From NCBI GenBank assembly GCA_021292105.1, contig CM037864.1, forward strand, positions 43,803,816 through 43,867,815: a DNA stretch of 64,000 nt, given 5' to 3'. Position 1 is the first letter of the stretch; each line of letters begins with the position of its first letter. Below are positions 1 through 64,000 of the stretch, one piece after another. This DNA comes from Anadara kagoshimensis (taxonomy: Eukaryota; Mollusca; Bivalvia; Arcoida; Arcidae). Both the position numbers and the translations under genes were made by a program. The notes beneath the pieces are model-generated. The model was not told where the DNA came from. It saw nothing but the letters and a program-made list of their open reading frames with translations, and did not search any database.

Positions 1-309
1 TCTGACAGGGTTTCCATATGTTTCTATAATTTCTGAAATATTTTTGTTATGTTTCGATTTGTTTTGAGTACAATGTGTGGATATTTACTTAAAAAACAGG
101 TGTTATTTTTTTAATTTTATGAAATAATGCATTCAATTTCAAGTTCATTTATTCGCTCTATATCACAAAGGCGGCGTATTACATCGATAGATAATGACAT
201 AACATAACATTATTTATACAATAAATGATAATATCACATAAACAATTAAAAAAGTCATTAAATGTGTGTATTTGTAGTATAAATGTTTGTGCTATCAAAC
301 CCTGTCAAA
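1..309. repeat. Possible non-autonomous element with short inverted ends
   Basis: An 11-bp inverted repeat brackets this stretch: TGACAGGGTTT near position 3 and AAACCCTGTCA near 297. The interior is AT-rich with no coding signal. The left end touches the window edge, so no target-site duplication can be read. It could be a MITE, but an 11-bp match may be chance. Confidence 0.3.
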
Positions 310-469
310 ATTAATCACAGAATGTTTGACTTACGTACGATGCCACAGAGGTGACATAAAAAGTTTTTATATTAAGTACTTAAGCGATGACTATTACAAT
401 TGATTATATATGCGAGCACGCAAAAGTTATGGATATGCACAAATATAATTATCGCATTGAGCATGCAAC

Positions 470-1575
470 GGTATACGCAAAACGTAACAACTTTTGCATG
501 CAGGTGAGCTTTCGTGTTAGCACGCAACGGTTATTACGGGAGAACTAAAATCTTTTGCATGACCAGGTGAAAGCTTTCGTGTGAGCATTTAATGGTTATT
601 ACGCAAGAACGTAAAAACTTTTGCATGACCAGGTGAAAGTTTTCATGCGAGCACGCAATGGTTATTACGGGAGAACGTAAAAACCTTTGCACTAGCAAGT
701 GAAAGCTTTCATGCGAGCACGCAATGGATATTACGGGAGAACGTAAAAACCTTTGCACTAGCAAGTGAAAGCTTTCATGCCAGCACGCAATGGTTATTAC
801 GGGAGAACGTAAAAACCTTTGCACTAGCAAGTGAAAGCTTTCATGCCAGCACGCAATGGATATTACGGGAGAACGTAAAAACCTTTGCACTAGCAAGTGA
901 AAGCTTTCATGCGAGCACGCAATGGTTATTACGGGAGAACGTAAAAACCTTTGCACTAGCAAGTTAAAGCTTTCATGCGAGCACGCAATGGTAATTACGG
1001 GAGAACGTAAAAACTTTTGCACTAGCAAGTGAAAGCTTTCATGTGAGAACACAATGGTTATTACGCAAGAACGTAAAAACTTTTGCATGACCAGGTGAAA
1101 GCTTCCATGCGAGCACGCAATGGTAATTACGGGAAAACGTAAAAACCTCTGCACTAGCAAGTGAAAGCTTTCATGCGAGCACGCAATGGTTATTACGGGA
1201 GAACGTAAAAACCTTTGCACTAGCAAGTGAAAGCTTTCATGTGAGAACGAAATGGTTATTACGCAAGAACGTAAAAAATTTTGCATGACCAGGTGAAAGC
1301 TTTCATGCGAGCACGCAATGGTAATTACGGGAAAACATAAAAACTTTTACACTAGCAAGTGAAAGCTTTCGTGTGAGCACGCAATGGTCGTAAAAACTTT
1401 TGCATGACCAGGTGAATACTTTTGTGTGTCACGCAATGGTTATTACGTGAGAACATAAAAACTTTGCATGAGCAAGTGAAAGCTTTCATGCTAGCAGACA
1501 GTGGTTATTACGGGAGAACGTAATAAACTTTTGTATGACCAGGTGAAAACTTTTGTGTTAGCACGCAGTAAATAT
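470..1575. repeat. 66-bp minisatellite, about 17 units
   Basis: Tandem copies repeat with an exact 66-bp step; GCACGCAATGG recurs at 651, 717 and onward. Units carry linked variants. One type starts GCACTAGCAAG and another GCATGACCAGG. Units whose middle reads ACGCAAGAAC (near 590, 1060 and 1260) are each followed by a GCATGACC-type unit. Because 66 is divisible by 3, the minus strand stays open for 250 codons as a 22-residue repeat. That frame is an artefact of the period rather than a gene: it has no non-repetitive part and uses an ATG inside the array. Both edges decay, with shortened units near 1349-1400 and diverged ones before 500 and after 1530. Confidence 0.95.
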
Positions 1576-2133
1576 ATTTCCTTGTCTCCACTGTGTCGCC
1601 GTATTTTACGTACAAATAGCATATTCTTTATATGTTAAGTAAATATTATGCATGTTTTTATTCAAGTATACTAGTATCTGGCAAAATGAAATAAAAAAAA
1701 CTTAGTTGAATAATAAGCAGAGCAGCGTGAACTTTTATTGGGTCTGTTTCGGCCAATAAGTCTCTGCAATGCTCATAACACAAAGTATTGCACTTTGTGT
1801 AACTTATTAGTCAAACTATACTCCTACATAAATTGCCAAGTTCCGATATTGCAATTGTGTCTTCAATATCTGATATTTAATACATTTTGTAAAAAATATC
1901 TTCAAATTCCTCGCATTAAAAATGAAATGAAATCCACCCCAATACGAATCACAAGCTCTTATATTTCTCTTACTACTTAACTATCATCTCTTTAGAACAT
2001 GACATAATATGTACAGCACGTGACAAGTATTACTTTTGAATTCACGAGTTCATAAAATCCTAAAGGAGCACATGCACGTGCATCTGAAAAATCACACTTA
2101 GTGAAAAGTCATAATAAAATCACAAAGGTATAA
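1576..2133. other. AT-rich stretch, nothing recognised
   Basis: No coding, RNA or repeat signal was recognised between the minisatellite and the palindrome. The short open frame at 1738-1980 has no family resemblance. Confidence 0.5.
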
Positions 2134-2217
2134 TAAAATCACATTTAATTTATCCCAGTCCTGTTGTTTTTTTACCGTAAAAAACAACAGGACTGGGATA
2201 AATTAAATGTGATTTTA
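2134..2217. repeat. Perfect 39-bp inverted repeat (palindrome)
   Basis: Left arm 2134-2172 and right arm 2179-2217 are exact reverse complements over 39 bp with a 6-nt spacer (TACCGT). The arms include ATCCCAGTCCTGTTG and its complement. Such a palindrome would extrude as a cruciform or fold into a hairpin if transcribed. Perfect identity suggests recent origin or ongoing homogenisation. Confidence 0.97.
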
Positions 2218-3677
2218 CGTGATAAACGGTTTATTTGGAATTTTAGCATCAAATACGTTATAATGGTATAGGACAATTATTCACTGTAGTCCTAAACAAC
2301 TATTGTAAGCGTACTACATGTATTTGAAACATTTCTGTTTTGCATGCATGCAGTTAGATGAACGCAGATTGACGCACAAAAATTGAATTGTGTAACCAGA
2401 AAACCCGTTTTCAAAAGAACAAATGCACAAGAAAACATTGGGGAAATAAGCATAAAAAACATGATAACAACAAGAAATAATAAGAACAAAGAGGTTTGTA
2501 TGAATAAACCAGAACATCTAATGTAACCTGTGGATTTCAAAAACACAATGCACGTGAAGCACGTGGTGTCAATCAAAGAAATATTTATATACACAAAAAT
2601 GACTTGTGGTTTTCTACAAACACGTTTGTTGCCAAATTTTATATGTTTATCTCTATACAAGACTGAAATCCGCTAATGGCAAACTTTGGTTCTTTTGCAA
2701 TTGTTCGATCACTTTATGGGTATTGGGATAATGTCTTCTTTCATTTCCAGAAACATCAATTGAAACCGTTAAAGTTTAATTATTGAATGTGCAATTATAT
2801 ATGAGGGAAACTAAAGTTTAATTATTGAATGTGAAATTATCAGGGGAAAAAGAGATTTAAATTTGAAATTTTACAAAACGCGTGTTGTTCACTGAAACGT
2901 GAATAAATTCAATCATTATCAGTTATTTGAAATTAATATATTTTTAAAAAAAATTCATTATGATAATTCTATAATTCATTCGACACAAAGCCAGTTTGTC
3001 AAATGATTAAACACATTAAGCAGCGATGCTCGCACATAGAGTTTTGTCCAGTTGGTTTTGAAAACAACCCATATTTTTCAGGAATTGTGAACTGTTTTAA
3101 TTTTACTATAGATAAATAGATATTTATTTTAGAGCTTATCAAAGAATTACGAACTTCTATTACAGCAGAATGCACATTTAGAGCTGTTTTAATCATGGGA
3201 TGCTCTTTAAAACTGATTTTGACGCAGACATTTTAAGAATTTTTTTCATTTTTAATTTGGTCAAGAGTTGTATATTGTGTTGCCGGATATTCCCTTTTTA
3301 AAAAATTGTATCATTACATAGATTGTATATAAGAATGATCCATTTGTTATTGCCACGTACGGGGCAATAACCACTGTGTTTTACCTATCAATATATTATA
3401 TACAGTCATTATTATTTATTAGACAAAAATAAAATTTTATATAAAGTAATAAACCCGAAACAATAGAAAAACGATAAAATAAGACGTTTAACAATTATTG
3501 AGAAAACAAAGTTAAACGGAGAAAAAAATTTTCATCATTGAAACCAAACTTCGAGAAAGACAATATAATAAAATCATTTTTTGTTTTCATTTTACAACAG
3601 TTTCTGTTCTTCTGTTTTACTATTTATTTATTTATTTATCATTATTATTATTATATGATATTACTAATAAATGATTG
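2218..3677. other. AT-rich stretch with minor repeats
   Basis: Holds a near-exact direct duplication (AAAGTTTAATTATTGAATGTG at about 2771 and 2813) and a 9-bp inverted repeat (GTTATTGCC at 3346, GGCAATAAC at 3363). No gene is seen. Confidence 0.5.
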
Positions 3678-3807
3678 ATCAGGTATTTTCATATTGGCCC
3701 AAATACCGTATTTGGCCAAGGTGTGTCATATTGGCCCGAAGCTGCAGACCAAGGGCCAATATGGCACACCGAGGCCAAATAATCGGGTCAATATGAAAAT
3801 ACCTGAT
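3678..3807. mobile_element. Fold-back MITE, 130 bp
   Basis: The two ends are inverted copies: ATCAGGTATTTTCATATTG at 3678 and CAATATGAAAATACCTGAT ending 3807. Inside are further nested inverted pairs built on CATATTGGCCC/GGGCCAATATG and TTTGGCC/GGCCAAA. A clear target-site duplication could not be read. A degenerate relative with the same CATATTGGCCC words lies at about 4280-4370. Confidence 0.8.
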
Positions 3808-5059
3808 TCATGATAATTTTATTAATTAACATGTCATACTCTCAAAAACTGTATCAGTATAGTCGATTGTTGCATCAACAAAACTATTTTGTGGCAAGTG
3901 TTGACTGGAATCAGAGAACGTTTTCTAAGTCAGATCATCATTTCATTGCGTGTTAGGTCATGAGTTAAAACCTCAAGCATGCCTTCCCCTGTGTGACATT
4001 CGCTGCATCACTTAATTGTCGTCTTATTGTTTGTAAACATACCGCGTCAAAGAAATGCTTACAAGACCCAAGACAGACGAGCGAATAAAAGTGTGTAGCT
4101 TTTTGTATATTTTGTGAGATACTTTTATTGATAATATTTTTTATCAAACATAAGCAAGTTTTTCAATAAGATTTTGTAATCTGAAAATGTTTCAATTTGC
4201 ACTTACCCCTATTGGATTTTCAGAAGCGCTATAGTCATTTTGTTTTAATAAAATTACGTAAATAAAGTCATAATATTTGCACGCGCCAATATTGGCTTAG
4301 TTTTTTTTCATATTGGCCCTATTAATCTAATATTAGCCCAGTTTTGGGAATTATTGGCGTGGCAGATTTTTACGTATTGTATCAATAACACATGTTGTTA
4401 ATAAATAATAATTATTAATAATATAATTATTAAACCGTAGTAGCAAAATAATAAAAGACAAGTAATGAGGATTATATCAGGCAGAAATCGGTCAAAATCC
4501 ACAGATCCAATATAGTGAACAACGTCAAAAACATGCCACCAACAAAGTTGTGAAAGGACATAACTTACCAAAGTGATCGAAAACTGAAGATGGAAGCATA
4601 GCGTTTAGAATTCAGAGATCTTTTTGGCACCAGCATCAGGATACAACGCAGCACAGATTTTCACAATTTTAGATTTTGATTACTTAAACAACTATATTTT
4701 ACTAACTGTTTCAATTTTTGTTTGCCGTGTTTTTGATACAACGGTGCTTCGTCATAGCAACACAAACATACAACCGTATAAAATAAAAACTAACCTGACT
4801 TTTGTATTCTGTATTCGAATTCTGTCTCTGAATCAGAAACTTATACGTTATATATAGAAATATTCCAATACAATGACGTACCAAACAAACTATTGTCTGT
4901 TAAAGTTCTGGTGTCATTATCTAGAACGACATGAGAGAAGACCGTCTATTCTGTTCCAATTCGATCTAGTACTATTGTTCAAGAATACAAACTAAGAATG
5001 TCTTCAACATATTGATGAGTTGTCACGCTATTTTATAATTAGAAGGTTTTTAATACAGT
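3808..5059. other. AT-rich stretch; degenerate relative of the 3.7 kb fold-back
   Basis: About 4280-4370 contains CGCCAATATTGG, CATATTGGCCC and ATTATTGGCG, which read as an eroded copy of the neighbouring fold-back element. Nothing else was recognised. Confidence 0.4.
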
Positions 5060-5222
5060 CGAGACCATCTACAGAGGCCACCGTCGGGATCCAGTAAAAG
5101 TGGTCTTTATGAGCAAGTAGTCCTTATATACAGGTTCACATAACATGAATAAAGAGCGAATGCGATAAAATTTTACTTAACTTTAAAGCAGCTCTGAACT
5201 TCATACAGAGGTAGCCTTTATG
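5060..5222 (+). repeat. Dispersed repeat, copy 1 of 2
   Basis: Shares ordered words with 23535-23690: CCTTATATACAGGTTCA followed by ATGAATAAAGA, then ACAGAGGTAGCCTTTAT against AGGTAGCCCTTAT. The two copies have the same orientation. Type of element unknown. Confidence 0.6.
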
Positions 5223-5249
5223 TTAAGTTTGAAAACATGTGTCGCTTGT

Positions 5250-5252
<3 letters not shown>

Positions 5253-5289
<37 letters not shown>

Positions 5290-5301
5290 TGTGTGTGTGT
5301 G
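5253..5301. repeat. (GA)n-(GT)n compound microsatellite
   Basis: About 17 GA units run directly into about 7 GT units. Confidence 0.97.
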
Positions 5302-5937
5302 GTTCAATTTGCATTACGCGTGCTTTAAGTTCAGCGGCGGTCCATATGGCTAATAGTCGATTTTGACTGTGTCTATACTACAGCTGTCAAATTATACACT
5401 ACACAAAATGAAATGTGTATTCACCTAGGACTTATTATACCTAGGACTCAGGCGAATACCTTGTTCTAGTCGATCAGTCGGTCTATTTATCAATGAATAT
5501 ACATTTTAAATAAAGATAACATATTTCATTACGCAAATAGTTTTCTGGGGCAAAGTTGGAGGTCTACTGCACTGCACCCGGAAAAATGTACAGAATTGGG
5601 CAACTTTCAGCCAATCAGAACAACTTCCTTGTTGCGCTTATCGTAATACAATTGTTAAAGCCTGTTTCAAAATTATCTCTAAAACCACGCCTTCCACCTG
5701 TCAATGTACACAACAACGCATTCTGTCCAGTTAACAAATCTCAAGTACGATTTTGACTGATGTAGGCCGTGCTATATTATCCTGTCGTCTAGAGGTTCAA
5801 ACTTCAAATCCCGGGGGAATAGATCTCTATGATTTTCCCGCCTAATTGGCATCTGAACTTATTAATAACAAGGCATGTGCAGAATTTTGAATATGTCTCA
5901 ATTCTTCATAACAACACGTTAAGCTTCGAGAGAATAC

Positions 5938-6042
5938 CGCCGGGTAGCTTAGTTGGTAGAATTTCCCGCTTGTATGCGTAAGACCCGGGTTCGAATGCCG
6001 GTTTCGGCCGCTGCATTGTTTTTCCTTTCATGTTACAAATGT

Positions 6043-6096
<54 letters not shown>
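5938..6096 (+). mobile_element. tRNA-derived SINE head followed by (TC)n
   Basis: Positions 5938-6010 resemble a tRNA with RNA polymerase III promoter boxes: box A TAGCTTAGTTGG at 5945-5956 and box B GGTTCGAATGC near 5988. The tail runs into a (TC)n tract at 6045-6096. The acceptor stem is imperfect and box B ends GC rather than CC, so this is a tRNA-like SINE head rather than a functional tRNA gene. The minus-strand (RE)n open frame here is the microsatellite read through. Confidence 0.65.
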
Positions 6097-6100
<4 letters not shown>

Positions 6101-6720
6101 GTTTAATATACACGTTTTATGAAACGGGACACTTCCAATATTAAAACATACATCAGCAGACTCAGACAAACTCGACACATGACACTACAGATAACGCTTC
6201 ACATCCAATTAGATTTACAAGTTTTTGTGGTTTATGTATAAGGAAAATAATTAGTAAATCATACAATTAATTTGTCTTAGCATTAGCTTAGTTCATCATT
6301 CATGGTTTCTTGGAAATTTGTACTACTTATAGATTGCACTTTGTTTTACTACTGACATTATTTTTTTTATATTTCTATATATTTTATATCAAACCAAATT
6401 TAATAAAATATTTATATGTGTCTGTGTTTTTTCAGTATTGGGTGACAGAAAAAATAAAACATTATTTAAGTTTCATTTATGCTACATATGATATCCGTTC
6501 AAAAAATCGAGAAGAAATATCCAGTTGCATATATTTTTTTATCTTATCAATAATGCTACAAATCTCCTATTACAAATTATTTAACACAATGAAAAAATGA
6601 TATTACTTAGAAAATAAACACAGATATAATAAAATAAAAACATTTCAAATATTTTCCATGTATAAAATTATATAAAACGTGTACTAAGCAATGGCTAGAA
6701 ACAATAAATAATTAATCACA
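6097..6720. other. AT-rich stretch, nothing recognised
   Basis: Very AT-rich sequence; the open frame at 6310-6600 is low-complexity Phe/Tyr/Ile codons with no family resemblance. Confidence 0.5.
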
Positions 6721-6757
6721 AAACACTTATAGCAAAAGAACTTAGGAAAAAGCGCAG

Positions 6758-6793
<36 letters not shown>

Positions 6794-6869
6794 TGCATGC
6801 CAAATTAACTTATAAGGTACTGCTTTCTATAAAACACTTATGGTAAAAGAAATTAGAAAAAGCACAGAA

Positions 6870-6900
<31 letters not shown>

Positions 6901-6960
6901 CATGTAATAATAATAATAAAACATTGTATACCAAAATGACTTATACGATACTATCAATAA
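6721..6960. repeat. Tandem duplication (about 111 bp) carrying (AAT)n
   Basis: AAACACTTATAGCAAAAGAA at 6721 recurs as AAACACTTATGGTAAAAGAA at about 6832. Each is followed by an ATA/AAT microsatellite (6758-6791 and 6870-6918) and then by a similar ACTTATA-containing segment. The microsatellite expanded independently in the two copies. Confidence 0.8.
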
Positions 6961-7504
6961 AACTGTTTCAGATATGAATTATAAAATGCAACAAGGGAAA
7001 TATGCACAAATAAGTTAAAAAATCATTGCAGTTAATTTTATCATAAAGATTTACTTTTAAATAAATCTAATAAAATACACAGAGGACATAATAATATTTC
7101 ATCGTCTATTTCACATATTAAAATAAACACATGACTTTGAATGGGCACTGAATATCGATAATGTGGTGACGGAAATTATCTCCGGTGATTTTGAGACATG
7201 TCGATTTTTTTTTACATCTAGAGGGTTTTTTAAAATAAAATATATATCTTGTATTAAATATCAGGTGCTACTTTTGAATATAATTATTTTATGCAAATGA
7301 CATAAAAACAATACTAGTATTTATAAAGCAACCAGTATGAAGCGTTTGATGTTTTCTTATATTGTCTGACATTTAACGAAATTTCATTTTCAAAATTATT
7401 TTCATTTTCACACCATTTTATTCAACGTACATGCACTACTGGCATGCGGAAGACAAAAATGCTCATGTAGCTAGATTTTGCGGTGCAATTCAGTCACATT
7501 TGTT

Positions 7505-7535
<31 letters not shown>

Positions 7536-8137
7536 ATATTTACAACAAAGATGTATCGGTTTCCCTTATTTTTGACTTATATTACTGAACAAAAATTGCC
7601 CATGACAAAGAGTCGTGTATAAAATTTCAGACCTCTCAAGTCTTTAGATCTCAGACAATAAAAAGTTCTAAACTGCACCATTTAACATTTATTATCACTT
7701 GAAAAGTTATATTATAGTCTTACTCTGCAATTTTTTCTGATAATGTTTTGTAGAGAAAGGGCAAACATCAAAAACTTTAATTTTTAATCTCAAGCCCTTC
7801 TAAACATAGATAGACCAACAACATTTCAATAAAATGTTTTAAAACAAATTTTACCCTGACGATTTTCATTTGCGTTCAAACTAAATAGGTTTCATTTATA
7901 TTATACAAACGCGTTTGTAGCACAATAACAATATTTATAGAATATAACAGATATTTATATACATAAAAATTGCCATTACATACTGTAAATCATAAAATTA
8001 ATGCGAGCAAGGGATTATAAAAATTATAGTATATGGTTATACACGAAAGGAGTTTCATAGTTTTATCCAGGCGTGATGAAAAAAAAATTATTCTAGATTT
8101 TATATCATTTGTTCCTTTCGAATTTCTATATAAATCG
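6961..8137. other. AT-rich stretch, nothing recognised
   Basis: Contains a short TA/TG microsatellite at about 7506-7536. No coding or RNA gene signal. Confidence 0.5.
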
Positions 8138-8682
8138 AACATAAACATACCAATCCATGTCCAAATCAAAATCTAAAAGCAAAAACTTTGAAAACTGGCA
8201 AAACACATTAACTTCCACCAGGGAAATGAGGTCAGGTGCTCCTGAAGGGTAAGCACCTTATGTTTAGCTAGCAACAACCGCCACGTGTGTAATAAAATCT
8301 CATATTATGCCAGTGTTAATTTTACAGCACTAGACGACCGTTTCGGAATACAATTCCTAATCAGTACGGCTTTGACCAAAATCGTGAAACCAATTTTTTT
8401 CCAAAGAGTTGAGAATTGAAAATGAAATGAGCATGGACTTTTGGACGAAATATTGTATTCAGAGACCCCATACTTATCAACAATATTGTGATGACAGCAA
8501 TAAAACTTGTCCTTAATAATCTTAGGCTTGCAGTACCACTGCGCCAACAAACTATGTGTAAAGCAGTTTGCTTTGTTGTATAAAATTCCTGTATAGGAAA
8601 CAAGCTCTATTGCTGCATAGGAAAGGTGGACAATAGAAAATTGAAGTCATCACCTTTCTCATACAGCTTGAAATGTGAAAAT
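8138..8682 (-). mobile_element. PLE-family fragment: RT C-terminus plus 3' UTR, with hammerhead-like insert
   Basis: Reading the minus strand, RT codons from about 8682 to 8440 (remnants of the SNIPASPAYGV and VDKYGVS region) lead into the 3' UTR. The 3' UTR ends at the family 3' terminus near 8138 (marks: CTTCCACCAGGGAAATGAGG, CCATGTCC in + orientation). About 100 bp at 8295-8402, absent from the other copies at this point, interrupts the UTR and contains a hammerhead-like motif. The frame is broken by stops and shifts. Confidence 0.8.
8310..8375 (-). ncRNA. Hammerhead-ribozyme-like motif, copy A
   Basis: On the minus strand the core reads CTGATTA (from 8364), then stem II GGAAT/ATTCC closed by a TGT loop, then GAAA (8344-8341), then a 3-bp stem III ACG/CGT with a 2-nt loop. 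Predicted cleavage follows GTC, between 8333 and 8332. Stem I can form a UA/UA pair, an internal loop and an outer CG pair. The invariant G8 of CUGAUGA is U here, so self-cleavage is probably lost. Minimal hammerheads with a very short stem III are known from Penelope-like elements. The type I assignment is my inference. Confidence 0.65.
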
Positions 8683-10535
8683 TAACTGAAATTAGAACTT
8701 AAAATATCAGTGACACATATTTTACAAACATTTGACCAATGATTATTACATTCAGACAGATATTCCAACCTGTTCGCCAAAAAGACTATTGTACAACTTG
8801 AAGGAATCGTCTAATAAAGTATTTTTACGGTTTGTAATATACTGGCACTATAAGAACAGGTTGAATGAATCTGATAGATAACGATGATCTTGTTTAGAGG
8901 TTTTAAAACTTGGAAATTTCCAATGTCTTGTGTATTTAAAGCCACAACAGCATTATTACAGCTATTCTATTCTTTTTGGTCTTTATATATGTAACTATAC
9001 TTTTTATAATTTAATCGTTCAATATATTCAAATATAGCAAATGTACTGCCGTATACCATTTTGTTTTGCATGTATTCAATTATAAAATTCAAAATTGGTA
9101 TATAAGTGCACATGTGTATAATATAGATAAATTCTACTAAGCGACTGGTGTTGAAATATCGCACATACTTACTCTCAAAAGGAATTTACGGATTTGCCAG
9201 AAAAGTTTAAATATGTAATGTTTTATTTACTGAAAATGAATAATTAAACAATTTGCATTCACATAGTTTACATACAAATGACAGACTTTGACCCTTAATC
9301 CGTGAATCACACAGGTCTAGTTGAATTTTAATTTCTACTGTTAACTTGTTCGAATCACGGAATTCAACTTTTTTTGTAAACTCTTTGCACTAAAATTAGA
9401 TAAAACAAACTATATGAAGATTTATAGCATGTGTTACAAAACATGTACAAAGTCGGTTTAAACAATATTTCTTCCTTCTTGTCACATTTGCAAATTTTTG
9501 AATTTTTATTTGAAATAAGTGTTAAAAATTTGCACAGTTTTTGCTAATTATTGAATTCCTTCATAAAAATGCGTCTAGTGCTACAGAATAAAGACAGACT
9601 TAGTAATTATTTCACATAAACCAGCTATAGCAAGAATATTGTAATAATAGTATTTTGCACAGATGGATTTCGTCACATTTAATATGGAAAAACTATTCAG
9701 GAACACATGTGACTTGAATATTAAATGTTTGTTCAAAGCTGGGCTTGAATCTTAAAGCAAGTGCTGCATACTACAGCAAAGTTTGCCTACATTAGATCAA
9801 CAAACAAAATCATTACTTAATAAATCATTCATTCTGAGATGCAGAAAAAAGCAGAAAAAAACTAATATTGCCCTAACTTCAGACGCAAAATAATAAAAAA
9901 AAAATTGACAAAAAACCCCAGAATTTAATCATTACTTAAACTATATTTTAATATTTATGTGGTAAATTGAACACCTGGTGTGAGTTTTTGAATACTGAAC
10001 ATATGTTTAAAATAAAAATCACGTATTCCTGTAAACAGTTTTTAAACAATCAAACATAAAATAAAAAGACAGTTCTTTCATAGGTTAACAATTATCTATT
10101 TTTGATTGTTCCTTAACAATCAACACATATCTCGGCTAATTTGTGATATGATGCTGTGAAGTCTATCCTCATGCCTTGTCATATTTATTTTACAATCAAA
10201 TTCATTATATTTTTTGGATTCTGACAACATAGATTTTTCCTTGGCATATAATTAAAAGTACAGTCACTCCTTGTCAATCCTTGTACATAAGATATGCTTT
10301 CTTAGTTTAATGAAAGTCTGTATTTTATATTCACAATAAGTCAAAAATGTTTTATTAAGCTTACACAGTGGAACCACGTGGTCGGATAAGCAGGAAAGGG
10401 TTTTTGGTTCGACATAGGTTGAACGATTAAAGGTAGATGATCATGTAATGAGAATTTACCTTGGATTTAACATTTGATGAGCTGACCCCCCCCCCTCTTA
10501 AAAGAGAAATTTTATAGTCTCAGATGCTTCCAATC
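8683..10535. other. AT-rich stretch, nothing recognised
   Basis: No gene or clear repeat. A short C-run lies at about 10487-10496. Confidence 0.5.
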
Positions 10536-10925
10536 AGTGAAACCGTGTAAGCACTTAACTGATGCTTTACGTCACCTAAATTTTCTAAGCATTTTACAGA
10601 TGCTTCACATAACTTAAAACCGTTTTAAGCACTGTACCAGTGCGACACGTCACTGAAATTGTTTAAAGCATGACGGATGACCAACGTCTCTTAAAATGTT
10701 TTAAGCACTGAACCGAACCGTTGCTTCATTAAAAACCGTGAAAAATACTGCATTAATACTCCACGCCACTTTAAACGTTTTAAAAGCACTTAACTGTTGC
10801 CTCACGTCACCAAAACCGTGATAAGTACTGAACTGACCACGTCACTAAAACCGTGATACACGTGATGCACCACACATTAACATCACTGAAACAGTCTTAG
10901 AACTGAACGGATGAGCATAAAACTA
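10536..10925. repeat. Degenerate minisatellite, unit about 40 bp, about 10 units
   Basis: The pattern TAAGCACT-GAACTG-ATGCTTCACGTCAC-TAAAACCGTT recurs roughly every 40 bp with substitutions and small indels. Divergence between units is high, so the array is old. Confidence 0.8.
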
Positions 10926-11379
10926 TTTCGAGATAGGGTACAAGTTTAATTTTTATGTTCAGCTGCACATGATTTCCTATTTCGTTGGCTTTTGTTCAGC
11001 CAGTCTTTGGATTTTCTTTCATTACAACAAGACTCTATTTAACGATTAAGTGCAATTATTAAAAATTTAAAAGTCAGAAAAACCAAGTACACAACACAGC
11101 ATGAAAAACAAGACATAAAATAAACACATGATATAAGTAATGAAAATGTTGTCGAATAAAACATGTGACTTTGGATTCTTAATAAATGAATTGTCAAAAT
11201 GGTATCCAGTGCAGGGTTTTTTTTAATTATTTATCTATATCATTTCACAACAGCACAAGCATAATACAACATAAAATACCTAATAAACAATAAAGCCAAA
11301 TTGAAATTGTTAAGACTAGTTCTACACTAGTATAAAAAGTTCAGTGTCTACAACACTACATTTATGTTGTTAAAAACCC
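10926..11379. other. AT-rich stretch, nothing recognised
   Basis: No gene or repeat recognised. Confidence 0.5.
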
Positions 11380-11637
11380 AGGCCCCAGTTTCATTCCTTA
11401 GCTAAGATTTTCCTTAACTTAAATTTAGCAATTTTTTGTGATCTCTTTTTGAAAATACTGCTGAATATTTTTGTCAAAACTAAATGCAAATGTTTTAATC
11501 TAGAAGTAATCTTAAAAATAACACCTTAAATTCCTCAATATCATGCTTGAAAATAAGAAAATTATAAAGGTTTGAAATTTTGCAAGATTTAAGTTAAGGG
11601 AAATCTGAGCTAAGGAATGATTGTGAAAGCGGGGCCT
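11380..11637. mobile_element. MITE with long terminal inverted repeats, 258 bp
   Basis: The left end begins AGGCCCCAGTTTCA and continues CCTTAGCTAAGATTTTCC. The right end is its near reverse complement and finishes AAAGCGGGGCCT. The inverted repeats run about 50 bp with small indels around an AT-rich centre. There is no coding capacity. A confident target-site duplication was not found. Confidence 0.85.
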
Positions 11638-12029
11638 GGACAGCCTTTACAGTGCGGCGTTTTTATTACTTTAGCAGAGCGTAGGAGTAAATGAAATAGC
11701 ATTGTAAGGCGTCTCTTCAACGTTGCAACAATTTTACGCAGACAACGGTAAAATCTACCAAAAACATATATTTTATAGAACCTTAATTATTATTTATGAA
11801 ACCAACCAGACTTGTGAAAGACATAGGTAAAGTGGACGTTTCTTTTTAGTTTTTTACAATATATCTTAATTCCTGTGTACAGGTAAGAGTAAATTCTTCG
11901 AACTTTTTTTCATTTGGCCCTTCCACGCCGCCGTATGAAATTACTACTCATCAAAAAAACAAACATTACAATCAACGGCCAAACCAATGTACTAAACCGA
12001 AATGAAAACGCTGAAGCTTACAATTTATA
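11638..12029. other. Unique sequence, nothing recognised
   Basis: No gene or repeat recognised. Confidence 0.5.
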
Positions 12030-12413
12030 TAATTAGTTTAAACATGTGAACTTCCACCAGAGAAGAGAGGAGATATGGATATATATATAGCTAGATGACC
12101 CAGAAGGAGGGCAAGCTCCTCCTGTTAAGAGCTGACTTCACAGACTACGTGTGTAATTCAAAAAGTAGGCATGGAAAGAACATGGAATTATGGGACGTAA
12201 AATATACCCAGTGTTATTTCGGATACAGTGACATCATACTGATTAACAATATTTTAATGACGGCCACAAAACTTTTTGAGGGTCTTGATAAGCATAGATC
12301 TTCAATATCCTTGCGTCAACAATGTATTTGTTAACACAATGCTTTGCTGTATAAAGTGCCCGTAGTGGGAACACGCTCTGAGCGTATTAAGTGTTAAATA
12401 AATACAACATTAG
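12030..12413 (-). mobile_element. PLE-family fragment: RT C-terminus plus 3' UTR
   Basis: The minus strand carries remnants of the RT segment that elsewhere reads RACSHYGDFVQ, the LLTQGY region and the 3' UTR. In + orientation the marks are CTTCCACCAGAGAAG and AACATGGAATTATGGGACGT. The terminal ~100 bp of the UTR is lost or eroded. No open frame survives. Confidence 0.75.
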
Positions 12414-14046
12414 CAGCAGAAGCATTCCTTAATAAAATTCCTTATAAGTAGTGTTACTAAATTTACATGTTATTATTTTTACTCAAGTGACAAGAATAAA
12501 ATGTTCATTTTAATCATAATATAATTTTTTAAGAACAAACTGCTTTTGAAGTCACTTTGTATTGGAATCTGAGACCCATAAAACTGAAAAAGCTACACGA
12601 CTTTAGAATATTTATAGAATTTAAAACAAAATAATAACTTTAAAAGAAAATAACCTACATGTATATCAAAAGGGTTGACTTGCATATCTCACATATCTTT
12701 AAATGTTGACTTAGCTTTCAAGTTATTTTATTGTTACTGCTTGATGTTGACTTGATGATGAAATGTTTACAGTACAGACCGGTCGAAAATTTAACACTCG
12801 ACAGCTTATCACACTTAACAGTGGCACATGGTAGAAATTAGAAAGTACTAGTGATTTATTCTACCTCGTTGTATTGAGAGGTATCAACTAAATTTGCTAG
12901 GAACTTTTATTAATTTAATGAATGGGTAATTTTTCATTTTAAACAAAAATATTTAAAATATATTCTAACGCTACATATTAGAACGCAATCTTTTTTTTTA
13001 AAAATAAAAATCTACAAATATATATAGTGTTAAATTCCCCTTACCTCTTAGTTTTGAAATATTATTAACAAAATCCACTAAGAACCATTATTTAATTACC
13101 GAATATACAGAATCATGATTAAGCTTTAAGCATGCGTAAGGAAAACGGAAATAAATTCTGATTAAAGATATGAATATATTAAAGACGGGCACACTAATTA
13201 CAGGTCCGGAATCAAAGGTGTATTGTTACTTAACATAGATAGCGGAAATAGCGGAAACATCGTCAGTGGGTGGTGCCTACGTACTGTGTTAATACACGTA
13301 TATAGCGTATAGTCAAACAATGATATCTGAATACACTATAATGTATTTATTAGTATGTAGATCATCAAAAGTTTATAAATAACGAGCTTCTGATATCATA
13401 TAGTTTAGGTGTGACAACAGGACATTAAAACTAGTTTCAAACTGTATATATGTAAATCTATTCTCATTAAGTTATTTTGTTCGCCGGAATATTATATTTT
13501 CCTGTTTTTGATTGCTTTTCTTATTTCCAAGTACGTGTTTTCAACTTCATAATTCTGTCTCATATATTCTATGCAAATGTATTTGGACAATAGCCAGAGC
13601 AATTATGAACAAACAATCAATATTTTATTTACTAATACAAATGATACTGAATTGAAGAACTCCTGGCATTGAATAAAAGGAAAACACTATGTACTGAAGA
13701 CCTGTGGTATCCAATTTAGAGACCAATATAATCCAATAGGATGAGCCTACCAATAGTATGTAAACCAAACCGTTGAAATGCTTTTTCTACTTATTTAATT
13801 TCTGTTTCGCTCAGCCGGAAGAGCAAAAATTGTCAGTTACAAATTCTTAGATGTATTTTAATAATTTTATAGGAAAAACGAACCATATCGAGGAATAAAG
13901 TATTTTTTATAAACCTGTGGGCAACCACAACGCAATTGCAACACAACAATTAAATTTTAACTATTTTAAGCCATTTGCTTGGATATTATTTGTATTTGTA
14001 TAATTTCCAAATCTCCTTATGAAAGACAATACAAATAGTCATGATT
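12414..14046. other. AT-rich stretch, nothing recognised
   Basis: No gene, RNA or clear repeat recognised. Confidence 0.5.
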
Positions 14047-14208
14047 TAAGAAATGACATTCTGATCATGGTGTTTCGAGGGGTAATGAAAGATAGTGTGG
14101 CGCGTGCCAAATTCGATGAAGGGCTAAGCCCTTCATTTTGAATTTTTCACGCGCCACACTATCTTTTATTACCCCTTGAAATACCATGAGCAGAAATGTC
14201 ATTTCTTA
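14047..14208. mobile_element. Fold-back MITE, about 160 bp
   Basis: Nearly the whole element is one inverted repeat. TAAGAAATGACAT opens it, and the complement ends at 14208. The inner arms GATAGTGTGGCGCG and CGCGCCACACTATC are exact, and the loop lies near the centre at GGGCTAAGCCC. No coding capacity. Confidence 0.88.
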
Positions 14209-15045
14209 TATTTACAATTCTTTCTTTTGATAAATATTTTGTACCTTGGCGCTATTTTTTCCATATCTGCGCGTGTGATAGTTTTTAGCCTTGCGAGATC
14301 GGCTTATCCCACATGACACCGCGACCCCCTGTGTAGGACATGACGTAATATTGCGGGAAAATTGATACACATCAAGGGTCATGACCCCCATTGTCTTTCA
14401 TTGGGAATTGAAATACAATTGCTTCTGTATGTTTCATCGAAGACAGGTACAGTCATATTGTAAATATTGAAAAATGATTAACCAACTTATTTATATGTGG
14501 TATATCATAGAACCAGACTACAGGATTCAGAAATACTGTTAGATAGGGTATTAACAAACACAATAAATTAAATGACTAATGTACATCTATATGACAGAAA
14601 TTAATAAAGTACCCCATTCACACAAACTCAATACTAAAATCGTCTTGGACTACTCCACTCAAATTATGACAAACAATACCAATATTGTAAGCCAGTTTTA
14701 GACACTTAATTATACAAAGCTTCTTTTCAAAATATTTATTCATTATAGTGTATATATTTTTTTGTCTTATAGAACAATCTAAGACTAAATCGCCTACCAT
14801 GAAATGACGTTTGTCCTTTAGTTTCCATAGTAACCAATCACATTAATATTCTGATTTTAATGTAAAAATGATTAAAATAATTAATATTTTCGCTGAAACA
14901 TTTGCCTGCCATTTATAAATAGTTAAGTTTAATTAGTCTAAATGCTAGTATTTGTCTATTTTGTGTTGTCCTGCCTAGCTTAATTGTTTGTTTCATGTTC
15001 TTTGTTGCATTGGCTATCATCAAGTGCATGGGTTAGTCTGCTACA
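14209..15045. other. Unique sequence, nothing recognised
   Basis: No gene or repeat recognised; the open frame at 14618-14800 has no family resemblance. Confidence 0.5.
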
Positions 15046-15250
15046 ATCCAAAACAAACGCACAAATCCATGTCCAAATCACAAATTCCAAATATTCCAAG
15101 GCAATATAAACATTTTGAAAACTGGTTAATTAAGTTCAACACGTAAACTTTCACCAGGAAAGTGAGACCGGGTGCTCCGGAAGGGTAAGTAGCTTCCACT
15201 CGCCACGTGTGTAATCAAAATTAAGAATGGAAGAAACATGATATGGAAGT
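15046..15250 (-). mobile_element. PLE-family 3' UTR fragment
   Basis: In + orientation the family marks appear in order: AATCCATGTCCAAATC, TTTCACCAGGAAAGTGAGAC, GGTGCTCCGGAAGGGTAAG and CGCCACGTGTGTAATCAAAA. It stops at about 15250 before any RT codons. Confidence 0.8.
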
Positions 15251-15341
15251 TCATTTCTAGCGATTTATTTGTTTGATGAAAATAAATATCATTAAACTAT
15301 ACATTTTGTCATTTCAATAAACTCGGTGATCGTAATGTACT

Positions 15342-15449
15342 TGTCATATACCATTTTTTGAATTAATCATAAAATACATTCAAAAAATTGTATATGACAA
15401 TACCATTTTTTGAATGTATTTTATGATTAAATTCAAAAAATGGTATATA
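15342..15449. repeat. Pair of adjacent ~58-bp palindromes in opposite orientation
   Basis: The first unit (15342-15399) runs from TGTCATATACCATTTTTTG to its complement ending TATATGACA. The second (15400-15449) has the same ends, but its centre (ATGTATTTTATGATTAAA) is the reverse complement of the first unit's centre. Each unit is a hairpin, and the pair also forms a larger inverted repeat. Confidence 0.88.
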
Positions 15450-15703
15450 ACATACTTATTATAGTTTTTCTTTTATTGTAAGTAAAAGTCTGACTCCATT
15501 AAAAACAGATTTGTTCACATAAACTCTTACATGTAGCGAAATGTTTTGCGATATGTAATGCTGAAATGAACTATGTCATTCTGGTTATCAATATCAGAAA
15601 GTTTATTTTTCGAAAACTTCATATTTTGTAAGAAGTTGAGTATTTGTCCAAATCGCAAATACACGGAAACAAATAAATGTTCTCGTTATATGATTTACGC
15701 TAT

Positions 15704-15763
15704 TGTCATGTACCATTTTTAAGTGTATTTTATGATTAAATTTTTAAAAGATGGTATATGACA
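15704..15763. repeat. Third copy of the ~58-bp palindrome
   Basis: TGTCATGTACCATTTTT, then GTATTTTATGATTAAAT, then ATGGTATATGACA. It has the same orientation as the second unit of the upstream pair. A degenerate fourth copy may lie at about 36098-36158. Confidence 0.82.
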
Positions 15764-15889
15764 GTATGAAAATAGTGTTTATTTGCTGCTTTTAGTAGAT
15801 ACACATACACTCCATATATGAACACTTTTGGATACTGCTTTGGGGTTCGCCGGTATATATATTTATATATGTATTTTTATATTATTTTT

Positions 15890-16150
15890 ATACCCTCCCC
15901 CCCGCTTAAAAAGTGGGGGGTATATAGTGATAGGGGTGTCCGTCCGTGTGTCCGTCCGTTACACCTTGGGGTACCTATCTCTTATCCGCAACTCCTCCTA
16001 AACCCTTCAATGGATTTTCATGAAACTTTCACACAATCTTTGTGATATAATGTAGATGTGCACCTCCTATTTAAAAATTTGATCCGATGGATTTTTTATG
16101 TGGGGGAGCGGGGGTATTTTTTGTGAGCTTGTGGCTCACAGTTTTTCTAG
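15890..16150 (+). repeat. Common molluscan interspersed repeat
   Basis: GGGGGGTATATAGTG, then GTCCGTCCGT repeats, TTCATGAAACTTTCACAC, ATGTAGATGTGCA and GTGAGCTTGTGGCTCACAG. I recognise this word order as a repeat seen widely in mollusc genomes, but I cannot name its class. The short open frame overlapping its start is incidental. Confidence 0.65.
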
Positions 16151-19100
16151 TTATATTTTAGATTAACCCTGTTTGTACCATTAGTATTTCCGATATATTA
16201 CTTTCCACATTTACACATTTATAATCATATAACCACTTTTACTCGCAAGGTTAGGGACCACCTAGCTACTCAATTTTATTAATTAAACTTATTATTTAAC
16301 ACAACACATGGCAACTTTACCCACAACTTAAAAATACCAGCACACTGCAACAAAATAATTGGCATTTTCGTAGGGATACACGTACATAGAAAAAATCAAA
16401 TTCAATTATTTTTCTTTATAAAATGTACATCCATAAGCATTACATCCATTGAAGCAATATTCCTCTATATAATGTAAAATCTAAATACAATGCTCCTTAA
16501 TAATACTGGCATCTTGCTCATATCCACACTATTTCTCCTTTATAAATATCCATCAATTTATCGCTAAACCTTTAAAGAAGGGGCTATTAATCGAGACTTT
16601 ACTGAAATTCTTTTACAATGCACACTTTATTTGATACTGTTTTCCTATTTGCGCAGACATGTAAATTATTGTCAACCACAGACAAAACAACACAATGCAT
16701 GTGAACCCGCGGTTTAAAATCTGTGATCTTCATGATCATCTTATATCAATCACAATAAACACAACCCGGAAGTATTGGCTACTGTTTATTTTTCCAGTTG
16801 TACTATTTATACTGTATAATATAATCCGGTAAGCGGGTTTCCACAAAAAATGACTTCCTCGAGAAACGGAAATATTTATAGTGTATATACCTGAAGTTTT
16901 ATGTTGTATTGTTCATTTTTCAAACTGGTGAAATATATACAAGTTCATTAGGATTATTTGTTGTGTACATACTATGATATATTTCTATACGTATCAGTAA
17001 GAAGTAAGTATCTGTTATTTAAGTTATTGCTGTTTTTAATCCGTTACCTTGATTACAGATAATATGTTTCAATCTTTCAACACACGGAAACACGTGAGGA
17101 GATTTCTTGGAAGTACAGGGACATGCTGACATCTTTATTTTCTAAGAACGATATGACTGACGATAAATGATTAACATACTTATTTCTGATAATTTGATAT
17201 CTTAGTTAGTAGTTTATATTGATCAGTTCAAAGTTCAAGATATTAAGCTAACGCCAAGTATATAATAGATGGTTTATATGTTTATATAATTTTCAACGAT
17301 TCTGTTTCACCATTCGTAAAATATTGTAATTTTTCGCAAATTAAAATCAGGGTTTTAGATGTTGAAACACTGTGTCATCATAACTTACGTTTACTTTGTT
17401 TACAAATTAAAAAAAAAACTTGCCCGATCCAAATGTTCTGGTTAAAAAAACATCCGAAGAACAAAACTGTAGCTATGCCAAAAGCTTTGAGTACAAATTT
17501 AAAGGAAAATATGTAATTTTAGAATCATGAGATTATATGTCATCTCGCAGAATGATTTTTACATCAAAAGGCGAAAAACAACCGTGGTATAGATTTGAGA
17601 TCGGTTTATACAAAATATGCCGCAATTCACAATTTATATGTGACTTGCACCAACAGAACAGCAGCGAGAAGATGGTAAATGACATGTTTCATGTACCTTC
17701 TGTTACATATTTGTTTAGAATGTTTCTTTTTATTTCTTTTTAATCTAACAAGTTTTAATAATTTTATCATGTCCTGTGTAAACAAACCTCAGGCGTAAAC
17801 TAGTGGAGACATTGCTCTTGATATAAAACATTGTATATGTATGTAAGTGATCCTCAACTCTAACTTCTAGGTAAACTTTTATGGTGCAAAAATCAAACAT
17901 TTTAGACAAATCAAGTAAAACAATTTTGAACTTAAAGTCACTTTGAATGCATGGATAGAATTGTGTACTCAAGTCATTTTCAATGTACGAATACAGTTGT
18001 TATGAACTTAAGACGCTTTTAATGCATGGCTATCTAATTGTGAAACCATATAGTGAGTTCTGAATAATTCCAAATCCGTGTACTCGCTTATTAAAGTCAA
18101 TGATGCTGATTAAATTATTTGGTTAAGCACAGGAGACAAAACAAGCGAAAAATTGACGTCAAAAATGTAACTGAATATACCAATTTCACATGTAGAAATT
18201 CGGCGAAACTTTACAAATAAAACTGCAAGATCAAGCGAATTTTGTTTGAAAAGAAGAATTGTTCAAAAAGGGTTATTCCAGTTTAAATCTAGCTGACACA
18301 TTTTTCCATTCTGCATATAGTTACTTGGTACTGTACATTATTTATATAATAATTATAAAATGTATTAGTTTTAACAAAAGTGTAGTTTGTATAGACAACA
18401 TACTTTACTGATGGGCATTAAGGATAGACCATTTGGCCGACAACGGATTGGATGAGCATTTGAACAAGAAAATATTGGACTTTTTAGTGACGCATCTTTA
18501 ACCTATTTAAAAGAAAACCTTTAACGGCATTTCATCGAAGGAATTTTGTTTCTACTATGCGTTTCCAAGTCGCTAGGTTAATTTAACTTGCGTATGATTT
18601 TCCATGTTCATACATTCCACCACGTTCCAGATTTAAAAGATAAATTATGCATTATGTATGTTTAGACGAAATAAAATATTAAATATTGAAATGTACTTAC
18701 AGCTTACCATTTAGGACGAACTATGGAATATAAAACCAGAAATCCAAATAATACATGCATGCACGTGTAAAGTGGTAAATTCAACAAAATGTAAAACGAG
18801 TTCTGCGGTCTTTTTCAGTCTACTGATATAAATCGCAAATACAGAGTAACAACATCATACACTGCAATTGAAAGCACATAAGTTCCGTGACGATTTGCAA
18901 AATTATTACAATACACAAGTGTGAAATTTTCTATATCAGAAAAATGTTGCCATAGGGTTTGTTTTTTTATTTTGTGGAAAAAAGTAAAAATTATAGGGAA
19001 ATCCCCATTCAGAAATCAGTCATGCGTGCATGCAATGAAACTAATTTCTTTACCATGTTAAGACGCATGTTACGCAGGTATTCTTGATTCATATCAACAT

Positions 19101-21034
19101 TGGTGTTATCATATACACATCAAAAGTCATGAACTATATGCATTGTAATAAACATCAAATGCCATTTAACAATTTAATCAGTTTTTTAAATTCAATATTT
19201 TCTATTTAAGGAACCATAAGCCTAAAATATCATATATGTCGGACAGTTCTAGTACTTTAAATGAAATAAAATTGTTCTGAACAATTTTGATTGACCACAA
19301 GAATCTCACAAACGCATTATTGTCAAATTGTTGGAGCTAAAGATTGAACTTATGCCGATGAAATAGGTGCAAGGGTAAATGTATTGTATTTAATTTATAT
19401 TTTGTATGTGTTACACTTTTAGAAGAAAACTCGTATATTACACTAGCAATGTGCTATATGTTTCACATAACCAATTGTATTGGGAAATAATATTTTAGTT
19501 TTGTTTTGAACTAATTCGAAATTCAAGTTCAGTCAATAATGATGTTGCCTTTATTGAAACACTTACTTGAATCTTACGATAAGTAAGAAAACATTCTAGC
19601 ATTGTAAGCAGAAAAATGGTATATTTTGCTATATGTGCTACGTTTGATTTGTTATGATAAGCTATTACAATTTACTTCTGATGAATGCATTATTGCATTA
19701 GAAAATAACAAGTAGTCGTGTTTTGGAGTCCAATGCCTTATAAGAAATAATGGAAATTATAAATTGGATGGACACACATTTAAATGAAATGAAAAAAAAA
19801 AAAAAACCGAAAAAGACAGAATGATAACAAAAGTAATACTAACATAAATTATATCTATCGGTAAACAAAGGATTCATGGAATTACAATTGATTATCAACG
19901 GAGTTTGTTTTACAGTCCAGAGGAAGTGATTCCGGTGTAGTTATGTTTGAAGTCTGATAATATAGAAATTCGTGTTATTTACACATACTTGTATGATCCT
20001 GGGTAGGATTCTGCTGAAATTACGACTAAGAGGCAATGTCATCATTTTTTAATCTTTCATTCATAACGTGACAGTAACATTTACCCACGCAATAAATTAA
20101 CCGAATACAAATACATTTATCGACAGAAAAAGGATACCATAAATACGGTTGAGCGGTACAAAGGGTACACAATTTTGTTTACTTATCCAACAAGTAGGCG
20201 TATAATATGCCCATAATCTTAGTTTCAGTTTCCTTGTAATGAATTGGAATATCTTAAAGCAAGTTAGCAAAATTCGACCGTGCTTTACATATTATGAGAG
20301 ACAAATTCTTTGAGAGTTACAAAAACGCGGGAAGGGACCGTGATAAATCTATTCCAATATATTATTTTCAAAGTAATTTTCTGTTTCGAATTTCGAACAT
20401 AAGTATTAAAGGAATCAAAATCAGTAAAACTTTATGTTGATGGTAGTCAATTCTAATTTACTAATGATATATATTTTAGTGATTGAAATATAAAACTTAT
20501 TCAGTTTTTTCTTGAAAGCCAACTTTAGCTTTCGGTGACGTTGCAAAATTGGTCAATTTAGGGTAATATATACTGAACAGCGCTCTTTCCAAAGGCAATA
20601 ATTCAGGTCGATTTATTTTATTATAAATATATTTATCATTGTAAAGCTAGGGATAGTCTAGTTGCTTTCTATGCTATGGTGTCGCTGAGGTGTATTTAAT
20701 GTTTCATATTTGCTAACTAGATAGACATGGCGTCTAAGGAGATGATGCACTATAATTATGGCTTATATTATTTGTTGTATATCGGGCCTAGTATTTTTTC
20801 AACCTTGTTACCTAAATAAGGATTCAAACATACAATTAAACAGCAATTAATCCAATTTGAGAGATATTTCACTGCGTTTCGGGTCCATCAAATATTTTTG
20901 TCAGAACATTGAGATTTCAATATCTAAATACATGTACTAATATGCAATTAATTAAGCAGCAGTTTATTTTAATTATAATAGATAATTGGAATACATGTAT
21001 TTAAGATTAATGAAGATAATAATATGTATTTGAT
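16151..21034. other. Long AT-rich stretch without recognisable features
   Basis: Read on both strands: no coding segments with family resemblance, no RNA gene and no clear repeat apart from homopolymer runs such as A(n) near 19794. It could be intronic or intergenic. Confidence 0.55.
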
Positions 21035-21163
21035 ACCCTTCTGGAGCACCAGGTCTCACTTTCTTTCCTGGTGGAAGTTTCATCTTGATTGCCAGTTTCA
21101 AATGTTTTGCTTTGCTTTTGGATTGTGATTTGGACATGGATTGGTATGTTATGTGTTTGATAA
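21035..21163 (+). mobile_element. PLE-family 3' UTR terminal fragment
   Basis: Sense-strand marks in order: CCCTTCTGGAGCACCAGGTC, CCTGGTGGAAGTTTCA, TTTGCTTTTGGATTGTGAT, ACATGGATTGGTATG. It ends at the family 3' terminus. Confidence 0.85.
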
Positions 21164-21418
21164 ATAGAGATAGAGAGAGCACCTGTTGGTAATGATCCAC
21201 CGGGTAACTATGGGTTATATAAAGTCAGTCAGCGACTTAATGTGCACCGGTAGTTTTAGTTTCGGTTTCCTTAATTTGATCTTTTAAAAGAAAATTTAAC
21301 ATAAACTAGGTTATCCATTGATCGTGTCATGACTAAGTGGAACGTGGCGCATTTTACACTCAACATGCAAAAGTTAAAATTAATTTTTCCTTGTGTCTTA
21401 TTAAGTTTTGCCGTTAAT

Positions 21419-21419
<1 letters not shown>

Positions 21420-21454
<35 letters not shown>
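21420..21454. repeat. (GT)n microsatellite
   Basis: About 17 uninterrupted GT units. Confidence 0.97.
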
Positions 21455-21457
<3 letters not shown>

Positions 21458-21523
21458 CAAATCAAAATTAATGAATATGAAATTTGTATAATAAAGATCC
21501 GGTACAATTGGGGACAAATGTAG

Positions 21524-22488
21524 TTTTATTTTTATAATGTGCACTTTTAAGAATGAAAAAAACAATTATTTTATTATAGTAAATCTTATCGCCATATTCA
21601 CATATATTTATTTCATCTAACTATAATTTTTACACTATTTGAGGCTTTTTAAAAAGGCTTCAAGATTCATGATAATTTTTACAAAGAGATATCAGTAAAA
21701 AGCACAAGGCAGATCTTTAGTTGGATGATAATCAGATAAGCATTGCAGGGACTAATAGGTAGGGAGCAACCCAAACACTTGCTTAAATGATCTGCTTATC
21801 ATTCGATAAAATCTGTTTTTGTGCGTTAAAATCAGCAATTTCATTGCAAATATCTTTCATATCCTTCTCCTAATTATATAACTCTAGAGGTTTAACTAAT
21901 ATAATGTAAAAAGGCTATAGTTGATAACAAGAACATTAAGGACTTATCGGTATGATAAAAACATGTTTTAGTCAAAAAACGTAATCGTCCGTGTCGTTAA
22001 ATCGTCATAGTTTTAATATTCTAACCTTTTAAAATCCCTGTATAATATTCAGAAATGCTGTCCCCAAATTTAAATGGTTTAGTTTCAGCCTTTTAACATG
22101 AAATCAAACTTACATGTTATTAAGATAGGGTTATAACTGATGCATAATTTGCTTTAAATTATGAATATAAATCAAATATATTTTTTTTTAAATTATTTAT
22201 TGAACTTTTCGCAATTCATGATTTTAAAGCATAATAATTTTACTTTATATATAAATGACGTGTTGCAGTTTCTTAACTTGGAGTGCATTTATTGACTTAC
22301 TATACTAGATGCAGTGTACAAAAATGAGCACATCTTAATGAAAAAGAAATTTATAAATATAACGAATTACCAGCTAAATACGTACTAATCAATAATTTTA
22401 CTTGTGATTTCAAAACAGACAAATTGTTTTTATTTCTTAAAAATTAACATATGTCCAAAAAAGCATTCTCAAACACATTTTAATTGTA
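21524..22488. other. AT-rich stretch, nothing recognised
   Basis: No gene or repeat recognised. Confidence 0.5.
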
Positions 22489-22968
22489 AAATCGCCAATT
22501 TTCCTTTTTATACAGCAATATACCTGCTTCTCCTGCTTATGGTGTATTTGTTTCCCAATTAATACGCTATGGTAGAGCTTGTTCCCACTACGAGGACTTT
22601 GTACAACGAGGTAGACTGTTTGCAAATAAATTGTTGACTCAGAGATATTACAAACCTAGGCTTATCAAGGCCCTGAAAAAAGTTTTATAGCCGTCATCAC
22701 AGTATTGTTGCTAAGTCTGATGTCTCTGTATCCAGGATTGACCTGGATATATTTGACGCCTCATAGTTCCATGTTCCTTTCACACAATTTTGTTTACACA
22801 CGTGGCGAGTGTAGCTACCTAAACAGGAGTTGCTTTTCCTTCCGGAACACCCGGCCTCACTTCCCTGGTGGAAGTTCACGTGTCTAACCTAACTTGTCAG
22901 TTCCAATTGTTTTTTCTTTGCTTCTGGATTGTGATTCGGACATGGGTTAGTATGTTTGTTTTTGATTA
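22489..22968 (+). pseudogene. PLE-family RT C-terminus and complete 3' UTR
   Basis: One of the better-preserved copies. From about 22517 one frame reads SNIPASPAYGVFVSQLIR, then GRACSHYEDFVQRGR and YYKPRLIKALKKVL, before a stop. A shifted frame then carries the last RT residues. The 3' UTR follows with CTTCCGGAACACC, TTCCCTGGTGGAAGTTCACG and the terminus GTATGTTTGTTTTTGAT at 22968. The 5' side is truncated within the RT, downstream of the catalytic motif. Confidence 0.85.
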
Positions 22969-23534
22969 TGTATTATCGCGCAGGTACACTTGGTTTTAGT
23001 TTATCATATTATTTCAATTCAAACACCTATATGTTTATAATTATGTAATGAATATAATGAAACAATTCATTTTTACACACTTTATATTGTAACTCCAGTT
23101 TAAACAGTATGTTATGAAAGACAATTACAAACGTATTGTATATGGTAATACTTTTTCATTTATCAAATCAAAAGCAAAAAATCCAAAGTGATTAAATGGA
23201 TATACATTTACTTTACATATATCAAATTTGAACTTTATCTGCCCGTGAATAAATCTGTTTATAAATATGTTTTACTTTTTATAGCAACGACAGCCATCTT
23301 AGATTTTGGATGAACATACCGTAAACCATTTTTAATCTACTTCAATGACCTTTAACAAAAATATAGTTCAATTTTTAAATGATGCCATTAAAATATCAAA
23401 TTTACCAACTTTAATTTAAACACCCTTAGGCAAAATATTTCCTTGCCTTAATTTGGTTAAATATATTTTGGACCTTTGGATATCTTTTCAAGTGCTGTGA
23501 AATTAACATTGGTATTATATGTTTAGAAGAGAAG
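22969..23534. other. AT-rich stretch, nothing recognised
   Basis: No gene or repeat recognised. Confidence 0.5.
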
Positions 23535-23690
23535 TTTACCTGTTCTATATACTGCCTTTATGGACATGTAGCCTTTATATACAGGTTCAAATAATATGAA
23601 TAAAGAAACATTGGGATACAATTCTACTAGCTTTTATAAACAGGTAGCCCTTATAGAGCTTATATAGAGGTGACCTTTTAGCAAAGTTGG
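23535..23690 (+). repeat. Dispersed repeat, copy 2 of 2
   Basis: Homologous to 5060-5222. The phrase CCTTTATATACAGGTTCAAA then ATGAATAAAGAAA matches the first copy, followed by AGGTAGCCCTTATA. Confidence 0.6.
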
Positions 23691-24094
23691 ACTGTAAAGT
23701 TAGTTCAGCCAGTAATGTAAGTATAGATCACAATTTTATACAGGGTGATTTGAACACCGACAAAAATGCATCATATTTCTCTTCAATCTTAAGAATTAAA
23801 CAATTAACAAAGTCTTATGGCAATTGCATATATGTAAATGAAAAAAAATCTTTAATTTATTATGCATTTCAACTAATCCTAATCTTTCATTTTTTTCTTC
23901 ACTTAAGATGATTAAATAAAATTTTGGAATTACATGACTTCGATTTCTTCTTTAATTGTAGACTATTTAAATTATTTTTAAAAAATCTCACAAAGCGATG
24001 GAACCTAGCAATATACGAAAAAAACAGAAAGATATAATAAAATAAAAACCAAGCATACAAAGCCATGCCTAAAACACAATTCTTAATCAGAGTA

Positions 24095-24185
24095 AAATGT
24101 GATAACTGGCAAATTATGTTCAACACATGAACTTCCAATAGGGAAGTGAGATCTAGATACTCAAAAAGGTAAGTGTTTCCTTCGA
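24095..24185 (-). mobile_element. Short PLE-family 3' UTR fragment
   Basis: In + orientation: AACTGGCAAATTATGTTCAA, ACATGAACTTCCAATAGGG and AAGTGAGATC align with the 3' UTR of longer copies. Diverged. Confidence 0.65.
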
Positions 24186-24423
24186 GCAATTATTATATTT
24201 CTTTTTACATTTATTCAAAATTTATTAAATTCGAAGAGCTAGAACATTTAATTCGCAACTGCAATTACGATAAAAGTTTATGAAATAACCAAACAAATAT
24301 GTCAAATATGGAACAAATCTCTATTTATGGCAGTGATTGAAATTCCTGTCTGGCTAAGAATTTAATGAAAATTTAATGTGCATTTGTCTATTATATTTCA
24401 ATTATTACTATGTATATAATCAA

Positions 24424-25212
24424 GAACAAACATACTAATCCATGTCTGAATCACAATCCAGAACCAAAGTAAAAATTTTGGAACTGACAAGTTAGGTTAG
24501 ACACGTGAACTTCCATCAGGGAAGTGAGGACAGGTGCTCCGGAAGGATAAGCACCTCCTGTTCAGCCAGCCACACCCGCCACGTGTGTAATCAAATTTGT
24601 GTGAAAGGAACATGGAACTATGGAATGTCAAATATACCCAGGGCAATCCTGGACACATAGACTTAAAACTTATCAACAATACTGTGTTGACGGCCATAAA
24701 ACGTTTTCAGGGCCTTGATAAGCCTAGGTTTGTAATATCTCTGAGTCAACAATTTATTTGTAAGCAGCCTGCTGCGTTGTACAAAGTCCCTGTAGTGGGA
24801 ACAAGGTATATTGCTGCATAGAAAAGGAAAGTTGACAAAAAATAATTGAAGTCATAACGTTCAAATGTAGCCTTTCGTGGGCATAATAATTGAGGTATAA
24901 GTCTAAATATGAAGCAGAACTTAAGGAATCAGTCGTGTCTTTTATTTTAAGCTCACTAGAATAGATGACATTCACAAAGTCTCCAAATTTAGGATTGTTA
25001 AGAGATAGAATGCCATTTATATATCTGTATGTTGAGTTGAATGCTTCGGCGACAGTCTCCTCTCCAGATTTAACAAGGTTCTGCATAAATTCTGCTTCAT
25101 AAGAATAAAGAAACAAATCAGCAAGAAATGCTGCACAGTTTGTTCCCATTGGTATACCGATTGTTTGCTGAAAAACTATATTACAAAACACAACAAATAT
25201 GTTATCTATAAC
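24424..25212 (-). pseudogene. Longest PLE-family copy: RT palm to 3' terminus, inactivated
   Basis: On the minus strand the RT begins at about 25212 (frame DNIFVVF) and passes through QQTIGIPMGTNCA and LADLFLYSYEAEF to the region of the catalytic YIDD box. There this copy reads YING, losing both metal-binding aspartates. LSLNNPKFGDFVN and SASYLDLYL follow, then frameshifts. A deletion of about 55 bp removes the SPAYGVFVSQLIRY codons (at about 24808). The 3' UTR runs to the standard terminus near 24424. The RT segment is a remnant of about 145 codons. I infer a Penelope-like (possibly Naiad) RT from the IPMG and YIDD context and the lack of a downstream endonuclease. Class assignment without a search is uncertain. 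Confidence 0.85.
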
Positions 25213-25265
25213 ATATTATACCAGTTTTAATTTTATAGCACTAGACGGCCGTGTCGGAATACTTT
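25213..25265 (-). ncRNA. Hammerhead-like remnant, copy B
   Basis: It abuts the 5' end of the RT pseudogene in the same sense. Minus strand: the 3' half of stem II (ATTCC), GACA in place of GAAA, stem III ACG/CGT with a GC loop, and GTC (25246-25244), followed by TAGTGCTATAAAATTAA as in copy A. The CUGAUGA box and the 5' half of stem II are missing. Confidence 0.5.
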
Positions 25266-25767
25266 GCATGAGAGTGTATACCTTAGTTTTTGATGAATTT
25301 GAGATTTTAAAAATCTAATGCTATTAAATTTTGTACTGAGTGTTTTTAACCAATGTTCCTAGATAAATCCAAATGCGGAAATATATTACTCGAACAGATT
25401 TGTGATCAGTTCTTAAATTTAAGGCTATATATTGTGTTACGTCGAACAAAAGACTTAAATACTTGTACGTAAAATTAAATCATCATATGATAGAAAGAAA
25501 AGAAGTTCAAGTGTTTGTTTATGAACAAAATGTGATGTTTATATTCCATTGGTAATATTTCGCCTAGTAAAACTAAATATTGCAATTATTTTATTGCAGA
25601 AATAGATTATTGTAGAGCATGATATAAATAAGGATGTAATTATTTATTTTGCAATGAATCATTAAAAAGAAAACTGTAAATTATATTTAAGTATGATTAA
25701 ATGTTTTATGAAGTGTGATTTATTGATTGTGTAGGTGTGAGATAATAAACAAGTCATAATATTTACT

Positions 25768-25917
25768 CATCAAAAACAAAAATACTAATTCATGTCTAAA
25801 TCACAATCCGAACGCAAAGTAAAATCTATCTCTGAAACTTGCAAATTAATTTACACACGTAAACTACCAGGACAGTGAGGTCGGGTGCTCCGAAACAGTA
25901 AGCACTTCTTGCTTAGA
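25768..25917 (-). mobile_element. PLE-family 3' UTR fragment
   Basis: In + orientation: AAAACAAAAATACTAATTCA, CACAATCCGAACGCAAAG and GTGCTCCGAAACAGTAAGCA in family order. It carries the 3' terminus. Confidence 0.78.
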
Positions 25918-26371
25918 CTAAAAGTTAAACCTTAAGTTTTTCAAACCTTTAATGAATACCATGACGAAAATAAAGTTTAAATCACAGTAATTCTAAATTT
26001 GCATGCTTATGAATCACTGGTTGCACAATAAAATGGATGGTCTGGTTAATGACCCCATGAATACTATAACCTCACAAACTCCCATCCGTTTCCAGGGTCA
26101 AGGGTTTTATAATCATCAATTTTAATATGCGTTTGTCGTTTCTTGTCTTGTCTTGTGTATATTGGTATTGTGCCTTGTTGAATAAAGACAACTTTATGTC
26201 ATTTCAAATTTTCTGCAATTTATTCAAATAACTTTTCATATCTCACAAACTGTTTTTAAAAATTACCTATACATACAAATAAATATAATTCCTTTGAACC
26301 ATTTGGAAGTCAATAAAACTTTTTTGTTGGTAGTGAGCTAGGACTTAATTATTATTATAATTAAAATGCAG

Positions 26372-26418
<47 letters not shown>

Positions 26419-28096
26419 TTATAGATAATACTAATAATACAATCTTATAATAATAAGAATAATAATTATCAAACAGATCTAGATTTGTCCAAATCATACG
26501 ATGAGAAAGACATTGTGCATTCATCAAGATGTCAAGGATGACGAGGATTGTCTAAGTACTGTTAAGTGCCTTTGATTATCAGCTGAATCATTGCATTTTT
26601 TCAATGTTTGAAATTATCATAGTTTGAAAAAGCAGACCAAAGTGGTATGGAAATATGGAATTTTCTTCATAGAAAGGAACGTAACAATATTTTCGCTAAA
26701 AGTAAATATATATAAAGTCAAAACGTATTCATAAATTAAGTAACATTTACCTGAGCAGGTTGTGTATAGACATGTTCATTGTATTCAGTTCGGCATAATG
26801 GTGTAACATGCGCCATTACTCCATCAGATATAAGCCTTTGAAAAATAAATCGCGACACCCACCTAGGAAATTTATCATTAGCGCAGGCGCGGCTTTCTTA
26901 AACTTGAAAATTAAAATAGGAAGGGTTATCTATTTCCCGAAAATAGGACTGGAACCTGATCGTTGCTTTTTGTGCTGTTCACTACCATCAAGAATAATTA
27001 CATTGCTTTAAGATATACCTTTCCGAAATGAAAATAGATCAATTACAAAGACTGATACACAAAAACTATTTCCGTATATGAAATACATTTTCCATCAACA
27101 AGAAAGTACATATATGACATTATTAAATTATATTCGCAGTAGAAACAGACACAAAGACATTGGAATTACATAATACAAATAATTAGGAAAGAATGTACTG
27201 AAGTTTTGCATATAAAATAAATTTCAAAATTTAATTAAAATCGTATTTAAAAATTTGATAAATCTGATATGACCTTGTTAAATGGGGTGAAATTTATATT
27301 TCATAGTAGAAATTTAATAGTAAAGAGGTGAAACTGTTTTCTAGATTATTCAAGAACAATGTCAACGTATGTTACAGGTAAAATTCTTTACATTGTCACC
27401 TTAAACCCTTATGTCTGGATGTTTGTTACAGGTAAAGAGGAAGTTAATTTCCGGATTTTAATACTGTGTATCCTAAAATAGTTGATACATAGATCGATTG
27501 ACTAGCTTCAAGCATGCAATATAATTATTGTTTTATATCATGCGCACATTATATATTTATATCAATATACAATATTATAGGCTATTGCTCCTGTATGCTG
27601 AGATATTGCTGACCGAGAAACGGTTATCCATATTTTGATTGACGGTCAACCAAGACAATCACCAATATGTCATTACAGAGTGTCGTAGACAAGGTTCGAC
27701 GCTTATCAAATTTTACTGTAGGAAGAAGTTGTACTGATTTTAACCTGTAATCACAAAAAGATGTACATGTTTATGACTTTTCATCCTATGAAAGGAGATT
27801 AAAAAATTAATTTGTGCTTGGAAAGGGATAATGCATTTAAAGAAGCAAAAGAAAAGACTAAATGCTTTTACATTTAGACCATATACAAACATGGATAAAA
27901 ATACACTCATATGTGAGATATGCACTTGGAAATTACATTTTGCAAATTATAAGTAAAAAGAGGAGTTTTAGTATAGACTATATGTTTATATAAAATAAAA
28001 CACATGTAAACTTTTGCTGAATGTACGGGTTGTAAAGATGTTAAAAACTAATTAGTTGTTAGTATTATAATTAACACATATATCTTTGATATATTT
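25918..28096. other. AT-rich stretch with (ATA)n microsatellite
   Basis: A trinucleotide (ATA)n tract lies at 26372-26418. No coding or RNA gene was recognised. Confidence 0.55.
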
Positions 28097-28200
28097 GACG
28101 TTCCATTCATTCTCAATTTTGATTTCACAAGCTTGTAGAACGGTTACTGCCTACTCTTCCGGAACCTCTGCTGGCCTCATTTCCCTAGTGGAAGTATGTT
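28097..28200 (+). mobile_element. Short PLE-family 3' UTR fragment
   Basis: GACGTTCCATTCATTCTCAA, then CTCTTCCGGAACCTC and TTTCCCTAGTGGAAG. The central part is rearranged relative to full copies. Confidence 0.65.
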
Positions 28201-30335
28201 GGCGGTTAATTATTCTAAGATTACTTATGCACTATTTACAAGGATTAACTATACCATAAATGATAACATTACTCGAGTGTTATAAATTTTATATTATACA
28301 TTTTCACAAAGGTATTGTCTGTAAACGTAATTTTTAAAGTAAATCTTCTGTTTCTAGATGCGTATACTAGTGGTTACTTAAGGCTGAATAAACATCTCCA
28401 ATTTAAGCTTTTATGAAATTTAAGTTGTTGTATGCAATTGTTTCAATTGAGTTTTTAATCACTCCCATAATAAGCGACGTGACGCCCTAGTGGTTAAAGT
28501 TTTATACTCTGTAAGCGAAAAATAGATATACGCATATTATGTCTGAAGGGTGTTCTTAATAAGCTCTGTATTTTCTAATTCAATTGATTTTAGATGTATT
28601 CTGGAACGGTAGGAGACTGCTTTAAAAAATTCCCCTAAATTAGTCATTTTCTTTTTAAAAAAAGAGAGAGAGGAAACCGTCCATGCATGCGGTCAAAAAG
28701 GAACAAATCTATCGCGGATTTCAACATAACCGCTATGCACTCAAAGCTCCAGGTTAATATTCCAGTCCCTCAAGTCAGTACGAACCTTGAAATTTTTTGT
28801 GTAGGAAATGCAAAACCATCTTTGCAAATGATACATTTTTGTTTTTACAATTTTAGATATAATTTAATTTTATTGTATGTTTTAATTTTTGAAACACAAG
28901 GTAGTTTAAATCTCAATGTTAACATTTAATTGATCAAATTATGAAAAATGCAAAGAGGGGAATAAACAAACTATTTAAATCAAAATAATAAAATTGAAAT
29001 TTGTATTTTATAAACAAGTAATAGAAAACTTTACTTAAAATATATAACTAAACTATACATACATACATACATACATACATACATACTGACAATAAAAATA
29101 CAAGCACAAAATAAATAAATAAAATACAAAGTACATCACAAAACAATAAAGTACAGATCAAAGAAATTAAAATCCATGTAAACAAATTGTTAAAATATAA
29201 ACACACTATTAAAGACAATTAAAAGAAATTGAATCCGTGTATGACGAAGCACTTTTAAATTTATATATGGAATATTATGCGGTTAATAAGCACAATGACA
29301 CGATAGAGGAAATCAATGCTAAACTTACCTGTTTGCGTTAGAGGAAGTAAAACTGTGTTATGACAGTAATGACTCAATGCCCTGTAGATATTTATCTTTT
29401 TACTTGGAAGGTAATCTTGATTACCTTGTCTTAGCCGAACTGATAAGAGTCACGTGATGTCGTTGAAATTGATGTATACAAATGTACATATTCCGAATAG
29501 GTCTTCCGATTGTTTGCGGTTTTTATGAGGATCCTGCTGAACAAACCTTACCAAATTTACCGACTTTAAACATACGTGATTTGTTTTCCTATATGTATAT
29601 GACCACGACAAAAACATAACAACACGTAACTATCTCTCTGTGACAACATTTATTATATTTATTAAGATGAGTCTTTTATAATAATTTAATTCAATGTATA
29701 CATTGTATTAGGATTGTTCCATACGTTAATAAACTAAATTAAAGTTCAGAAAATATATTTTTTACATACTTTATGTATATTTTGCACACTGTTAATATGA
29801 TTGAAATAACACAGTTCGTAATAGAGATAGTGTAAACATGGGCGGAGCTATATGTATACATATGGATATTTGAAACATATATACAACGCGAATATGTTTA
29901 TTGTCATTAGTATATTGTCGACAAACTACATTATGTCAAAATGGTAGATTTAAATTATTAAATCAGTGTAATTGGTAATGCTAGATGAAATATATAGAAA
30001 GATGAAAAATGTACTTCACATCATAATAATTAGAAATAATTTTAATTTTGTATTTTGGAATTTATGCATGGTTATATATTGCTGATCCACAACTTTTCTC
30101 TTGATCGAACATGTTACCCGATTAGTATATACTTTTTCATTTATTATATTGTACTTAAAATACAAAACAGCAATTAATGAGAAACTATTGGCTTGTTTTT
30201 AAAATGAAATATTTCTTTTTCAAAAACGTTAATGAAAGAGCACAACATTTCCGAGTAACGTAAGGTAAAACAATTGCCACGATTACATCATATTATCATA
30301 TTCTATATTCATAACAGTTTCTGTACAGAAGCAGA
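28201..30335. other. AT-rich stretch with (ATAC)n and possible degraded tRNA-like head
   Basis: (ATAC)n lies at 29055-29087. Near 28482-28505, GACGCCCTAGTGGTTAAAG resembles the A-box part of a tRNA-derived SINE, but no B box follows. No gene was recognised. Confidence 0.4.
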
Positions 30336-30466
30336 ATGTAAGTACATTTCCGGAGTACCCGGTCTTAAGTCTCTGGGACTTCACGTGTTTTTCTTAATTT
30401 GTCAGTTTTCAAAGACGTTACGTTGCTGTTTGAATTGGTTTTTAAACATTGACTGGTATGCTTGTG
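30336..30466 (+). mobile_element. PLE-family 3' UTR terminal fragment
   Basis: TTCCGGAGTACCCGGTCT, GGGACTTCACGTGTTT, AATTTGTCAGTTTTCAAAG and GACTGGTATG in family order. Confidence 0.72.
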
Positions 30467-31217
30467 ATGTGAAAGCCTCGGATTATTGAGACCATCACAA
30501 AGCAGATACAGACAGACAACAAACTATAGTATCAACCGGAAACATACTTATAATGTATTATCAAGGGAATTATTAAAGAGACGTTTAAAAAAATTCAAAA
30601 GTTACAGACACAAAAATAGAAACTTATCAAGATAGTCAATCAATTAAATAAAATAATTTTATGTGGAAATAGTATACAAGCAGACGTAGTAACTTTATCA
30701 TAAAGCAAAATGTCCTGTAGAATGATCTACTAAGGTAGATTGCTCACGTGTTAACAAAATAAAATATTTTTGTAAATCACAAGATATGATTGAAATAAGT
30801 TAACAAACATTTCATTTATTGCTCTATATATGCGTAAAATTTTGTTGTTTCGTCCTTTTGAAATAAATGTTATCAATAGTGCCTAACATTTATAATCAAA
30901 CCAGAAATGATCAACATTAATATTTCGTTATATCATAAGTTATGTTTCCTGTCTGTCATACATTTTTCAGATCGTTTTAACTATTTTTATAATGTGAACC
31001 TTTTGGCAAAAACTGTATACCATCGCTAACGCTTCAGTTTATTTGTGTGAAACAAAACCTTGTTTAATCTGGAGAGCAGGCAATCGCCAAATCATTCAAC
31101 TCCGCAAACAGACATACAGATGACGTTCTATATCGCAATAATGCTAAAAAAGAGACAATGTGGATGTCAACCCTCTTTAGTAAATATGAAATAAGAGATA
31201 AGAATAATTATTTAAAT
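30467..31217. other. AT-rich stretch, nothing recognised
   Basis: No gene or repeat recognised. Confidence 0.5.
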
Positions 31218-31400
31218 TTTGTCCTCCATATGTTGACTGGCATCATGAAAGGTTAAATTTAATGTTATATGGCAAACCTGCTGCTGACTATACGTTTTCT
31301 ATAGTCAATTATTTTCTATTTCTTTTTTGCAGCAATATACCTGCGTCTCTTTTAAATACTTAACGTTCCATGTTGCTTTCATTCTCCATTTTCAAATTAC
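31218..31400 (+). mobile_element. PLE-family RT fragment with internal deletion
   Basis: Sense codons match the HERLHLKLYDKRDDF segment (here diverged) and continue FSIVNYF and a remnant of CSNIPAS. The sequence then jumps to the UTR phrase CGTTCCATGTTGCTTTCATT, so about 200 bp of RT is deleted. Confidence 0.7.
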
Positions 31401-31407
31401 AATCACA

Positions 31408-31500
31408 AACGCTTAGTACAAACTTGTGAAAACTGGCAAATTAAAGTACATTGCGTAGTTTCATCAGGAAAGTGAGACCCAGTGCTCCGGAAATGTAAGG
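31408..31500 (-). mobile_element. PLE-family 3' UTR fragment, opposite orientation
   Basis: In + orientation: AACTGGCAAATTAAAGTACA, TTTCATCAGGAAAGTGAGAC and GTGCTCCGGAA. Its 3' side faces the neighbouring + strand fragment. Confidence 0.72.
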
Positions 31501-31667
31501 TCATTAAATCTAGTTTGCTACATAAAGCAAATTTGATATCCAAATTAATAAGAAAGAGTTTATCTGATTTCAGAATTTTAGATAGAAAAAAAAGACTCCA
31601 TAAAATGAAATACAAATTTATCCATGACCAAACGGCAATCCCAAAACAAAGTATCAACATTAAACAC

Positions 31668-31930
31668 TAGCAAAAAAAATTAGCATATGCACTTCTGCCG
31701 GGGAAATGAGACTATGTTCTCCAGGAGGATAATTATAAGCAGCTGTTTAGCTACCTTCACCCGCCAATTGTGTAATCAAAATTGAGAATGAACGGATAAG
31801 AAACTATGGGACGTCCAAGGTAATTTTGCATACAGAGACATCATACTTATCAGGGACTCGCTAAGATAATAGTAATTTATTTGATCTTCGTGTGGCAGCA
31901 GAAACCCCAGTTTTGCTGTAAAAACTGCAT
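31668..31930 (-). mobile_element. PLE-family fragment: 3' UTR and RT end
   Basis: In + orientation: CTTCTGCCGGGGAAATGAGA, CACCCGCCAATTGTGTAATC, ACTATGGGACGTCCAAG and ACATCATACTTATCA. Heavily diverged toward its 5' side. Confidence 0.7.
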
Positions 31931-32599
31931 GTATTTAGTCATTCCATTGGTATTGTTCTCAAATATGTAAATTATAAAATTAGGTTTGATGTTTAAAAGT
32001 ATCAATACTACTATGATTTCTGTACGACATATGTTATTACAATGAATTAATTAATGACGTACACAAGTAAAGTGGGAAACAATAATAAATAAAAATACTT
32101 TTATTGCTGTTATTTTTCATTTACAAACTAGGGCGTGCTGATTTTTACATATGTTTGTGCTCGTTTGCATGGTTTTAATTTTTAAAAGCAATTTGGAATG
32201 TAAGGAGTATGGGAGATAATCCTTTCAATATCTGGAAAACAAAAAACCAAGCATCTGATTGTTTTATTTTATTTTAGGAATATCAAACCAACTTCCTATA
32301 TTTGTTTTCTAAATTAATCTATTTCCCCGATGGTAGGAAATTTTGATATTTGTTGTTTACAACTTTCAACGGAAATTAAGACATGTTTGGTAATAAAAAG
32401 TTATGATTTTATTGTTTTAATGAATTGTAAAGCATATCATGGCATGCCTTGTCTTTAAATGTGTATTAAACAGAATATGATAATAAATAGCATCTATTTT
32501 TCTTTCTATTAGTTATCATATATAAGTAGCAAGCATCGAATTATCTCCCTGTGGTATTTCAAATAAACAAAAAGATGTTTAGAGGAGGGGTGATAAGCC

Positions 32600-32790
32600 C
32601 CAGTATGTTTTCTGAGTTGCAACAGGGGCTTTGTGTGCAACGTAGCAAGCTGCTTACAAATAAATTGTTGAACTAGGGGTAATGCAGGCCTAGGATAATC
32701 AGGGCCCTCGGAGTTTTATAAGCGCCATGACAGTATTGTTGATAAGTATGACATCTCTATTAAAAATGACTAACACGATATAGCTTCATT
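32600..32790 (+). mobile_element. PLE-family RT C-terminal fragment
   Basis: Sense words match the LLTNKLL region (CTTACAAATAAATTGTTGAA), then GCCTAGGATAATCAGGGCCC and ACAGTATTGTTGATAAGTAT (HSIVDKYD codons). No 3' UTR remains. Confidence 0.72.
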
Positions 32791-32814
32791 TTGCAATTGT
32801 ATTTACATAATTCC

Positions 32815-32990
32815 AAACTACCTCTATCACAAAAAACGCGTATGTATCTTAAACATAATCTAACCGGTTCTGACAGTGTCACACATTTCCGTCTTGATAT
32901 TGCAATCAGGTCACACGAGATTTGTTGAATACATTATTATGTGGAAATTACTTTTACAGTGTTAGAAACTATTTATTTATCGAGGTGTCT
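32815..32990 (+). repeat. Low-copy repeat, copy 1 of 2
   Basis: Shares with 34940-35125, in order: AACTACCTCTA, TATCTTAAACATAATCTAAC, CGGTTC, ATTGTAATCAGGTCA-type and CGAGATTTGTTGAA words, and TTTACAGTGT. Class unknown. Confidence 0.72.
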
Positions 32991-34700
32991 AAGCCGATTA
33001 TGCTTAACTCACATGCTTTTGTTTTGTACATCTAAATACGTATATGCCGCAATATTAATAACTGAAAATGAAAATGTTACACGCAATTCGACGTCAGAGA
33101 ACAAACGTTACCACTGGTTACGCCAACAATGGTGACGTTACGTTCTTATATGCAGTTACTGTCGGTAACGTCAAAAGATGTGTTGTTTTACGTCATACTT
33201 CACAGGATGTTCTTACACCTAAAACTTTTAATTTCATGCTTGTTTCAGTGTTATTTTAAAGAACTTATACTGGTAATGGTGATACTACTATAATACTTTA
33301 TAAAAAATAAGCATCATCATGTTGAAAACTTTCATTTAAGATTTTAACATATTTCCGTTATTTTTTGGAAGTAATTTAATATTCGTTTATAAAACTTCAA
33401 ACTTTTCTTTTATGTTTGCAAAAATCTACAAGAAATTGAAAAACAATCTGACATTTCATCCATTTAATTTATTATCGTTTTATAAAACTTGCTTTGTTCC
33501 CTGCTTCTTTCTTCATTTGAAAAAACCAGAACCCATATTAAATTTTAAGATTTAAAAAACACAGAAATTGCTTTTTTATAGGTATATCAATAACAATTTT
33601 AGAAGAGCAGGTTTGTAAACATGCAACTGATTTTTTTAAATTTTGATTATTTCTTCTTCAATGCAAGCAAAATATTATTTAATTATTTAATGTTAACGAC
33701 ATTTCTTAAAAGTTTTGCACAATATAACTTAGTACCTTTTTGCTCCGTTTTTAGTAATTTAATTTTAACTTGCTGATGATCGCCGTTTTTTATATTGATG
33801 CTAGTAATATCATATTTTACCATTAATAAAGCGACACAATACTGCTGAGTATCAGTTAGTTTAATCAATCAATATAACCAACGATATTTTATGCATGATG
33901 TAGCATGTCTTTTTTTAATTATGCTTCTCAATTTATGTAAGTAACTTAATTTATTTTATTTAAATATGTTTTTAAAAAATACAAAAACCATGTAATTGTC
34001 CACAGCCAATACAATAAAAATACCAAACATTTCAAGTAAATGATAAAACAGACAAACAAGACAATAAAAGAAAAATATCTTGGTTCCGATGATCATAAAA
34101 TCTCCAATTTTTTGGAAAGACATTCCCAAATACCTTTTAGTCACTTTTGAACTTTATTGTTATAAAGCCTTGAAAGGTAGTACATCAAAACGTTTCATGT
34201 ACATATGAAAAACGGCAATTTTGGCCATTTAGATTGTCAGAAATATTTCAGATTAACGCTGTTTTGTTTTTTTTATTTGATTCAAAATGTACTATTTTTC
34301 AAACCTTATTAACTGCGGTAAGATCAGTTTACAATTCTAATGCCGATAAATATGTGTTCCTAACTGTACACATTTTTAGTGTAATTGGGTATTTTCTATT
34401 TGTGAACCGTTATACTTTTATTTTACAAATTTGTACCCCTCAACATATAAATATACAATATATAATGCAATGTATTCTATTATGATCATGTCTTATACTA
34501 TTTTTTACTTTTATAATACAATCAAAAATAGTATAACAATGACAATACATGATCATCAATATCATGTTTATAAAAAATGTATATGACATATGTATATGTA
34601 TAGGTAAAAATAAGTTAGAAAATTTTCAAAGAGAATGGCAACAAATCCACCATATTATTATATAGAACACAAAGAACAATCTTGAATCATAGTGTGAAAA

Positions 34701-34738
<38 letters not shown>

Positions 34739-34939
34739 AAACTATTCAATATATTTATGTTAATCAAAATGTATGTATTGTTGTATTATCGTTCTTTTTT
34801 GTGTTATGTATATATATTGAATATGAAATAAAGAAAAGAAAAAAAAAAAAATGTATATGACATTGATATTGATGCAGGTTCAAGATATATGTGTAACCAG
34901 CCAAATCAAAAGAACGGTTTTACGACGTACATGTATTTT
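32991..34939. other. AT-rich stretch with a fold-back and (TC)n
   Basis: ATGATCATGTCTTATACTA at 34482 has an imperfect inverted partner ending at about 34557, which gives a small fold-back. (TC)n lies at 34703-34737. Two single copies of AAAAAATGTATATGACAT (about 34575 and 34847) resemble one end of the 58-bp palindrome family. No gene. Confidence 0.45.
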
Positions 34940-35125
34940 AAACTACCTCTAATCCCCTGAGCATGTATAGAGTACAAAGTATCTTAAACGTAATATAACC
35001 GGTTCATACATTACTTAATATTTCCTTCCTGGTATTGTAATCAGGTCAGTCGAGATTTTTTGAAAATGTAATATCTGGGACAATCACGTTTACAGTGTAA
35101 CAAACAGCTTATCTAATGGGGTGTA
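34940..35125 (+). repeat. Low-copy repeat, copy 2 of 2
   Basis: Direct-orientation partner of 32815-32990, about 2.1 kb away, with the same word order. Confidence 0.72.
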
Positions 35126-35410
35126 TAAATGTGTTATGTTTTTTTAGTCATGTCCTTAAAGCATATCATAATCTTTGGGTTTTTTGTGTTAGAAGAAATA
35201 ATGCTGAATTGGTCTCTCGATAGAGATATAGTGAAGTTTTTGTCAAGGTATGACACTCATTTATAACAGCATATACAAGTCTGTGCCCAGTTTGATGGTA
35301 AAGAAATAAGTGAATAAAACTAAACACCTTTTCACAGTGAAAAAGTCATCGATTTTTTTAATGACAAGTTGACAAATATTACATACTATTTCATAATCAT
35401 ATATGTAATC

Positions 35411-35520
35411 AAATCAAAAACAAACATTATACTAATACATGTCCGACAGATCAGAAGCCAAGTAAAAACCTTTAGACTGTCACGTTAGCTTAGACAAGTA
35501 TAAGCAATTCCATCATCAAA
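35411..35520 (-). mobile_element. PLE-family 3' UTR terminal fragment
   Basis: In + orientation: ATACTAATACATGTCCGACA, CAGAAGCCAAGTAAAAACC and GTCACGTTAGCTTAGACA in family order. Confidence 0.75.
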
Positions 35521-37500
35521 GATGGAGAATATCCGCCACAGTATTGTAAAAACAGTACTATCCCAATCCACAAATACATTTTGTAAACATAAACCTAATT
35601 CAATGTCTCTGTCGACCAATTTTACTAATATTACTTATACATGTAATAGTGATTGAAACATGTGTTATGCACGCAACTGCACGAACATGACAACGTGCAA
35701 TGAGACCTGTTTATGTCACATTCAAGGATTGTCTTTAAGGGATAAGAAAAGCTCATACTTGATTTGTAGTACTGGAGCACTTGTTAGTTGATAAAGGATT
35801 GTCTATTGCAGCCCTTTAAACGTTTCGGTCTTTTAATATACATTATCTGATTACAATTAATTTGAACAGGAGAAAGGTCAATAGTGCCAATGGTAAAATG
35901 CTAATATATCAGCATGTTATCCGTTGTCTTAAATCTAACAATAGACGTAATAACTTATGTGTTATTTTGATTTGTTTTGGTACAATTATTTTATAAATCG
36001 GTCACATGATGCTGTCAACAAAACAATAGTTATTTACCAAAACTACTAAACAGTACTATCGTCTAATTTGGTATTTCTATATTTGTATACATATACATCC
36101 ATTTTTTAAAAATGTATTAAAAACAAATTTAAACATTGTATATGACAATATAGCAAACATGAGAACAAAAAATTAAAATATATTTTTTATATCATTATAC
36201 GTACACGTGTCGCCAGTAGGACCTGTGCATATCAAAATGTTCCTTGCAATTTGACTCTAAAATCATAAATATTACCAAGGGCTGCATCAAAAGAAACCGT
36301 TTTTTATCATGACGATTATTGTTGCACCGTAAAAATCGTAAAATTTGTCACCTGATGAAATCTGAAAACTGTGATCAAATCCAATCGCGTATCGAAATTG
36401 TCTGCGGTGGCTTTTAATTTTAAGTTGTCATTTAGATGCTCGTTTTGAAGAAACTAACAACTAACCGAGGGACCCGGTATTCGTGCATACTTAAAACAAC
36501 AATGTATACGTATAGCAGGAGTTGTGTAGACTACCTGTGATCGCGATAGAGGGCGTTTAGAAATGACTCACCTTACTAATGTAAACACTCGATGGTTATG
36601 TTTTCATTTAGAAAGAGTTTGTGTTTGTGTACTGTGGTTATGTCGAAAATGATGCACCTCAAAAACATAGTAACAAATACTCACTTTTCTTAATGGCAGC
36701 TTTTCATAACAATGTTCGCTGACAGCAGCATTGAACTAAATGTGTGTTTATGTTTAAGGTTGTTCATTCCCTAAAAATGTCTATTCACCCCAATTCTAAG
36801 AAATCGGTTTAAAAACTAGACCGAAACTAAGATCTACCCCATTTTTTGACACAACTTTGTATAAAAGACCAAAAGGTATTTAAATTTAAAATTTGTAAAA
36901 AGTCTTAATGATGCTCTATTTATTCATTATAAGAGGTCACTATATATACGGCATATTCACTGCAGGAATCCAATTATTTTCCGCATTGAATGGACATGCC
37001 CTTTAGTGACAGCTATTTCCATATCGTTTAAGAAACACAAAGGCAAGTAATAATAACGATATCCTACAAGATCTCACCTGTTTAAATTGATTACACCAAT
37101 CAGTGGAGATTATTGCATAAGACAAATATATTTTATGAGTTTTCAAATTTCAGCAGGTCATGATTTTAATTTTACGATTTTACTCGCTTCAGTGTTAGAC
37201 TAGGCACATTTTCAGAAAAGACGTCGTTTTAAAGAGGAAGAGGCATTTTTTAGTAAAAGCAAACCATATATCCTTCTTATCTAATTTGGGTGTGCTGAGT
37301 ACGAAAATGGCAGATACCAAGCTGAAAAATTCCTGTAAGTAGGTAAAAATTTACATACAAAATGGCCGCCAAAATCGAAATGCTTTTTTTGCATGAAAGT
37401 TGATATAAAAGTTGTTTTATTAGCAAGAAACAGTAATTAATCAAAGATTGTAACATTACAAGGCTTATTTGGGTGTTAATGAGCAAAATATTTAAATAAA
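35521..37500. other. Unique sequence; degenerate palindrome relative at ~36.1 kb
   Basis: About 36098-36158 may be a decayed member of the 58-bp palindrome family (CATTTTTTAAAAATGTATT, then TTGTATATGACA). Near 37367, AAAATGGCCGCCAAAAT is a word shared with the repeats at 40-44 kb. No gene. Confidence 0.45.
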
Positions 37501-37990
37501 AGGCATATGGGCCTTATTGCTCACCTGAAAACATTTGGAAGATAGTGAAATTTTAGGGTCAACAACACCTTCGGTGATAATCAAATACAAAATTTGCTAC
37601 GGAGTTAGATCTTGACATGTTGAATTTTTTTTGCAACTTGGTGTTTTAATCTATTTATAATACTTTTACAAATATGGTCAAAATCATAAATTCGCAACAA
37701 ATTATACTCCAGGGGTAACAACTCCTTTATGGATCATTATATTATTACAAACATTGCTGCTTAGCATGCCATGTTCATTATTTTTCAATGTACTAGTATT
37801 GCTTTTATATCACACTAATAGTCTTCAAGTAAATAGCCACAAAACCAGCAAAATTTGCAAAAATAAATAAATAAATAAATAATTCAGGGGCAATAACTCT
37901 AAAATAGGTGGTTTGATATTAAGGAAATCAAAAGATCTGGCATGCTGATCAGCCTTCGTATCAGGTAGTCTAGCAACAAAGGTCATTATG
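37501..37990. repeat. Probable old interspersed repeat
   Basis: The phrases AGGGGTAACAACTCC (37711) and AGGGGCAATAACTCT (37887) occur about 175 bp apart. I know such phrases from dispersed repeats in bivalves. Boundaries and class are not resolved. An (AAAT)n tract lies at 37861-37883. Confidence 0.35.
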
Positions 37991-38032
37991 AAAAAATGTA
38001 TATATTTTATTCCTGTAAGAAGTTAACTTGTT

Positions 38033-38112
38033 TAACTTAAACCAGTGTTAAAAGTTTTCGTTTTTGTTTTTGGATTGTAATTTAAACATGGAACTGTATG
38101 TTTCTGTTAATT
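38033..38112 (+). mobile_element. Very short PLE-family 3' terminus
   Basis: AGTTTTCGTTTTTGTTTTTG, GGATTGTAATTTAAACATGG and GTATGTTTCTGTT match only the last ~80 bp of the family. Confidence 0.55.
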
Positions 38113-39919
38113 AAATAAATTGAATTAAGTATGGCACATAACATGCTGAAACACTGATTTATATAGATCAGAGTGTGAATGATATAGCTTACAAAATCGA
38201 AACCTGTTTTTGCACCAAATGCTTACGAATTTTTCTTTTTTACAATGAAAGAGAAGTAAATGGAACTACACTAGCCTTCAAACCACTCTTTAGCTGACTT
38301 TCTGGTAAAAAGTGAACTTGCACTACAAAATGTTGATAGCAAAAGCAACACTACATTTGGTTTTATTAAAACTGGTAAGAACTACGAGAGCTGAATGTTA
38401 TGCCGTGAGCCTTCTGTTAAAGGAGATGAACACCGACGTCCCTTTTGAACCCCTCTATTTCCTGATTATTTAAATCCGTGTATCCGAAGGCCAGTGCCAT
38501 TTTGTAAGTTAATTCAACAAGGTATTACTCCTAAGTAAATAAGGCTAATGTTAAAGAAAATTGTGAAAGAGCAGGGTCCAATATTTGCTAAAAACGGTTA
38601 AGCACCTAAGGTTATCCATACATATATGATAGCAACACTAGGGAATCATTTTAAAATTCTGGAAACGTAGATAAAAATCACGGTATTGTTATGACTGACA
38701 GATGAGCTACAGAAAATATGAGGACAATGAGTTAGCATTTCACAGAGAAGAATACACTCCATTCTGACACCCTGCCATGTTAAAGTTTTGAGCCTATTGG
38801 GCTTATAGCAATTAATCAGAAGCACACAAGATGCACTTTGTCGCATGTTTATCTGAACCGTTTAGTGGTAGATCCTGCTAGCTCTCATAAGAGCTTTGTA
38901 CTATGAAGGCAAAGTGGGTGCATTATTTGATCTGGGACCCCAAACAACAGTATAATCAATGGAACCACCCTGGTTTACCTCCACCAAAGAAAGCAGAGAA
39001 AGACTGTTCTATCATCTGGAAAGGTTATGAACACGATTAACTTAGATAATGATGGTATTCAGATGGTATGTGTAGATTATTTCCAAAAGGGACAAAAAAT
39101 TAATGTTAATAATTTGTATTACTTGTGAGGCTGTTACGGAAAAATATTCAACTCAAGTGCTGTGGTCAACTAAGACAATTCTACCATTGTCTAGACTGCA
39201 ATTAACAATGTCGGCTTTAAATTTAAATTGATTGAGTGGTCAACGTATTACTTAAGCTTGCATATCAGTCTTTTGTCTATTACCAACACTGAAAACCGCA
39301 ATTTACATTACCCAATTTTATAGTCAGATGGTGACGTTATATATTCATTGGAGGACTTTTTGAATTTTCAAGAAAAATAATTCTTTAAAAGTCACATTGA
39401 ATTCCTTAAACATCGCTGACAAAACTGTATAGAGACCGATATTATGTTGAAAAATAATGCAATATTATCACCAAAATCCAAACAATTACATATGAGATTC
39501 ATAACATATCAAAGAATATATGTTTAAGTAATGATTGTAAGTCTACCTATTAAAGCAATGTCCTTCTTAAAAGTTTGATGCATTACGACATGCATAGTTA
39601 TTCGGTATTTTGGCATTTACAACCATGGCTTCTACATACTTACTATTTTGTAAGAACATGTGGCAAACTCTATATGAAAGACTGTTCTGGAATAGGCTTT
39701 TTTGCATTTCAAACACAAGTTTCGATTTTGACCGTCAATTCCAAACCATGATCTGATTAAAGCAGTATTTCAGTATGGTTTTGGTTTTGGTTATGAATCT
39801 AATAAATCATGTAGATTTCATCAGTGTACTATACAAAAGGAACAGATAATGAACAAATACTTAATTATAGCCACCACTTTATTTTTAGAAATTGTTATGA
39901 ATTGGGTTTAAATATTTAA
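38113..39919. other. Mostly unique; possible unidentified degraded coding remnant
   Basis: Around 38690-38940 the + strand base composition looks coding-like in pieces (for example a frame reading RKYEDNELAFHREEYTPF and another reading EGKVGALFDLGPQTT). Stops and frameshifts interrupt it, and I recognise no family. Confidence 0.25.
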
Positions 39920-41535
39920 ACATTTCAGTAAAGCCTCTTCAATTTTAATTTGGCAACCTCAAGTTATGCTGAAATGTTAAAAAGAGCAAAGTACAATCTT
40001 TTGCTAAAACATGCAATTTCAATAGCAATGAGAAATCATATGCCAAAAATTGAAACAGTCGCCATTTTGTTTTTGAAATTATGAGTATATTATTAAATTC
40101 GGAATGACCTCTGCAAGTTTTGAATTTAGAACCCTCAAATTATATTTAAAAAGCATGTTATCAACTTTTACTAACATTTGCCTCCCCAAGTAAATTTTTG
40201 CACTGGTAGACTATAAATTAAAATCACCATTTTGTATTTAGAATTATGGGTTCAAAACCTCAAAATTGAACTTGAAATCCGCCATTTTTGAATTTGGCAT
40301 TCTCGACTTATGTTAAATAAAACAGCATGTTACCAACTTTGACCAAAATTTGTCAACCCAAGTAACATTTTTGCATTGGTACATCAGAAATTTAAGTCGC
40401 CATTTTGTTTTTGGAATTATGGGTTCAAAAACTCAAAATTGAGCTTGGTATCCGCCATGTTTTAATTCAACATTCTCGAATTATGTTAAATAAACCATGT
40501 TAGCAACTTTTACCAAAGTTTGTCGACCCAAGTAACATTTTTGCATTAATACACTATGAATTTAAGTCGCTATTTTGTTTTTGGAATTATGGGTTCAAAA
40601 ACTCAAAATTGAGCTTGGTATCCGCCATTTTTAACTCGGCATCCTCGAATTGTGTTAAATAAACCATGTTACCAACTTTTACTAAAATTTGTCAACCCAA
40701 GTACAATTTTTTCCATTGATACACCATTAATTTTAGCCGCCATTTTGTTTTTGGAATTATGGGTTCAAAACCTCAAAATTTAGCTTTGTATCCGCCATTT
40801 TTGAACTCGGCATCCTCAAATTGTGTTAAATAAACCATGTTACCAACTTTTACTAAAATTTGTCAACCCAAGTACAATTTGTTGCATTGGTACATCATTA
40901 ATTTTAGCCACCATTTTGTATTTAGAATTATGGGTTCAAAACCTCAAAATTGAACTTGAAATCCGCCATTTTTGAATTTGGCATTCTCGAATTATGTTAA
41001 ATAAAACAGCATGTTACCAACTTTGACCAAAATTTGTCAACCCAAGTAACATTTTTGCATTGGTACATCAGAAATTTAAGTCGCCATTTTGTTTTTGGAA
41101 TTATGGGTTCAAAAACTCAAAATTGAGCTTGGTATCCGCCATGTTTTAATTCAACATTCTCGAATTATGTTAAATAAACCATGTTAGCAACTTTTACCAA
41201 AGTTTGTCGACCCAAGTAACATTTTTGCATTAATACACTATGAATTTAAGTCGCTATTTTGTTTTTGGAATTATGGGTTCAAAAACTCAAAATTGAGCTT
41301 GGTATCCGCCATTTTTAACTCGGCATCCTCAAATTGTGTTAAATAAACCATGTTTACTAAAATTTGTCAACCCAAGTACAATTTGTTGCATTGGTACATC
41401 ATTAATTTTAGCCACCATTTTGTTTTTGGAATTATGGGTTCATAAACTCAATATTTAGCTTGGTATCCGCCATTTTTGAATTTAGCACCCTCAAATTAAG
41501 TTAGAAAAGCATGTTACCAACTTTTACTAAAAGTA
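39920..41535. repeat. 170-bp satellite, about 9 units with a 684-bp higher-order repeat
   Basis: CATTTTGTTTTTGGAATTAT or close variants recur at 40063, 40228, 40401, 40571, 40741, 40912, 41084, 41254 and 41416, steps of 162-173 bp. Each unit also has GGGTTCAAAA-CTCAAAATT, ATCCGCCATTTTT and AACCATGTTA-CCAACTTTTAC. The block starting at 40228 and that starting at 40912 share unit-specific variants over more than 500 bp (GTATTTAG in the first unit, then CCATGTTTTAATTCAACATT in the next). Four units were therefore duplicated together 684 bp apart. Confidence 0.95.
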
Positions 41536-41950
41536 CCGCTTTACGTCACATTTTTTTATTTTGTTTCTAGTCTATGTCACTGACCTGCTTCCCCAAACGT
41601 ACTTATGGAAATTCGCCAAAATGCAAAATAACTATACTGAAGATACCGCTTAAGAAAATGGAGCATTTGATAAATTATTTATTTTTCAAGAAAAAATCGG
41701 TTAACAAAAGGGCACAAACTATGCACGATTGATTTGCTGATTTGTTTCTTTATTCCTATGAAGCCGATATCACAAATTGGGAAGGCGGTTGCCAAATCAT
41801 AAAACTCCAATGACGTATAAAAAGTCATCTATCTCTTGAACTTCATTTCTAGAATATGTGAATGTCATCTAATCTAATAAGCTCGAAATAAATACATAAA
41901 TCTGACTCTTCATTTGCTACTTTAGATTTACACGTTTACCTTAATTAGGA

Positions 41951-42098
41951 TTGAACGAAATGCATTATTTGAAATTATATGACAAACGTGATGACTTCAA
42001 TTTTCCAACTTGTTAATTATTCTTTTCTATGCAGCAATATACCTGCTTATCCTGTTTATGTTGCATTTATTTCACAGTTAATACGCTAATTCAAGGCT
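41951..42098 (+). mobile_element. PLE-family RT fragment, 5' part of an interrupted copy
   Basis: Sense codons read KLYDKRDDFNFP and continue to a frameshifted SNIPAYPVYVAFIS remnant and QLIR-like codons. The copy stops at about 42098 and appears to resume at 42755. Confidence 0.75.
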
Positions 42099-42754
42099 AT
42101 GGAATTTACTGACCCTGCAAAACAATATTCGACCACCTAACATAATATTCACTTATATCGTTAAACAAAACAATTATAATAAATCCAAGATGGCCACCAA
42201 AAAAGATAATTTTAAATTAAAATTCAATAACAAATCAACAGCTTAACCTTTTGAGTTGAAATTTGATATTTGATCAATTAAATATTTATATTAATGAAAA
42301 AAATATCGTTGTAAAATTCAATATGGCCGCCCCATGCTGGAAGCTCAATCACTGTCTGTTGATCAAATACCAACAGATCTAAGTGTTTTTTCATCTGATA
42401 TTTCTTATTTACTCCTGGTTTCTTATTTGTTCTAGTACTCACTTGAACCTTATTGTTTAGTTGTGACACAAGAGAATACAAACATCTGATCATTATCCGT
42501 TATTCTATCCATCTAACTCTGAATAAGCAGCAAGTCTTGAGTCTGCGTATTTATAGTTTACACAAGGACCTGATGTATCTCGCCCTGAACTCGAGAATGT
42601 AGTATTTGGATCCGCAACCCTCAAATAACCGCTGACTCCTTGCCAAGTACTTCCTTGCTCAACTCATTTGATATAAAACTAGTCAGTTAAGCCTTATTTT
42701 CCCCCATATTTATAAAATTGTTTAAATTCTCAGGCAACATGGAATTCCATCTCT
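42099..42754. mobile_element. Insertion (~656 bp) splitting a PLE copy
   Basis: The RT codons before and after this block belong to consecutive parts of the same family sequence, so the block is probably a later insertion. It carries AAGATGGCCACC (42187) and AATATGGCCGCC (42320) in a 145-bp segment that has an inverted partner at 44.5 kb. Terminal repeats or a target duplication were not identified. Confidence 0.5.
42187..42331 (+). repeat. GGCCGCC-type repeat, direct member of an inverted pair
   Basis: Aligns with the reverse complement of 44511-44664. Shared words include AAGATGGCC, GATAATTTTA/GATAATTTAA, AAATTCAATA, AACAAATCAAC, CTTAACCTTTT, AATTAAATATTTATA and TTGTAAAATTCAATATGGCC. Confidence 0.82.
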
Positions 42755-43083
42755 CTTCTGCATTCTTTAAATCTCTTTATACAACGGTGCAAACTGCCAA
42801 CAAATGAATTGTTGATGCAAGGATAGCGCAAGCCTTGGCTTATTGGGGCCCTAATAAAGTTTTATGGCTGTCATCACAATATAGTATGGTGACTGTATCC
42901 GGAAATACCATGGATATGTTCCATGTTCCTTTCTTTCTAAAAAGTGTGGGGTACTCAACTATCCTTCCAGGTCACTTGTTCTCACAAGGATGTTCCTGTG
43001 TTAAACTTCATCTGAAAATTTCAAGATTTTTACTTTGCTTCATAATTGTGATTTTGACATGGATTAGTATGTTTGTTTTGAAT
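42755..43083 (+). mobile_element. PLE-family fragment, 3' part of an interrupted copy
   Basis: Resumes at the FIQRCKL-like codons (TTATACAACGGTGCAAACTG). It continues through the HSIVD-like region (GCTGTCATCACAATA) into the 3' UTR and ends at the terminus ACATGGATTAGTATGTTTG. The 143-codon open frame at 42835-43266 is read-through of RT and UTR in mixed frames and is not a gene. Confidence 0.82.
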
Positions 43084-44510
43084 TTATTCTTTTCGTCTGG
43101 TTCAAGCCTTTACAAACAATCTACTCTAACGCTATTTTCTAAAACGATATTTTGTGGTTTTGTGGTTACTGCGAGACTATCTTCAAAGTGCATATTGTGG
43201 TTTTTCAATGCTGTTAACCAATGTCTTACCGTATATTATCGTACAGTATTTTATATTTTTCGGTAGCGTTATGGAGTTTTAACAATCAAAACAATAATTG
43301 CTAAATAATATCATTGTGCCAGTGAAAGCAGGAAGAGGTAACGGTGAAAGTGATATACTGGACAAAAAGACGTAAGTGTAGTTTACATAACATCATAAGG
43401 TAGTTTACGACCAATCAACAAACATCTGATGTAGCCACAGGTTGATGATGTCATCCAGAAATATCCAGAAAAGGATATAAAGATTTGTACCATGATAGAG
43501 AGTATGGCATTGGTTAAAAGCATTCGAAAAACGCCAATGCACAAACTTTTGATAACTTTGTAGATTTGCAGATAGAACAAAATGTCATCTAAGGAATGAG
43601 CATTCTATAAAGTCTGACAAGAAAAAAATAAATCAAAAACACAACAATCCATCCACAAATCACAATCATAGAGCATTAAAACCAGTAAGACCTGTTGAGA
43701 ATAATTCGATTTAAAGAATAATACATGTACTGCAGAATAGAGATGGAAAGTTGAAAAATGGAATAATTTAATATACATATGGACGAGAATAAAGAATGAA
43801 TCTGATTTTTTTAGTTTTATATCAAATGAGATAAACAAAAATGGTATATGGCAAGCAGTTAATGGTTCGGTTAGGGTTTTTTGGATGCGAATGCTTTATT
43901 CTCGAGTACTGGCCGGGGAAATCAGGTTTTTGAGCAAATCATAAAGAGGCAGACATAAGAATTGTTCTTTGTGCCAGAGAAACCAAAGAAACAGATAATG
44001 GTCGGACGCTTATCCTTTGTAGCTATACAGATGTTTTTGTTATGGTCTTGGTTTTTGTTTTACAATTAATGTTTTGGAAATAAAAGATTGTTTTTCAATC
44101 CTATATTTATAGCTGTTGAATTGTTGAACAGGGGAAATATGTTATATTCTGATCATACTTATATAATAAATATAAGGGATATACGTATAGAATATATTGC
44201 TGCAAGGTGCTTGTGGATGTTAAGATGTTAATCATGTTACTGTTGGACGTCTTTGAATGTTTGAATAAGCGAGAGGATTATTTTTTATTGCAGACATCAA
44301 AAGTCATAGCTATTAAATTAATTCAAATGATATTTATTGAAAACTTAAAAAATTGTTCGGCTTCGTTATTTAAATTATTTAATTTACATAAAATAAGTTT
44401 AAAGAGCAGTCCTGATAATATTTTCACATAATATGTAACATACACACATTAGTTTTATGTCATCCTTTAAAATGCAGCGCGATGATTATAAGTCGGCCAT
44501 CTTAAAAATG
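43084..44510. other. Unique sequence, nothing recognised
   Basis: No gene. AAAATGGTATATGGCAAG at about 43839 is like one end of the 58-bp palindrome family. Confidence 0.45.
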
Positions 44511-44664
44511 GTGGCCATATTGAATTTTACAACCAATATTTATTCATGGAAAATTGGTATAAATATTTAATTGATAAAATACAAAATTTCAAATAAAAAG
44601 GTTAAGTAGTTGATTTGATATTGAATTTTTATACTTAAATTATCTTTTTGGCGGCCATCTTAGA
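44511..44664 (-). repeat. GGCCGCC-type repeat, inverted member
   Basis: Reverse complement of 42187-42331 with moderate divergence. The segment just beyond it (44745-44800) carries ACCATGTTTCCTACTTTTAA and GTCACATTTTTG, weakly like the 170-bp satellite unit. The two repeats may therefore share ancestry. Confidence 0.8.
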
Positions 44665-47519
44665 TTGGCAGCCATATTTTCATTAAACGGAAAAAGTCAA
44701 GGTGGAAACATACCTAGCCTGACTAAGTACATATAGGGCAATAAGATCCACCATGTTTCCTACTTTTAACAAAAAAGTTTAGGGGGTGTCACATTTTTGG
44801 GATCTGCCCCCTGACTAATAGGGTAATTTGAAAGGCATTGCTTGGCAGTACTTAACCTTTCAGCCTAACAGTTCAGATGCGATACCCATTCCTTCTGATA
44901 ACTATATGACGCCAGTCACTCTTATGGTTGATGTTCTAAAATAGTTTTGATGTTGTTGGTTATGTATTTTCGGTAAACATATTTTCAGATGACATGACCC
45001 TGTAGCTGATAACAATGTTTTATCAGTATTTATAGCAATGTTGTTAAAAAATTTGATGGCAATGGTACAACCTTTTTGTACCTTAATTGCTCAACGCACG
45101 GTTGTTTTTGTAAAACTTATTTCATCACTCTATATTAAATTTGGGGGGTTTCCCCAGCTACTATATACCAAATTAAATCAATATAACTGACATTGAGAGC
45201 TGCCAAATCACAAAAATATTTGACCTGTTACACAAGACCCTAAAATAAAATCAATTTTAACACCTACTGTATTACAACAACACAATATCGAGATAACGCA
45301 AATACACTACTTCAAACTTAAAAAGTACATGGGTACTTTAGATTTTATTTTTTCAAATAACCCACGTTGGATCATTAACGTCATTTTGGAACCGTAAAGT
45401 GCAGACTATTAAATTCTATTAGAAGATACATGCATAACCAAAAAGCCACTTTTGACTTTTTTTAAGATCAGATATCTATAAGCGGGTCTAACCGTTTATG
45501 TTCAAGAAAATGTGTCTTACGTCACATAAATATCCATATGTAAATGACACAGGAATCTAAACGAAACGGTTTCTATGACGTCAAAATTTAAAAGGGTTTT
45601 CAACTCAAAAAAGAATTATTGCGGTTTTGTGAAAATTGTTTTCTACAATTTTTAGAAAATATTTAAATAATGTTTATCAAAGCATGCAAGCTTAAGCTTA
45701 AGAATGAATTTATCAAGAGCTTTCTTATTCTTAGATGGATACGAATGTGTGTAATGTCGTTTGAGCGGCTATTTCCGGAATTGGATTAACATAAATTCGG
45801 ATCATGAAATAACATTTTGTTTTACGGATATTGTGAATTTTATTTCAGAATAATTTTTAAAAAACTATTGTAAATATAAGAATTAACTGTGATTTTTCAG
45901 GGTCATGAAGTAATTAACAAGATTTAAAACTAACAAATATAGAATGAGTTCATCAGGTTGGCGCGCGTATTGTTTTTGTTTACACCATGCATTCGGAATG
46001 TTTAACTCTTATTAACGAGAGACTGATGGCTGATTTCGTATTCGTATAAACTTTTATTTTAATTAATCTAAAAGTTACTTCCTGTGCGAGATATTACAGA
46101 ATTCATGTCTTGAAGGAAAACAAAATTCCTACCTTGACTATTTCGTCGTCAGAATTACAAAGCCAGAAACAAAACAAACTTGTATAAAGCCCGCACCTAC
46201 TCAAACCGATAGTGAGACCTGGGCTTCCAGTAGATCTAGTGCCGAGAGTAAATACAGTGTCATAATCAAAACGTTTACCTATATCTCATTCTAGAAACTT
46301 TGCATGGAACGGGCACAATGGGTGACAACGTTTTTTTAAATAAGGGATATTGGATTCATATTGTCCGTTGCTTTACTGTTACTAGTGTGATACCACTCAT
46401 TGGTGTCACCTTTGTAGATGATACCAATCAGTTGAACTTTAAATTCTGCTCTCAAAAGGTAACATCAATCAGTCATATATGGTATGGTTAAAGGCATATT
46501 GTATCATTAATATTGCAAAGTTCATAGAGAAAAAATAAAAAAGATAAAAATTACAACCATAAATGATATTTAATTGTCCAAAAACCTCAACGTGTGGTGT
46601 CAAATAAACATATGGACCAGGGCAGCGTTGACGTCCTAAACGTTCCCTTTATCAAATAGTTATATTCTTGTGAGCAGTCACCTTGTTTTAGTGAGGATCA
46701 CAGCTTCTAAATTAAACCCTTAACAAGGCTAGTATCTAGATACAAGTTACACGATTTCTATTGATCAAACTACTTGTTATGCATTTTAGCATACGTGTGG
46801 TCCTAATGCAGTAGAAACACTGACATCAAACTTCTCAAATATGACGCGGAATCGAACAAGGAATGCACCGATGATGCATAACAGTACATGTACATAAATT
46901 AAAATAAAGCTTTGATCTGACCTTGATATCTTTTGACATTGCAATCCGCCAGAATCGCATTATTTCATTATTGCATATATATATATAAGTAACTTACCTT
47001 GCCATTTTTCGCCATTAGAATCTGTCACAGGCACAAATTATTCAAATTGCAACATAAAAACACTTTATCATTCTCCATTGATGCATACACTTCATTGCCA
47101 TTTCTTGTTGTATTTTAACTGGAGACGTGGACCAATTTTAAGATAAATATATTTATTTTTTGTGTTAATGTATTGAAATATGATATGAACTTCCTGGTTT
47201 AAGATGCATGTTTGGTTTATTTGTACTTCCTTGTGTCGTCCATTTTAAATGTTTCTTATTGCTTTACTTATGTAATAAATTTAGTTTTTGGGGGTACAAA
47301 GCAACAGTGTCAACAAACCTCAAGTAGAGCATTAATAGTTTTAAATTCGTTGATTGTTTTATCCCTTCCCATAATGGCCAAGTGACAATTTCCGTCGGCA
47401 ATAAAGTTATGAATTTGTTGCAAATTCTAGTCATATTGATTTTTTTAATATAAGCAATAATGTCAACAAATCTTGGGTAGAATTCAAGCTGACCTTCTTA
47501 TTTTAAAAGCAAATTTAAA
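44665..47519. other. Unique sequence, nothing recognised
   Basis: No gene or well-defined repeat. The open frame at 46300-46491 has no family resemblance. Confidence 0.5.
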
Positions 47520-47768
47520 AAAAAAAAACTGGCAAGTTAAATGACTTACACCAGGATAATGAGACCCTATGCTGAGGATGGTTAAACATCTAGCTAACTA
47601 TACCCGACATGTTTGAAATCAAAATTAGGAATGAAGGATATATGAAAATCTATGCCAGATAATTTGAGATCCAGGGTCATCATACTTATCAACAATATTG
47701 TGATGCCAACCTTAAATTTTTTCAGGATCTTGATAATACTAGGCTTGCAATATCTGTTGGTAGCTTGC
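47520..47768 (-). mobile_element. PLE-family fragment: 3' UTR and RT end
   Basis: In + orientation: AACTGGCAAGTTAAATGAC, ACACCAGGATAATGAGACCC, ATCATACTTATCAACAATAT and TAGGCTTGCAATATC in family order. Confidence 0.78.
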
Positions 47769-47904
47769 ATCGTTGTATACAATTTAAATTATATTTCTAT
47801 GACCATCTGTTGAAAACTCTCGTTAGCATGACCATCAAGCTTTGTGGCCATAGGTTAACTGCCAGTGTTACCCTTGTTTATGATGTGTAATATATAAAAA
47901 ACGC

Positions 47905-48030
47905 AAATACAAAAACATACCAGTCCATTTCCAAATCACAATCCCAAAGTAAAGTAAAAAGTTAAGACTTTAGTTAAACGCGTGAACTTCCATCAGGGAA
48001 GTGAGATCGCATTCTCCTGAAGGGTGAACA
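47905..48030 (-). mobile_element. PLE-family 3' UTR terminal fragment
   Basis: In + orientation: ACATACCAGTCCATTTCC, CGTGAACTTCCATCAGGG and TCTCCTGAAGGGT. Confidence 0.8.
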
Positions 48031-48527
48031 AGTAATTTTCTTAAATAAGCAATCATCAGTGAAATATAATGCAACGGGTCGGTATTTTTTTCAAATCGTA
48101 TTCTCTGATGATAACATTTGTTAAATATGAAATTAGTTGAGACCGTTGGTCTGGTAAACAAGTTTTTAAGTACTGAATAATACTTAGCTGATAGACCTTT
48201 ATCCCACTAAACATTCGTTGGCAAATTTTTAAAAATGATTTTGCCGTTGGTTGGTTGTCCGCTCGAGTTTGGTTTATTGATGTCTGGCACCATAACGTTT
48301 TAACGACTGTGTGTTTTACTGAATGTTGTTTTAAATGATACAAAAAGGTTCTAGAGTTGAATTGGTTTACTGCTAGCTCGTGTGAGTTTTAACTTCAAAA
48401 AATAGCGTTTCTAAATATAACAAATCAATCAAAAGGAGTTTGTGCTTGTGAAATTGTTCACTTTATTGCATCAAAACGTTTCGTTTTTGGATATGTAAAG
48501 CGTTGTATTAATTCCTAAATAATCACG

Positions 48528-48948
48528 TACGCCACGAAAGACTATTTAAAACCATATGATATACGTAATAACTTAAATTGTTCTATAGACAACTTTCCTA
48601 TTTCATCCAGTAATATAACTATTTATGGTGTATTTACTTCCCAGATATTAAGCTACGGTAGAGCTTGTTTCAACTACGGGAACTTCATACAACTTTATAC
48701 ATAAAAATTATGAAAAACATCGAAATATGTCTCTGTGTTTAGGTTGGTCCTAGATATATTGACGTCCCGTAGTTCCATGTACCTTTCGTTTCCCGTATTT
48801 TGATTACACACATGGAGGATGTCGCTTGCCCCTTTGGAACATCCAGTCTAACTTTCCTTTCGGGTGAAAATACGCGTGTTTAACTTGAATTGGCCAGTTT
48901 TACTTTGGGTTTTTCATTGAACTTTGAACATGGGCTGTTTTGTTTTTG
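48528..48948 (+). mobile_element. PLE-family RT C-terminus and 3' UTR
   Basis: Begins in the HERLHLKLYDKR region (CACGAAAGACTATTTAAAAC) and continues through SIVNF-like codons and YGVFTSQ (TATGGTGTATTTACTTCCCA). About 120 bp after 48704 is deleted. The 3' UTR then ends at 48948 (ATGGGCTGTTTTGTTTTTGAT). Confidence 0.8.
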
Positions 48949-49788
48949 ATCCATTGAATACATGACATTCCAATATTACATGATCGCATTACGAAGGTAA
49001 AAACTTCGTTACAGCAATGAGAAGATAATTTTGTGAGTAGTACGTATTCACTTAACAAAAATTCTTTTATAAGCAGAAAGCTTGACAATATTAATCAGCC
49101 TCCAAACTCGTGTAGAAATAGACTATATCGTATACGTAGCATGGGAACGATTTAGAATTATCCTTCTTGTGAAGTGCATGATACAACACCGTTATGCCAT
49201 TGTCAGTAAAATAGTTTTAGGTTCTCTTGGTGGTGAACACGATTCGGTCTACACGCCTACAATAAGAGCGACCTATAGATCCCAATATAAAAAGATGTCA
49301 ATTGGTTGCACTGCCTTACACCTTGTTCAATCTTAGCATTATTACATTTAAAAATGACGATGCATTCAGGTAAACGTAAAGAAGGTTTATTTGAAAAAAA
49401 ATCTGAATTATTTTTACATCTATAATATATATTAAAAATAAACAAATGCCGTTATGTGTGTGTTGTTCTAATTCTTATTGATATTGAATGTACAGTTGTA
49501 TAGAGAGGGTTATATTAGTGAACATAAATGGGTGGCCAGGAATGCAGGATATCGAATGTTCATTTATTTTATCTTTTGACTGGGTTGGATTTAAATTTTA
49601 ATAACTTTATTCATTTGAATAATCTTTAAACGACCACACCCTTTAATATTGAAATATTATTTAATTTTCTTTATCCGAAAATATATATCTTCACAGATCA
49701 CAGGAGTTTCTATACAAAGCGTTGACTACACGCTTGTTTTTCGGTTACATGTCCCACATGTTGCGGATGCAACTAGCTAATCAAGAGT
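48949..49788. other. Unique sequence, nothing recognised
   Basis: No gene or repeat recognised. Confidence 0.5.
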
Positions 49789-49912
49789 CGTTTACACTTC
49801 CGGAGCACAGGGCTCACTTCCCTGGTTCACGTGTTTAACCTATCTTGTCAGTTTCAAAGTTTTTACTTTCCTTGATTGTGATTAAGACATGGACTAGTAT
49901 GTTTGTTTTTGT
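49789..49912 (+). mobile_element. PLE-family 3' UTR terminal fragment
   Basis: ACTTCCGGAGCACAGGGCTC, GTTCACGTGTTTAACCT, TTGTCAGTTTCAAAG and TAGTATGTTTGTTTTTG. Confidence 0.85.
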
Positions 49913-50781
49913 ACTCATTGCAAACGCGGTTTTTCTGAACTTTAATTTGAGTTTTTCTTTGTTCTAGCTTCAAGACATAAACTTCAAGATCAAGATTGTT
50001 TCACTTATATCGAAGCGGCCAGTTCTTATAGAGGAGACAATTGACCTATGGCAACCAAACAAGGAATTTTTACATACTCGTATTAACAAGATCTGCCTAG
50101 GCATAAGAAGAACTGTAATCCACTAGACCTACTTTGTATGTAGCTCAAAGTCTGGCGTTCTCACCCATATGACTTGTATGGTTTCGTTTTATCGACTGGG
50201 TTTGGTATGTTGCCGTGGCAATTGTTAAGTGCATATGTTCAGCAATAATTTGTTTCCATATTACTTTTCCCTTGCAATGGTTTTTAACGACAGAAAAAGA
50301 GCACATGAGCTTAAGACTGTGATCTTAAGACTGTTTGAAATATGATTTTTTTTCAATTTGTGTGTTTTAAGTTTAACCGAGATATAAGCTTTTGTATATA
50401 TTGATACCCTGATTTTGTTCCGGATTTTGAACCGGGAAGTCTGCCGACTTGTTCTTATCCAATCAGAAGTTGTTGTTTAAAGACATGGTACTTTTCTCAT
50501 TCATTCTTGAATATATAGTTTCTAAAGACTATTATACCTGGCTGGATAAAATAAATTCCTTACAGATAAAAATGTCATATTTTAAAAATAATTTATAAGT
50601 AATACATATTTTAATAAAAGGAATCTCATAAAGATGAAATTGACCCGTGGCAATTAAATTATTAAGTATTGAGTTGCTTGACGTAATATGTTCAGTGGCA
50701 CTTTTAGAGATACATCTAAAACAAACTGGTCCTTGTTTCAAAATAATTTTTAAATTTTTACCTTAAGTCTTGCAAATTATT
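49913..50781. other. Unique sequence, nothing recognised
   Basis: No gene or repeat recognised. Confidence 0.5.
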
Positions 50782-50918
50782 CTTTTAGGTGCTTACCTTT
50801 CCGGAGTATCAGAATTCACTTCCCTGGTGGAAGTTCGTGTTTATTTTATTTTAACTGTTTTAGAAGTTTTCAGTTGCTTTTAAAATTGTGTTATGAACAT
50901 GAAATTGTATGTTTGATT
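50782..50918 (+). mobile_element. PLE-family 3' UTR terminal fragment
   Basis: GGTGCTTACCTTTCCGGAG, TTCCCTGGTGGAAGTTCG and the terminus GTATGTTTGAT. Confidence 0.82.
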
Positions 50919-51179
50919 TTTTTCTTTTTCTCGTTTTTTGTTTCTTTTTTTATTGCTAAAATGTAAAGATAATCAGGAATTTTGGTGTCATTTTGAAGAT
51001 CTCTTCAAGTTTATATCATCTATTTTTATTTATTTATTTATTTATTTTTGTTTTTACAAAATATTCATTTGTAGTTCTAAAGCTAATTTTAAGTTCAGGA
51101 AAATCTTAGATAGAGAAAGTGAACTGGGGATATAGATGACAATCTTAAAGGTTATTTTCATTTTGAACACTTGTTTGGG

Positions 51180-51318
51180 GTGAAGCTAGCCAAACATGAG
51201 GTGCTTACCCTTTCTGAACACCTAATCTCACATCCCTAATGGAAGTTAATTAGCAAGTTTTCTTTTATAGTTTTGACTTTGCTTTGAGATTATGCTTTAG
51301 ACATGACTTTGTTTTTTT
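51180..51318 (+). mobile_element. PLE-family 3' UTR terminal fragment
   Basis: GAAGCTAGCCAAACATGAGG, GCTTACCCTTTCTGAACACC, CCCTAATGGAAGTTAA and TTGACTTTGCTTTGAGATTA in family order. Confidence 0.8.
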
Positions 51319-51681
51319 TTACTTCTGATTCTAAATATTTTGTCGTTTGCGTTTTACACCTAGGGATAAGCTTCCTATAATAATCAGTTTATCGTCTGTA
51401 AATCATCATGATCATATGTACAGTATTTTCCTGAACGATGTTGTATTTAGAACAGGTTCGAAGTGGTTTTTTTACTTAGCTTTGGTGTGATTTGTAATAA
51501 CTGTGCATTTTGTTAATAATTTCCACAAGTATATATTGATTATAGAGTTAAGAAGGATGTTGCTTGATTCTGTTATTAGCTAAAAGATAGTTACCTGCTC
51601 TTGTCTTCGAAAAGAGTAGAACGTGAATAGTGCTTACATACTTTCACAATCATATTATACTAAGTTCTTCATCTGAGCAGA

Positions 51682-52030
51682 GACCACTGCGGTAGCTCAG
51701 TTGGTAGAGTGATCGCTCCGTAGGTGGGAGGTCGTAGGTTCGAACCCCGACCTGGTCTGACCCAAGACTTAAAAGTGGGAAGTGACTGTTCTTTCGCCAA
51801 GCACTCGGCATTACGAAATGAAAGTCACGGTTCTTTCGGATGGGAACTTAAAATAAACGAGGTCCCGTGCAACGATGGGCTTGGCACGCTAAAGAACCCT
51901 GCTGTATAATGCCATCAGCATAACACACAGGCAAAATTTCTGCACCTTAGCCTATAGTTGGCGACGTCTCGGTATAAGTGAAATATTCTTGACTGGAACG
52001 TTAATAACCATTACTCAACTCCAACTCAAC
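51682..52030 (+). mobile_element. V-SINE (Rudi-like), nearly full length
   Basis: The tRNA-like head has box A TAGCTCAGTTGG (51693-51704) and box B GGTTCGAACCC (51737-51747). Its ends can pair as GACCA/TGGTC. The conserved SINE body follows with CACTCGGCATTACGAAATG, AAAGTCACGGTTCTTTCGG and CACGCTAAAGAACCCTGCTG. The 3' part reads ATAAGTGAAATATTCTTGAC and GGAACGTTAATAAC. I recognise this domain order as a molluscan V-SINE of the Rudi type. Such SINEs are transcribed by RNA polymerase III and mobilised by a LINE in trans. The small open frame inside it is not a gene. Confidence 0.88.
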
Positions 52031-52164
52031 TTATCTGAGCAGGGCTCCGTATTTTCCATGTTGATGATTTGGTTCACCTTGTTTCGCCAGTTTATAGGCA
52101 ACGCTTTTGTATTGTCAGAACTATACTACTATCAAACCTTGCAACTAGTTAGAATCTGAAAATC

Positions 52165-52189
52165 AAAAAAAAAAAAAAAAAAAAAAAAA
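52165..52189. repeat. A(25) homopolymer
   Basis: An uninterrupted A-run about 135 bp after the V-SINE; no polyadenylated insertion was identified before it. Confidence 0.9.
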
Positions 52190-52304
52190 GTTTGGTTTGA
52201 TTGGTATAACGCCATATGCAAACCACTAACTTAGATATATTAGGTTAAATTTATTTTGATCCTGAGGATATTTTTTCAACTCCTTAAAAAATTTGGTTTC
52301 ACAA

Positions 52305-52375
52305 TTTTTATCTAAGGATTAATGATGAGTGATTGTATAACCGAACGGCCGTCTAGTGTTGTACAATTAACAGTG
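52305..52375 (+). ncRNA. Hammerhead-ribozyme-like motif, copy C
   Basis: ATGATGAG at 52322 (C3 of the box is A, but G8 and A9 are intact). Stem II is GTGAT/ATAAC with a TGT loop and one mismatch. CGAA (52342-52345) stands in place of GAAA, then stem III ACG/CGT with a GC loop, and GTC with predicted cleavage after 52353. Upstream, TCAACTCCTT and TTTGGTTTCACAATTTTT match the same positions next to copy A. Downstream, TAGTGTTGTACAATTAACAG also matches. The sense is the same as the RT fragment that starts about 300 bp later. Confidence 0.6.
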
Positions 52376-52674
52376 ATATATGTAATGCCAAAAGCAAGCT
52401 GGTGTTTAAGACATCACAGTGACATAGGGAATCAAACGGAATACATCAATAATATATTTCAATCTAACAAGAGATTCTAACAATATTAGGTGATCTGATA
52501 TCCAAAGTGATATTGATGAAGTCTATATAGATGATACATTGTATCAACTTTTTTCCAGAATTTATTTTGCTTAATTTTGTCACTTTGAACAACCGAAACA
52601 GACATATTGCATAGAGAACGTCAAATGAACCATTCATGAAATATAATTACAGTTATTAATCTAAAACAAAACAA

Positions 52675-53082
52675 ACTATTGTCAACTTTCCGTTTTATAT
52701 GCAGCAATATACATGCTTTGGTGTATTGGTGTTTTATTCACAATTAATTCACTATGGTAGAGCTTTTTCCCACTACTGGAACTTTATACAACGAAGCAAA
52801 CTGCTTACATGCTGTAGACTCAGCCGTATCAAGGCTCTGGTCATGTATTATGGCCGTCATCACAATAATTTTGATATGTATGATGTCTCTGTTCAAAATT
52901 ACCCTGGATATATACATGTATGACATTTCAAAGTCCCATGATTTCAATTTTGATTCCACACGCGGTGGGTGTATCTAGCTAAGCAGTAGGTGCTTACTCT
53001 TTTCAGCTCATCCGGCCTAATTTCCCTGGTGTAACTTCACGTATACAATCTAATTTGCCAGTTTCAAACTTTCTACGATTGA
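52675..53082 (+). mobile_element. PLE-family RT C-terminus and partial 3' UTR
   Basis: Begins at the SIVNFP codons (CTATTGTCAACTTTCC). It continues through remnants of IPALVYWCFI, HYWNFIQRSKLL and YGRHHNNFDMYDVSV, then 3' UTR with TTCCCTGGTGTAACTTCACG. It loses the last ~60 bp where the next copy begins. Confidence 0.82.
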
Positions 53083-53084
53083 TT

Positions 53085-53221
53085 TTTCAAGTTCTGCTTC
53101 ATATGAATTAAGACGCCAACGAAAGGCTACAATAGAAGCTGTATGACTAAACGTGATGACTTAATTTTTACTATTCCTTTCCTTTTTCTATTCAACAATA
53201 AACCTGCTTATTTTCTCCGTT
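53085..53221 (+). mobile_element. PLE-family RT fragment, 5' part of an interrupted copy
   Basis: AGACGCCAACGAAAGGCTAC to GACTAAACGTGATGACTTAA encodes remnants of AHERLHLKLYDKRDD, then a frameshifted SIVNF and SNKPAYF. It breaks at about 53221 and resumes at 53690. Confidence 0.75.
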
Positions 53222-53689
53222 CCTCCGAAAATAAATATTTTCTTGACTAACTATGCAAATAAAACACAAACAATTAAAATAGGATGCCTAGTTGCAAGCT
53301 CTTTATATATTAATATATCCACAAACATGATTATATAATATTAAAGAAACATTTGTTTAAAATATTTAAAGCATGGTACATATAGAGTACAAGGGAAAAA
53401 ATAATAAAGGGGAAAGGGCAGGGTGGGTTTTTGTCCCCTTTTTCCACGCCTGGATTCCCTATCTGAATCAGAGCGAGACATACTCTCAGCTTGCAACCGG
53501 TTTGAATAACTTAAAAACACGCGTGTTACTTATATACCCTACCCAGAAAAGCGTGCAGTAATATACAACACGGAATCAACCACCCGTGAAAATATTCAAT
53601 CACGAGTGAAAATCTTCGTATACGATAAAAACGAATAAGCTCTGAAAGTAAATTTAAATATTCATAGAACGTAAAGAAATGAATTTCTT
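53222..53689. mobile_element. Insertion (~468 bp) splitting a PLE copy
   Basis: Lies between RT codons that are consecutive in other copies. GC content is somewhat higher in its centre (53400-53560). No terminal repeats or coding domain were recognised. Confidence 0.45.
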
Positions 53690-54108
53690 CTGATATCTGG
53701 TATTTGCTTCACAATTGATACGCTATAATGGAGCTTGTTTCCACTACGTGGACTTTATACAACGAAGCAGGGTGCTTACAAACAAATTGTTTACGCACGG
53801 ATATCGCAAGCCTAGACCATCAAAACGTTTTATAACCGTCACCACATTATTGTTGATAAGTATGGTGTCTCTGTATCCAACATTGCCCTAGATATATGTG
53901 GCGTCCAAACGTTCTATGTTCCTTCCATCCCCAATTTCGATAACAAACGTGACAGGTGTGGCTAGCTAGACAGTAATGCTTATCCTTCCGGAGCACATGG
54001 TGTCTTTGGTGGAAGTTCGGGTGTTCAACCTCATTTATCAGCTTAAAGGTTTTACTTTGCTTAGAGATTGTGGTTTTGACGTGGATTGGTGCGTTTTGTT
54101 TTTTGAAA
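53690..54108 (+). mobile_element. PLE-family RT end and 3' UTR, 3' part of an interrupted copy
   Basis: From GTATTTGCTTCACAATTGAT (VFASQLIRY-like) through HYVDFIQRSRVLTNKL and YRKPRPSKRF-like codons to the HHIIVDKYGVSVS region. The 3' UTR ends near 54108 with GACGTGGATTGGTGCGTTTT. Confidence 0.82.
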
Positions 54109-54384
54109 ATTCAATTCAATTCTCTTTTGTTTCAAGCATTATGGTTGGTCAGATATTTTCTCTTTTCTGCCTGAATGTTTTTCAATTGGCTCTCGATGTC
54201 ATGGTCGGCCCATGGAGGTATTTGAATTCCTACGCCATATCGATGCTATTGATGTTTTCTATGGTTATATGTTGTTGTTTAAATAGTTGATATTTTGTTT
54301 GAAAATTCAATAAAATTATTTTAAGAAACTACACAATGTATACAGTGAGACAAATGTCTAATTCTTTTAGAATGTTTCCGCAAC

Positions 54385-54667
54385 AAAAAGCCTATGCTTA
54401 CCAAAACCCTCAAAAAGGTTTATGGCCGTCATCACAAATTTTTTGTTTAGTGGAATTTCTGTATCCGAAATTATTCTGAACATATATTTGAAGTTTCATG
54501 TTTCACTCTTTCTCAGTTTTGATAACACTAATAACGAGTGCAGCTACCTAGGCCAAACTTTCAACAGCACCCGGTCTCACTTCGTTGGTTAGAGTTATAG
54601 TGTTTCGCGGTAACTTGTCAGTTTTGTTTGCTTTTGGTGTTGTGGTTTGGACATGTTTATGTTTGAT
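54385..54667 (+). mobile_element. PLE-family RT end and 3' UTR
   Basis: AAAAAGCCTATGCTTACCAA onward matches the KPRLIKTLKKVYGRHH region. The UTR words CACCCGGTCTCACTTC and GTAACTTGTCAG and a shortened terminus follow. Confidence 0.75.
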
Positions 54668-55650
54668 TTCATTCTGAAAAAATTATTAAGGTTGTCCTCC
54701 ATAAGTATCATTCTTAAAGTGACATTTGACCTTGACCTCATGTAAAAATAAAAAAACAATACTTCGAAACATATAAAGCCAAAATCTTCATTAAAATGTA
54801 AAGAAGCTAAACTAGTTTGGGGACAACAGATACCCGGCACGGCAAACAAATCTTTTTAATTTCTCTAAAATGTGTTTCACAAAGAAATTTTTGATATTTT
54901 AATATTTCGCTTTTATTATTTCTATTCATATCTGTCAGTTTTATAAATTGCTGAACTAGAAATATATTCTTAAAAACCGGTGGAAATCGTGCAGTATCTG
55001 TTGCGTCCTTCTAATTTAAAACACAAAAGAACATAGGTCATAACCTTTACTGTTCACCTTAACATCGTTTTGAAGATCATACACACGCAGAGTTTTTAAA
55101 CTATTTTATTCTGATAAGATTGTGTACATGTCAACTGGTTCTGTTTTCACCAAAACATACGATACATTTCAACAATGTTTGTGCGTAGTAATATGGCCGC
55201 TAACAAACCCTGAAACAGATGTGTTGAATTAATTGGTGCGCAAGGTGTTGGAGGGAAATGTGTACAAAACAGGAAGTAGGTGTAATAGATCGCTGTTGGT
55301 GATGGTAATGGAATGTTAATACCGATAAACAGGTATGATATGACTTTAATTTACGGGTAAACATTACAAGACTATTTGTTGCATGTGTCCGTCCAATCTT
55401 GATCGATGTCTGTTGCTATATTTCGATTCGGGATTTTCTTAATCTAAGCGAGGTAACTCTAGCGTAATCAAACGCAAGCGAGGTAACGCATGTAAGCACG
55501 TCGCCGGATTTATTGTTCATCATAATACAGTATACTTACTTTTTTCAATTTTTACAGCACTTCCAAAAGTTAATAAACCATTATTTAGCCTATTTCGGAG
55601 AACGCAAGATCACAAAATATTTTATGAATTTCAATACGATGGGTACAAAT
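54668..55650. other. Unique sequence, nothing recognised
   Basis: No gene or repeat recognised upstream of the MITE. Confidence 0.5.
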
Positions 55651-56200
55651 CAATGATTCTTTTACTTATATGAGCCGAGTCGTTACTAAAAATTCCTGTT
55701 TCGGCTCCATTCTTGCTTCATATATCATTTTATGCGACAAAATATAACCTGGGTGGGTGCTTACAATGGTTATTTGTTTTACGAAATGGCGGGGTTCTCT
55801 ATGTTACGTAGTCATGACGAAAGAGTTGACTATTTACGTAGGTTAGTGCAGCTCAAGAACGGATTGATTTTTGCGTAACTGGGATGACCAAAATTGATTT
55901 AATAAAGTAATAAAGTCAACAACCTTTCTGCATTTTCAAACTTTTGAAAAAATTAACATAAACTCAACTCGACCTTTGAGCTACCCTTCATGATTGTACC
56001 CCCTGCGCATCTACGCAAAGAATAAATTCTTCCGTCATCATTACGTCACACAAAAGACACCGCCATTTTGTCAAAATTTTTACCATTGTAAACACCCATC
56101 CAAAAAACGTTTTGGTGTATTAAAGGAGTTATAATGTATGGACTAGATCGAAATTAGGATTGTTAGCAACGACTCGGCTCTTGTAAGTAAATGATTAACT
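55651..56200. mobile_element. MITE-like element (~550 bp) with ~45-bp terminal inverted repeats
   Basis: Left TTTTACTTATATGAGCCGAG then TCGTTACTAA. Right TTAGCAACGACTCGGCTCTT then GTAAGTAAA, the reverse complement with few mismatches. The match continues inward through CCTGTTTCGG/CCTAATTTCG-type sequence. TGATT lies 2 bp outside the left end and directly at the right end, a possible target duplication. There is no transposase. It lies about 60 bp upstream of a candidate 5' exon of the phosphatase gene. Confidence 0.75.
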
Positions 56201-56258
56201 GATTGTTAAATGTGTCATTCAAATCTTTGAAATATTAGCGTTATTCCTTTCTCTCCAG

Positions 56259-56308
56259 CAGAGTAAACGGACAGTAGTAGAAGCAGACCTGATTATCTAT
56301 AATACAGT
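56259..56308 (+). other. Candidate upstream exon of the phosphatase gene
   Basis: A pyrimidine-rich acceptor (ATTCCTTTCTCTCCAG, ending 56258) and a donor GTAAGA (56309) delimit 50 nt. A second acceptor (GTGATATTTCAG, ending 56543) would join it to the phosphatase frame after a 235-bp intron. The joined frame stays open through both segments and extends the N-terminus with residues including FLRKIWHRRTWYWLT. There is no Met in it, so the start would lie further upstream. This is inference from splice-site-like sequence only. Confidence 0.25.
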
Positions 56309-56589
56309 GTAAGACTTCCAGTTGCGTCCTCACCAATTAAATTCTATGTAATTTGTTTGAAAAAATATTTTTCACAAAATGTTCAAAATAGATTGACTCC
56401 GTCATGTTAGGTTTTTACAGTTCAAATAAAACATTTCAGTTAAGGATTCAAAATGGAGTTTCCCCATTTTATTTTCAGCTATAGCGTTTATAAAATTCAT
56501 ATTCTATTATTTTATTACTAATGTCGTAATTGTGATATTTCAGCTTCTTACGTAAAATTTGGCACAGAAGGACTTGGTACTGGCTCACA

Positions 56590-57414
56590 ATGTTTTCTTT
56601 AGTAGCCTTTGTTTGGATGCTGAAATACCGGCCCAAACCTGAGAAGGACAATAGATACTCCATACCATTTCCTAAAGAACGTCATATCATGCTTAATGAA
56701 ACGGATGTAAAAAACAAAATTTTATTCATAATTGGGGATGTACATGGCTGTTTTGATGAACTGGTAGAGTTGCTGAACTTGGCAGAGAAAGAAGTACCGG
56801 GTAAACAATTATTGCCAATATTCGTAGGTGATTTAATAAATAAAGGGCCGCAAAATGTAGAAGTGTTACGGAAGGTACGGAGTATGGACGCTTACGTTGT
56901 CAGGGGTAACCATGAGGAGGTCGTACTTCGGGAAATTTTAAGACAAAAACTTGACGAATCTTATGAAAGCCAGTTTAAGTATAACTGGGCCAAAGAATTG
57001 ACTGATGAAGATATTACTTATTTACAAGAATTACCATACACCATATCAATCCCGTCATTCAATTCTATCATTGTGCACGGTGGGCTTGAACCGGAAGTGG
57101 AGCTTGAAGACCAGGATTTCAGAAATATGGTTTCAATGAGGAATCTAGAAAAACACGGCGATAAACTTGTTGCAACATCAAAAGTATTTAAAGAAGACAG
57201 CTTAGAGCCTGAATCGCCTCCATGGGGTTCAGTTTGGAAAGGCCCTGAACATGTATATTACGGACATGATGCTACAAGAAAATTACAGATCCATAAACAT
57301 GCAACAGGATTAGATACAGGGTGTGTTTATGGTGGTGAATTAACGGGGATTTTTCTAAATGGACCTAAAAAGATTATTTCTGTAAAAGCACGTGAAACTT
57401 ATAAACAACCTTGA
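56590..57414 (+). CDS. ApaH-like (ALPH-type) metallophosphatase of the PPP family
   Basis: Single open frame of 274 codons. The metal-binding signature is complete and in order: GDVHGC (49-54), GDLINKGP (80-87), GNHE (106-109), HGG (163-165) and GHD (225-227). The C-terminal GLDTGCVYGGELTGI box (240-254) follows. The second motif has the NKGP ending typical of bacterial ApaH and eukaryotic ALPH enzymes instead of the VDRG of Ser/Thr phosphatases. Relatives hydrolyse Ap4A-type dinucleotides, and trypanosome ALPH1 decaps mRNA; the substrate here is unknown. Residues 1-12 are hydrophobic (FSLVAFVWML) and followed by KYRPKPEKD, suggesting part of a signal anchor. The frame is open upstream to about 56536 and a 3' splice site (CAG at 56541-56543) precedes it, so the true N-terminus may lie in an earlier exon. 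The ATG at 56590 has A at -3. No AATAAA is obvious within 400 bp downstream. There are no frameshifts or lost ligands. Confidence 0.9.
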   Translation: MFSLVAFVWMLKYRPKPEKDNRYSIPFPKERHIMLNETDVKNKILFIIGDVHGCFDELVELLNLAEKEVPGKQLLPIFVGDLINKGPQNVEVLRKVRSMDAYVVRGNHEEVVLREILRQKLDESYESQFKYNWAKELTDEDITYLQELPYTISIPSFNSIIVHGGLEPEVELEDQDFRNMVSMRNLEKHGDKLVATSKVFKEDSLEPESPPWGSVWKGPEHVYYGHDATRKLQIHKHATGLDTGCVYGGELTGIFLNGPKKIISVKARETYKQP

Positions 57415-58679
57415 ACGTATGCTTTACAAAATATTTTATTTTAAAAAAGATGACTTTTTACTAGGACGTAAATCTCTGTAAAGAACAAACTATCAAAATG
57501 TGATACGTATTTATGATCTATATCAATAATTCATTAAGAAATCAATTCTAAATGTTCTGAATATTAACTTTTTACAAAAAAATGACCGAATCATATCTAT
57601 CAATATATATATCAACTTCTTCTTTTTTAAATATGATATTGTGACGAAACAGTACTTCCATTTTTACAAATCCTTTTGTCATACAACTGCTTTGTGCGTA
57701 AAATGAAAATACTTAGAACAAGTCGGGGAATCTACGTCATAAATTCGATCTCGTAAACACAAAAATGCTATTGAAAAGCCTTTATTTAATTAGTACCTTT
57801 TTTTTACTGTTTGCTTGAATACATACTGCTGTTAGTTTATCCAAATACCATTTGTATCCTTAAAGTATGTATGGTGAGTTTAAATGGTGAAGATATAACT
57901 TTCTTTTTTCTTTGTCGTTATGAAAACTGCACGACAACGCGAAACGAAAGTTTACTTTGGCGCGAATGTTTGAAAAAAACTTACAGCTGTAAGAATGTAT
58001 ATACATCAACCGACCATTTTTGAAGTTATTTTGCCTTCTTTAGGCACATTGAGATAGCTATAAACTGATGGAAAGTGTGGAACAACAGTAAAAAAGAATC
58101 TCCGCCAGTCGATGGTTTCGTCGCCGTTTTTTGTGTTTATGAAGTCGGGTTTATGACATATTTTTGTAAATCTACGTCATAGGGAACAAACACTAACGTA
58201 CAAAGTATATAAATGTTTATTTAACATATATAAAAATAAACATTAACTAATTGCCATATTCTCACACACTCGTTCACTCACCTATACATCTCATATACAC
58301 ATTATATATAATCATGACGTATGGCTGTCTGTCTAAGTATGACGTCAGCATTTGTTCCCATGACTGCTATGCCCCCGCCCTGTAGAACTGACTATTGCAA
58401 TGTAATACAAGAGAGAGAGAGAGAGAGAGCTTTGTTGTGATTGTTGGGTGTTTGCGAGGTAGTGAAAATCCATATTAAGTTGATTGATTCAGTCGATATA
58501 AATTCACTTAAATCGACACGTAATCAGCTATAATCGATTTTATCGCAAGACTAGTTCACGATAAAAATTAAATGTTCTCCGTGTTTAAGGTTTCCATCCG
58601 TCGTAAATTGTAAACGTGCTCGAGTTATCTTTCTTTGAACAAGCCAAACTTTTAATTTTCGCTCTCTTTCGAGCATAAA
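57415..58679. other. 3' flank of the phosphatase gene; (GA)n
   Basis: AT-rich with a (GA)n tract at 58410-58429. The nearest canonical AATAAA noted is near 58240, inside ATAAAAATAAAC. The open frame at 57811-58023 shows no family resemblance. Confidence 0.45.
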
Positions 58680-58917
58680 AACACTGGGGTAGCTCAATTG
58701 GTAGAGTGCTCGCTCCGTAAGTGGAAGCTCTAGGGTTCGAACCCCGACCGGGTCTAACCCAAGACTTGAAAGTGGGTATGATTTTTTCTTTCGCCAAACA
58801 CTCGGCATTACGAAATAAAAGTCACGGTTCTTTCGGATTGGAACTTAAAATAAACAGGTCCCGTATCACGCGTACGGTAAAGAACTCTGTTGTATAATGT
58901 CATCAGCGCAACGCACT
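58680..58917 (+). mobile_element. V-SINE (Rudi-like), 3'-truncated
   Basis: Box A TAGCTCAATTGG (58690-58701), box B GGTTCGAACCC (58734-58744), then CACTCGGCATTACGAAAT and AAAGTCACGGTTCTTTCGG. It ends at GCGCAACGCAC before the 3' domain. Minus-strand open frames here are the SINE read backwards. Confidence 0.88.
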
Positions 58918-61090
58918 TTTTTTATAATTTTGAAAAGTATTTCGTATTTTCGCAAATTTTCGCAAAGTTATTTTGCATTTTCGAAATCGAAAGTTTGAAT
59001 AAGTGTTCGTAAAAACGATACAACTATTGCTAATATTCGAAATACTATTTTGAAAATCTGGAGTACCTATTTTGAAATCACTTTTGCGAATATAACAAAT
59101 TAACTAATCATTCGGGAATTACGAAATAACTATGTTATACGAAATAGTATATCGAATATTTAAAATACTATGATTCGAAATGCGAAATACCACGAAAATT
59201 ATTATGGAAATTAAACGAAACACTAATTCGAAAATACGAAATAATCAACTGATTATACAAAGTACTTGATGAAATTACGAAATAATTTTTTGTACGCAAA
59301 ACACATTACGGACTCCGTATTTAGTTGAACAGAAATACTTATTGTTGCAAACAATGAAATTGCAACTTGGGAAACGTGTGTGACGGGACTGTAGGAGATC
59401 TAATCTGACCTTTCAATTAGTGCTGTGCCATGTGCTAGATAATTAGACATACTTATTTCATATATATGGGTTTTCTGAATCGAAAAAATATTTCTGCCAA
59501 GCAACATGTGTACTACACATCGAGCCCTGTATATTTAGAGAGTTTGTTTTAACAACAATTTTATACCAATCATTGTTGTATAGTACAGAATTCTGCTCTG
59601 AAATTAACTAGTAAATAGAATAAAGGAGGAGGGGGTTTTGTACCATATACAACCGTGGTAAATAAAGGTATTCCACCTTCCAGGGGGGGGCAGATGTACT
59701 GCGTTACGAACTCGGTATCGCATCTCTTTTATCCTACTATAAATGGATAATATTGAAATGATTATTCGTACGTTTGCGCTTGTTTTTGGCTTGGTTCTTT
59801 TTCCAGGTTTGCTTTTTTTTGTTCGAAATGTTAAAAATATCTAGTCTTTAAATCTATCACGTGTATTTTTATATATTTAGTGCAACGATCTTAAAACTAT
59901 CAATGGTAACAGAAACACGCTGGTAAAATGATTGCAAGCTGTTTCAAACAAAACTTATTGTCTTTTTAAAAAAATTTAAATTGGTGCATTATCGTTTTCA
60001 ACTCAATATCATGTAAATATTTAATTGAGCCTTTAGTTGATATATTCCATGTCACGAATCCTTATGCAAATGGTATTAAATAAGAACGCCTATCTCAAGC
60101 TGACGTCCAACACTTTCATTATTGGAATGCACATATTATTAAAATAAAATTATGCATGAAATTTAATTAAAATCTACTTAATCGCGATGCATATGACAAA
60201 GCTTATAGATATGATAGTTTTTACTGGTGTCTCTTGTGGTACTCGTGTATTTACTGTAGTTTTCAGGTTTATACGATACGAATTCTGGGTTACGACTCGA
60301 ATTATCTTGTATTTGATTGGTTCATTTTTTAACCAATGCAGCAGTTTAACAATAGATACAAGTCAACCCCAACCAAATAATGACGGGACAAAATTTCAGT
60401 GTGGCACAGTGTCATATCTGTACACACTGCTTCAAACATAATAGTATACTATAAGGTATGTTTGAAAACCTTTACATCCCATTAATACTACCATTTGTAG
60501 TTACATCCATGTGAAATTATAACTATATTTTTTCGTTTTAAATCATCATAATATATAAATATGTATCAATGACTTATAATGAAAACACTACATTTGTCAT
60601 GAGGGAGATCTACCAAAACTGGACAGCTGGTGCTTATCAATGACACGATATGCGTTTTTGTACAACTAAAGGAATGGTTGATTGCCTGCCAATAACACTA
60701 GAACTACAAATTGGGCATTTACTCAGGTGCTCGTTCAAAGTCGGGAATTTTATAATTATTGGCCACAATATGCGTATTGTGTTGTTTGGAAGTTTTATAA
60801 TAAACTTGAAATCCTTTGAATCTTTCGCGATTTTTTGTACCAAGTTATTCAGTTACTTTCCTTTTTCTTTTGAATAATAAGTTTAGGCATTATGTTGTTA
60901 ATTTTTTCTGATTTTATTCTACTGCAGTTTTCTACTACAATTTTGTACGAAACAAAACTTTTAGCAAAACACTAGTTCCCTGTCTGGAACTTAACCTACA
61001 AATACATATTGGTATAAATATGTTATTTATTATGCATTTAATAATGAATGTCGAATCTCGTTGATATTCAAAATTTCTAGTCAGAGAAGG
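58918..61090. other. Unique sequence; CGAAAT-rich patch
   Basis: 58930-59300 is unusually rich in CGAAAT/ATTTCG words, both orientations mixed, but no unit or period could be defined. No gene; the overlapping open frames at 60637-60877 have no family resemblance. Confidence 0.45.
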
Positions 61091-61171
61091 TTTGTAACAA
61101 CACTTATTGAAGTCCAAAGCCTAATGAAATCTGGACCTCATTAGGTTTTAGACTTCAATAGTTGTTACAAA
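61091..61171. repeat. Fold-back element, 81 bp
   Basis: The left arm TTTGTAACAACACTTATTGA (from 61091), then AGTCCAAAGCCTAATGA, is matched by TCATTAGGTTTTAGACTTCA and ATAGTTGTTACAAA ending 61171. The loop is about 10 nt. Confidence 0.88.
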
Positions 61172-62115
61172 GATTCTTTGGTTCTTTGTTCATCGCTACA
61201 GTAATGCAAATATTATTAGGGTTAGGACCATACTTTTTACGTCCGTAAGACGTTCGTTGTACACAATATTTCCTAAAACTGGTGTCTATAATCTAAATAT
61301 GATGAATTAATCGTATTAATGTTTTATTGTGATGTTCTCATTGGGTTTTCCCATTAACCAAAGAAGTGTCTTAATTCTGGTGAACTTTTTGTATAATTCA
61401 GTCAATAAATCTGTTTTTGCTTAAAAAAATACAATGCAGTCTTTTGTAAAAAAAAAAATCTCTGAAGCAGACAGAGCATATTCTTTCTATTCCTCTAAAC
61501 GTAATATGATCGATTGCTCCAATAATCCATTAACTGTTGAAATATACAAAATCTTAGTGGTATGTATATCGAATCCGGGTTTCAAACACAGGTATAAAAT
61601 CCACATTCCTGTCATTGATGTATGTGATAGTTCTTTAAGCTACAGGATTTATTTGTTTTGTTTAAGAGCCGGATTAGCGCCGTTGTGACCTAGTTTGAAA
61701 TTAAGTTTTTTGACGTAATAACCGGATGAACAACAATCTTTTGACATGCTCTAATTACTATATATAAAAATATAGATGCCTTTTCCGCATATTCATCTGT
61801 TTAAAGTAGCGTATCAGAAAAATTGAAACAGTTTTTATGTCTGATATTTGTTTGAGATTCGCTTATGATTTTACTTAGTAGTGATTGGTTGATTAATATT
61901 GTTTCGATTATATTGCACTCTATGTCAAGATGTTGTCACTTAGATAAATATCGAGACAGTCCGTCTTGAAATGATGGCAAACGCCGTAATATATTGAGAA
62001 ACCCAATGACCAGCTTTCCATTTGAGCTGTTATTATTTTTGAATAATAAAAAATGATCACGTCTGAAAACGAATTTGTACCTTTTCCCGCTTTATAATTA
62101 TTCAGTCTAAACCCT
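61172..62115. other. Unique sequence, nothing recognised
   Basis: No gene or repeat recognised. Confidence 0.5.
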
Positions 62116-62185
62116 TTTTCATTTTGCAGCCCTGGTCTAGACGGTCGTTTCGAAATACAATTCCTAATCAGTTGTGTTGGATCAA
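62116..62185 (-). ncRNA. Hammerhead-ribozyme-like motif, copy D
   Basis: On the minus strand: CTGATTA (62171-62165), stem II GGAAT/ATTTC with a TGT loop and one G-U pair, GAAA (62151-62148), stem III ACG/CGT with an AC loop, and GTC (62142-62140). Predicted cleavage follows 62140. As in copy A, G8 is U. Similarity to copy A stops within about 3 nt after the predicted cleavage point: TAGACCAGG here against TAGTGCTGT in copy A. Confidence 0.62.
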
Positions 62186-62412
62186 ATTTGCGGGAATCGA
62201 AATATTTAATAGATGTATGTTGAAATTAGATAAAAGAAGGACCAAAAATTTATTTTACCACATCCACCTTAGGTAATACTTCGAACTACTGAGCATAGCT
62301 TAGTTTTTTGAGAAATTTCTAAATTTAAGAAACAGATAATTTTGATTAACAGTGTTTTGACACATGTCACTGATATACTTGTTTGTGTCTTGACGTTTTA
62401 ATTATTTCAACC

Positions 62413-62715
62413 AGTATATAGATGCTCGGTTGGTAAAATGTTCGCTCCGTATATGAGGGGCCGGGGTGAGAATCCTTGCTAGGTCTGACCAAGACTTGTA
62501 AATAGTTAGTGACTGTCACTAGGCATTTAGAAATGGAAGACACGGTCCTTCGGAAGGGACCTTAAAACCAGATCCACCTCCCCTCTCCAGTAGACGTGTC
62601 ACGCTAAAAGTATCCCTGCATATTGTCCTTAGTGCGCTGCAAAGGTAAAACTTTTGTCACGTCACTTTTAGCTGGATTACGTTTCGATATAAGTGAAATA
62701 TCCTTGACTCGGGTA
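62413..62715 (+). mobile_element. V-SINE (Rudi-like), diverged copy
   Basis: The head is eroded (GCTCGGTTGGTAAAATG at box A; box B poorly preserved as GGGTGAGAATCC). The body keeps CTAGGCATTTAGAAATGGAA, ACACGGTCCTTCGG, ACGTGTCACGCTAAAAG and ATAAGTGAAATATCCTTGAC. Confidence 0.8.
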
Positions 62716-62804
62716 GATTTAAAATGTTAAATAAGTAAATACAAAATAGCTGAAACACAGCTGAAGCAATACAAAACATCCTGATCTGCAACGTGATAAT
62801 TATA

Positions 62805-63490
62805 TTATCAAAAACAAACATACTAATCCATGTCCGAATCACAATCCAGAAGCAAAGTAAAAACTTTGGAACTGACAAGTTAGGTTAGACACGTGAACTT
62901 CCACCAGGGAAATTGAGGCCGGGTGCTCCGTAAGGGTAAGCACCTCCTGTTTAGCTAGCTACACCCGCCACGTTTGTAATTAAAATTGTGTGAAAGGAAC
63001 ATGGAACTATGAGACGTCAAATATATCCAGGTCAATTCTAGACACAGAGACATCAAACTTATCAACAATACTGTGATGACGGCCATTAAACGTTTTTTAC
63101 GGCCTTGATAAGCCTAGGCTTGCAATATCCCTGAGTCAACAATTTATTTGCAAGCAGCCTACTTTGTTGTACAAAGTCCCCGTAGTGGGAACAAGCTCTA
63201 CTATAGCGTATTAATTGGGAAGCAAATACACCATAAGCAGGAGAAGCAGGTATATTGCTGCATAAAAAAGAAAAGTTGACAATAGAAAAATTTAAGTCAT
63301 CACGTTTGTCATAAAGTTTCAAATGTAGCCTTTCGTGTGCATCATAATTCAGGTATAAGTCTGAATGAGGAATCAGTCGTGTCTTTTATTTCAAGCTCAC
63401 TAGGATCGATGGTATTTACATAGTCTCCAAATTTAGGATTGTTAAGAGACAGAACGTCATCTATATATTTTTATGTTGAGTTGAATGAAC
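62805..63490 (-). pseudogene. PLE-family copy retaining the YIDD box, RT C-terminus and 3' UTR
   Basis: On the minus strand the RT begins just before the catalytic box. YIDD is intact (codons 63467-63456) and continues VLSLNNPKFGD. After frameshifts, one frame reads MKLYDKRDD, NFSIVNFSFLCSNIPASPAY, GVFASQLIRYSRACSHYGDF and GYCKPRLIKA. The 3' UTR ends at the standard terminus near 62805 (CATACTAATCCATGTCC in + orientation). The 5' side is truncated at about 63490. It is nearly as well preserved as the 24.4-25.2 kb copy and retains the segment deleted there. Confidence 0.87.
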
Positions 63491-63690
63491 TACTCTGACT
63501 GCATCACTTGACATGAGTTTTAAATGTCAAAAGTTCGAAGTTTAAATCATTTTACCTGACATTTTTCTGTTTGCTAGTTTTGTATTTTTCGATGTTATTT
63601 TTATTTGCTATACATGTACATGTTTATTGCAAAATATGTACATGTTTTCAGTTTCAGATTACTCTCTTCTATATAGTGCTGGTTGTAAAT

Positions 63691-63925
63691 ATGAAATAAT
63701 ATGGATTGTCGTAAAGTCTTATAAAGTGTGAAGCGTCTGTCAAGATTATTTACATATACCGAGGCGTGTCACTTTTGGTCGGTGGTGGGAACAGGTGTAC
63801 CTGAACAAAACTACCGACCTTCAGTAAGCGAACTGTCCCAATAGGGTCTAGGTCAGTGGGATTAGAACCTAGGTGTTATGATCCGTATACTAACGTTTTA
63901 GACCTTTTGGTCACCGAGACCCAGT
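63691..63925 (-). mobile_element. Second type of tRNA-derived SINE
   Basis: The minus-strand head CTCGGTGACCAAAAGGTCTA has box A-like sequence at 63913-63901 and box B GGTTCTAATCC at 63869-63859. The body includes GGTAGTTTTGTTCAGGTAC and CCTGTTCCCACCACCGACC, which can pair in part (GGTCGGT/ACCGACC). The head differs from that of the V-SINEs, so this is a separate family. Its name is not assigned. Confidence 0.6.
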
Positions 63926-64000
63926 ATTTATCCCAAGACATCCTAGCACAAATCTTCGAATACAAGATGCATTGAGGTTACAAAACATAAAATAAACAAA

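Follow-up and report, generated by a model that had tools for sequence, protein, structure and literature searches.

What is a hammerhead-like ribozyme motif doing inside the 3′ end of a Penelope-like element (PLE) in the bivalve Anadara kagoshimensis? The locus lies in a 64,000-nucleotide stretch of contig CM037864.1 (assembly GCA_021292105.1, positions 43,803,816 to 43,867,815), here called the window, which we analyzed together with a genome search covering 1.115 Gb in 36 contigs. An earlier sequence-only reading had drawn a hammerhead-like motif with all of its helices (a CTGATTA box, a 5-bp stem II with a TGT loop, and a 3-bp stem III), placed it in a block inserted into the PLE copy in the same sense, and set it against the hammerheads known from other PLEs. 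We traced the same pairing on the minus strand, where the motif can be drawn as a type I hammerhead over 8383-8318 (Table 1) with a predicted cleavage point between 8333 and 8332.

Table 1. Coordinates of the focal hammerhead, the surrounding PLE, and retrozyme copies in the window.
Feature	Position	Strand	Basis or detail
Upstream-in-sense PLE piece: C-terminal coding end of the RT, decayed	8446..8676	-	tblastn, RT aa 353-369 and 396-448; R 15-88 and 141-296
Downstream-in-sense PLE piece: 3′ UTR to PLE 3′ end	8134..8297	-	R 357-534, 78%
Reference PLE 3′ end without the block	62790..63490	-	Alignment with window copies
5′-truncated retrozyme monomer	8295..8415	-	A 100-221, BLAST 86%; R1 8296-8391
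Decayed type I hammerhead	8318..8383	-	Stems I, II and III, outer stem I helix GATTTT/AAAATT; sequence, R1 alignment
Stem I 5′ arm	8370-8365	-	GCCGTA
CTGATTA box	8364-8358	-	Read from sequence
Stem II GGAAT/ATTCC, loop TGT	8357-8353 and 8349-8345	-	5 bp
GAA	8344-8342	-	Read from sequence
Stem III ACG/CGT, 2-nt loop	8341-8339 and 8336-8334	-	3 bp
C17	8333	-	Read from sequence
Stem I 3′ arm	8332-8327	-	TAGTGC
Internally deleted retrozyme copy	25207..25310	-	R1 and BLAST; 3′ end abuts a PLE RT fragment
Second decayed retrozyme copy, stem II degraded	52203..52387	+	R1 and BLAST
Third decayed retrozyme copy, also CTGATTA	62108..62328	-	Descriptor, R1 and BLAST

The G8 position (8359) is indeed a T (U in RNA), as had been noted; the claim that this was the sole core defect left out stem I, in which two of the six pairs are mismatched (C-T and G-G). 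Because of the G8-to-U change and the broken stem I pairs, the focal hammerhead is probably dead. Its minimum free energy (MFE) fold lacked stem I, and two consensus-like copies, folded likewise, formed stems I and II but no stem III. Folding energies were unremarkable (focal copy, z −0.3; consensus-like copies, z −0.6 and −0.8); a fourth stretch in the same folding set lacked the 3′ half of the ribozyme.

We then asked how specific the motif is. The descriptor of the sequence-only reading, which allows any base at position 8, matched the window twice (8364 and 62171, both on the minus strand), each time in a member of the retrozyme family described below, and gave three matches in total over 100 dinucleotide shuffles of the window. 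A strict descriptor (G8, stem I of at least 5) found nothing in the window, and a site at 48059, caught only by a looser descriptor, was set aside as spurious. In the window and the focal 700 bp, Rfam reported no hammerhead either at the gathering score or with the limit relaxed to E 10, none in 18 relative loci at the gathering score, and none in two consensus-like loci at E up to 10; RF00163 returned nothing over the whole genome, but its controls gave no match either, which leaves this search uninformative. The sequence-only reading had staked its claim in part on a covariance-model hit. Such a hit is missing for the Rfam models; a model built from the family itself (R1, 52 rows, with the focal copy and its segmental duplicates left out) scored focal positions 8296-8391 at 103.7 bits (E 1.8e-20). 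A chance likeness to a hammerhead, for which the wrong core base, the broken stem I, the three shuffle matches and the failure of Rfam might speak, is refuted by this score and by the perfect core in homologous copies at thousands of loci, and retains next to no probability.

A genome search with window positions 8200-8500 gave 41 matches with the best 40 of 6,690 candidates scored. Three of the matches were the focal locus and its segmental duplication, and most of the others spanned only about 8295-8415. The consensus of 39 aligned copies, five rows of which derive from the focal locus and its duplicates, is GCACTA, CTGATGA, GGAAT-TGT-ATTCC, GAA, ACG-GC-CGT, C, and TAGTGC, with an outer AATTTT/AAAATT helix. 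It is predicted to form a type I hammerhead with a canonical core and three helices, and both a stem I internal loop and the TGT loop II are present. Exact matches to the 32-nt core number 3,061 in the genome (1,592 forward and 1,469 reverse), and a reversed-pattern control gave 0. Core conservation was 95.8% versus 88.7 and 89.4% in the flanks, a comparison biased by the fact that the rows from contig C1 were picked by their exact 32-nt core. No covariation beyond that of shuffles was seen in the hammerhead helices within the family (1 pair, a value reached by 369 of 500). The 4 most divergent of 56 hammerhead copies were dropped from the alignment A1.

The family is also arranged in tandem. 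In one locus (L023), a 339-bp unit is repeated head to tail 2.7 times at 98%, another (L027) has a repeat period of 337 bp, and C3:19505113-19508911 is a tandem array with at least 12 matches. We divided the unit into a part A of about 221 bp, which carries the ribozyme, and a linker B of about 118 bp. A 339-bp unit found in arrays, with 3,061 dispersed cores, falls within the range expected of tandem repeats of 170-400 bp present in many dispersed copies. The family agrees with the non-LTR retrozymes that Cervera and de la Pena described (excerpt of PMC7229834) in unit size, tandem arrangement, number of copies and ribozyme class, and on these sequence features we classify it as a metazoan-type non-LTR retrozyme. 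At L023:199-275 there is also a near-perfect AT-rich foldback, perhaps a MITE, whose match to the miRNA precursor family MIR6274 is below the cut-off (E 0.001).

Individual copies have a more regular 3′ end than 5′ end. We inspected 20 copies on C1, chosen by the exact core and including two pairs with near-identical flanks: 16 stopped matching at A 219-221 with other flanking sequence beyond, 1 entered B and 3 stopped earlier, and the 5′ ends were variable. With a joined query that runs from the retrozyme into the PLE, 57 of 58 non-self rows ended at query positions 116-126, the end of the retrozyme. In 20 of 20 C1 copies the sequence was continuous across the ribozyme cleavage site, and their template was therefore religated or uncut.

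G8-to-U recurs in divergent retrozyme copies (L021, L004:1526-1621, L026, L055:1850-1945 and window 62108-62328), some of which also have the stem III variant GGTC or AGTC; these copies are possibly a dead subfamily. Within the window, faint similarity of the focal monomer may reach about 8443. Besides the focal copy, R1 reported the three other decayed window copies of Table 1 at E 1.1e-12 to 5.5e-5 and three weaker matches at E 0.11 to 0.94. Window positions 3935-12791 recur in inverted orientation as a segmental copy some 0.73 Mb away (G000:C8:43080500-43090400, L029) at 93-96% identity, inside which a 1.13-kb piece carrying the hammerhead block is tandemly duplicated. Two open frames elsewhere in the window were also recorded: a 292-aa frame at 56536-57411 (+) with a calcineurin-like phosphoesterase domain (E 1.7e-16), and a 270-aa frame of similar repeats at 537-1346 (-; HESFHLLVQRFLRSPVITIACS), a minisatellite read as a frame, whose Pfam matches were sub-threshold only.

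Next to the retrozyme stands the PLE. PLE pieces flank the block on both sides in the same sense, bearing out the proposed insertion into the PLE 3′ end. The order is R 15-296, retrozyme A 100-221, R 357-534, and the insertion site lacks PLE positions R 297-356 (about 60 bp). Both flanks, 8134-8297 and 8460-8676, are parts of a repeat with many copies in the window; in the genome it gave 9,197 first-look candidates, 40 of which were scored. Pfam found no match in the window's own short PLE frames (4 proteins). Other PLE copies matched RVT_1 at E 1e-5, below the Pfam curated cut-off, and L052 matched GIY-YIG at 23.4 bits (cut-off 22.6), upstream of the RT half; the RT of L053 found no match among PDB sequences. 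From the RT and GIY-YIG of its relatives, we read the surrounding element as a PLE. It is apparently one of the permuted kind, the order of GIY-YIG before RT being known from L052 only. We take PLEs with an N-terminal GIY-YIG to be of the Naiad/Chlamys type, and the host element resembles these in its RT, in having GIY-YIG before RT (L052) and in its tandem copies.

Could the hammerhead belong to the PLE, with the block an ancestral part of the 3′ UTR? Type I hammerheads have been reported in PLEs (excerpt of PMC7229834; PMC11167929), and five loci join the block to the PLE 3′ UTR in sense: the focal locus, L030/L033 (counted once), L031, L032 and L034. In addition, the window copy at 25.2 kb is joined to RT coding sequence. 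However, six other PLE copies in the window cross the insertion site without the block in the alignment, and the junctions lie at differing PLE positions from locus to locus. Among 20 exact-core copies with 452 bp fetched for each, the PLE 3′ end was joined in sense in 0 and in antisense in 2, and the joined query did not recover the focal junction at any further locus among the best 40 of 4,245 candidates. Nor did the PLE 3′ UTR itself yield a hammerhead, either by descriptor in 10 PLE loci (L048-L057), a search that a minimal form without helix III would escape, or by Rfam in the L052 UTR. We therefore consider it very improbable that the ribozyme is native to the PLE; the block is a decayed copy of a separate, non-autonomous retrozyme present in thousands of copies. 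The sequence-only reading had also let its case depend on the block recurring in other copies of the family. It recurs in thousands of copies of the retrozyme family and is not a fixed part of the PLE.

A second possibility is that the joins at L031, L034, L030/L033 and window 25.2 kb, and the focal locus with them, arose by template switching during reverse transcription of the PLE. At these four joins, PLE sequence turned up on one side only, in sense and downstream of the retrozyme 3′ end; at 25207-25310, for instance, the 3′ end is directly joined to RT coding sequence of the same sense, and no PLE was found immediately upstream. But PLE flanks the retrozyme on either side at the focal locus and at L032, and all of the joins except that at 25.2 kb were picked by a query holding both parts. 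Suggestive as the four joins are, template switching is an unlikely explanation here.

In L032, another PLE copy is interrupted in the same region by a more complete retrozyme (A 8-221), which PLE sequence flanks on each side. The internal UTR position had been called unusual: the nesting in the PLE 3′ end holds, and L032 provides a like case in the same part of the element. A 6-bp PLE overlap at L032 was not counted as a target-site duplication, as it mostly coincides with the retrozyme's own end. Because PLE lies on both sides, six window copies are without the block and L032 is similar, we interpret the focal block as a nested insertion: almost certainly, to judge from the alignments, a 5′-truncated, decayed non-LTR retrozyme in the 3′ end of a dead GIY-YIG PLE. 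Taken alone, the focal locus is nothing out of the ordinary: the element is common, and this copy of it is probably dead.

To relate the retrozyme to the PLE more closely, we compared the unit, B plus A, with three PLE stretches. There was one significant match, between B 7-60 and the PLE 5′ end at L052 (E 1e-6), in a stretch that directly precedes the first ATG of the PLE frame; elsewhere in the compared PLE stretches there was no significant match to the unit (best E 0.12). The BLAST score of this match was 26, versus a maximum of 22 over 1,000 dinucleotide shuffles of the unit. A second null, drawn from 1,000 random pieces of the window, could not be used because PLE copies of the window supplied its top listed scores. 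A 3′ tail that seemed common to the retrozyme and the PLE (10 of 13 letters by eye) was discarded, as 1,855 of 5,000 random windows scored equally.

The matching stretch is predicted to fold into a hairpin of 53 nt, and a nearly identical fold was predicted independently for the retrozyme and the PLE. Fold z scores were −3.2 and −5.7 for PLE sequences and a modest −1.6 and −2.0 for retrozyme sequences. In a 221-nt stretch the hairpin was predicted to form alongside hammerhead stems I and II (z −1.2). Single-copy folds of L052, L108 and L055 share the inner hairpin and add 7, 5 and 6 pairs outside it, respectively, and that of L094 is a close variant. We took 20 retrozyme linkers and 20 PLE 5′ ends, the latter from the best 40 scored and mostly more divergent; the 20 PLE sequences align, with L086 lacking part of one arm. 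L094 and L095 represent a PLE variant with the hairpin present and a different preceding sequence, and the L094 fold is the most stable of the four (z −5.7).

Sequence differences within the hairpin respect its pairing. Between typical retrozyme and PLE sequences, 39 of 53 positions are identical and all 19 pairs are kept in both. Six of the seven differences at paired positions make up three double substitutions (4-50, 9-42 and 25-30), and the remaining one changes G-U to A-U. Random placement of 14 substitutions kept all pairs in 8 of 200,000 trials, a figure favored by the fact that the tested structure was derived from one of the compared sequences. Across 45 rows (33 distinct) there were 43 cells with both sides changed and the covariation score was 0.222; each value was reached by 0 of 500 shuffles and exceeded every slid version of the structure, the 43 cells amounting to about three events that separate the retrozyme and PLE classes in a single split. 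Two other counts did not stand out: 4 pairs with a change on both sides (reached by 220 of 500 shuffles) and 19 pair types (324 of 500). The RNAalifold consensus was modest, with 13 pairs, 3 of them with both-side changes, at −4.98 kcal/mol.

We also searched for the hairpin with a covariance model, R2, made from 18 PLE hairpins after 3 of 21 had been dropped (two near-copies and one deletion). We ran R2 on 27 sources that total 240,881 bases and were selected so that retrozyme loci were among them. At E up to 10 it gave 14 matches: one was L052, a training PLE, and 13 were retrozyme linkers, of which 12 scored E 1e-17 to 2.4e-4 and one, a partial linker at L016, E 1.9. Outside PLEs and retrozymes, these 240,881 bases gave no match. 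A pattern for the apical part of the hairpin matched the genome at 1,545 sites (832 and 713; control 0), and among the first 100 matches listed each of the two loop types occurred, as did intermediates. In viral contigs a scan for the hairpin gave 0. Retrozyme copies with a hairpin between the common retrozyme form and the PLE form lie at L055:1294-1348 and 1621-1675 (45.3 and 61.5 bits with R2) and perhaps mark an older subfamily. At C1:40869375-40869518 and C2:10909090-10909983, PLE-type hairpins are repeated 114, 324 and 540 bp apart, a spacing that would suit tandem repetition of the PLE 5′ end by itself.

We next measured where insertions end relative to the hairpin. Exact anchors were used and copies with altered anchors were dropped, so the counts of 27 retrozyme and 27 PLE ends describe a subset, and some early stops are substitutions rather than ends, as in the focal copy and the tandem PLE copies L081, L083, L084 and L093. 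Of the 27 distinct retrozyme ends, 18 lay 5-8 nt before the hairpin, 8 lay 9-12 nt before it and 1 continued. For the PLE, 13 ends were at 5-8 nt, 1 was at 4 nt, 11 were at 10-16 nt and 2 continued, placing 14 of 27 outside the 5-8 nt interval. The most frequent end was 6 nt before the hairpin in the retrozyme and 7 nt before it in the PLE.

We propose that the retrozyme is probably moved by the PLE protein, by way of the linker hairpin. Intact retrozyme loci would be transcribed, and the hammerhead in A would cut tandem transcripts into 339-nt units that could then be ligated into circles; for other retrozymes, tRNA ligase is the favored ligating enzyme (excerpt of PMC7229834). The PLE protein would bind the 53-nt hairpin in linker B, just as the PLE has the same hairpin at its own 5′ end, and target-primed reverse transcription would begin 5-8 nt 5′ of the hairpin. 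Copying would run through A, with the ribozyme, then through B, and sometimes round the circle again. Priming and copying of this kind would yield a nearly fixed 3′ end, variable 5′ truncation and B-A-B-A arrays. In the retrozyme, the hairpin comes after A in the RNA only if the transcript is circular or tandem. We infer all of these molecular steps from sequences, predicted folds, copy numbers and end positions.

A precedent for such a signal comes from PAc, a PLE of the anole. Its reverse transcription starts inside the RNA, at ORF positions +111-118, and requires RNA to +172; the authors hypothesize that these initial 172 nt also contain the motif bound by the protein (PMC11167929). The hairpin here would, by analogy, occupy the equivalent place, 3′ of the start and within about 60 nt. 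Ribozyme mutants of PAc still inserted in vitro (PMC11167929), and cleavage may therefore be dispensable for insertion itself.

A further alternative is that the hairpin is a promoter, translation or processing element common to both elements, or a relic, now functionless, of a retrozyme derived from a deleted PLE. The hairpin does sit just before the first ATG of the L052 PLE frame, where a promoter or translation element could lie, and a 2024 review suggests that retrozymes arose by reduction of PLEs (excerpt of PMC11722881). Against this, the paired changes point to selection on the RNA fold, the insertion ends of both elements lie most often a few bases before the hairpin, and the rest of the compared PLE stretches lack a significant match to the unit. 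We regard this alternative as unlikely but worth keeping in view. We infer instead that the hairpin would be the recognition site of the PLE protein. On balance, and somewhat cautiously, we favor the specific proposal that the linker hairpin is a PLE RNA recognition signal located 5-8 nt 3′ of the reverse transcription start in both elements, that the circles serve the PLE as templates, and that the partner enzyme of the retrozyme is thereby identified. Taken as a whole, an account that joins a nested, decayed retrozyme to mobilization by the PLE through the hairpin very likely explains the locus.

The family fits what is known of metazoan non-LTR retrozymes, which likewise have type I hammerheads, thousands of copies, tandem arrangement and co-resident PLEs (Cervera and de la Pena 2020, excerpt of PMC7229834). 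The nearest in size and copy number, compared by its description in the same excerpt, is the retrozyme of Mytilus galloprovincialis, with 350-390 bp and about 5,000 copies versus about 340 bp here. The present family differs from this description in having a hairpin in common with a co-resident PLE; the focal copy is in addition probably dead. PLEs have been considered strong candidates for moving animal retrozymes on account of their type I hammerheads, tandem copies and co-occurrence (excerpt of PMC7229834), and this mobilization has been proposed from common traits and co-occurrence (excerpts of PMC7761336 and PMC11722881). In the excerpt drawn on here, a 2020 review describes metazoan retrozymes as having no conserved motif from which a partner could be deduced (PMC7761336). 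PAc, a Poseidon PLE of Anolis, resembles the present system in having a hammerhead near the unit junction, an internal start of reverse transcription and a need for RNA 3′ of that start; unlike the PLE here, it has a C-terminal GIY-YIG, and its main text gives no hairpin of this sequence (PMC11167929). The host PLE differs from the retrozyme in being autonomous and in yielding no 3′ UTR hammerhead, and only the 53-nt hairpin is common to the two.

The arrangement recalls the sharing of tails between SINEs and LINEs, in which a parasite borrows the RNA signal that its partner's enzyme reads. In SINEs and LINEs the common part is the 3′ tail, whereas here it would lie 3′ of the putative priming site, and so in a circle or tandem transcript rather than at the end of a single copy. 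The literature searched, a scope that leaves aside the 2014 PLE-hammerhead and 2021 permuted-PLE papers, gave no report of such a retrozyme-PLE hairpin. The element itself is of a known kind, and the hairpin and end spacing are not in print as far as the searched literature goes. For the mobility of animal retrozymes, a structured motif that also occurs in one resident PLE, and lies about equally far from the insertion ends in both elements, offers a question that can be tested at the bench. The hairpin also suggests where PLE proteins may hold their RNA.
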